37,036 nt of DNA from NCBI GenBank assembly GCA_017694595.1, contig JADIMT010000095.1, positions 1 to 37,036 on the forward strand. The letters run 5' to 3'. The notes under the pieces are model-generated. The model did no database searches. It worked only from the letters and a program-made list of their open reading frames with translations, and was not told the DNA's origin. Position numbers and translations under genes: made by a program. The stretch comes from Candidatus Ornithospirochaeta stercoripullorum. GTDB lineage: Bacteria; Spirochaetota; Spirochaetia; Sphaerochaetales; Sphaerochaetaceae. Each line of letters starts with the position of its first letter. Within the stretch, counting starts at the first letter, position 1. Below are positions 1 through 37,036 of this stretch, piece by piece.

Positions 1-85
1 CCGTATCCCTGCTCAAAGAGCTTCAGGCATTCCTGACGCTTCTCGTTCGGAATCCTCTGACGGAGGTACAAGGTTTTCTCTTCCA
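1..85 (-). CDS. Transposase-like helix-turn-helix protein, N-terminus only (partial)
   Basis: An open frame starts with ATG at 85 and runs off the left edge after 28 codons. A strong Shine-Dalgarno site (AAGGAGG) lies about 7 bases upstream of the ATG. The visible protein begins MEEKTLYLRQRIPNEKRQE and continues into LKLFEQGYG, which resembles the start of the small helix-turn-helix proteins of IS3-type elements, in which a phrase such as LFEQGYGYK precedes the DNA-binding helices. That resemblance is from memory and the domain itself lies outside the window, so the family is a suggestion. The start and ribosome binding site are clear. Confidence 0.45.
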
Positions 86-103
86 TCTTCGTCCTCCTTA
101 TGT

Positions 104-126
104 CTGCCTGCCAGAGAGGCAGGCAG
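104..126. other. Perfect 9-bp hairpin between lipoprotein and transposase-like gene
   Basis: CTGCCTGCC (104-112) and GGCAGGCAG (118-126) are exact complements around the loop AGAGA. The hairpin lies 12 bases past the lipoprotein stop and 18 bases before the next ATG on the same strand. No T-tract follows on either strand, so it is not a classic intrinsic terminator. It could be an end structure of a mobile element or an mRNA-stabilising hairpin. Confidence 0.5.
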
Positions 127-137
127 GATCCTAGCGA

Positions 138-1397
138 TTAGTTAGCTTTTGTGCTAAGTGTTGTTTTACACTCTGCATCAGGATAGTTAGAAAGGCTGAA
201 TGTAATTGGGAGCTCTGTACCTGCTGGATAGTTGTTTGGAACTGTGTATGCTTCAACTTCTGCTCCGTTTACTGTCATCACAAGATTCTCAAGAAGAACA
301 GCAGGTGTTACACCTTCAACAGCACCAACTGCCTGATCAGCCCATGTTGCTGTAACAGCAGTTGCATCATCGATGGAAATCTCAGTTCCAGCTGTGATAG
401 CCTCTGCTCCAGTAAGTGTTACTTTGAAAGATACAATCTTGTTTGGCTCAGCTGTTACATCGTGAGAAACCTTTGTAGCTTCATCAGTAGCACCAGTATT
501 TGCTGTTACTGTGATTGTATAAGTCTTGCCTTCCTCAAATTTAGATGTATTAGCAGTTACTTCAGCATTCCATGCAGCTGTAGAAGTTGCTTTTGGATAA
601 TTTGTTGAAACATTCGAATCTGTGCTCTTCACAACATTGCCACTAGCCATTGTGTATGTAACTACGATGTAATCCTCAGCATCTGCGATTGTTGCACCTT
701 CGATAGCGTAAGCTGTTGTTGCACCTTCTGCAAGAACTTCAAAATCAAAGCTCTCAAGGTAATCTTCCATAACAATCAGAGTTGCTGTATTCTCTCCATC
801 TTCAATAGCAGCCGGAGTTGCAGCACCTACTTTGAATGTAAGAGTTGCTTCGCCTGTTTTTGTGAATTTTTCATCAGAAATAAAACCTGCTGATTCAATC
901 GTGAACTCATCAGAAGCAAGCTCTCTCTCATAGACAACTTCATCATTATCAAGAGCATAAGCTGTTACAGTGTAGTCATCATTAAGGTTCTCTGTGCTGG
1001 AGTTCTTGTAATATGTCTTCTGGCCATCTTTAACTGCAACGTTGATTGCATCAAGTGTATAGCCTGTTGCAAGAACATCTGTAGAAACAGTTGCACCACC
1101 ATATGTGAAACCTGTGTAAGTAATTGTAGCAGCCTTTTTTGCCTCGCCTTCGACTACTGCATTACTAGACAGTGCAAGATCCGCAGCAGGGACAGTGAAA
1201 GTCTCACCATTGAATCTTGTTGCTGTTACTGTGTAGTCAGAAAGAGCTACTTCATCACCTACGAAATACTCAGGTGTACCCTCAGCAGTGATTGAGATTA
1301 CAGCCTGTTCATAGCCAGTAGATGCTGTATTATCGCATGCAGTGAATGCAAAGAGCATCAGAGCAGCGAGCACTCCAATAAGGATCGTTCTTTTCAT
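138..1397 (-). CDS. Surface lipoprotein with repeated Ig-like domains
   Basis: This 419-residue protein has a lipoprotein signal: MKRT, a hydrophobic run at 5-20, then a lipobox FTAC with Cys21, the relaxed type seen in spirochaetes. The rest is acidic, rich in Thr, Ala and Val, and made of about four beta-rich segments (roughly 30-110, 115-210, 215-330, 325-419). The phrase DYTVTA occurs at 54-59 and 141-146, with a related DYIVVTY at 242-248, as in tandem bacterial Ig-like domains. It should be an outer-membrane or surface-exposed lipoprotein; no enzymatic motif is visible. The start is preceded by a purine-rich site (GGAGGAAAGG) 7-16 bases upstream. Its promoter contains a ten-G tract, so expression may be switched on and off. 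The exact ligand or role cannot be read from the sequence. Confidence 0.85.
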   Translation of the reverse strand: MKRTILIGVLAALMLFAFTACDNTASTGYEQAVISITAEGTPEYFVGDEVALSDYTVTATRFNGETFTVPAADLALSSNAVVEGEAKKAATITYTGFTYGGATVSTDVLATGYTLDAINVAVKDGQKTYYKNSSTENLNDDYTVTAYALDNDEVVYERELASDEFTIESAGFISDEKFTKTGEATLTFKVGAATPAAIEDGENTATLIVMEDYLESFDFEVLAEGATTAYAIEGATIADAEDYIVVTYTMASGNVVKSTDSNVSTNYPKATSTAAWNAEVTANTSKFEEGKTYTITVTANTGATDEATKVSHDVTAEPNKIVSFKVTLTGAEAITAGTEISIDDATAVTATWADQAVGAVEGVTPAVLLENLVMTVNGAEVEAYTVPNNYPAGTELPITFSLSNYPDAECKTTLSTKAN

Positions 1398-1433
1398 AAT
1401 CGTTCCTTTCCTCCAAGTATGTTTTCTGCAAAT

Positions 1434-1465
1434 AGCCTACCCCCCCCCCGGTAGCGTTTTGTCAA
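1434..1465 (-). promoter_or_regulatory. Promoter with poly-G(10) tract between -35 and -10
   Basis: On the minus strand a consensus -35 TTGACA (1465-1460) is followed by a 20-bp spacer and a -10-like TAGGCT (1439-1434). The spacer contains ten consecutive G (1449-1440). Loss of three G would bring the spacer to the optimal 17 bp. The predicted start of transcription is near 1427, about 30 bases before the lipoprotein ATG. CTACC and GGTAG flank the tract as a short inverted repeat. The layout matches known phase-variable promoters, such as Neisseria porA and the G tracts upstream of Treponema pallidum tpr genes. Confidence 0.7.
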
Positions 1466-2126
1466 GCCTTTGTTTGAAAAATTTTGAAGAAAAGTTATCG
1501 CTAATGAACTGAGTCTACCCTGCTCAGGTTTGATTTTGTAATCAATAAATATTATGGAGCCATGAGCAAAAAGTAGCATTTAAAGCTTTTTTAGCTCACT
1601 CACGCTAATTTGGGGAGATTAATTCCAAGAACTTTTTCCATTTGAGCTTGTACTTCATAAATAAGTATATTGTTCTATATATTTGTTTGTGGATGCCCCA
1701 TGAAACAATATTGGCCCCCATGATGTTACAGCTATTGGATCTGTATCCTTTCTCACATTGCCATGAGCGTGAGGATGGGATTCATTTTCCTCAAGGCCAG
1801 TATCAGCAAGCTATTCACACTAACCCAGCGGTTTATGGCTTCTCATCATCCTGCAGTTCTTGCAACTGTTCTTGCCACTATTGTGATGCATCCCACATGT
1901 CTTCCATATCCATTCCATGCATTTTGTCAACATAGTTTGAACTTTTGGAGGTGCATGAAGCCCCTCAATACACCAAAGAGAGATCATATATTTTCAAAAC
2001 CCAGAAACATACGAATACGGAGGATCAAAAAAAAGGAAAATAGATTGCTTTCATCTACTTCCTGGAAACAGGGTCCGCAATTGGATTCATAAGAGACGCA
2101 TGTATCCGACATGCTTCATAAAAAAA
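1466..2126. other. Gene-poor stretch between lipoprotein promoter and hipBA
   Basis: No convincing intact gene is seen here. Open frames on the plus strand (for example 1642-1935 and 1763-2092) overlap each other, lack ribosome binding sites and have Cys/His/Ser-rich translations unlike real proteins. On the minus strand there are short coding-like pieces interrupted by stops, listed separately as a possible pseudogene. A 6-bp hairpin, GCATGT-ATCCG-ACATGC, sits at 2098-2114 just before the hipB operator. Confidence 0.5.
1655..1810 (-). pseudogene. Possible decayed coding fragment
   Basis: One minus-strand frame stays open for 51 codons from 1810 to a TGA at 1655 and has a plausible protein composition (for example GNVRKDTDPIAVTSWGP). 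It has no start codon and is preceded by stops. Another open segment further upstream on the same strand (about 1840-1925) is in a different frame and is broken by TAG and TAA. The pattern fits a gene eroded by frameshifts and stops. The family is not recognised, and chance is a real alternative. Confidence 0.22.
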
Positions 2127-2182
2127 TAATAATATTTTATCATTTTCTTGTGTTTTATCTGTAAAGTGATAAAATATTATTA
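2127..2182 (+). promoter_or_regulatory. hipBA promoter/operator with 16-bp inverted repeat
   Basis: TAATAATATTTTATCA (2127-2142) and its exact complement (2167-2182) face each other across 24 bases and end just before the hipB ATG at 2184. A -10-like TAAAAT (2170-2175) lies inside the right arm, with a weak -35 TTGTGT at 2148-2153. HipB-family antitoxins usually repress their own operon by binding such inverted repeats, so this is the likely autoregulatory operator. The short distance to the ATG implies little or no 5' leader. Confidence 0.7.
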
Positions 2183-2183
2183 C

Positions 2184-2477
2184 ATGATTAATCTTGATGA
2201 ATTCGGCATGATGCCGATAGAAATTCAGAAAGAAATTGCAAGGAAGGAAAAGGAACGGAGGAAGCAAAAGGGTATCACACAAGAGGAGATGGCACAGCGT
2301 GCAGGTCTTTCTCTTTCCTCCTTGAGGCGCTTTGAGCAGACGGGCGAGATTTCATTCGCATCCCTGGTGAGAATTGGAGCTGTCCTCGATGACGAGAAGG
2401 CATTTCTGAATCTCTTTGAACCACAAGAGTACAAGTCGATGAAGGAGTTGTTAGATGCGAAACGTAGAAAAGGCTGA
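2184..2477 (+). CDS. HipB-like antitoxin, Cro/CI-type HTH regulator
   Basis: This 97-residue protein has one XRE/Cro-CI helix-turn-helix in the middle (ITQEEMAQRAGLSLSSLRRFEQTG), preceded by a charged helix rich in Lys and Arg. The start at 2184 is preferred over a TTG at 2148 because the inverted-repeat operator and the -10 would otherwise fall inside the gene. There is no clear Shine-Dalgarno site. It overlaps hipA by 23 bp, so the two are translationally coupled. In the HipBA family the antitoxin binds and neutralises the HipA kinase and represses the operon. The AT-rich operator and flanks stand out from the surrounding genes, which may indicate a horizontally acquired module. Confidence 0.8.
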   Translation: MINLDEFGMMPIEIQKEIARKEKERRKQKGITQEEMAQRAGLSLSSLRRFEQTGEISFASLVRIGAVLDDEKAFLNLFEPQEYKSMKELLDAKRRKG

Positions 2478-3564
2478 TGTGATGGCATCCGGCAGGTTCG
2501 TCGGGACTATTGCTCTGACTGACCGCGGACTCACTGCGTTTGAATACTCACCTCAGTGGATTGAATCTGGCTTCTCAATCAGCCCATTTTCCCTCCCTTT
2601 GAAGCCTGGACTCTTCACAGCAACTAACAGCGCCTTTGAGTATATAGCTGGAGTTTTCGATGACTGCCTGCCAGATGGGTGGGGACGGCTTCTCACAGAT
2701 AGATACTTGGCAAGTCTCGGAATTGATCCTACACAGACAAGCATCATCACACGATTGTGCATGCTAGGTGATAACTCTTCGGGCCTTCTAGAGTTCATTC
2801 CTCGATTTGAGGAAAGCAAAGGAACAGACAAGCTGGATCTTGATGCTTCTTTCAGCACATCCAGGCTCATCCTGGCAGAAAAGGATATCTCCAAGTACGC
2901 CATGGACGACCTATTCCACAATGGTGGTTCATCAGGAGGTGCAAGGCCGAAAATCAATGCGCGTATTGACGGAGAACTCTGGATTGTAAAGTTTCCGACA
3001 TCCATGGACGGTGAAGATGCAGGTGTGAAGGAATACGATTGCAACCTGCGGGCTGTCGATGCCGGACTTGATACTGCCAGTTTCCGACTGATGGAATCAA
3101 AGCTGACAAAAGGATTCTTCGCCAGCAAACGCTTCGACAGGAAAAATGGGAAACGGATCCACATGATCAGCCTGTCAGGCCTACTGGAATCATCTCATAG
3201 ATCCCCCTCCCTGGATTACAGACATCTGTTCAAAGCGACACACTTCCTTACAAAAGATGAAAACCAGATGTATGAGGCGTTCAGGAGAGCGGTTTTCAAC
3301 GTGAAGATCGGCAATCAGGATGACCATGGAAAGAATTTCTCATTCCTGTACGATGAAGTATCCAGAAAATGGCATCTTTCCCCCGCCTATGACCTCACTA
3401 TCAGCACAACCTATTATGGAGAACACTCGACTTCAGTATGTGGAAAGGGGAAAAACATTACTGATGATGATTTGAGAAGGCTGGCAGACGAAGCCGGCCT
3501 GGACAGTAGAAAGAGAGAGGAGATTCTGAATGACGTCAGCACAGCATGTCGGACAATCAGCTGA
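2455..3564 (+). CDS. hipA: HipA-family serine/threonine kinase toxin
   Basis: This 369-residue protein carries the HipA fold. The N-terminal subdomain covers about 1-110. A Gly-rich loop, GGSSGGARPK, spans 157-166, and a nucleotide-binding Lys lies in WIVKFP near 179. The catalytic signature FNVKIGNQDDHGKN is at 281-294, with the catalytic Asp in DDH and a metal-binding Asn. LSPAYDL at 308-314 supplies the second metal-binding Asp. All key residues are present, so it should be active. Known HipA kinases phosphorylate aminoacyl-tRNA synthetases and arrest growth. It is shorter than E. coli HipA (440 residues). The start at 2455 has AAGGAG about 7 bases upstream, inside hipB. A stem AGCATGTC/GACATGCT brackets the stop codon but has no T-tract. 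Confidence 0.92.
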   Translation: MRNVEKADVMASGRFVGTIALTDRGLTAFEYSPQWIESGFSISPFSLPLKPGLFTATNSAFEYIAGVFDDCLPDGWGRLLTDRYLASLGIDPTQTSIITRLCMLGDNSSGLLEFIPRFEESKGTDKLDLDASFSTSRLILAEKDISKYAMDDLFHNGGSSGGARPKINARIDGELWIVKFPTSMDGEDAGVKEYDCNLRAVDAGLDTASFRLMESKLTKGFFASKRFDRKNGKRIHMISLSGLLESSHRSPSLDYRHLFKATHFLTKDENQMYEAFRRAVFNVKIGNQDDHGKNFSFLYDEVSRKWHLSPAYDLTISTTYYGEHSTSVCGKGKNITDDDLRRLADEAGLDSRKREEILNDVSTACRTIS

Positions 3565-3640
3565 CATGCTATCACTCTGACCATAGAAGCAAATCAGTTT
3601 TCCATGTCTTATCTAGATTAAAGGGGACAATGATTTTATT

Positions 3641-3691
3641 CAAATATGATTATACAATAAATATTGCTTATATATCGTACAAATATGATTA
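3641..3691 (+). repeat. Direct repeat CAAATATGATTA x2 in hipA-dinG gap
   Basis: CAAATATGATTA occurs at 3641-3652 and again at 3680-3691, 39 bp apart, in the AT-rich 131-bp gap between the convergent hipA and dinG genes. No function is evident. The pair could be the scar of a duplication or a boundary of the hipBA insertion. Confidence 0.5.
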
Positions 3692-3695
3692 AGTT

Positions 3696-5762
3696 TCAAT
3701 ATAAGAATCTCTCTATTTTATCACCAATATTAGATAACATTGCATCTTCTGGAATATAACAATCGGGCAATGATGATATCATAATCCTGCCATAACCTTT
3801 TCTTGTGATACGACCATCAAGAATCAGTACAACTCCCCTGTCGCTTTCTGTCCTGATAAGCCTTCCCAGTCCTTGCTTCAATCTGAGTGTTGCATCAGGG
3901 ATAGTCATCTCCATGAACGATGAAGAACCATCCTTCTCCAGTTTCGCGCTGCGTGCTCTGACAATAGGAGTTGATGGTACTGTGAAAGGAAGCTTCACGA
4001 TAACGACAAGCCGAAGCGTGTCACCTGGGGCATCCACACCTTCCCAGAAAGAAGAAACTGCAAAAAGCGAGCTATCCTTGTTTTTCCTGAACGAATCAAA
4101 CAGCACTGAGCGTGGTGTACGTTCATCCTGGACGAGCAATGATGGAAGCACATCTCTCAGTCTCAGATATGCTTCCTTCATCATCTTCTTCGACGTGAAG
4201 AGCACAAGCGCACCGCCGCCTGAAGATTCTATAGCCGCTTTGACAGCTGCTGTCACATACTCAGTATATGCTTCCGTATTCTCATTGGAGAATGCTGAGG
4301 CATCTCGAGGAAGGAGAAGCATCAGGTTCTTCCTGTATTCAAATGGAGACTGGAAGATACCTTTCTCAATCCTGTCACGCTCCTCCCATAGTCCTGATTG
4401 CTTCTCAAAGTACTCAAAACTTCCATTTACGCTCAGAGTTGCGGAAGAGAAGATCATAGAATCCAGATGGGAGACAAGCACGCGGGAAAGGACAGCACCA
4501 GTATTCATTGGTGCAAGGTGGATCTCGACATCACCATCCGCTCCGACTTGAGAGTATGGTATCTCATCATTCCAGGAAGAGAAACGAATCCAATCACGGA
4601 GCGTGTCGGCAAAGAGTGCAAGCGATCTGCCATAACGTTTGATGAGATCGACAAAGATCTCGTTCGCCTCTGATGGCTCATCGCTGTACGCATTCTGGAT
4701 TGAGATTCCAATGTTATCCATCTCACTCGCAGGACCTTCTCCTGCAGCGACAAGCTCCCTGTACTCCCTGTAGAATTCTGGAGTAAAGAGCACTTCCCTG
4801 TCTCTTGTGTCCAGCTTAGCTTTCAAAAGAGAATTGAACTCGTTGAGCATCGTGCGCAGATGTGCAATCCTGTTCTTCAGATTCTTCCCAAAGCCTCTTT
4901 CCTTCTCTTCAGTGGACAGGAAATCAATGATGGACGATGAACCAAATCGGGACTCCTTCCGTGTAAGGTAATCCAGCACCTTGCCTACTCTGAATGATGA
5001 GTAAGTACGCGAAAGCACATCAGTTGCTTCAGCTTCGATATGATGCGCTTCATCCATCACGACAACTGAGTATCCAGGGAGGACTGCATCTTCTTCATAG
5101 CTCAGCTCGGACTCTGCCCTGTTCTTTGCATCAAGCAGCAAAAGATGGTGATTAGTGACGATTACTTTAGCGCGCTGAGCCTGGCGTCTTGCATTGTAAT
5201 ACCAGCACTGGCCTGCATATGGGCAGCGGTAGCCTAAGCAATCTTTATCATCGGAAGCAAAAGAATAGAAAAAGGTAGCTGGAACACCTTTCGGCATATC
5301 CTGAAGCACCCCGCTCTCAGTTTCAGTCGTCCATTTCTCAAAAAGCAACTCTTTCTCGTCGCGCAATTCTTTCAGAAGGCTTTTCTCATTTCTCGCCTCG
5401 TTGAAACGACGGATGCAAAGATAGTTGCCACGTCCATAGAGAATAGCAGTCTCAGTATCCAAGCCCAAGGCAGCTTTGACAGCTGGGATGTCTTTATCAT
5501 AAAGCTGCTTCTGCAACGTTATCGTGCTTGTCGTGATGATGAACCTGCGCGATTCATTGCTGGCAGATGAAAGAAAGACAGGGACCAGATATGCATAACT
5601 CTTGCCTGTTCCAGTACCTGCCTCGATGATAGCATGCCTGTTTTCCAATAGCGCTCTCTCTACAAGCATAGCCATCTCGTACTGTCCTTCACGGAAGGAA
5701 TAATCAGGGATGGCTTTATCTAAAGCGCCACCGGGAGAAAAGGCATCTTCTACAGAGATCAT
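3696..5762 (-). CDS. dinG: DinG/XPD-family ATP-dependent DNA helicase
   Basis: This 688-residue superfamily 2 helicase has Walker A AGTGTGKS (48-55), a DEAH box in VVMDEAHHIE (235-243), and four cysteines at 116, 175, 180 and 186 in the spacing of the XPD/DinG iron-sulfur domain. The C-terminal half has FWEGVDAPGDTLR and the arginine-finger motif GLGRLIRTESDRG. The family unwinds DNA 5' to 3' and resolves structures in DNA repair or replication. It is the last gene of the cvpA-holB-ntrB-ntrC-dinG run and overlaps the upstream regulator by ATGA, so it is translationally coupled. No terminator was seen after it. The family is secure; orthology to E. coli DinG rather than YoaA is less sure. Confidence 0.92.
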   Translation of the reverse strand: MISVEDAFSPGGALDKAIPDYSFREGQYEMAMLVERALLENRHAIIEAGTGTGKSYAYLVPVFLSSASNESRRFIITTSTITLQKQLYDKDIPAVKAALGLDTETAILYGRGNYLCIRRFNEARNEKSLLKELRDEKELLFEKWTTETESGVLQDMPKGVPATFFYSFASDDKDCLGYRCPYAGQCWYYNARRQAQRAKVIVTNHHLLLLDAKNRAESELSYEEDAVLPGYSVVVMDEAHHIEAEATDVLSRTYSSFRVGKVLDYLTRKESRFGSSSIIDFLSTEEKERGFGKNLKNRIAHLRTMLNEFNSLLKAKLDTRDREVLFTPEFYREYRELVAAGEGPASEMDNIGISIQNAYSDEPSEANEIFVDLIKRYGRSLALFADTLRDWIRFSSWNDEIPYSQVGADGDVEIHLAPMNTGAVLSRVLVSHLDSMIFSSATLSVNGSFEYFEKQSGLWEERDRIEKGIFQSPFEYRKNLMLLLPRDASAFSNENTEAYTEYVTAAVKAAIESSGGGALVLFTSKKMMKEAYLRLRDVLPSLLVQDERTPRSVLFDSFRKNKDSSLFAVSSFWEGVDAPGDTLRLVVIVKLPFTVPSTPIVRARSAKLEKDGSSSFMEMTIPDATLRLKQGLGRLIRTESDRGVVLILDGRITRKGYGRIMISSLPDCYIPEDAMLSNIGDKIERFLY

Positions 5763-7123
5763 TTCTCCTCTTCTCCGATTTTCAGATCCTGCATACGTCT
5801 TGTGATAGTCTTCCTGCCGATACCAAGAAGCTCTGCAGCTTTAGTCTTATTGCCCTTCGCAAAGGAGATAGTCTCAAGAATAAGACGCTTCTCAGCTTCA
5901 TCAAGCGTGATGGGAAGCTCAAAGGAGATTCTGCTGCCATTTCCAGATTCCCTGACTTGCTGAGGAAGATCGTCTTTATCGATATACTTGCCTTTGCAAA
6001 GCACTACTGCTGATTCTATCGCATTCTTAAGCTCCCTGATATTCCCAGGCCAGGAGTATGACATGAGAGCTTTTGCAGCAGCTGGCGTGAAGCCTTCAAT
6101 CTTTCTTTTGTCTTCTTTGTTGAATGTCTCAAGGAACGAAGCTGCGAGAAGATTTATATCTTCCTTTCTCTCCCTCAGCGAAGGAACCTCAATTCTGACA
6201 ACATTGAGCCTGTAGTAGAGATCTTCCCTGAAGTTGCCTTTCTTCACTTCCTCCTCAAGATTCCTGTTTGTCGCGCAGATGACTCTGACATCGACAGCTA
6301 TGGGCTTTTCTCCTCCGACTCTCTCGAATTCACGCTCCTGCAAGACTCTCAGAAGCTTTACCTGTGTGGAGAGATCAATCTCACCAATCTCATCGAGGAA
6401 GATAGTACCGCCGTCAGCAAGCTCAAAGCGACCTTTCTTCAGGCCTGTCGCGCCTGTGAATGCTCCCTTCTCGTGCCCGAAGAGCTCATCTTCCAGAAGA
6501 GATGCGCTGAGAGCAGCAGCATGCACTTTCACAAAAGGTTTATCGGAGCGGGACGAGAGTGCTACAAGGGCATCTGCTACAAGTTCTTTACCTGTGCCAG
6601 ATTCACCTGTGACAAGGACAGTCGCTCTTGTATCTGCAACTTGTTCAATCAGCTGCATCATTGCGCTGACTTTCTGGGATCTTCCAATGATTCTGGTGTA
6701 GCCCTTCTCACGTCTAAGTCTGGCGAGCTCTTCAGAGAGCTTCCTGTTCTGCTCTTTCAGCTCGGACGCGGTAATGCTCTTCTTCACAACCAGCGCCAGC
6801 TTGTCGATATCGACAGGCTTTGTGAAGAAATCGACAGCGCCATCCCTCATTGTCTCAACAGCTGTCTCTATAGTCCCATGACCAGTGAGAACAATGACTG
6901 GAAGCATTGGATAGGAAGAAGAAATCCTCTTCAGAAGCTCGTAGCCATCCATGCCTGGCATCCTCAGATCCGTGATGACGAGATCAACAAGATTCTTCTG
7001 CAGCTTATCCCAGGCTTCATTGCCGTCGGCTGCTGTAATCACCTGATAACCTTCATCTTCAAATGCCAGTCGCAGGCCTGAAAGTATATTCTTCTCGTCA
7101 TCAGCAATCAGAAGTGTCGCCAT
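5759..7123 (-). CDS. NtrC-family sigma-54-dependent response regulator
   Basis: This 454-residue protein has the full three-domain plan. The receiver domain (about 1-120) has acidic pocket D8/D9, phosphoacceptor D52 in VITDLRMPGMDG and Lys102. The AAA+ domain (about 143-380) has Walker A GESGTGKE (173-180), the sigma-54 contact loop GAFTGA (220-225) and Walker B IFLDE. A Fis-type helix-turn-helix closes the protein (NKTKAAELLGIGRKTITRRM). It should activate sigma-54 promoters when phosphorylated, presumably by the kinase just upstream. The ATG at 7123 is chosen over an upstream GTG because AAGGAGG lies 7 bases before it and the protein then begins exactly at the receiver domain. It overlaps the kinase gene by 23 bp. 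The target genes are unknown. Confidence 0.93.
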   Translation of the reverse strand: MATLLIADDEKNILSGLRLAFEDEGYQVITAADGNEAWDKLQKNLVDLVITDLRMPGMDGYELLKRISSSYPMLPVIVLTGHGTIETAVETMRDGAVDFFTKPVDIDKLALVVKKSITASELKEQNRKLSEELARLRREKGYTRIIGRSQKVSAMMQLIEQVADTRATVLVTGESGTGKELVADALVALSSRSDKPFVKVHAAALSASLLEDELFGHEKGAFTGATGLKKGRFELADGGTIFLDEIGEIDLSTQVKLLRVLQEREFERVGGEKPIAVDVRVICATNRNLEEEVKKGNFREDLYYRLNVVRIEVPSLRERKEDINLLAASFLETFNKEDKRKIEGFTPAAAKALMSYSWPGNIRELKNAIESAVVLCKGKYIDKDDLPQQVRESGNGSRISFELPITLDEAEKRLILETISFAKGNKTKAAELLGIGRKTITRRMQDLKIGEEEK

Positions 7124-8294
7124 TAGTAGCCTCCTTGTCTCCGATAGCTTTCCTCTCACTTGCAGGAACAGGCAGCTTTATAGTGAAAACAGTCCCCTTG
7201 CCAGGTTCGGAAGATACGAAGATATCGCCACGATGCTCTTTGATAACTTTATAGACAACAGTCAGTCCCAGACCAGTGCCGGAAGCTTTTGTCGTAAAAT
7301 ATGGCTCAAAGATCTTGCCAAGCTGCTCCTCATCGATTCCTGTTCCTGTATCCTCCACCCTGATTGTCTCCCAGTTCCCGTCTAGATAGACAAAGATAGA
7401 GAGCTTGCCTCCTCCAGGCATTGCTGAGAAAGCATTTTCCACTATATTCAGCAAGCTCTGGCGCAAATAGCGCGCATCAAGCTCAACCCTTGGCAGAAAT
7501 TTCTCTATCTCTGCAACGACCTTGATGCCTTTTTCATCTGCTTCAGGAGAGAGGAATGTCACAAGGTCATTGATGACTCCCTCCAAAGAACCAAGCCTTA
7601 GCTCTATATTCATCGGACGCACGGCGAAAAGGAAGTCAACAGCAATCTTATTGAGATGATCAATCTCCTCATCGAGCACTGTAAGATAGCGCTCCGCTCC
7701 CTCTTCATCGAGACATCCTTTATTCCTCAGCACTTTTCGCATTAGCTGCAGATGAATCTTCATAGCAGCCAGAGGGTTCTTGATCTCATGTGCAATACCA
7801 GCCGCCATCGTTGTCATGGAGGCCAGGCTCTCTGTACGCCTGAGACGTGTCTCCTTCATTATCTCCTCTGTGATATCAGCAATCTTGACATCCACATAGG
7901 AAGCAGAAGGAAGCGTGAGAAAAGTAAAGGAAATCCGTTCAGTACGTACTTCATTACCTTTTTGGAAAGCAAAGTCCTGCGCTTCAGCCTTCTCTTCTCC
8001 AGAGAAGACAGCCTGCAGAAATTCTTTTACATCCTTATCGATAAGCATCTCGCTGAGCTTAAGCCCTGGGCGGAGCTTCTTGCGCCTGTCAGAAGGCAGA
8101 AGGTGGAAAGCAGCATTGTTAATGTATTTGATGGTTCCATCATTCGTGAAGATTATATGTCCATCAGGAAGAGAGGCAATAAGCGCTTCAAGCATATCGG
8201 CATCAGCCATCTGGTTCTGGACAAGCTTCTTCAATTCCCCTTCTGGAAGCGAGCAAAGATCGTCTATAACTTTTGTCAGCAGTTTATTCGCCAT
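7101..8294 (-). CDS. Soluble PAS-domain sensor histidine kinase (NtrB/AtoS type)
   Basis: This 397-residue kinase has no membrane segments. A PAS domain lies at about 35-145 (DGHIIFTNDGTIKYINNAA). The dimerisation/phosphoacceptor helix has His169 in AAGIAHEIKNPL. The ATPase domain has the N box (LLNIVENAFSAMP), G1 (VEDTGTGID), an F box (FEPYFTTK) and G2 (GTGLGL). It should sense an internal signal and phosphorylate the adjacent regulator. Its ATG overlaps the end of holB by 11 bp and follows GAGGGAG at about 9 bases. The position behind holB is unusual for an NtrB-type kinase and gives no hint of the signal. Confidence 0.92.
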   Translation of the reverse strand: MANKLLTKVIDDLCSLPEGELKKLVQNQMADADMLEALIASLPDGHIIFTNDGTIKYINNAAFHLLPSDRRKKLRPGLKLSEMLIDKDVKEFLQAVFSGEEKAEAQDFAFQKGNEVRTERISFTFLTLPSASYVDVKIADITEEIMKETRLRRTESLASMTTMAAGIAHEIKNPLAAMKIHLQLMRKVLRNKGCLDEEGAERYLTVLDEEIDHLNKIAVDFLFAVRPMNIELRLGSLEGVINDLVTFLSPEADEKGIKVVAEIEKFLPRVELDARYLRQSLLNIVENAFSAMPGGGKLSIFVYLDGNWETIRVEDTGTGIDEEQLGKIFEPYFTTKASGTGLGLTVVYKVIKEHRGDIFVSSEPGKGTVFTIKLPVPASERKAIGDKEATNGDTSDC

Positions 8295-9468
8295 AGCAGG
8301 ACTCCCTCAGTGCCGCATCGAACGCAAGCTTTTTATTCATATTGTATGCATCAGCTTTAATCATAGCATCCGTCAGTATCTTCCATGCCCGTTTTATCTT
8401 CCGTTGATCTTTTACACTCTGGAAAGCTTTCATCATCTCGCCTATAAGCCTCTCTCTGAAATATGCATAGCAATTCAGATGCTCGACAGCGGCGAAAAGA
8501 TTCTCCTCTTCATCAGGAGTGAGCATTCTCCCATCCACGAGCGCTCTGAAGTAAAGAGAGACTGCTTCATCGAGCGTATTCTTGTCTTCATCGGCAGAGC
8601 CTTCTTCAAAGAAGAAAGAATCAAAAGAACTGTAACTGCCATAGATAGCCAGCTCCTCACCAATCAAGGATGAGATAGCTTTCTCAGATAGCGCTGGGAA
8701 GTTATACTTCCTGACTCTGCTGAGAATAGTCGGAAGCAGACGTGCTGGCTGGGATGACAGCAGAATGATATGGCAATGCTCAGGAGGCTCTTCCAATAAC
8801 TTCAGCATGCTGTTCTTAGCCCCTTCTGTCAGGCTTTCAGGGTCCTCCAGAATCAGACATTTTTCAGAGATTCCTTCCTCAAGCCAATCCTGGACAGCTC
8901 TTATCTCATCTATAGTAGCTCCAATAGAACGCTTGCCAAGCGTGAAGAAATCATTATTCATCCTGGCCCTCAGCTCAGAGACAATAGCATCAACACTCTG
9001 TTCTTTGAAGTCACAGCCATCTTCAAGAGAAAGGATAATCGCATCTACAGCTTGCGCGTTGGAAAAGAGCGTATCTCCACGTTCATCCTTAGCAGAAAGC
9101 TTCACACCGCTTTTTTTGCCCTCATAAAGCGGAGCAATCGATACATGATACTGCAAGAGCGTTTTCCTGACTGTCTTGATGAGGAACATACGGAAACGAT
9201 CATTGCGCTGTCTCTGGAAAAGCGAGAGTGCGGCTTCTGTCTCCATCCGCATATCACGCTGCATGAGATAGACAATCTGGCTTGAACGGAGATAAGGATA
9301 ATTCCCATCCTCACTTGTCAGATTGAACGCTAGTTCCAAAGCGCCTGTCAGCCTTGAAGAACCTCGAGGACCGGAGAACAGCAAGGAAGAAGGCAGATAC
9401 CCTTCCTTCACATCGTTTTCAATATCAGATGCAACATGTCCTTGCGTTCTCCTGAGATCTTCCAGCAT
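8284..9468 (-). CDS. holB: DNA polymerase III delta' subunit-like clamp-loader protein
   Basis: This 394-residue protein has the AAA+ clamp-loader signature in its middle third: CLILEDPESLTEGAKNSMLK, then LLEEPPEHCHIILLS and LLPTILSRVRKYNF (the SRC motif region). The P-loop position reads FSGPRGSSRLTG, without the GKT/GKS nucleotide-binding residues, as expected for delta', which does not hydrolyse ATP. An unusually long segment (about 50-160) separates the P-loop region from the sensor motifs, and the usual zinc-binding Cys4 is absent. The ATG overlaps the cvpA stop as TGATG. A role in loading the sliding clamp is inferred from the family. Confidence 0.85.
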   Translation of the reverse strand: MLEDLRRTQGHVASDIENDVKEGYLPSSLLFSGPRGSSRLTGALELAFNLTSEDGNYPYLRSSQIVYLMQRDMRMETEAALSLFQRQRNDRFRMFLIKTVRKTLLQYHVSIAPLYEGKKSGVKLSAKDERGDTLFSNAQAVDAIILSLEDGCDFKEQSVDAIVSELRARMNNDFFTLGKRSIGATIDEIRAVQDWLEEGISEKCLILEDPESLTEGAKNSMLKLLEEPPEHCHIILLSSQPARLLPTILSRVRKYNFPALSEKAISSLIGEELAIYGSYSSFDSFFFEEGSADEDKNTLDEAVSLYFRALVDGRMLTPDEEENLFAAVEHLNCYAYFRERLIGEMMKAFQSVKDQRKIKRAWKILTDAMIKADAYNMNKKLAFDAALRESCYGE

Positions 9469-9971
9469 CAGGCACCCTTTACAGCATCAACCAAAGTCGG
9501 GAAAAGCGGTTCGATGAGGTTTCGCACAATAACGCTTGAGCCTGTCACTCTTGAGATATCAAAGAATGACTGGAAATTGAGTATCGCTATAATCAGCGAC
9601 AAGCATATAGCGCTAGCTACAAGCCCCCAGACAAAACCAAGCACATGGTCCAGCGCTGGTACTGTCTCAAGCACATTCTTGAGAGCGGAACCGAAAATGC
9701 CTACTATGATAAAAACCAGCAGCGATAACGCTATGAAAACAAACAGCGATGCCCAGAAAAGGGAAAGCCCAGTATTCGAAGATAACAATACAGCTATGGG
9801 ACGTGTAAAAAGAAGTGCCGCAGGAATAGAGAGGATAAAGCCTGCGAGATTCGCAACCTGGCGCGCAAATCCTGTGATACAACCCGAGATAGCACCCACA
9901 AGCACTATAACAAGCGCTATGATATCAAGAACTCCGATATTTAGATTTCCAATGGTTAGTGACCAGTCCAT
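9468..9971 (-). CDS. cvpA: CvpA-family membrane protein
   Basis: This 167-residue protein has four hydrophobic membrane segments and the family's opening pattern, in which a short N-terminus (NIGVLDIIALVIVL) leads into GAISGCITGFARQVANLAG. CvpA-like proteins sit in the inner membrane. They are linked to colicin V export and envelope stress in E. coli, but the molecular role is unclear. The ATG at 9971 is chosen because it fits the domain start and a promoter ends 7 bases upstream, which implies a leaderless mRNA. An upstream start at 10016 would put the promoter inside the gene. It heads the cvpA-holB-ntrB-ntrC-dinG operon and is divergent from secA. Confidence 0.85.
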   Translation of the reverse strand: MDWSLTIGNLNIGVLDIIALVIVLVGAISGCITGFARQVANLAGFILSIPAALLFTRPIAVLLSSNTGLSLFWASLFVFIALSLLVFIIVGIFGSALKNVLETVPALDHVLGFVWGLVASAICLSLIIAILNFQSFFDISRVTGSSVIVRNLIEPLFPTLVDAVKGA

Positions 9972-9977
9972 AGAGCT

Positions 9978-10007
9978 ATAATAGCCTGAATTCCGTTTTT
10001 GTGACAG
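9978..10007 (-). promoter_or_regulatory. cvpA operon promoter (leaderless)
   Basis: CTGTCA (10007-10002, 4/6 of the -35 consensus) and TATTAT (9983-9978, 5/6 of the -10 consensus) are separated by 18 bp. The -10 ends 7 bases before the cvpA ATG, and no Shine-Dalgarno sequence is present. Transcription should therefore begin at or next to the A of the start codon. Confidence 0.6.
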
Positions 10008-10038
10008 GCACTGCATTATTTTCCTTTTCCATAATTAG

Positions 10039-10047
10039 TGTTACTTT
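10039..10047 (+). promoter_or_regulatory. secA extended -10 element (leaderless)
   Basis: TGT-TACTTT (10039-10047) fits an extended -10 of the TGnTAnnnT form and ends 7 bases before the secA ATG. Only a weak -35 (TTTTCC, 10019-10024) is present. No Shine-Dalgarno site precedes the ATG, so a leaderless transcript is the simplest reading. Confidence 0.4.
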
Positions 10048-10053
10048 CTCTGT

Positions 10054-12816
10054 ATGGCAAATTTTCTCTCTGCCCTTTTCGGAGGGACTAAACACGATAA
10101 AGACATGAAACGCCTCCGCCCGATTGTGGAAAGCGTTAAGAAGGAATACGGCTGGGCCGAATCCCTGAAAGATGAAGATTTTCCCAGGATCACAGCTGAA
10201 TGGAAAGAGGAAGTCAAGAACGGCAAGAAGCTCGATGAGCTCCTTCCCAAAGCATTCGCACTTGCGCGTGAAGCTGCAGGCAGAGTCCTTGGAGAGAGGC
10301 ATTACGACGTGCAGATAATGGGCGCGATTGTGCTTCATCAAGGTTCTATCCTGGAGATGAAGACAGGTGAAGGCAAGACGCTTACAGCTGTTCCTGCGGC
10401 TTATCTCAATGCGCTTGAAGGCAAAGGCGTCCATATAGTCACAGTCAATGACTACCTCGCGCAGCGCGATGCCGAATGGATGGGAAGAGTCTATTCATTT
10501 CTCGGGATGACAACAGGCTGCATCATCGCAGGCCAGGATGAACAGAGAAAGCGAGAAGCATACTCTGCCGATGTCACATATGGCACAAACAACGAGTTCG
10601 GCTTCGACTATCTCCGGGATAACATGAAGATCTCACTCAAGCAGAAGCTTCAGCCGAAGCATCACTATTGCATTGTTGATGAGATTGACTCAATCCTCAT
10701 CGATGAAGCCCGCACCCCGCTTATCATCTCGGGACAGGCTGAGGATGATACGCCAAAAGTGAAAGCTGCAAAGGCAATCGTGCCATTCCTGAAAGAATGC
10801 GAAAAGGATCCAGAGACTGGAGATTACTATGAGCTGACTGCTATGGAAAAGCTCGACAGAGAAGCATATGCAGCTTTCGACGAGAAAGGTGACTTCAAGC
10901 TCGATGAGAAATCAAAGAAGGTCACATTCACAAAAAGCGGCATGACCCATATGGAAGAGCTGCTGAGAAAGGAAGGGGCTCTCAGAACATCGAAAGATGA
11001 GGAAGGCAATACAACAACCTCGCTCTATGATGATGAGAACTTCGAGCTTGTGCATTATGTTACACAGGCAGTACGCGCCCAGTATCTCTACAAGAGAGAT
11101 GTCGATTACCTCGTAAAGGACGGAGAAGTCCAGATAGTCGACGAATTCACAGGCCGTGTGCTTCCTGGCAGACGCTACTCCGAAGGCTTGCACCAGGCTA
11201 TAGAAGCCAAAGAGAATGTCTCTGTACGCGGACAGTCAAAGACATTTGCTACTATCACATTCCAGAACTTCTTCAGGATGTATGACAAGATTTCAGGTAT
11301 GACAGGTACTGCAGATACGGAAGCTACAGAGTTCAAGCAGATCTATGGCCTTGATGTAGTCGTTATTCCTACAAACCTTCCAGTACAGAGAAAGGATCTC
11401 CCTGACCTCACATTCTACGATGAGGCTATGAAGTTCAGAGCTATCGTCAACGAAGTGAAGAAGATACATGCAACTGGACAGCCCGTGCTGATTGGTACAA
11501 CCTCAATCGAAAAAAGCGAGAGGCTTTCAGCGCTCCTTACAAGAGAGGGAATCAGGCATGAAGTTCTAAATGCAAAGAACCATGCAAGAGAAGCTTATAT
11601 CATCGGAGAAGCTGGCGCTAAAGGCGCTGTCACAATCGCTACAAACATGGCTGGCCGTGGTACTGATATCAAGCTGGGAGGCTCTCCTCTCCATCTTGCA
11701 ATGAAGAAAGTCGGTACAGATGCAGATCCTGAGACTCTAAAGAAAGCCATGGAGGATATACAGGAGGACTACAAGAAAGCTTATGAAGAAGTCAGAGCAC
11801 TTGGCGGCTTGTATATCATCGGCTCGGAGCGCCATGAATCAAGGCGTATAGATAACCAGTTACGTGGACGCTCAGGACGTCAGGGAGACCCAGGTACCAG
11901 CCAGTTCTATATCGCACTGGACGACCCTCTTATGAGGCTTTTCGCAAAAGAAGGCTTGAAAGAGATGATCGGCAAGCTTGGACTCAAAGATGGAGAGCCA
12001 ATCCATCACAAGATTCTCGACAGCGCTATTGAGAATGCACAGAAGAGAGTCGAAGAACGCAACTTCCAGATCAGGAAGCACCTGCTTGAATATGACGATG
12101 TGCTCAATGAGCAGCGTAATTTCATCTACAATGAAAGAGACAGGATACTCGCAGATGAAGAGCTCCTTGGCGAGATCATCAAAGACACCAAAGAGTACGT
12201 CGACGAAGCATGGGAAGATGCCGCTGGAGATAAAGAGAAGTTCGCAGAAGACTACAGAAGCGTCTTCGCAGTACGTCCTGATGAGACAATTGCAAATAAT
12301 CCAGATGCAATCAAAGAGACAATGGAGAAGAATCTTCTGGAAAAGGAAGCAAAAGTCGGCAAAGCCAATTTCAACAACTTCATCCGCTTTGTCTATCTGA
12401 GGAACATCGACAAGAGATGGGTTGACCACCTCGATGCTCTCGAGGATCTCCGCGATGCAGCCTCCCTTATGAGCTATGCACAGAAGAATCCTCTCGTTGA
12501 ATACAAGAATACAGCATCCGATGCATTCGACGAGATGATTTCCTCTATCACAGAGAACGTAGTCAGGACAGTCAACGCTGTGAGGATCACAGTCCAGCCA
12601 AGGCCTCAGCAAGCTCCCAACGCAAAGCTTCAAGCAACACACAGCGCACCAGGAGCTCCCATGGTGCAGAGAAGCGAGCAGAAGACAGCTGTCTCCAGTC
12701 AGGCGACAGCGCATAATACAACAGTCGTACGCTCCACTCCTAAAGTCGGACGCAACGACCCATGCCCCTGTGGCAGCGGGAAAAAGTATAAAAACTGCTG
12801 TGGCAAAGGCGTTTGA
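10054..12816 (+). CDS. secA: Preprotein translocase ATPase SecA
   Basis: This 920-residue protein is a complete SecA. It has the N-terminal helix, Walker A MKTGEGKT (near 107), the DEAD-type box [13 protein letters not shown], the preprotein cross-linking region, and the C-terminal helicase motif [23 protein letters not shown] split across 590-615. A C-terminal zinc-binding SEC-C tail reads [15 protein letters not shown]. SecA drives Sec-dependent export by pushing preproteins through SecYEG, and the zinc tail binds SecB or ribosomes. No Shine-Dalgarno sequence precedes the ATG, but the N-terminus fits the family. It is a single-gene transcript, divergent from cvpA, with its own terminator about 60 bases after the stop. 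Confidence 0.98.
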
Positions 12817-12870
12817 TTTAAACAAAGCTTCTCCATTGGCTCAGAATGCTTCTGAAGAAAGCTAACAATA

Positions 12871-12910
12871 AGGGCAGGTAGAAAAATAAATCTCCTGCCC
12901 TCTTTTAATT
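12871..12910 (+). terminator. Intrinsic terminator after secA
   Basis: AGGGCAGG (12871-12878) pairs with CCTGCCCT (12894-12901) around a 15-base AT-rich loop and is followed by CTTTTAATT. It is placed correctly to end the secA transcript. Confidence 0.8.
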
Positions 12911-12919
12911 ACATGTCTG

Positions 12920-12928
12920 TGCTAGAAT
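12920..12928 (+). promoter_or_regulatory. Extended -10 promoter for the EamA transporter
   Basis: TGC-TAGAAT (12920-12928) matches an extended -10 with a 5/6 hexamer, directly after the secA terminator. No good -35 is seen. It would give a leader of about 70 bases before the ATG at 13008. Confidence 0.45.
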
Positions 12929-13007
12929 CTTTTAAAGTCCAGAATATCGGTACTTCTATTTAGCCAAATCAACAGAAAGGAGGAAGCAAAGCGCTAGCAT
13001 ACCTTAG

Positions 13008-13868
13008 ATGAAAGTATCACCAATCACGTTCGCGCTTCTTGCAGCTGCGCTATATGCAATCAATTCACCATTTTCAAAGCTGCTGCTATCATATGCCTCC
13101 TCGGAAATGATGGCTGCCTTCCTTTATCTGGGTGCTGGAATCGGCATGTCCATAATGCATTTCTTCCGGAAGGATAAGGAAGAGAGACTGACAAGAAAAG
13201 AACTGCCATATACAGTGTTGATGGTCTTGCTCGATATAGCGGCCCCGATACTGATGATGGCAGGGCTGAAAAGCGCTACTGCCGCAAATGCTTCGCTTCT
13301 GAATAATTTTGAGATTGTCGCTACTTCGCTGATAGCCCTATTAGTCTTCAAGGAGAAAATCCGCACACGGCTGTGGATTGCAATCGGTCTTATCGTATGC
13401 TCAAGCATGCTTCTTTCATTTGAGGATATCAGCGCGCTCACATTCTCCCATGGCTCACTTCTCATAATCCTCGCATGCACATGCTGGGGTATGGAAAACA
13501 ACTGCACACGCATGATTTCAAAAAAGAGCCCTGAAGAAATTGTCATTATAAAAGGACTTGGATCCGGAACTGGAGCTCTTGTTGTAGCATTGCTCGCGAA
13601 AGACGCTTTTCCTTCCCTTCAGATTATTGCAATCATCCTTCTTCTCGGCTTTGCCTCATATGGTCTGAGCGTCTTCTTCTATGTTTACGCACAACGTTCT
13701 CTGGGAGCTGCCAGGACGAGCGCATATTATTCGCTCTCGCCGTTCATAGGAGCACTCCTTTCCTTCCTCATATTCAGAGAACCATTGACAATGACATACG
13801 CTATCGCGGCAACTGTGATGATTGCAGGAACAGTTCTTGTCACGCGAGATTCTAAAGAAAGTGAATGA
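13008..13868 (+). CDS. EamA/DMT-superfamily transporter
   Basis: This 286-residue protein has ten hydrophobic segments arranged as two five-helix halves. The second half holds the typical end of the first EamA repeat's partner, SAYYSLSPFIGALLSFLIFREP. Loops such as FRKDKEERLTRKELPY are positively charged. Drug/metabolite-superfamily members move small metabolites or amino acids across the inner membrane; the substrate cannot be read. A stop codon lies immediately upstream in frame, so the ATG at 13008 is the earliest start. The only Shine-Dalgarno-like site (AAAGGAGG, about 12976-12983) lies roughly 24 bases away, unusually far. A GCTAGC-containing fold might shorten the distance. It converges on the LysM gene with no gap. 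Confidence 0.88.
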   Translation: MKVSPITFALLAAALYAINSPFSKLLLSYASSEMMAAFLYLGAGIGMSIMHFFRKDKEERLTRKELPYTVLMVLLDIAAPILMMAGLKSATAANASLLNNFEIVATSLIALLVFKEKIRTRLWIAIGLIVCSSMLLSFEDISALTFSHGSLLIILACTCWGMENNCTRMISKKSPEEIVIIKGLGSGTGALVVALLAKDAFPSLQIIAIILLLGFASYGLSVFFYVYAQRSLGAARTSAYYSLSPFIGALLSFLIFREPLTMTYAIAATVMIAGTVLVTRDSKESE

Positions 13869-14984
13869 TCAGAACTGCGTGAGATTCACAGGATCGAGAG
13901 ACACTCCGTTCTGCTCCACTGAAAAGACTACAGCAGGCTGTGAGAAATGAAGATTGCTCGTACCGATTGCGCCAATCACATCCCCTGCTTTCATATTCTG
14001 GCTCACTTTCGCAGAGACAGTCTCAAGAGCTGAATAGACTGTTGTATAGCCATCTTCATGCACAAGCTTGATAGAACGGCCAAACTCAGGATCAGAGAAG
14101 ATATCGATGACAGTGCCATCAGATGCAGCCACGACAGCGCTACCCGGCTCTGCTGCGATTGCAATACCTGCAAGAGGCTTTCCATCGATGAAATCACCGA
14201 ACCTTGCAATGACTTCACCGGAGGGAAGCGGAGATGTGAACATGTAGCTCTGAGCTTCCTCGATTGTACCAGGAGCTGGAACGAAGATTTCTTCGCCCAC
14301 AGTGCAAGCAGTGCTATCTTTCCTGTTGTAGAGAGCGACATCCTGAGCTGTAAGCTGCGGATTGCGGGCGCTGACGACATCGGAAAGCGTATCTCCCTCC
14401 TCCATTGTATAGAGTGTTCCATCTACAGGAGGAATGATAAGAACTGTGCCGCTTTCAAGGGCCGTACCTTTCAGCTTATTCACAGAGACAAGAGTAGTAG
14501 TTGAAAGCCCTGCCTTCTCCGCAATTGCCTGCAATGTATCGCCAGCTGTGACTTCATACTCGCTAAAGCCCATAGCTTCAAATCTCGCAGAGTAGTCTTC
14601 CTCTTGAACTGGAGCAACAGGAACAACCTCTGTTACATCAGCAGCCTCAGGCTCTGCAACGGCTGTTTCTACCACTGCTACAGCTTCCGCTTCAACTTCT
14701 TCATTCTCGACAACTTCAGATGCTACCTCCGCTTGAGGCTCTGCGCTCTGCCTCTCTGCTGGCTCAATAATCTCAGGCTCTGCAGGAGTCACAGAAACAG
14801 CTTCGATAGCTGGTCCCTCATTCTCTTCTTTATTGCTGTGCGGCGTGAAAAGCAGATATATGACAATAGCTATCAGCGTAAGCAAAACGCCAATTGCAGC
14901 GATAGCGGCGGTCATTCTTCCATTTCCTCTCCGCCGCTCTCTGTACCCCTCTGGTGGCATATCATCATAGCTATATCTGCTCAT
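13869..14984 (-). CDS. Membrane-anchored LysM protein with degenerate LytM (M23) domain
   Basis: This 371-residue protein has a basic cytoplasmic tail (1-23), one membrane anchor (24-46), and an acidic Glu/Ala/Val-rich periplasmic linker (55-128). Two LysM peptidoglycan-binding repeats follow (about 141-186 and 190-237), then a LytM/M23 fold (248-371). The metal ligands are lost. The HxGxD-type motif reads LAGIA (Leu271, Ala275), the HLH motif reads AVVFS (351-355), and the YxHL loop reads YSAL. It is therefore unlikely to be a peptidase and resembles the EnvC/NlpD class, whose inactive LytM domains activate amidases at the division septum. It is divergent from the ftsI-like gene with only 39 bp between starts. 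GAGGA about 12-16 bases upstream is its only ribosome binding site candidate. Confidence 0.88.
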   Translation of the reverse strand: MSRYSYDDMPPEGYRERRRGNGRMTAAIAAIGVLLTLIAIVIYLLFTPHSNKEENEGPAIEAVSVTPAEPEIIEPAERQSAEPQAEVASEVVENEEVEAEAVAVVETAVAEPEAADVTEVVPVAPVQEEDYSARFEAMGFSEYEVTAGDTLQAIAEKAGLSTTTLVSVNKLKGTALESGTVLIIPPVDGTLYTMEEGDTLSDVVSARNPQLTAQDVALYNRKDSTACTVGEEIFVPAPGTIEEAQSYMFTSPLPSGEVIARFGDFIDGKPLAGIAIAAEPGSAVVAASDGTVIDIFSDPEFGRSIKLVHEDGYTTVYSALETVSAKVSQNMKAGDVIGAIGTSNLHFSQPAVVFSVEQNGVSLDPVNLTQF

Positions 14985-14987
14985 CTA

Positions 14988-15016
14988 TCGACAATCCTCA
15001 AACTGCTGATTATTAT
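14988..15016 (+). promoter_or_regulatory. ftsI-like promoter (leaderless), overlaps divergent LysM gene start region
   Basis: TCGACA (14988-14993, 5/6) and TATTAT (15011-15016, 5/6) are spaced by exactly 17 bp. The -10 ends 8 bases before the ATG at 15024, and no Shine-Dalgarno is present. The -35 lies only 4 bases from the start codon of the divergent LysM gene, so the two genes share one 39-bp control region. Confidence 0.65.
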
Positions 15017-15023
15017 TTTACAT

Positions 15024-15827
15024 ATGGCAGAAAATGGCAATAAGGGTGGAGGCAAACTGCTTTCTCTGATTCTCATCTTACCGCTTGCAGCCCTCCTCCT
15101 TTGTCTCGCACTAAGACTGACGCCTGCTTTTGAAAGCAAGCCTATTTACATAGATCCAGTTCCATCCCCGGTTCTTGTCAGGGGGAGCATCCTGGACAGA
15201 AACGGAGAGTATCTGGCTATACAGGCCCCAGATTATGGCTTTGCGATCCACATAAGCGATGCTTATCCATCGATAATCGCTTCATTCATCTCGGATTATA
15301 CAGATGAGAACGCAATCTCCATCGAAGAGAAGATAGAAAGAGGAGATAAATTCATCGTAATCACAACAATCCTTTCCACAGATGAGATAGCAGCGATACA
15401 GAAGCGATTATCATCAGCAGCGCTATCGGATGACATCTCCGTCGCAGTGATTGAGAGAAGGAAATATCCACAGCAAAGCGCATCATCGATCACAGGCTCT
15501 GTCGATAGCACATTCCACGGCATCAGCGGCATTGAGAAGCTGATGGACAGCACTCTCTCCGCAGTTCCTTCAATAGACAGCTATATCGAGCATGGCAACG
15601 ATGTCGTCCTCACTATAGATATCAACATGCAAGATAAGCTTGAAGAAAAGTACGGGAAAAGTGAAGCTGCGCTGCTCTCTCCCGATGGTGAAGTCCTTGC
15701 ATACACAGGTTCCGATGAAGCGATACTCGAATCGCTCATCGCAGAGAGCTCCAGCTCTTTCCCTTACACTGCAAAAGCTACAGCAGATGGATATTTCCTG
15801 TGGGAGGGTCAGGAGAGCGAGACCTGA
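15024..15827 (+). CDS. FtsI/PBP-like pedestal protein lacking the transpeptidase domain
   Basis: This 267-residue protein has a short cytoplasmic tail, one membrane segment (12-30), and then the N-terminal module of class B penicillin-binding proteins. RGSILDRNGEYLA (53-65) matches the family's RGxIxDRxGxxLA. ERRKYPQQSASSITGSVD (144-161) and ISGIEKLMDSTLSA (167-180) match the RRYYP...G and GIEGVEK segments. NDVVLTIDINMQDKLEE (192-208), followed by LLSPDGEVLAY, matches the start of the transpeptidase domain. The protein then ends, with no SxxK, SxN or KTG motif and no room for them, since flhF lies antisense downstream and the two overlap by 19 bp tail to tail. It probably keeps the part of FtsI that binds and activates FtsW. 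The transcript appears leaderless. Confidence 0.85.
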   Translation: MAENGNKGGGKLLSLILILPLAALLLCLALRLTPAFESKPIYIDPVPSPVLVRGSILDRNGEYLAIQAPDYGFAIHISDAYPSIIASFISDYTDENAISIEEKIERGDKFIVITTILSTDEIAAIQKRLSSAALSDDISVAVIERRKYPQQSASSITGSVDSTFHGISGIEKLMDSTLSAVPSIDSYIEHGNDVVLTIDINMQDKLEEKYGKSEAALLSPDGEVLAYTGSDEAILESLIAESSSSFPYTAKATADGYFLWEGQESET

Positions 15828-16900
15828 GTCCTGAAGCTTTGCATATCCAGTCCAAGTCCCTTCATATGCTCAAGCACGATAGCTCCGGATGCCTTTGCGA
15901 TATCCTCAGGCACTCTCTGTCCATCAGTGAAGAAAATGACAGGTATCGACAAGCCCGCTGAGAACGAGAGGACATTGCCTATCGTCTCTGTCTCATCAAG
16001 CTTGGTGACAGCAAGCGAGGATGGAGAGAAGCGCGAATACGCTGAATACTGCTGCATTATATCCTCTTCCTTCATGCTTGCATTGACTGTAAGGATGTAA
16101 TCAGTTCTATCGCTATCGAGGACAGAAAGCATACCAGCGAGCTTGAGATTCAGCTCCTTGTCTTTCGGGGATAGTCCCATCGTGTCGATAAGCACAATAT
16201 CCTTCCAGGAGAAGCGCTCTGCTGCTCTTATAAGCTCATCTTCTGCTCCAGCTGATAGCACTGGTATCGATAGAGCTTTTCCGAACGCTTCCATCTGATC
16301 AATGGCACCCGTTCTGTAAGTGTCGAGAGTGATGATGCCAACACTCTTCTCTTCCTTGCTGTAAAGATATGCAGCTTTCGCAAGCGTCGTCGTCTTGCCA
16401 GAACCTGTGGGACCGACAAAGACTACAAAGTGCTTTGGATGCACCTGCCTCTCATAATCTACAGTGACGCTCTCAAGAATCCTCCCGGAAAGAAGCATCG
16501 AGACATCACCAGAGCTGGGAAAATCCTTCAAAAGCTTCTCTTCAAGCTTCCCTGTGATATGATTGAGCGATAACAGCTCTTTCGCCTTCTCCAGATTCCC
16601 ATTCTCTCTGTAGATCTCTGTATCAAGGCGCTCTGAACGCGTGAGTGTGCTTGGATCCGGTGTTTTAGCTTCTGCAGCGAACTCGGAGATATCCTTCTCC
16701 CTCGACTTACCGTTCTCATCATCCTTTGTAGGCTCTGCAAGATAGCAGACTATCTCACAGCGCTGCTTTTTGCGCTTGAAGAGATGTCCGCCAGTCGTAT
16801 AATCCCTGCGGGAATGGATTCTTATTCCACTCCCGTAGAGTTCCGAAGCTTTTCTCACAGCCGCTTCATAGCTGTCGGCGGTGACTGTGTAATACTGCAT
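15809..16900 (-). CDS. flhF: FlhF-like SRP-family GTPase
   Basis: This 363-residue protein has an FlhF-type N-terminal segment (YYTVTADSYEAAVRKASELYG), a variable middle, and the SRP/FtsY-type NG domain. G1 is GPTGSGKT (163-170), DTYRTGA lies at 193-199, G3 reads LIDTMG (237-242, usually DTAG), and G4 is TKLDET. FlhF normally places the flagellum with FlhG. No flagellar gene is nearby. Instead it ends the xerC-hslV-hslU run, overlapping hslU as TGATG. If the host lacks flagella, as Sphaerochaeta is reported to, it must do something else, such as polar placement of envelope machinery. FtsY and Ffh are ruled out by the N-terminus and the lack of an M domain. Confidence 0.85.
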   Translation of the reverse strand: MQYYTVTADSYEAAVRKASELYGSGIRIHSRRDYTTGGHLFKRKKQRCEIVCYLAEPTKDDENGKSREKDISEFAAEAKTPDPSTLTRSERLDTEIYRENGNLEKAKELLSLNHITGKLEEKLLKDFPSSGDVSMLLSGRILESVTVDYERQVHPKHFVVFVGPTGSGKTTTLAKAAYLYSKEEKSVGIITLDTYRTGAIDQMEAFGKALSIPVLSAGAEDELIRAAERFSWKDIVLIDTMGLSPKDKELNLKLAGMLSVLDSDRTDYILTVNASMKEEDIMQQYSAYSRFSPSSLAVTKLDETETIGNVLSFSAGLSIPVIFFTDGQRVPEDIAKASGAIVLEHMKGLGLDMQSFRTQVSLS

Positions 16901-18252
16901 CAGAGTATATATTTGGAGAGATCCTGATCTTCTGCGATATCGGAAAGCCTCTCCTGGACATAGCCCTTTGTTATATCAATCGTCTGGCCGCTCAGCTGAT
17001 CTGCGGAGAAAGCCAGTTCCTCAAGCAGCTTCTCCATCACTGTATAGAGTCTTCTCGCCCCGATGTTATCATTGGTCTGGTTCACATCTGAAGCGATTCT
17101 GGCAATCTCATGCAGCGCCTCATCGGAGAAGTTGACTGTCACGCCTTCTGTAGAGAGAAGCGCTTTATACTGCTTCGTGATAGCATTCTGAGGCTCTGTC
17201 AAGATGCGATAGAACTCCTCAGCTGTCAGATCATGAAGCTCGACGCGAAGCGGGAATCTTCCCTGAAGCTCAGGGATGAGATCGGAAGGCTTGGCGAATG
17301 AGAATGCGCCAGCAGCGATGAAGAGTATGTTCGTCGTGTCGATGACTCCCCACTTAGTTGAAACCTTCGAGCCTTCGACAATCGGCAGGATATCGCGCTG
17401 AACGCCTTCGCGGGAGACATCCGAATTCGAAGTGCTGTTGTGCGATGCGACCTTGTCTATCTCGTCGATGAAGATGATGCCCATCTCCTCAGCCCTTGTC
17501 TTCGCTTCGTCAACAGCTTTATCAGGGTCAATCACTTTGTCCAGCTCTTCTTCCTGGATGATTTCCCTCGCCCTCTTGATTGAAAGCTTCCTTGTCTTCT
17601 TGCCTGATGAAGAGAACATTGACCCGAGGCTTGAGAGCGCATTCTGAAGATCATCCATATTCCCGGAAGACCCCATCAGCTCAAAGCCGACATGAGTCTT
17701 CACATCCACAGGCATCTCGACTTCCTTCTCATCGAAGACACCGGAACGGAGCATCTGACGGAACTTCTCCCTCGTCTCTCCGACAGAGACATCTTCAGCT
17801 CCTTTCGATTGCTCAATTGCAGGAAGAAGAAGGTCAAGAAGCCTTTCCTCGACTCTGCGATCTACTTCCTCCTGGCGCTGCGCTGCCATCTCCTCCCTGA
17901 CCATAGCTACAGATGCAGCCATCAGATCTCTGATCATCGATTCAACATCACGTCCGACATAGCCGACCTCTGTATACTTCGTTGCCTCGACTTTGATGAA
18001 AGGAGCATTAGCCAGCTTGGCAATACGGCGTGCGATCTCAGTTTTTCCAACACCAGTCGGTCCAATCATCAAAATATTCTTGGGAGTCACTTCATCCCTG
18101 ATATCCTCAGGAAGGCGCTTGCGGCGCACACGGTTGCGGATAGCGATGGCGATTGTCTTCTTAGCTTCCTCCTGCCCTACGATATATTCATCAAGATTCT
18201 TCACGATCTCGGAAGGAACCATGCTGTCAAGATTCTTCTTATTCTCCTGCAT
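16900..18252 (-). CDS. hslU: HslU ATPase subunit of the HslUV protease
   Basis: This 450-residue AAA+ unfoldase has Walker A GPTGVGKT (near 70), the pore motif GYVGRDV (near 97), a long intermediate domain (about 110-245), Walker B FIDEID, and the C-terminal tail DLSKYIL that docks into HslV. It unfolds substrates and feeds them to HslV. The gene overlaps hslV by 14 bp and flhF by 1 bp. Length and motifs are typical. Confidence 0.97.
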
Positions 18253-18790
18253 TTTTTACCTCAGCGATAATATTATGGTTTGTGTAGATACAGATATCCG
18301 CAGCAATCGAAACGCTCTTTTTAGCAATCTCCTCGGCATCCCAGTCAACGCCGGCATCGAGATAAGCTCTAGCAGCTGCCAGCGCATAGCTTCCACCGCT
18401 GCCGATGCCCATAACATCACCTTCCGGATCCAGCACATCACCATTGCCTGTAATCATAAAAAGCTTAGAACCATCGGATGCAAGCATCATAGCATTGAGA
18501 TTCTTCAGGCTTCTATCCGTCCTCCATTGCTTCGCCAGCTCGACAGATGCTCTTGTGATATCACCACCATACTGCTTGAGCTTGCCTTCGAAGAGCTCGA
18601 AAAGCGTGAATGCATCTGCTGTGGAGCCTGCGAACCCCACTATGATATTCCCATTGTAAAGGCGACGCACTTTTCTGCAGTTGCCTTTAATGACCATTCC
18701 ACCTTCGCCAGATGTAGCCTGGCCATCACCTGCAATCGCGACCTGATTGCCTTTGCGGACTGCACATATCGTAGTTCCGTGAATTTCCAT
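18239..18790 (-). CDS. hslV: HslV peptidase subunit of the HslUV protease
   Basis: This 183-residue protein belongs to the proteasome beta-type threonine proteases. It starts [13 protein letters not shown], so cleavage after the short propeptide exposes the catalytic Thr6, and GDGQAT and the GSGG loop follow. It forms the two-ring chamber used with HslU. The ATG at 18790 has AGGAG 8 bases upstream; a TTG one codon earlier is less likely. It follows xerC by 9 bp. The xerC-hslV-hslU order matches the Firmicutes codV-clpQ-clpY arrangement. Confidence 0.97.
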
Positions 18791-18799
18791 CAAATTCTC

Positions 18800-19681
18800 C
18801 TATGCATGAGGATGAGTCTCTTCATAGACCTTCCTCAATCTTGTACGGGAAACATGAGTATAGATCTGTGTCGTAGAGATGCTCTCATGGCCAAGCAACT
18901 CCTGTACCAGACGGATATCAGCTCCCCGATCCATCAGATGGGTTGCGAATGAGTGCCTGAGCGTATGAGGCGTGAACTCCTTCTGCCATCCGAGAATCGA
19001 CCTGTACTTATCAAAGATAATATGAGCTGAGCTGAAGGGCAACCGACCTCCCTTATCTCCGATAAGAAAAGCTTCAGGATCGTCGCATCCCAGAGATGAA
19101 AGATACACGCTTCTCTTCTCAAGATAAGCCTTCATCTCCTCTCCTGGCTCCGGGGAGAAGAATACGAACCTCTCCTTTCCACCCTTTCCTTTTATTCGTA
19201 TTCTGCGCTTGCTGAATTCGATATCACCGACATTCACGCTCAAAGCTTCAGAGATGCGGCATCCAGTGTTGTAGATGAAAAGGAAGAGCATGTGGTCACG
19301 CTCATCCTGGAACGAATGCCGCTCCACAGACAGCAGCTCCTTCACTTCATCCTCTGTAAGCACAGAGGGCAGTCTTCTCGCTTTCTGACGCATGGAGATT
19401 TCCTGAAACGGATCGCGCTTGGCAAGTCCCTTCCTCTCGAGGTATGAATAGAACGTACGAAGCGCAGTCAACTTACGCAACACTGAACGCTCTGCGAACT
19501 CCTCTTGCATATACTCAGCGTAGAGCGCGGCATCTTCTGCTGTGAAGCTCAGCGGATCAAGATCCCTGTCGCGCATATATCTTCTCCACTCTTCCAGATC
19601 CGTTGCATAGCTCTTTACTGTATTCTCGGAAAGAGCCCTGACAGACTGGATGTATGAGATGAAATCATTGATCAAATCCAT
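18800..19681 (-). CDS. xerC: Xer-family tyrosine recombinase (XerC-type)
   Basis: This 293-residue protein has the N-terminal SAM-like core-binding domain (about 1-90) and the catalytic domain with all active residues: Arg in TGCRISEAL, Lys in GKGGKERFV, HTLRHSFATHL, GHESISTTQ and the Tyr nucleophile in IYTH. Xer recombinases resolve chromosome dimers at dif with FtsK at division. It is placed as XerC by its hslVU neighbours. A TTG lies one codon upstream; the ATG at 19681 is preferred, with GAAGGTG at a rather long distance. A second Xer gene lies 769 bp upstream in the same cluster. Confidence 0.93.
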   Translation of the reverse strand: MDLINDFISYIQSVRALSENTVKSYATDLEEWRRYMRDRDLDPLSFTAEDAALYAEYMQEEFAERSVLRKLTALRTFYSYLERKGLAKRDPFQEISMRQKARRLPSVLTEDEVKELLSVERHSFQDERDHMLFLFIYNTGCRISEALSVNVGDIEFSKRRIRIKGKGGKERFVFFSPEPGEEMKAYLEKRSVYLSSLGCDDPEAFLIGDKGGRLPFSSAHIIFDKYRSILGWQKEFTPHTLRHSFATHLMDRGADIRLVQELLGHESISTTQIYTHVSRTRLRKVYEETHPHA

Positions 19682-19712
19682 CAAATCATTTTCACACCTT
19701 CATTTCCATTCG

Positions 19713-20417
19713 TCAATAAAGACGGAGGTAATCAAAACGTTTGTCAAGAAACGAGAATTGCCCTTCAGGCGATGGATAGACAATGCATCCAGTCCTAGAT
19801 GGAAATGCCGATGAGTATGACGAAGCTACAGGACAGCCCTCAAGCGCGAGAGTACGCCCTATATGAGTCGTCAGCGAAGTCCGCGTTATCGCAATATCTT
19901 TTCCATCATCGAGCATTGAGAGGACCTCCTTCCATCCATATCCCATCATTGCAACAAAAGCATGGGAAGAGAGAAATGCTGAAAGAGACCAGGCAGCTCT
20001 GGTATTCCTTTTTTCCATGCCTGTACTGATGATGCTGCCACCGGTGAGCAATATGCGTGAAGCGCGCTGAGGATATGATGAGATATAAGAAGAGAGAGAG
20101 GCAGATGTGACTACATGAAGCCTCCCTTCCCCGTCTTCCGCTCCTTTCAGCACTGAAAGCTGGCCCGCAGCATCAGCTTCACTGATAATCTCTATGCCAG
20201 ATAAAGATGCTTCCAGGCTGGATATGTACATCTCCTCTCCTGTGAGAGCCGAAAAGCCACAAGAAGCAAGGAGAAGTGAATCGGAGGCAGGCAAGGAGCC
20301 TCTGAACACAACAGGCAAGCATGAGATGATAGCCATCTCAGCTCCCAACTCAAGATCCTCCTCTATATGTTTCCGCTCTTCTTCTCCATATAGCGATAGG
20401 AAATACCGTCTGTCCAT
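19713..20417 (-). CDS. Uncharacterised protein, possibly a strongly diverged DprA
   Basis: This 234-residue soluble protein lies between the two xer genes, 31-32 bp from each, on the same strand. No family is recognised directly. The C-terminal half alternates hydrophobic strands and helices (RILLTGGSIISTG, then AFVAMMGYGWKEVLSML, then GKDIAITRTSLTTHIGR, then CPVASSYSSAFPS), like a Rossmann fold. In other bacteria dprA sits just upstream of topA-xerC-hslV-hslU, and DprA has a Rossmann fold. However, the DprA hallmarks (GSR, SGxARGID, a conserved SEYP) are not visible. The DprA idea therefore rests on gene order and general fold only. The gene is likely real, given its place in a compact operon and its normal composition. 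No Shine-Dalgarno is clear. Confidence 0.7.
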   Translation of the reverse strand: MDRRYFLSLYGEEERKHIEEDLELGAEMAIISCLPVVFRGSLPASDSLLLASCGFSALTGEEMYISSLEASLSGIEIISEADAAGQLSVLKGAEDGEGRLHVVTSASLSSYISSYPQRASRILLTGGSIISTGMEKRNTRAAWSLSAFLSSHAFVAMMGYGWKEVLSMLDDGKDIAITRTSLTTHIGRTLALEGCPVASSYSSAFPSRTGCIVYPSPEGQFSFLDKRFDYLRLY

Positions 20418-20449
20418 ACTTATAGATACGCGAAAAATAGTGGAAACTG

Positions 20450-21370
20450 TCAGCTTTCCTCATCGCTGAGCGGAGAATACCTGTCGAAGAACGCCAACAG
20501 CGAAGAAGTATCGAGATGTGTATAGATCTGTGTCGTCCTCACATCACTGTGTCCAAGCATCTCCTGTACTGAGCGGATATCAGCACCATTCTCTATCATA
20601 TGTGAGGCGAATGAATGGCGCAGTGTGTGGATAGTCGCATCCAAGCCTAATTGCTGTACAGTCTCATGGAAACGTTTATGGGCAGCCTGCCTTGTAATCC
20701 TTCCACCTCGCCTGTTGAGAAACAAGGCAGTCTCCCTCGGATTCTTCAGCAGCTTCGGACGGACGACATCAAGATAGCGTTCCAGCGCCTCTTTCGCGCT
20801 CTGTCCGATGAAGACTATACGCTCCTTGTCGCGCTTTCCGACAACAGAGATGCTTCCCTCTTCTTCGCGATAGGAAGATACATCAAGCGCTACAGCTTCA
20901 GAGATTCTCATTCCTGATGAGTAAATCAGCTCGAAAAGCGTGTAATCACGGAAAGAGAGTGGATCATCGCTTGGAAATGAAGAGAGCAGCATGTTCACTT
21001 CCTCAGGCGATATGACACGCGGCAGATGTTCCCTCTCCTTAGGCTTCTCGATAAGCTGGGCTGGATTCACATCGTCGGCATCCGATGAGAAAATTATATA
21101 ACGATAGAAAGCGCGAAGAGATGAGAGCACTCTTCCCTCAGTTCTCTCTCCAGCTCCATCAGAGCGTCTCTTCACAAGATACTCCTCTACATCATCAACT
21201 CCTGTTGCTGTAATATCCTTCCCTTTCTCAGAGAGGAAAAGAAGATACCTCTCAGCTTCAGAAGAATAGACCTCTCTGGTTTTCTCAGAGAGGCGTCGCT
21301 GATAGATGATATAACGCGAAAACGCTGAGAGCATCTCGCGATCTGAGGGAGATAGCTCACTTATCATCAT
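20450..21370 (-). CDS. xerD: Xer-family tyrosine recombinase (XerD-type)
   Basis: This 306-residue protein has the same two-domain plan as the downstream Xer gene. Active residues are Arg in SGMRISEAV, Lys in GKRDKERIV, HTLRHSFASHM, GHSDVRTTQ and the Tyr in IYTH. It should be the second subunit of the dimer-resolution recombinase. The start overlaps the end of ftsZ by 14 bp, and GTG or ATG codons at 21373, 21370 and 21367 are all possible. The XerD label is by elimination, since the other copy sits with hslVU. Having both genes directly after ftsZ couples chromosome resolution to division genes. Confidence 0.9.
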   Translation of the reverse strand: MMISELSPSDREMLSAFSRYIIYQRRLSEKTREVYSSEAERYLLFLSEKGKDITATGVDDVEEYLVKRRSDGAGERTEGRVLSSLRAFYRYIIFSSDADDVNPAQLIEKPKEREHLPRVISPEEVNMLLSSFPSDDPLSFRDYTLFELIYSSGMRISEAVALDVSSYREEEGSISVVGKRDKERIVFIGQSAKEALERYLDVVRPKLLKNPRETALFLNRRGGRITRQAAHKRFHETVQQLGLDATIHTLRHSFASHMIENGADIRSVQEMLGHSDVRTTQIYTHLDTSSLLAFFDRYSPLSDEES

Positions 21371-22628
21371 CACTGCGGGAGTATCTCAGTACAGCTGGTA
21401 TAGAGTAATCGTTCTCACGTCCTCCACGCTTTCCAAGCTGCTGTTGCAGGTCCTGCCATCTGTTGACTGTAATCGTAGCAGGATCCGAAGGCTGACGCTG
21501 TGGCTGTACCTGCGGCTCTGGCTGTGGAGGATTCTGAATCTTTGGCTCAGGAGCTCTCTGAACAGGCGCTTCCGCAGCCATTCTCTCGCTCTCTTCAAGC
21601 TTGCGACGAAAGATATCAGCTTCAGGATCTGCTGCGACAGAGACATCGCGATGCTCAAAGCCTGTAGCAATAACAGTGACTTTGATCCTGTCACCAAGTG
21701 CCTGGTTATAGCTCTGCCCCGCAATGATGAGAGCATCTTCCGCACAGCTTTCAGTTATGACTTCAACTACATCCTGATACTCCTGCAGCGTGAGGTTATC
21801 TCCACCAGCAAGATTGACAAGGACTGACTTGGCTCCATCGATGGAAGCATTCTCAAGCAGAGGATTCGAGATAGCGAGCTTAGCAGCATCGACAGCTCTG
21901 TTGGCACCTTCTCCAAAGCCAAGCCCGATAAGCGCATCGCCCTTTCCCTTCATAATCGTCTTGACATCAGCAAAGTCGATGTTGATCTCTCCAGGCTCTG
22001 TGATGAGATCGGAGATGCCTTGCACAGCTTGCAAAAGCGCGCTGTCTGCAATGAGGAACGCTTGCTTGATCGGAGTGTTGGCTTCAACAACTTTCAGAAG
22101 ATGCTGATTAGGAATCAGGATAAGAGTATCAACCTGCTTTCTCAGCCTATCAATGCCCTGCTGCGCAAGAAGGAGCTTTTTCTTGCCTTCGAACGCAAAG
22201 GGAGTTGTCACGACAGCGACAGTAAGCGCACCGAGGGACTTGGAAATCTCTGCAACCACAGCTGCAGCGCCGGTTCCAGTTCCACCACCCATACCTGCAG
22301 TGATGAATACCATATCGGAATTCTCGAGCTCGGCTTTGATTTCCTCTTTCGATTCCAGAGCTGCCTTCTCGCCGACTTCAGGCACGCCTCCGGCTCCAAG
22401 ACCGCCAGTAAGCTCCTTGCCTATAGCAATTCTCGTCTGGGCATTGGAACGCTGCAAAGCTTGCACATCGGTGTTGAGAGCTACGAAGGATACCTTCTTC
22501 AGGCCCGATGCAATCATGCGGTTGACAGCATTACCTCCACCTCCACCGACTCCGACTACTTTGATGATAGTAGGTGCGGCTTCACCGCTGGCTGTGGCAT
22601 CCTCGATGTCGAAAATATCAAAATCCAT
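21357..22628 (-). CDS. ftsZ: Cell-division tubulin FtsZ
   Basis: This 423-residue protein has the N-terminal GGGGGNAVNRM, the tubulin signature GGGTGTGAA, and the T7 loop INIDFADVKTIM that completes the neighbour's GTPase site. A Pro/Gln-rich linker (about 340-395) leads to the C-terminal peptide DYSIPAVLRYSR, which binds FtsA and other partners. FtsZ forms the division ring. The gene lies 11 bp after ftsA. Confidence 0.98.
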   Translation of the reverse strand: MDFDIFDIEDATASGEAAPTIIKVVGVGGGGGNAVNRMIASGLKKVSFVALNTDVQALQRSNAQTRIAIGKELTGGLGAGGVPEVGEKAALESKEEIKAELENSDMVFITAGMGGGTGTGAAAVVAEISKSLGALTVAVVTTPFAFEGKKKLLLAQQGIDRLRKQVDTLILIPNQHLLKVVEANTPIKQAFLIADSALLQAVQGISDLITEPGEINIDFADVKTIMKGKGDALIGLGFGEGANRAVDAAKLAISNPLLENASIDGAKSVLVNLAGGDNLTLQEYQDVVEVITESCAEDALIIAGQSYNQALGDRIKVTVIATGFEHRDVSVAADPEADIFRRKLEESERMAAEAPVQRAPEPKIQNPPQPEPQVQPQRQPSDPATITVNRWQDLQQQLGKRGGRENDYSIPAVLRYSRSDDDK

Positions 22629-22639
22629 AGCAAACTCCC

Positions 22640-23872
22640 TTAGAACAGCTTCTCGAAAAGGCCTTTGACCTTTGCTCCGATTCCATTCTTTTCCTTACTG
22701 CTTCCTTGCATTGAGGAAGCTTCTTTATATTTCTTTGCTTCAAGCTTCAGAAGTCCAAGCACTGTGGAATAACGGGGATCGATATAAAGTCTATCGAGAC
22801 CGTTTATAGCCTCAGGGAAGCCAATGCGCGCAGGCATGCGGAAAATCTCAGCAGCCAGCTCTGTAGCCCCTGAAAGAAGAGCACCTCCACCGACAAGTAC
22901 AACGCCAGCTCCAAATGTTCCGCTCACGCCATTCTTCTCAAGTTCTGCGCTGAGCATGCTGAAGATCTCCGCCATTCTTGGCTCAATCAGCTTAGCAAGC
23001 TCCTTTCTCGGCAGTCTGATAGAAGGCTTTCCGCCAACAGCAGGTGTGACAATCATCTCATCGTCCCTGACGGATGGCGTATGGCAGCATCCATCAGCTA
23101 TCTTGATGGATTCAGCGGCAGAGCGCGGAAGCTGGAGCATGTATGCGATATCGCCAGTGACATTATCACCACCAAGAGGAATAGCGCCAGCATAGACAGG
23201 AGCGCCACCGACATAAGCAATTGCATTAGTCATGCCAGCTCCGATGTCAATCACAAGAGCCCCCATCTCCTTCTCATCGCCGCCTAGTACGACTTCGCTG
23301 TCTGAAAGCGTCTGCAATACTATGCGCTGCACCTGAAGTCCAGCCTTCTGGACGCATTTGCGCAGATTCTGGCAGATTGAAGAGGAACCTGTGACAAGAA
23401 GGACTCTGGTATCAAGCCTATGGCCAAGCATATCGATCGGATCCTTTATGCCTGCTCTCGAGTCAACCTGGAAGTCCTGAACAAGAGTATGGAGAATCTC
23501 TGTGTCCTGAGGCAGATCACGAGCACGTGCTACATCGATCGATCTTCTGATATCCTCCCTCTTTATCTCCTGGTCGCGGCTCTGGATGCCGACAACACCG
23601 CTTGACTGTATGCCCTTTATATGATCGCCGCCAATGCCGAGGATTACGGAACTGACTTCAGTACCAGCCTGAAGCTCAGCATCGCTCACTACGGAATTGA
23701 TGACTTTCAGAGTCTGTTCTATGTTGACTATCGTTCCTGACTTCATGCCTTCGCTTGGACGTTCAGAGATGCTTTCGATCATCAGCTGCCCATCGCGAGA
23801 GATGGTACCGATTACGCATCGCGTCCAGCTAGTTCCTATATCAAGTCCGACAAGAGTCTTGTCCTGCGCCAT
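22640..23872 (-). CDS. ftsA: Cell-division actin-like protein FtsA
   Basis: This 410-residue actin-fold protein has phosphate-1 VGLDIGTSWTRC, the SHS2 domain (about 85-165), phosphate-2 ALVIDIGAGMTNAI, and the adenosine motif VVLVGGGALLSG. The C-terminus ends in a basic amphipathic helix (KVKGLFEKLF) that ties FtsZ to the membrane. It lies 6 bp after ftsQ and 11 bp before ftsZ, in the standard order. Confidence 0.97.
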   Translation of the reverse strand: MAQDKTLVGLDIGTSWTRCVIGTISRDGQLMIESISERPSEGMKSGTIVNIEQTLKVINSVVSDAELQAGTEVSSVILGIGGDHIKGIQSSGVVGIQSRDQEIKREDIRRSIDVARARDLPQDTEILHTLVQDFQVDSRAGIKDPIDMLGHRLDTRVLLVTGSSSICQNLRKCVQKAGLQVQRIVLQTLSDSEVVLGGDEKEMGALVIDIGAGMTNAIAYVGGAPVYAGAIPLGGDNVTGDIAYMLQLPRSAAESIKIADGCCHTPSVRDDEMIVTPAVGGKPSIRLPRKELAKLIEPRMAEIFSMLSAELEKNGVSGTFGAGVVLVGGGALLSGATELAAEIFRMPARIGFPEAINGLDRLYIDPRYSTVLGLLKLEAKKYKEASSMQGSSKEKNGIGAKVKGLFEKLF

Positions 23873-23878
23873 ATCTCA

Positions 23879-24592
23879 TTACCCCTTAAGTCTGACAAGC
23901 CGGTCATTATACAATTCATACACCTGAGAAGGTGCGAAAATAGTACGCCCGGGATTCACCCTGCAGCTTTCCTCTATTATGCCGATAGTATCATTGAGCC
24001 TTGCTGCTGAAGCAGGATTCTTCAGTATAACTGAAGCATTCAGCTCTGGAAGCGCTGCTATGAGTTCTGCAGACCCATCATCGCTATTATTGCTAAAATC
24101 AAACCAGGTTATCAAGCTAGGCTGGAAAGGATTGGAGATGAGGTATGGGATATATGCCGAAAGCAATGGAAAATCAGCGATACTCTCCGTCCCGATTACA
24201 GGATAAACCTCTGCAAGCGCTCCCGCATCCTCCATCCCTATAGCCTCTGTCATCTCTCCATTTGCAAATAGCGCTCCATCGCGCGCAAGGATGACGATGC
24301 CGGATACAGGCTCTGACGAGATTACAAGAGCTCCTTTTGCATATGAAAGAGAAGCATTGCTAAGATATGGAAGCGCATCAAGAGAAGAGAGAATACGTCT
24401 TCTCTCCACTCGTGGATATGTTCCTCCGATTGCCTCCGATGCAGCCCTTCTCATTGCTGGAGTGAGCGGAAAGTTCTGTGAAACTATCCTCTCCACGCTC
24501 ATCACAGGCAAGTATCTGAGAGCAATGAGCATGAAAGCCACGACAAGCAGCATAACTCCAGGAAGAATCATTGCGCGCTCACTTCTTTTCAT
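23879..24592 (-). CDS. ftsQ: FtsQ/DivIB-like division protein
   Basis: This 237-residue protein has a basic N-terminus, a single membrane anchor (about 9-27) and a periplasmic part whose first section (about 30-100) fits a POTRA domain (SVERIVSQNFPLTPAMRRAA, then LPYLSNASLSYAKGALVISS). Sequence conservation in this family is low, so the call rests on topology, size and position between ftsW and ftsA. It bridges cytoplasmic and periplasmic divisome parts with FtsL. It overlaps ftsW by 14 bp. Confidence 0.85.
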   Translation of the reverse strand: MKRSERAMILPGVMLLVVAFMLIALRYLPVMSVERIVSQNFPLTPAMRRAASEAIGGTYPRVERRRILSSLDALPYLSNASLSYAKGALVISSEPVSGIVILARDGALFANGEMTEAIGMEDAGALAEVYPVIGTESIADFPLLSAYIPYLISNPFQPSLITWFDFSNNSDDGSAELIAALPELNASVILKNPASAARLNDTIGIIEESCRVNPGRTIFAPSQVYELYNDRLVRLKG

Positions 24593-25724
24593 TAGACCTC
24601 CCCATGATGTAAATCAGGCGATAGAGCATCGAAGAAGAAAGCACAGAGATGAACTCAAAGGCTGGATCATAGCTGAAGAACGGCAAGAGTACGCCTGGAA
24701 GTGGCAAAAAGCCTGCAACATACAGCATGTTCACAGCGCTAGCAAGCACTATAAAGAGCGTGAAAGCCGCTACAGTCATGGCAGATGGCAAATCATGCCT
24801 CATCTTCGCTCTTGCAACAGTCCTTACGCCCAGCACGGAGATGAATACCAAGAGCACTATCAATACAGCAGTTCCTAAGTATCCGACCTCCTCAGCAAAT
24901 GATGCGAAGATGTAATCGCTCTCGGTGGAAGCGATAAGATAATGCTTAAAAAGTCCATTCCCCAGACCGCAACCTGTTATGCCACCAGCTTCTATAGCAC
25001 TTCCAGCAATCTCTAAAGGATTATCAGGGGCTGTATAAACCGATGAGATGACAGGTTCCAAAGTAGTGGCAGGAAAGACTGATGATACAATAAAGCCAAG
25101 CAGGAGAAGGATGAAGAAGCTGATGCCCGTTCTGGCAATTCCCTCCCCGCTGATCCTCATCAGCACAGCAAAAGAGATAATGAGAATCAGATACCAGCCA
25201 ATGCCAGCGGAGATGAGTGATAAAAGCATCATCACAACTGCCAGCACAGCAAAGATATAATAGCCCTTTCCCTTCCTCACGTCCCCGAAGAATCTGGAAG
25301 CAAAGAACGGAAGGGAGAACATAGCAAGATAAGATGGATTGATTATCCTATACCCGGAGATGACGATATAGCCACCCTCCGAGAAAGATGGAACGATGGA
25401 CAAGACAAGCAATACCAGTGTGAGCGGCAATAGAAAATATCTTACTTTAAGGATTCTATAAGGCAGGGAAAGATTGATGCCGAATGAGATTGCTAATGCC
25501 ACCAACCCGGCAACCAGGTTCCTGAAGAAGTAGTAATAATGCGGAAGACCTTCCGCGATAGCTTTCTGATAAGAAGATGAGTAAAGTATCACAAGCCCAA
25601 GCAGCGAAATGATGAGAACAGTACACAGATATGTGAATGGAGAAAGGGATCCTGCATTCTCTTTCTCCTTCACTGTCGTTGAATATGAATAATCATCGTA
25701 GTTTCGCTGTTCACTCCTAGGCAT
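24579..25724 (-). CDS. ftsW: FtsW-like SEDS peptidoglycan polymerase, diverged
   Basis: This 381-residue protein has about ten membrane segments. The core SEDS region is clear: AGSAIEAGGITGCGLGNGL (240-258) and TESDYIFASFAEEVGYLG (267-284), with the loop Asp270 thought to be catalytic. Two normally strong signatures are changed. The QPSE-type motif reads NPSY (129-132), and the SYGGSS end motif reads SYDPAF (351-356). FtsW polymerises septal glycan strands together with FtsI. Here the ftsI-like gene lies 9 kb away and lacks the transpeptidase. The gene follows ftsL by 23 bp. It could instead be a RodA paralogue, but its place before ftsQAZ favours FtsW. Confidence 0.88.
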   Translation of the reverse strand: MPRSEQRNYDDYSYSTTVKEKENAGSLSPFTYLCTVLIISLLGLVILYSSSYQKAIAEGLPHYYYFFRNLVAGLVALAISFGINLSLPYRILKVRYFLLPLTLVLLVLSIVPSFSEGGYIVISGYRIINPSYLAMFSLPFFASRFFGDVRKGKGYYIFAVLAVVMMLLSLISAGIGWYLILIISFAVLMRISGEGIARTGISFFILLLLGFIVSSVFPATTLEPVISSVYTAPDNPLEIAGSAIEAGGITGCGLGNGLFKHYLIASTESDYIFASFAEEVGYLGTAVLIVLLVFISVLGVRTVARAKMRHDLPSAMTVAAFTLFIVLASAVNMLYVAGFLPLPGVLLPFFSYDPAFEFISVLSSSMLYRLIYIMGRSNEKK

Positions 25725-25747
25725 ACATTGATTATACCTTTGAGCTG

Positions 25748-26014
25748 TCAGCTTTGGTAGCCATTTGAGGCACTGACCGTAAATTCCTCTTCTGCAGCGC
25801 TGAGGCCTGCTGCAATTGCGGCTCTCAGTGCCCTGCCTTCCCTCTCGTTATCTGCGATGGTACGCTCAGCTGCTCCCAACGCAGCAGTACCTGAGCTTGC
25901 AGCCCCGAGCTGCCATAGTGGTATAAAAACCACAATGAAGGCTAGTACGAGCATCACGATAATTGCGCCCTTGATAGGTCTGGCAATGTTTTTCGACAAT
26001 TCAAAATCGTTCAT
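25748..26014 (-). CDS. Small FtsL-like single-span membrane protein
   Basis: This 88-residue protein has a short cytoplasmic tail, one membrane segment (about 15-34) and a helical periplasmic stretch (about 35-75: LGAAERTIADNEREGRALRAAIAAGL) that could form a short coiled coil. FtsL has this topology and lies right after rsmH in many bacteria, as here (13 bp gap). The sequence itself is too variable to prove the family. FtsL normally joins FtsQ and activates FtsW-FtsI. The helical part is shorter than usual. Confidence 0.72.
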   Translation of the reverse strand: MNDFELSKNIARPIKGAIIVMLVLAFIVVFIPLWQLGAASSGTAALGAAERTIADNEREGRALRAAIAAGLSAAEEEFTVSASNGYQS

Positions 26015-26027
26015 AGCACGCTGCCGG

Positions 26028-26933
26028 TCAGTTCTCCGGCCCCTCCTGAATCTTCTCCACCACCCTGAGCTTCGCGCTCCTGGATGGTGGATTCTCCTCT
26101 TCCTCCTCCGCAGAAGGAATGATGGGCTTTTTCGTGAGTATTCTTATCCTCGCATTATCACGAGCAGCCTCATCCTTGAAAAACCATTTCACTTTCCTGT
26201 CCTCAAGTGAGTGGAACGTGATTACAGCGATCCTTCCGCCCTTTTTCAGTACTCTTATTGCATTCTCAAGGGCTGGAGTGATCCTGTCGAGCTCGCTGTT
26301 CACCTCTATCCGCAATGCCTGAAAGGTACGGGTTGCAGGATGAATCCTTCCGTATCTGTAATCCTTCGGCACTGCGCTCCGTATGATGGAGGCGAGCGTT
26401 TCCGAGCTCTCTATCGGTGCTTTCTCCCTCTCCTGAACGATAGCGTGCGCGATACGCCTCGAATACCTTTCCTCACCGTATCTGTAGATAACATCGGCAA
26501 GGTTCTCCTCGCTGTATCCATTGACGACATCCGCAGCGCTCATGCCTTGTCCCGGGTCAAGGCGCATGTCCAAGGGCTCGTCGCTCCGAAACGAAAAGCC
26601 CCTGTCGCTCTCCACGAAATGAAACATGGAGATCCCGAGATCAAAGAGGATAGCATCCGCCGAATTCGATGGCATCTCTTTCAAAGCGTCATCGAACCAG
26701 GCATTTACAGGGCGGAACCGGCCTCCGAAACCGCTTAACCGCTCTATTGCCTTCTTCTGTATCTCGCTATCCCTGTCAATGCCGGTAACGGTCAAAGAGG
26801 GATAAGCGTTGAGGAAGAGCGATGTGTGGCCGCCTTCTCCTGTCGTGCAATCAACAAGAAGAGTATCTCCCTCAGGGATAGGAAGATTCTCAAGGACTTC
26901 CCGATGCATTACAGGATAATGGACAATCTCCAT
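26028..26933 (-). CDS. rsmH: 16S rRNA m4C1402 methyltransferase RsmH (MraW)
   Basis: This 301-residue protein opens with HYPVMHREVLENL, as the family does, followed by the SAM-binding VDCTTGEGGHTSLFL (the usual motif has D-x-T-x-GxGGH), then GIDRD and ILFDLGISMFHF. It later has the family's conserved RTFQALRIEVNSEL and ITFHSLEDRKVK. It methylates C1402 of 16S rRNA. The ATG at 26933 overlaps the mraZ stop as TGATG; a GTG one codon upstream is less likely. Confidence 0.96.
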   Translation of the reverse strand: MEIVHYPVMHREVLENLPIPEGDTLLVDCTTGEGGHTSLFLNAYPSLTVTGIDRDSEIQKKAIERLSGFGGRFRPVNAWFDDALKEMPSNSADAILFDLGISMFHFVESDRGFSFRSDEPLDMRLDPGQGMSAADVVNGYSEENLADVIYRYGEERYSRRIAHAIVQEREKAPIESSETLASIIRSAVPKDYRYGRIHPATRTFQALRIEVNSELDRITPALENAIRVLKKGGRIAVITFHSLEDRKVKWFFKDEAARDNARIRILTKKPIIPSAEEEEENPPSRSAKLRVVEKIQEGPEN

Positions 26934-27385
26934 CACTCCTTCTCCTCAAATAATTCCTGAGCAAGGTCAGAAATGCTTTCTCCTTCATCGGCAGCCGCGA
27001 AGACTTCCGGATTCCAGAGTTCTACTGTATATCCCGCACCGACAAAGAGCGCTTCCGATTTATTCGGCAGCGAGTACTGTTCTCTGATCTGTGGCGGAAT
27101 ATTGATTCTTCCGGAACTGTCGATATCCACATAGATGGCAGGAGCTATGAGCTTTCTGATCAGGATGCGCTTTTTCTTGTCGAGCATAGCCATTGGGGAT
27201 GAGAGAATAGGCTCGGAAAAATCCTTTTCAAAATACTCTGGCTTCATGATCATCAGGTGGTTACCATCCAGTCCCGGAAGAACAACAACCTGCTCAGCGG
27301 CAAGCGCAGTTCTTAGTCTTGCTGGCAATGAAAGACGCCCTTTATCGTCGATCCTTGCATTATACATTCCTGTAAGAAGCTGCAT
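26933..27385 (-). CDS. mraZ: Transcriptional regulator MraZ
   Basis: This 150-residue protein has two AbrB-like halves, each with the family pattern: YNARIDDKGRLSLPARLR (8-25) and VDIDSSGRINIPPQIRE (about 86-102). MraZ binds repeats upstream of its own gene and controls the division cluster. The ATG at 27385 has a GGTGG site 5 bases upstream and gives the standard N-terminus MQLLTGMY. It is the first gene of the division operon, and phased boxes lie directly upstream. Confidence 0.96.
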   Translation of the reverse strand: MQLLTGMYNARIDDKGRLSLPARLRTALAAEQVVVLPGLDGNHLMIMKPEYFEKDFSEPILSSPMAMLDKKKRILIRKLIAPAIYVDIDSSGRINIPPQIREQYSLPNKSEALFVGAGYTVELWNPEVFAAADEGESISDLAQELFEEKE

Positions 27386-27392
27386 CTTTACC

Positions 27393-27427
27393 ACCCATTT
27401 CGTGGGAAATCATCCCACTTTATGCCA
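27393..27427 (-). promoter_or_regulatory. MraZ-box-like repeats
   Basis: On the minus strand TGGC (27427), TGGGA (27417) and TGGGT (27397) fall on a 10-bp phase, with a degenerate position at 27407. They lie between the -10 and the mraZ start. Known MraZ boxes are TGGG-type repeats every 10 bp, so this is the probable autoregulatory site. GTGGGA and TCCCAC also form an inverted repeat here. Confidence 0.6.
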
Positions 27428-27429
27428 CC

Positions 27430-27458
27430 ACTCTACACGATGAACCAAAGTAAAGCAA
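27430..27458 (-). promoter_or_regulatory. mraZ / division cluster promoter
   Basis: TTGCTT (27458-27453) and TAGAGT (27435-27430) are separated by 17 bp and lie just upstream of the MraZ-box-like repeats. This is the only good promoter seen upstream of the same-strand gene run down to flhF, so it may drive all 13 genes. Confidence 0.5.
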
Positions 27459-27556
27459 GAAGTTTATTTTTATAAGGTCGATTTTTGAACTTTGTCTATA
27501 TTGGGAAATAGAAGGATTTGACTTTGGAAAAATTCAGGCAATCAATACCAGGACAA

Positions 27557-27584
27557 GAAAAAAAGCCCCATTGCTGAGGCTTTT
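27557..27584 (-). terminator. Intrinsic terminator after the DUF4912-GH57 operon
   Basis: On the minus strand AAAAGCC and GGCTTTT pair around a ten-base loop and the stem runs into a tract of T. It begins 3 bases after the GH57 stop codon. It separates the glucan operon from the division promoter. Confidence 0.85.
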
Positions 27585-27586
27585 GT

Positions 27587-29170
27587 CTATTCTTCGTAAT
27601 CTTCGAAGAGATGATAATCGATATCGGGGAAAATCTCACTGCTCCGTTCAGCATTTATCAGCCACTCAGTATTCACTGTGTTGCGGCTCATAGCTGAGTA
27701 GACAACGTTGAAAGAACCCAAGTGACTCCTTAGCCGTTTCTCAGCATACGTGACCGACGTCCCATCATGCATAATGCAAGGCCAGTCTGATGACATCGCA
27801 AGAAGCAGCTCCCTGAGCGCCTGATTGAGGAATCGTCCTTTCAGGGACCCTTGATCAGGGAAGCGCTTCGTAAGCTCTTCCATACGTTCAATTGCTTTGA
27901 ATATATGACGATAAATCCAAGAGTTGCTGCCGTCGAGCCAGATATCTGAGTAACCGCCGCTACCCCAGGAAGACTCATTGAGCCTGAGCTTCTCAGTCTC
28001 ACCGTTCTCAAGGATTACGGAAGTCGGTGTCGTGAAGACAAAGTCCTCTGATTCATCAGCTTTCCTCATAACAGCTTCAAGGAAATCGATACCTTCATAC
28101 CACCTGTGTCCGAAGAGCTCTGCATCGAAGCAGAGATTGAAGACTGGATTGTTTATGCCAGCGCTAGATACAGCGAATCCCCTTCTCTTGATATTATAGA
28201 GGAAGTTCTCCGCATGCAACTCAACTTTCTCAGCGGCTTTAGCTGGAGAGTAGTAAGCTTTATCCTCCGTCTTACCCGTGATCGCATGATACTTGTAGCC
28301 AGTGAAAACACGTATTTCAGGCTTATGGATATATGGTCTGACATAATCCAGAGGCAGATAGTATCCGATATCGCGATAGAAGTCGCGGTAATCACCATCG
28401 CAAGGGTAGCCAGAAACGGAAGACCAGACGAGGGATGTAATGCGCCAGTCTCTGACAAAGCCATAAACCCCTGATGGGAGTTCCACAGGCTTATAGCCTC
28501 CGTAAACGGATTTGTCCCTCGCTGTGATGACAGAATGGGAAGCCAGCTGACACCAGGAGACACCATTTTTCTGAAGCATCTCATCCAGCCCTGGATAGTA
28601 ACCGCAATCTGGCAGCCAGAAACCTCTCGGAGTCTCTCCGAAGATTCGCTCATGCGTCTTTATTCCCATTACAATCTGAGTGTTCACAGCTGCTGGATAA
28701 TCTTTGTAAATAGGAAGATATGCATGTGTAGCAGCTGTTGTCATGAGCTCTAGCCTGTTCTTTTCATGGAGAGCTTTATAGCCATTGAGGATATTTCTTC
28801 CCAGCTCCTCGAAGCGTGCAAGGTTCTTCTCCGCCTCGTCGAGATAGCGGGCAGCCATCTGGTAGCAATCGCGCTCTTCATTCTGCGTTCTCCGCTTCTC
28901 TTTCTTCCCCAACTCGATGCGCTCTTCCATATAACCGACAAACCGCTCTTGCAATGCTGCATCTGTGAGCATCGTCACAAGCGTCGGAGAGAAACAGATA
29001 GAGAGACGGAAATCTACTCCATCATGCTCAAGCTTCTCAAGCATTCTAAGCAAAGGGATATATGTCTCGTTAAGAGACTCGAAAAGCCAGTTCTCTTCCA
29101 GGAATTTCGGATATTCAAGATGCCTTACATAAGGAAGGTGCGCCTGAAGTATGAGATTGAGCTTATTCAC
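27587..29170 (-). CDS. GH57/DUF1957 alpha-glucan branching-enzyme-like protein with Glu-to-Asp change at the nucleophile
   Basis: This 527-residue protein is of the GH57 branching-enzyme type. It opens NKLNLILQAHLPYVRH, has a (beta/alpha)7-type catalytic part (1-360) and a C-terminal helical DUF1957-like part (about 400-520). The acid/base Asp is kept in NLCFDAELFGHRW (Asp349). The nucleophile motif, usually WLPECAY, reads WLPDCGY (Asp188; codon GAT). A shorter side chain at this position normally cripples a retaining glycosidase. GTG at 29170 is chosen because AGGAGG lies 9 bases upstream and the protein then starts at the domain; it overlaps the DUF4912 gene by 8 bp. It may act in glycogen branching or be a regulatory or carbohydrate-binding relic. 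Confidence 0.85.
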   Translation of the reverse strand: MNKLNLILQAHLPYVRHLEYPKFLEENWLFESLNETYIPLLRMLEKLEHDGVDFRLSICFSPTLVTMLTDAALQERFVGYMEERIELGKKEKRRTQNEERDCYQMAARYLDEAEKNLARFEELGRNILNGYKALHEKNRLELMTTAATHAYLPIYKDYPAAVNTQIVMGIKTHERIFGETPRGFWLPDCGYYPGLDEMLQKNGVSWCQLASHSVITARDKSVYGGYKPVELPSGVYGFVRDWRITSLVWSSVSGYPCDGDYRDFYRDIGYYLPLDYVRPYIHKPEIRVFTGYKYHAITGKTEDKAYYSPAKAAEKVELHAENFLYNIKRRGFAVSSAGINNPVFNLCFDAELFGHRWYEGIDFLEAVMRKADESEDFVFTTPTSVILENGETEKLRLNESSWGSGGYSDIWLDGSNSWIYRHIFKAIERMEELTKRFPDQGSLKGRFLNQALRELLLAMSSDWPCIMHDGTSVTYAEKRLRSHLGSFNVVYSAMSRNTVNTEWLINAERSSEIFPDIDYHLFEDYEE

Positions 29171-29873
29171 TCTGCGTATCCTCCTTTCTGAAAAGCTGTA
29201 TGATCTCGCGTACAACTGGATTGTCTACAAGCTCACCTTCCTTGGTTGTCACCATGGCAAGATAGAGTCCATAAAGCGTATCGTTGTATTTCATCTCATC
29301 TGTGTGGCTCAGCCAGTATGAATCTGTCAGGCTCTCAGGCTTGGACACTGCAAGCTGCGTCTTACTACCATCCCTGCTGATAGCAGAAAGAGCAATCACG
29401 CAAAAACCATTGCCATAGGGAATTCCGATGTTCCACTCGCTGTCGATATAAGAAACTGGGATATCATACTCTTCCCTCTTTCCATTGTTCTCAATCGTCA
29501 CGGAAAGCGCCAGAGTAACACCTTCGTTCTGCAATCTGTCGCTATCGAAAGAAGAGAGTGACCAGAAAGCATATAGCCAGGAGCAATTCTTTTTAATCAG
29601 ATGGATTTCTGTATCAGGATAACTATCAGGAAGCTCCTCTACTCCCGGAAGATTCTCAACATATTTGCTTATATCGCGATAATCTGTAAGTCCTGACATA
29701 TAACGTATGTTAGGATCTTTCTGATCGGCATCCTGATCGTATTCCTCATACTTCTCTTCAAGCATGGATATCAAATCCTCTCGAGAGAGAGAATCGGCCC
29801 CATCAATCCCTTCCTGTGCAGCAATGCTCTGCAATTCTGAAAGCGATAGGGAATCGATATTCACAAGAATCAT
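29163..29873 (-). CDS. DUF4912 protein with Rho-N/SAP-like N-terminus
   Basis: This 236-residue protein begins with a helical module (about 6-45: LSLSELQSIAAQEGIDGADSLSREDLISMLEEK is its span) like Rho-N/SAP domains. After an acidic linker comes a DUF4912 beta-sandwich (about 80-225) with the family's LPDSYPDTEIHL and SWLYAFWSLS. DUF4912 proteins often lie next to GH57/DUF1957 genes, as here, which suggests a joint role in glycogen or glucan handling; the molecular function is unknown. The ATG has AGGGG 5 bases upstream. A strong promoter with a palindrome over its -10 lies just upstream. Confidence 0.85.
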   Translation of the reverse strand: MILVNIDSLSLSELQSIAAQEGIDGADSLSREDLISMLEEKYEEYDQDADQKDPNIRYMSGLTDYRDISKYVENLPGVEELPDSYPDTEIHLIKKNCSWLYAFWSLSSFDSDRLQNEGVTLALSVTIENNGKREEYDIPVSYIDSEWNIGIPYGNGFCVIALSAISRDGSKTQLAVSKPESLTDSYWLSHTDEMKYNDTLYGLYLAMVTTKEGELVDNPVVREIIQLFRKEDTQSE

Positions 29874-29893
29874 TGCAACCCCTTTTTCAGTTC

Positions 29894-29929
29894 TTCTAGA
29901 ATCCTAGAAAAAACCGGTGAAATAGTCAA
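29894..29929 (-). promoter_or_regulatory. DUF4912-GH57 promoter with palindromic operator
   Basis: TTGACT (29929-29924, 5/6) and TAGGAT (29906-29901, 4/6) are spaced by 17 bp. The -10 lies inside a perfect inverted repeat, TTCTAG-GATT-CTAGAA (29909-29894). A repressor bound there would block RNA polymerase. The same palindrome could also fold in a read-through RNA. Confidence 0.6.
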
Positions 29930-30016
29930 CTAAACCGCATTTAAACGCACCAATTAACGTTTTTTATCTGTTGCAAAATAATCTTTTCAACCAGTTTTAT
30001 CACATTTGCCTACAGA

Positions 30017-30045
30017 TGTCCTTTTCTGGACAAATATGATAAACT
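30017..30045 (+). promoter_or_regulatory. GH57/DUF3536 promoter region with small inverted repeat
   Basis: TGA-TAAACT (30037-30045) fits an extended -10 and ends 7 bases before the ATG at 30052; no Shine-Dalgarno is present. TGTCC-TTTTCT-GGACA (30017-30032) forms an inverted repeat over the -35 area, where no clear -35 hexamer is seen. Activator or repressor control is possible. The remaining bases between the two divergent genes hold no other feature that I could see. Confidence 0.45.
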
Positions 30046-30051
30046 ATCTGC

Positions 30052-32376
30052 ATGAATTCAGAGCAAAAGAGAACATCCATAATCCTTCATGGTCATTTCT
30101 ATCAGCCACCAAGGGAGAACCCATTCACCGGCATCGTGCCAAAGCAGAGCTCAGCATCCCCCTACAATGACTGGAACGAGAGAATTTATCACGATTGCTA
30201 TGGAGCAAACCTTCACTCAAGATATCTTGATTCTGATGGACGCATAATCTCCATTACAAATAATTTTTCCTATATTTCATACAATTTCGGTCCCACTCTT
30301 CTTTCCTGGATGGAAGAGACGCATCCAGATGCAATAGAGGAGCTCGTCGAATCAGACAGAGAGTCAATCAAGCGGCTTGGTCATGGCAATGCTATGGCCC
30401 AAGGCTTCAACCATACAATTCTGCCACTGGACAAAGTAAAAGATGCCAGGCTTCAGATTGAATGGGGCGCAATGGATTTCGAGAGGTTCTTCGGACGCAA
30501 GGCAGAAGGCATGTGGCTTCCCGAGTGCGGCGTAAACAAGGACGTTATCCAGCTACTGGCAGAGGAAGGCATAAAATTCATCGTACTCTCACCCTGGCAG
30601 TGCAAAGCCATCGAGACAGATGCTGGCAAGATGACAGTGCTCCAGGGCAAGCCAGCTCCATACTGGGAGCCATATATCCTGACAGGCACAAACGGTGGAG
30701 AGGTTGCAGCCTTCTTCTACCATCCAAGTCTTGCAGAAGCTATCTCATTCGGCCATATGCTCCGCAGCGCAGATAATCTCTATGCAACGCTGAAGAGCAT
30801 CCAGAAGGCAGATGGGAAGCCACTCATCCACACAGCTACAGACGGAGAGACTTATGGACACCATGAGCCATATGGCGATATGGCACTGGCTGCACTGATC
30901 AGAAAAGTTGAGGAGCGCGATGATTTTGTCTTTGATAACTATGCTTCATATTTAGAGCGCCATCCAGCTGTAAAGCATGCAGAGCTGCATCAGGGCGAAG
31001 GCGGCAAAGGCACATCATGGTCATGTTCCCACGGCGTTTCCAGATGGTACAAAGACTGCGGCTGTCACACTGGCGGAGAAGCTGGATGGAATCAGGCATG
31101 GAGGACACCGCTGCGCAACGGACTCAACGCTCTTTCGGAGAAGCTGGACAGCATCTTCAATGATGAGATAAAGAAGATCTTCGGTGGCAAAGTCGATCCA
31201 GAGATGATCTTAAGAGAAGCTGGTGAGGAATATATTGGAAAGATCTCGATGAGAGAGCTCATAGAGAACTTCCATAAGAAATACTCTTTCGCTTCACTCT
31301 ACGATGTGGAGCTGGCTCACCTGCTCTCCGGCATAAAGAACAAGCATTTCTCATACACATCATGCGGGTTCTTCTTCGCTGACATCTCCGGAATCGAGCC
31401 TAGGCAGGATATCAAATATGCGCTATATGCAATCAAGATGTTCCAGCCATACTGCAAAGGCGATCTGCTTTTCCCATTCCTCTCCGATTTGAGAAAGGCA
31501 AAGAGCAATATCAAAGCGCAGGGAGATGGAATGAACATCGCGCAGGAAGAGATGAAAGGACTTCCAGGAGAAGCGGAAGCGGCACTTTTCTTCTTCCTCA
31601 ACCGCTCGCTTGCACGTCCTACCGATTTCTGCGACACATATGGCCGCTTCATTCTTTGCCATATGGACATTGATGATGCAGACAACTTCTCAGCGGATAT
31701 CACAGATACAGTGACACTCAAGCTTTTCAGATTCACGGTTCTGGCTTCATCCTCAATCGACAGCGGTCTCAATCTCTACTTATGCGAGAACGATGAGACA
31801 GATAAGCCAATCAACAGGCTCAGGCTGACAAACCAGGATATACCTGACAGGATGCTCGATACTGTCTATGGCTGGATCGACAACTCAATGAACCAGATGA
31901 CATTCACAGAACTGGCAGAGCTTGCACGCGACATGCGTCACTTCTCGATGCTTGTCAAGAATTCAAGGTACATTCCAATGGAGACGCTGGTAATGGAGAA
32001 TCTAGGATTGACGATAAAAATCATCAAATCCCTCTTCACTGTCTACGTCGATGTAACACCCGCAGTGCGCAAAGAGATACTGGGCAATATGATTGATTTC
32101 GTACGCAAGTGCGGGAGGGATTCAGATATAGCATCCATCAATACAATCCTCTCCGAACATTCAAAGTATCTTGCATCCCTTGTAAAGGCAGAGGGCATGA
32201 CGCAGAAGAATGCAGACTCAATCATAGAGCTTCTGACACTTGCACGCTCCCATGGCTTTGAGCCTGACACGAAGGACCTGCAGAATATGATCTACCCATA
32301 TTACTGCGGCACAAAGAAAGCTGAATGTTCCAAGGATCTCCTCAGGAACGCATCACTTACCTTGAACTTCAAGTAA
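30052..32376 (+). CDS. GH57 glycoside hydrolase with DUF3536 C-terminal domain
   Basis: This 774-residue protein opens with the family phrase ILHGHFYQPPRENPF (10-24). The nucleophile Glu158 is present in MWLPECGV and the acid/base Asp264 in TATDGETYGHHEP. From about 390 on, it continues into a helical DUF3536 domain, which always follows this GH57 subtype. Both catalytic residues are intact, unlike the neighbouring GH57 protein. It likely acts on intracellular alpha-glucan such as glycogen; the exact reaction is not known. No signal peptide is seen. Its end overlaps recN tail to tail by 24 bp. Confidence 0.92.
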   Translation: MNSEQKRTSIILHGHFYQPPRENPFTGIVPKQSSASPYNDWNERIYHDCYGANLHSRYLDSDGRIISITNNFSYISYNFGPTLLSWMEETHPDAIEELVESDRESIKRLGHGNAMAQGFNHTILPLDKVKDARLQIEWGAMDFERFFGRKAEGMWLPECGVNKDVIQLLAEEGIKFIVLSPWQCKAIETDAGKMTVLQGKPAPYWEPYILTGTNGGEVAAFFYHPSLAEAISFGHMLRSADNLYATLKSIQKADGKPLIHTATDGETYGHHEPYGDMALAALIRKVEERDDFVFDNYASYLERHPAVKHAELHQGEGGKGTSWSCSHGVSRWYKDCGCHTGGEAGWNQAWRTPLRNGLNALSEKLDSIFNDEIKKIFGGKVDPEMILREAGEEYIGKISMRELIENFHKKYSFASLYDVELAHLLSGIKNKHFSYTSCGFFFADISGIEPRQDIKYALYAIKMFQPYCKGDLLFPFLSDLRKAKSNIKAQGDGMNIAQEEMKGLPGEAEAALFFFLNRSLARPTDFCDTYGRFILCHMDIDDADNFSADITDTVTLKLFRFTVLASSSIDSGLNLYLCENDETDKPINRLRLTNQDIPDRMLDTVYGWIDNSMNQMTFTELAELARDMRHFSMLVKNSRYIPMETLVMENLGLTIKIIKSLFTVYVDVTPAVRKEILGNMIDFVRKCGRDSDIASINTILSEHSKYLASLVKAEGMTQKNADSIIELLTLARSHGFEPDTKDLQNMIYPYYCGTKKAECSKDLLRNASLTLNFK

Positions 32377-34005
32377 AGCTCTGGCATGCTCCAGAGAAAG
32401 TCCGCTCGTCTCTCCAGAAAGGAGACGGGCGATTTCTTTCACTCTCTCTTCCCCTTCCACTTTCCTGATTCTGGTGACAGTCCTTCCATCTTCCTCTTCC
32501 TTCTCGACAAGGTAGTGCGCATTCGCTCTTGAGGCAATCTGGGGTAGATGTGTGATAGCTATAACCTGCTCAGTCTGGGAAAGAGCCTTCATCTCCTCTC
32601 CCACCGCATTAGCAACAGCTCCACCGATTCCGCTGTCTATCTCATCGAACAGCATCGTAGGAGCATCATTTCCAGAGCGGAGAGCAACTTTGATGGAAAG
32701 CATTATTCTGGAGAGCTCTCCACCCGATGCTGTGTCCTGTATTGGAGAAAGCTTCTCCCCTTTGTTTGGAGCTATCAGAAAGGCAACGCTCTCAATACCA
32801 TCTGGTCCTGGAGCATTCAGCCGATCGAGCCTAATACGGAACTCCGCAGACGGCATGCCAAGCTTCTGCAGATTCTCCTCAATGCCTTTCTCGAGCGATG
32901 AAGCAGCTTTCTTTCTTTCAGAGAGCAATTTCTCGGCCATATCAGCAAGCTTTGCCCTCTCTTTCTCTAAAGCTGAGGAGAGACTTTCAAGAAGCGACTC
33001 GCTGTTATCCGCATCTTCAAGCTTCTGCCTGAATGAATCGCGCCTTCGTATCGCTTCTTCGATGCTTCCGCCAAAGCGTCTCCTGATCCGCTGCAGCTGC
33101 ATGAGTCTTGCATTCTTCTCCTCCATCTCAGTTTCGGAGAAATCTATCGCACCAAGATGATCGCGCAGAGAGAGGAGGATATCATCAGCTTCTATGCCGA
33201 TATTTTCTGTTCTATCTGTATATGCAGTAAGACGCTGGTCTTTTCTAGAAGCTTTGCGGATGATTTCAAGCGCTTGGGAAAGGGATGAGGATGCTGTTCT
33301 CATTTCCTGAACAGCAGAGGAAAGACTTTCTTTGAGGAACTCTGCGGAATTCATTATCTCAAGCTCTGCTTTCAACTCCTCCTCTTCTCCTTCCTTCAGA
33401 TCCGCCTCATCCAGCTCCTTCAAAGAGAAACGCATATAATCAGCTTCTTCCAAAGCTTTCTGTATGTTCTCCCTTGCAATCTCAAGGTTCTTCTCGCGTT
33501 CCCTGACTTTCCTATACTGAAGATGATACTCAGAGCTAAGCTTCTCAAGATGGCCGAATTCATCGAGCATAGAGCGAAGCACATCAGCTTTCAAGAGGGA
33601 CTGATGCGAATGCTGAGAAGAGACATCGACAAGCAGATGACCAAGTTCTTCACCTTCCTTGACAGTCACTGGCGAGCCATTGACTGTATATGAAGAACGC
33701 CCATTCACTCTGATAAGTCGCCTGATGACAAGCATTCCATCTTCCATCTCGATTCCATGGCGTTCTGTCCACTCTGTGACCTGCGGCGATGAAAGGACTG
33801 TGAATACTCCTGATATCTCAGCGCTCTTCTCACCTTGCCTTACTGTCTCTTTATCTGTTTTTGCACCAAGCAGCAACGAAAGAGCTCCGAGCATGATTGA
33901 CTTGCCGGAACCCGTCTCTCCTGTGAGGATGGTGAATCCATCGCTGAAAGCAATATCAAGCTTATCGATAAGCACATAGCTTCTGACACTAAGCTGTTCA
34001 AGCAT
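32353..34005 (-). CDS. recN: DNA repair ATPase RecN
   Basis: This 550-residue SMC-like protein has Walker A GETGSGKS (30-37), two long coiled-coil arms (about 150-220 and 290-370), the ABC signature DTASGGELSRIML and Walker B MLFDEIDSGIGG. RecN acts in double-strand break repair. It overlaps nadK by 8 bp, and the nadK-recN pair is a frequent bacterial arrangement. The final codons overlap the GH57/DUF3536 gene on the other strand, so transcription converges with no terminator in between. Confidence 0.97.
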   Translation of the reverse strand: MLEQLSVRSYVLIDKLDIAFSDGFTILTGETGSGKSIMLGALSLLLGAKTDKETVRQGEKSAEISGVFTVLSSPQVTEWTERHGIEMEDGMLVIRRLIRVNGRSSYTVNGSPVTVKEGEELGHLLVDVSSQHSHQSLLKADVLRSMLDEFGHLEKLSSEYHLQYRKVREREKNLEIARENIQKALEEADYMRFSLKELDEADLKEGEEEELKAELEIMNSAEFLKESLSSAVQEMRTASSSLSQALEIIRKASRKDQRLTAYTDRTENIGIEADDILLSLRDHLGAIDFSETEMEEKNARLMQLQRIRRRFGGSIEEAIRRRDSFRQKLEDADNSESLLESLSSALEKERAKLADMAEKLLSERKKAASSLEKGIEENLQKLGMPSAEFRIRLDRLNAPGPDGIESVAFLIAPNKGEKLSPIQDTASGGELSRIMLSIKVALRSGNDAPTMLFDEIDSGIGGAVANAVGEEMKALSQTEQVIAITHLPQIASRANAHYLVEKEEEDGRTVTRIRKVEGEERVKEIARLLSGETSGLSLEHARALLEVQGK

Positions 34006-34846
34006 GCATTTCTCCCGACCAGTGCAGTTTATCTCTGATGACTTCTGTGAAATTCCTTCGCAGCGATCTCACTAGAAGCGCCTTGCTCCTGCTCTTCTCT
34101 ACTGTGATTGTGTCATCTTCCTCCAGAGGGAAGAAGAGCTGTCCATCAACTGTCAGCAGCAAATCAGTGCGCTGTCCTTTGTTGACAGTTAAAGTCACAA
34201 CCTTTCCAGATGTCACAAGAGGTCTGTTGGAAAGCGTAAATGGACAGACTGGCGTTATAATCACGGCAGACATATCCACATCGAGAATCGGGCCGCCAGC
34301 TGCAAGCGAATAGCCAGTTGATCCGGTAGGTGTCGCTATGATCATGCCATCTGCACGAAAAGAACCGGCAGTTGTCTTATCAAGAGAGAGCGACAAGGAG
34401 ATGACTTTAGCGATACCCGCTGATGATATTACAGCTTCGTTAAGCGCAGAAGCCGTCCAGACACGCTTTCCCGCCCTGTGTACAGTCACACGCAGCATCA
34501 AGCGTCTTGAGATGTTGCTGCCATTCTCCATGAAATAAGAAAGGGCTTCTTTCCACTCATCCTTTCCGATTTCTGTTATATAGCCGAAAGTACCAAGGTT
34601 CACAGGAAGTATTGGAACTCCCATCTCATTGACTGCACGTGCCGCATACAAAACTGTGCCATCACCGCCCAAGGTTATGACAAGGTCTGTATCAGCCGGC
34701 ACTATGATATCATCATTACCAGTCTTTGTGCTGATGACGCTGCCTTTGATGGAAAGCTCATCAAGATAGCTGAGGATCTCCTCTGAAAGCCTTGCGCTCT
34801 CTTTTTTCTGACCATTCGCAATAATGAAAGCTGTGCGGATTCTCAT
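33998..34846 (-). CDS. nadK: NAD kinase
   Basis: This 282-residue protein has the NAD kinase signatures: LVITLGGDGTVLYAAR with the catalytic GGDGT, LNEAVIS with the substrate-binding Asn-Glu, and IIATPTGSTGYSLAAGGP. It makes NADP from NAD. The ATG at 34846 has GGGGTGA about 3 bases upstream, placed at the end of the preceding gene; a GTG at 34852 is the alternative. It lies between the DegT-like gene and recN, nearly contiguous with both. Confidence 0.96.
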   Translation of the reverse strand: MRIRTAFIIANGQKKESARLSEEILSYLDELSIKGSVISTKTGNDDIIVPADTDLVITLGGDGTVLYAARAVNEMGVPILPVNLGTFGYITEIGKDEWKEALSYFMENGSNISRRLMLRVTVHRAGKRVWTASALNEAVISSAGIAKVISLSLSLDKTTAGSFRADGMIIATPTGSTGYSLAAGGPILDVDMSAVIITPVCPFTLSNRPLVTSGKVVTLTVNKGQRTDLLLTVDGQLFFPLEEDDTITVEKSRSKALLVRSLRRNFTEVIRDKLHWSGEMHA

Positions 34847-34848
34847 AT

Positions 34849-35886
34849 TCACCCCAGATGGCTTATAACGCGCTGTATCGATTCTATCTCTGATTTCGCG
34901 AGAAATGGATAAAGCGGGAAGGAGATTGCTCTTGTCACAGGGGCAATAGCATTGGGAAATCTATCATATTTATCCTGATACTTTGAACCAATAGAAGAAG
35001 TGAAAGTCCTTCTCGAGGAGACTCCATGCTTCTGTGCAAATTCTATAGCTTCATCAGGCCTTGTGTTGACTACTACGGAAAAACCATATCCATTTGCATA
35101 GAATGAAGGAGAAGAGGCCCCGAACAGCTTCGCACCGCTCTTCATCTGCGATTGAGTAAAAAGCCTATACAGCTCATTGCGACGCGCAAGAAGCGTATCA
35201 ATCTTCCCGAGCTGGACAATACCCAGCGCAGCATTCATATCAGGGAGATCCACATATGGAGAGCCAATCGCAGCTTCTTTTTTCAGCTTTTCGATTTTAT
35301 CGTCACTGGAAGAGACTGCACACGCTCCTCCGCCTGTGGAGATCACACCATTCTCCTCGAATTCCGATATCACGATATCGCCACCCATACCAGCCTTGAT
35401 AGTATCGGACCACACAGAACCAAGGGACTGCGAGATATCCTCGATTATAGGTAAACCAAGCTCCTTGACGCTTTCGAAGTTCTCTGGAATCTGACAGATC
35501 GGCTCATAATAAACAAAAGCTTTCACGCTCTCTTCCTGAATCTTCTTAGCAGCATCCTCAAGGCTTGGAAGCCCTGTCTCATCTGTGTCAATCAGAATAG
35601 GCTTAACACCTGTGCGTCTGAAGGCTTCCAGATAGATTTTCGGAGAAAGCACAGAAATAAGGACGCTGTCGCCTTTCTCAAGCTCAAGAGCGTTGAAGGA
35701 GGCAACTATGACATCAAGATAGGAACGAAGAGCAATGCCATCTTTCTTGCCGATGTATGCAGAGAAAGTCTTGAGGAACTCTTTCTTCCTCTCCCCTGGA
35801 CCGATCTTCTCATCGACCATTGTCTGCAGAACTGCATCCATATCTTTTCTATAAAGCGCAGGTTTATAAAATCTGATTAAAGCCAT
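34849..35886 (-). CDS. DegT/DnrJ/EryC1-fold protein lacking the PLP lysine
   Basis: This 345-residue protein has the sugar-aminotransferase fold. Features include the N-terminal FYKPALYRKD, then GPGERKKEF, the cofactor-side IIEDISQSLGS (147-157), and DLPDMNAALGIVQLGKIDTLLARRNEL, typical of the family's late segment (seen here as split helices). The Schiff-base motif usually reads SFxxxKxxxTGEGG. Here it reads SEFEENGVISTGGGA (174-188), so Gly180 replaces the Lys and the protein cannot form the usual internal aldimine. It may be a PLP-binding regulator or a sugar-nucleotide-binding relic. The mRNA appears leaderless. nadK and recN follow in the same operon. Confidence 0.85.
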   Translation of the reverse strand: MALIRFYKPALYRKDMDAVLQTMVDEKIGPGERKKEFLKTFSAYIGKKDGIALRSYLDVIVASFNALELEKGDSVLISVLSPKIYLEAFRRTGVKPILIDTDETGLPSLEDAAKKIQEESVKAFVYYEPICQIPENFESVKELGLPIIEDISQSLGSVWSDTIKAGMGGDIVISEFEENGVISTGGGACAVSSSDDKIEKLKKEAAIGSPYVDLPDMNAALGIVQLGKIDTLLARRNELYRLFTQSQMKSGAKLFGASSPSFYANGYGFSVVVNTRPDEAIEFAQKHGVSSRRTFTSSIGSKYQDKYDRFPNAIAPVTRAISFPLYPFLAKSEIESIQRVISHLG

Positions 35887-35892
35887 ACATCC

Positions 35893-35921
35893 ATATTAGC
35901 AAATATAGAAGTCATGGGCAA
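35893..35921 (-). promoter_or_regulatory. DegT-like-nadK-recN promoter (leaderless)
   Basis: TTGCCC (35921-35916, 4/6) and the extended -10 TGC-TAATAT (35901-35893) are spaced by 17 bp. The -10 ends 7 bases before the ATG at 35886, and only GGA within the last six bases resembles a Shine-Dalgarno. The promoter lies downstream of the sRNA terminator, so the two units are independent. Confidence 0.6.
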
Positions 35922-35950
35922 AGAAATAGCGATGGTGAAAACGGCCAGTG

Positions 35951-35981
35951 AAATAAAAAGACCAGTCGACGGGGACTGGTC
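35951..35981 (-). terminator. Intrinsic terminator of the sRNA candidate
   Basis: GACCAGTC (35981-35974 on minus) pairs with GACTGGTC (35967-35960) around six bases and is followed by TTTTTATTT. It is the strongest terminator in the window. Confidence 0.88.
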
Positions 35982-36042
35982 GTTAAGCCTAACGGAAACA
36001 GTGAATATTTCAGGGAGGATAGGAAATGCATCGTCTGCTTCC
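35951..36042 (-). ncRNA. Candidate small RNA of about 90 nt with three hairpins
   Basis: The unit has its own extended -10 promoter, no reading frame of note, and a perfect intrinsic terminator. Three stem-loops follow one another on the minus strand. ATTTC/GAAAT (36027-36023 and 36011-36007) has an 11-base loop containing CCTCCC. CGTTA/TAACG (35994-35990 and 35985-35981) has the loop GGCT. The 8-bp terminator stem comes last. CCUCCC is complementary to Shine-Dalgarno sites and, shown in a loop, is typical of sRNAs that block translation. It matches no RNA family I recognise; 6S, tmRNA and SRP RNA are ruled out by size and motifs. A cis-acting leader is less likely, because the next gene has its own promoter. 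Confidence 0.6.
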
Positions 36043-36048
36043 ATTACT

Positions 36049-36057
36049 ATTATAGCA
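36049..36057 (-). promoter_or_regulatory. Extended -10 promoter of the sRNA candidate
   Basis: TGC-TATAAT (36057-36049) is a perfect extended -10 box. The -35 is weak (CCAACA at 18 bp). Transcription should start near 36042. Confidence 0.65.
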
Positions 36058-36198
36058 AATTAAATCAAAAGATGTTGGACTTTTTTCAGTAAGTTTCGAT
36101 ATTGCAATGATATCGAAAGGATAGGAAAGTTAAATTTAATGTGTTTTTCTAGTGTTTTTTTAAAGCAGCGCCCATCGCTGAACGCTGCCATCAGACTC

Positions 36199-37036
36199 TC
36201 AAGTTGTTGAGAGATCAAACTTACTTCCGTTAAGATTTACTGTAACAGTTGTACCATTACCTTCCCTGAAAGCTTTTTCGCTCTTAATCGTATTGCAGTC
36301 TTCTTCATTATCAATATTGAGAATAGCATTTGTATACTGCTTTTCATCTTCCAATGTCGCAGTGCCTGGGTCGCTTGAAAGATAAATCAGGAATCTGTTC
36401 GTATCATTTTCGTTATCAGCCATAGTGATTTGTGATGAAGAGACTGTACAAACTGCATCTGCTTTATAGTAGCTTATATCGTGTTTGTCACCAACTACCA
36501 AAGCAGCCATTGGGACTTCGTTACCGGATCCCCATAAACTCGCCTCATCCAGATGATAATTAGGATTAGACACTTCAGAGTAGCTTCCATTGGAAGCAAG
36601 AGTGCTATTTGTAATAGTGGCTGTTCCACTCCTTACGATCACAGCCTGTCTTCCAGCTGTGATAGATGAGTTGGTTATCACAAGATTTCCTGGAACATTA
36701 AGCATTACTCCGCAGCTGTCTTGGATAGTAGATGTGATTGTCGAATTATCAATCAGAATGGATACATTCTCAGAATCATAGGAATCATCTGCATTCGTCG
36801 ATACGCCATAAGCGCCAGTTGAAATCTCTGAATCGTAGATTTCTACAGATGCATTTGGATAATACAATCCGATGGCTGTCTGCGGCGTGTTATAGCTGAC
36901 GTTATCCAGAATGAGCTTTGAACCACTGTTAACAGCAAGATTCGATCTGACAGTATAAGATGGATCATCCGATGCAATACTAGTATCTTCCGAGTAAATG
37001 GTTCCATCAGCTATCTTCAGCACAGCATTATTATTA
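36199..37036 (-). CDS. Beta-helix surface protein, C-terminal part (5' end outside window)
   Basis: The frame is open from the right edge to a TGA at 36199 (about 278 codons). A GTG at 37023 could be read as a start, but the frame continues upstream without a stop, so the true start lies outside the window. The protein is rich in Ser, Asn, Thr and short hydrophobic strands. It has repeating turns such as SKLILDNVSYN, ASVEIYDSEIS, VSILIDNSTIT, NLVITNSSIT and GTATITNSTLA, about 22-30 residues apart. This ladder is typical of right-handed parallel beta-helix proteins (adhesins, polysaccharide-degrading proteins). No catalytic residues are evident. It is most likely a secreted or surface-exposed protein. 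A 7-bp stem CTCTCAA/TTGAGAG overlaps its stop codon. Confidence 0.75.
   Translation of the reverse strand, partial: NNNAVLKIADGTIYSEDTSIASDDPSYTVRSNLAVNSGSKLILDNVSYNTPQTAIGLYYPNASVEIYDSEISTGAYGVSTNADDSYDSENVSILIDNSTITSTIQDSCGVMLNVPGNLVITNSSITAGRQAVIVRSGTATITNSTLASNGSYSEVSNPNYHLDEASLWGSGNEVPMAALVVGDKHDISYYKADAVCTVSSSQITMADNENDTNRFLIYLSSDPGTATLEDEKQYTNAILNIDNEEDCNTIKSEKAFREGNGTTVTVNLNGSKFDLSTT

Follow-up and report, generated by a model that had tools for sequence, protein, structure and literature searches.

A Pedestal-Only FtsI and an FtsW Without Its Active Site May Persist as a Division Scaffold in Spirochaetes That Appear to Lack a Wall Pathway

Introduction

The stretch of DNA analyzed here (the window, 37,036 nucleotides of contig JADIMT010000095.1 from Candidatus Ornithospirochaeta stercoripullorum) encodes an FtsI that is shortened to its pedestal together with an FtsW that has been stripped of most of its active site, in a lineage where no wall pathway was found. 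Whether late divisome proteins constrict the cell by septal wall synthesis only, or mechanically too, is a matter of debate. The reading that we favor, with a probability of about 0.6, is that FtsW and FtsI have been retained here as a divisome scaffold free of catalysis, where formation of the complex is something we infer from sequence. The grounds for this reading are the orthology of the shortened protein, the loss of its transpeptidase (TP) core, the absence of a wall pathway from the assemblies, the decay of FtsW, purifying selection, the retention of the fts genes of the dcw cluster, and the occurrence of this state in at least two lineages.

Our sample comprised 139 genomes of the order, the window's included: 66 walled genomes in 14 genera and 73 wall-less genomes in eight (g1, which is the window's genus, g3, g4, g8, g14, g18, g21, and g22; g4, g8, g18, and g21 are called clade B below). 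Genera were assigned on whether MraY, MurA, or MurG was found, so the counts of these three markers are not independent of the grouping, while PF00905, the FtsW residues, and the truncation of FtsI are. Genomes with a completeness of 90% or more and a contamination of 5% or less are called high-quality, and 32 of the 73 wall-less genomes qualify. The wall-less genomes are fragmented assemblies, and their lack of peptidoglycan is read from genes.

A Truncated FtsI Gene

The gene starts at ATG 15024 and stops at 15825-15827, which gives a product of 267 residues. Its reading frame continues open upstream to TTG 14604, and we prefer the ATG because the divergent LysM/M23 gene begins ∼40 bases away from it and because it agrees with the starts in relatives. 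A preliminary description of this DNA had recognized an FtsI homologue that keeps the pedestal and has no transpeptidase domain, which our searches confirm. Residues 53-184 match PBP_dimer (PF03717, Pfam; E 3e-10, 41 bits, cut-off 24.4), a score at which the pedestal match is not due to chance, and the motifs RGSILDRNGEYLA, RRKYP, GIEKLMD, and LTIDINMQD lie where they had been placed. The N-terminal hydrophobic stretch aligns with the membrane helix of the walled proteins. After the pedestal come GNDVVLTID, one TP-domain strand (AALLSPDGEVLAYTG), and a brief tail; SxxK, SxN, and KTG are all missing, and a search for PF00905 across the window's own assembly gave no match. The tail includes the C-terminal remnant DGYFLWEG, which a weak alignment equates with the last TP strand.

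Truncated relatives, for which the preliminary description had advised a search, do exist. What they lack is the catalytic core, EPGSVFK through KTGTA, which would be flanked by the first TP strand on one side and by a C-terminal strand plus helix on the other; both edges of the domain are present, most clearly in g18 and g21, where the C-terminal strand and helix remain. As aligned, the TP domain of the relatives is not merely cut at its end; its internal core is missing. Across 56 columns of the TP core that are invariant in walled proteins, mean retention in 35 g1 proteins is 0.04, while R53, G54, A65, R147, E173, L180, and G194 (positions as in the G110 protein) are invariant in 35/35. In clade B, the conserved R of the RG motif is retained in only 0.41 of 17 proteins.

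A profile of 28 of the 35 g1 relic proteins then collected, when searched against the PDB, matched solved class B PBPs (4ovd at 8.2e-26; PBP2x, SpoVD, PBP2a), and alignment of the 28 truncated proteins with 8 walled FtsI by hhalign covered 237 columns at E 3.8e-39 and 23% identity. AlphaFold2, given the single sequence of the window's relic, returned a pLDDT of 39, with only helix 9-32 scoring better. With FtsI/PBP3 and other class B PBPs (4OVD, PBP2x, SpoVD) the relic shares the TM helix, the pedestal, LTxD, and the first TP strand; the full-length FtsI of walled relatives, at the same locus, has ∼555 residues against 267 in the relic, which is without SxxK, SxN, KTG, and the TP core. We note that the best partial match in NCBIfam is PBP2 (MrdA) and not FtsI, at 42 bits against a cut-off of 455. 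The protein is named FtsI here because its gene is the sole class B PBP gene found and the partner of the sole SEDS gene found.

Locus and Neighbors

Within the fetched stretches, several of which end at contig ends, g1 and the walled genera have a common gene order: secA (forward), lytM (reverse), ftsI (forward), and then, all in reverse, an flhF-like gene, hslU, hslV, and further on xerC, ftsZ, and ftsA. Exceptions are a secA match on the other strand in L053 (G048), four loci where lytM was not found by tblastn (L043, L044, L045, L060), and L088, whose synteny search gave no match at all. In clade B only the divergent LysM/M23-ftsI pair was detected, at 14 of 17 loci (g4, g8, g18, and 7/10 in g21); tblastn did not find lytM at the other three. 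The shared neighbors indicate that the relic is the same gene as the full-length gene of walled relatives, shortened. Synteny and profile alignment together identify it as the orthologue of their single full-length class B PBP, and its earlier description as an FtsI relic cut back to the pedestal is borne out. The Bacteroidales record L041 was considered as a relative and set aside; it carries an ordinary full-length FtsI, and the shared N-terminal MAENGNKG is read as chance.

The dcw cluster of the window (Table 1) runs mraZ-rsmH-ftsL-ftsW-ftsQ-ftsA-ftsZ with no mur gene, ftsQ and ftsL being assigned by position only. The FtsQ-position protein had no match in Pfam or NCBIfam. In 7/7 wall-less loci examined, the ftsQ and ftsL places hold ORFs with one hydrophobic stretch, and in walled genomes such as G124, G122, and G076 it is mraY that adjoins ftsW, where the window has the FtsL-position gene. 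The window also encodes a HipA-like kinase (PF07804 and PF13657) at 2455-3564 on the forward strand.

Table 1. Features of the window that bear on the division machinery
Feature	Position	Strand	Basis or remark
LysM + degenerate M23 (LytM) protein	13869..14984	-	divergent neighbor of ftsI in most relatives examined; LysM 49.5 bits
Pedestal-only FtsI orthologue, 267 aa	15024..15827	+	TM helix ∼9-32, PBP_dimer 53-184, LTID, first TP strand; catalytic core absent
SRP54-type GTPase resembling FlhF	15809-16900	-	adjoins ftsI both in g1 and in the walled relatives
FtsZ	21357..22628	-	TIGR00065 416 bits, over cut-off
FtsA	22640..23872	-	TIGR01174 400 bits, over cut-off
FtsQ-position protein, 237 aa	23879..24592	-	position; one N-terminal hydrophobic stretch
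FtsW-like pseudo-SEDS protein, 381 aa	24579..25724	-	ECL4 loop GGITGCGLGNGLFK and Asp kept; 5/6 scored active-site residues lost
FtsL-position protein, 88 aa	25748..26014	-	one hydrophobic stretch; directly upstream of ftsW
rsmH (mraW) and mraZ-like gene	26028..27394	-	head of the dcw cluster

The LysM and degenerate M23 gene persists in a genome seemingly without peptidoglycan. We considered its product as a third lost enzyme and rejected this, as the M23 catalytic residues are already missing in the aligned walled relatives; the protein thus fails to separate walled from wall-less genomes. For this comparison, the ORFs of L087, L088, and L091 are not this gene, and those of L043-L045, L060, and L061 were identified by position and weak similarity.

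The Wall Pathway Across the Order

PF00905 was found in none of the 73 wall-less genomes and in 59 of the 66 walled ones. The corresponding counts are 0 and 63 for MraY (E ≤ 0.001), 0 and 63 for MurA over its cut-off, and 0 and 64 for MurG at 70 bits or more, a limit chosen after the scores were seen; curated cut-offs were passed by only 21 (MurG) and 13 (MraY) of the 139 genomes. These per-group counts were tallied from the search listings and agree with the totals (PF00905 59, MraY 63, MurG 97 including 33 weak wall-less matches, MurA 63). Mur_ligase_M gives 0-2 matches in each wall-less genome; walled genomes mostly have 4-6, with a minimum of 1 in G003 and G104. Among the 32 high-quality wall-less genomes, PF00905 and MraY were found in 0/32. 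As a positive control, the PF00905 and PF00912 searches each matched in 10 of 14 control genomes; the PF00912 glycosyltransferase was found in 0/139 genomes of the order. YkuD was found in 2/139 (G006, G118), and the two YkuD-type lipoproteins, L136 (G006, walled) and L137 (G118, g18, wall-less), are clearly similar to each other.

In the window's own assembly, which is 83.5% complete in 113 contigs, MraY, MurG, MurA, and a YkuD L,D-transpeptidase were not found. The check that had been suggested, a search of the genome for a full PBP or an L,D-transpeptidase, came out negative on both counts in this assembly, PF00905 being absent as well. The single Mur_ligase_M match (1.4e-10) is presumably FolC. 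The weak MurG-profile matches in 33/73 wall-less genomes (at most 52.5 bits) and the MurA-profile matches in 59/73 (at most ∼86 bits), to go by their scores alone, probably represent other glycosyltransferases and AroA. One g21 genome, G132, carries a strong MurF beside Ddl (L138; gene names read from the sequence) in a genus otherwise without wall genes found. This MurF outscores the best Mur ligase of every other genome and is probably contamination, for which 4% is listed for G132. Taken over the sample, the wall pathway seems to be missing altogether from eight genera.

As a general statement on the relatives, a lack of PBPs, which has been claimed for Sphaerochaeta and which the preliminary description had mentioned, does not hold. 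One full class B PBP is present in 59 of the 66 genomes of the Mur-pathway group, with SVFK, SCN, and KTGTA in those inspected (one has STN for SCN). The seven genomes of walled genera that are free of PF00905 are G003, G004, G006, G025, G103, G107, and G121; G121, counted as walled, has MurA and Mur ligases and no MraY, MurG, PBP, or FtsW match. Each of the 59 PF00905-bearing genomes has exactly one match, which with no PF00912 anywhere amounts to a wall machine of one polymerase and one transpeptidase. In L093 (G081, g13) the ftsI gene spreads over two frames, a pedestal of 214 residues and a transpeptidase part of 430, by sequencing error or as a real split. Published studies give one TPase for S. 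coccoides (PMC4423922), report murA-G and mraY in Sphaerochaeta and Bullifex with peptidoglycan found in Bullifex porci and PBP1a/2/C absent (PMC7738495), and describe an ancestral spirochaete with mur genes (PMC12236494).

FtsW as a Pseudo-Enzyme

The window's FtsW matches PF01098 over its cut-off (1.1e-28, 101 bits) and stays far under the cut-off of the NCBIfam ftsW model (116 bits against 337.5). Against PF01098, wall-less FtsW proteins score at most 154 bits, compared with at least ∼252 bits for complete walled ones. We aligned 16 walled and 41 wall-less proteins, taken from the 64 walled and 68 wall-less genomes with a match. All six active-site residues are present in 16/16 walled proteins. 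In the 41 wall-less proteins R117 is retained in 0, W118 in 2, E131 in 0, K134 in 0, R226 in 0, and D277 in 9, which leaves none of the six in 30/41 and one in 11/41 (L153, read as a fragment of 234 residues, was scored as lacking the positions it does not cover). In the window's protein D277 is the only one left, the R, W, E, K, and R being gone.

Positions of ECL4, by contrast, have been kept in these same 41 proteins (G254 in 40, G258 in 41, G260 in 41, G262 in 38, G264 in 37, K267 in 36). In the N-terminal part of this loop, walled-invariant columns are retained at 0.83 versus 0.09 in ECL2, 0.14 in ECL3, and 0.17 in the active-site part of ECL4; columns 279-340, outside the loops, are also retained (0.74). 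A Tyr replaces the walled Gln of the FFS motif in 24/41 wall-less proteins, so not every change in FtsW is plain decay. In E. coli FtsW, whose residue numbers we matched to those of the relatives by motif, PMC8765783 gives D297 and W138 as intolerant of alanine and cites K153A as dominant-negative, whereas E150A still complemented. The P. aeruginosa loop M257-I263 contacts FtsL and the FtsI linker, according to PMC7614612, and by our count it aligns with the ECL4 loop retained in wall-less FtsW. Loss of the active-site residues together with retention of this loop points to an FtsW whose catalysis is gone and whose partner surface stays. Retention of the ECL4 glycines may also reflect SEDS folding and not FtsI binding. 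A search for FtsW gave no match in 5 of the 73 wall-less genomes (G018, G131, G136, G137, G138), so that loss of FtsW alongside a retained pedestal protein may occur.

Two walled genomes of g2, G004 and G006 (both high-quality; L282, L283), have MraY, MurG, MurA, and 5-6 Mur-ligase matches, and their FtsW proteins are intact at all six active-site residues. Their sole FtsI has a dead TP domain, with MIIE or AIAE in the place of SVFK and the SCN and KTGTA stretches deleted. They are candidates for peptidoglycan that is polymerized and not D,D-cross-linked, and they appear as an INTERMEDIATE, which suggests that cross-linking can go before the polymer. Polymerization without D,D-cross-linking had been proposed for the window's genome, where it fails; it does fit these two, with their dead TP domain, intact FtsW, and Mur pathway.

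Retention and Selection

A search with the relic profile found a pedestal homologue in 130/139 genomes and in 75/75 high-quality ones, the matches in walled genomes being the full-length gene. Among wall-less genomes the count is 68/73, and 32/32 for those of high quality; matches are weak in g3, g14, and g22 (E 1e-10 to 1e-16). The nine genomes where this search found none (G003, G025, G030, G037, G044, G072, G086, G103, G121) are all <90% complete. The pedestal matches listed have no internal stops. Omega for the relic is 0.07-0.17 in the 20 of 26 pairs with finite dS, the other six being saturated, and 0.06-0.31 for its tail where finite. For FtsW it is 0.02-0.06 in 5 of 9 pairs, the other four again being saturated. 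The pairs are >60% identical, and those of the relic share genomes and are not independent. These values identify the relic as a gene under purifying selection and not a pseudogene. Within g1, the relic and FtsW diverge far more than FtsZ and FtsA.

At Least Two Losses of the Wall Required by the Trees

In an unrooted FtsZ+FtsA tree of 61 rows the wall-less genera fall in two clades, with g1 near walled g2, and with g21, g8, g14, and g18 near walled g7 and g10. A single wall-less clade is rejected by FtsZ+FtsA (p-AU 7.2e-9) in a test that left out the long rows G017 and G019; the long branches G025 and G028 meet in this tree. An unrooted RpoB tree of 50 rows requires three changes, at least two of them forced by well-supported branches, and rejects the single clade only at p 0.03 in a test that left out G116; here the long g1 rows G031 and G060 are not firmly grouped with g1. 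As for g22, its union with g1 is not rejected (p 0.41) and its union with clade B is (p 0.006). The topology tests followed sight of the first tree, with the groups defined by gene content. Finding at least two wall-less clades on these trees means that separate losses ended in the same state; as the trees stand, the wall was lost at least twice.

We also observed that the RpoB frames of g3, g4, g8, g14, and g18 (L262-L268, L279) are 1305-1336 residues long versus ∼1170-1240 in most others, with G031 (1295) and G060 (1308) as exceptions; the profile match in these five genera is interrupted close to position 692, hinting at an insertion common to them.

A Proposed Scaffold Without Catalysis and Its Rivals

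In the scaffold reading, the lineage's only class B PBP gave up its transpeptidase core along with the lipid II pathway. FtsW, its partner, lost its active site and kept the surface that meets FtsI and FtsL in a solved divisome. The pedestal protein and the pseudo-FtsW would still form an FtsWI(QL) complex in the membrane. This complex would join the FtsZ/FtsA ring to the periplasm through the FtsQ- and FtsL-position proteins, with localization and force transmission as its putative roles, and would perhaps reach the outer membrane through the LysM/LytM neighbor. The outcome would be constriction of the envelope without septal peptidoglycan. We lean slightly toward a further proposal, that the FtsW-FtsI-FtsQ-FtsL complex has a conserved division function without polymerization or cross-linking, that at least two lineages dropped both active sites independently and kept the complex, and that those walled relatives whose TP domain is dead represent an intermediate, in which cross-linking was lost first.

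The preliminary description had instead taken the pedestal to be still switching septal glycan polymerization by FtsW in a cell where cross-linking had been lost or passed to other enzymes. Pedestal and ECL4 contact loop are indeed retained, and such a state exists in the family in G004 and G006, but the window's genome offers no MraY, MurG, or MurA, one weak Mur-ligase match, neither PF00912 nor YkuD, and an FtsW in which the Asp is the sole survivor of the six active-site residues; we regard this switch as very improbable here. That the wall genes are merely missing from incomplete or misbinned genomes, as the 83.5% completeness and 113 contigs of the window's assembly might invite one to think, is hardly credible: PF00905 or MraY is found in 0/32 high-quality wall-less genomes, ftsL and ftsW stand without mraY inside one contig in the window's dcw cluster, and a gap in the assembly cannot account for the decayed active site of FtsW.

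Both proteins are reduced, both diverge more in g1 than FtsZ and FtsA do, and FtsW was not found in 5/73 wall-less genomes, all of which would be expected of functionless remnants on their way out. We consider this improbable, however, given omega values of 0.07-0.17 (FtsI) and 0.02-0.06 (FtsW) where dS is finite, listed matches free of stops, a pedestal homologue in 32/32 high-quality wall-less genomes, and an end state that two or more lineages have reached. Unlikely, and yet deserving some weight, is a single job outside the divisome, for instance in envelope stability by the pedestal with its LysM/LytM neighbor, with FtsW as a bystander. The lytM-ftsI pair stays together at 14/17 clade B loci where other synteny is undetected, and g22 retains the pedestal with FtsW not found there; on the other hand, a bystander would hardly be present in 68/73 wall-less genomes, keep its ECL4 loop in the 41 proteins examined, and show so low an omega.

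Relation to Known Systems

The FtsWIQBL divisome core (8BH1; PMC7614612) has candidate counterparts of W, I, Q, and L in conserved places in the window, whose version is expected to be without catalysis and has no substrate pathway. From the SEDS glycosyltransferase FtsW the window's protein has the PF01098 match and the ECL4 loop; it differs in the loss of R, W, E, K, and R, and 32/41 wall-less proteins have lost the Asp as well. Wall-less Mollicutes, as described in PMC8475190, likewise lost the wall and kept ftsZ and mraZ/mraW, whereas the window also keeps ftsA, ftsW, the ftsI relic, and the genes at the ftsQ and ftsL positions. Bullifex porci and Sphaerochaeta probably belong to the window's family; PMC7738495 reports rodA, mreC, and PBP1a/2/C as absent there and, unlike the window, murA-G, mraY, and murJ as present, with peptidoglycan detected in B. 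porci. A search of the open-license PMC literature found no paper on wall-less members of the family, a pedestal-only FtsI, or a pseudo-FtsW.

These results correct the picture of the family, as most walled members searched have one full class B PBP and PF00912 is found in 0/139 genomes. The list of FtsI and FtsW residues that are kept without catalysis predicts a non-enzymatic interface between the two proteins. A lineage without a wall and without both catalytic centers that has kept the proteins themselves would mean that the two roles, wall synthesis and mechanical constriction, have been separated in nature and, by the trees, more than once.
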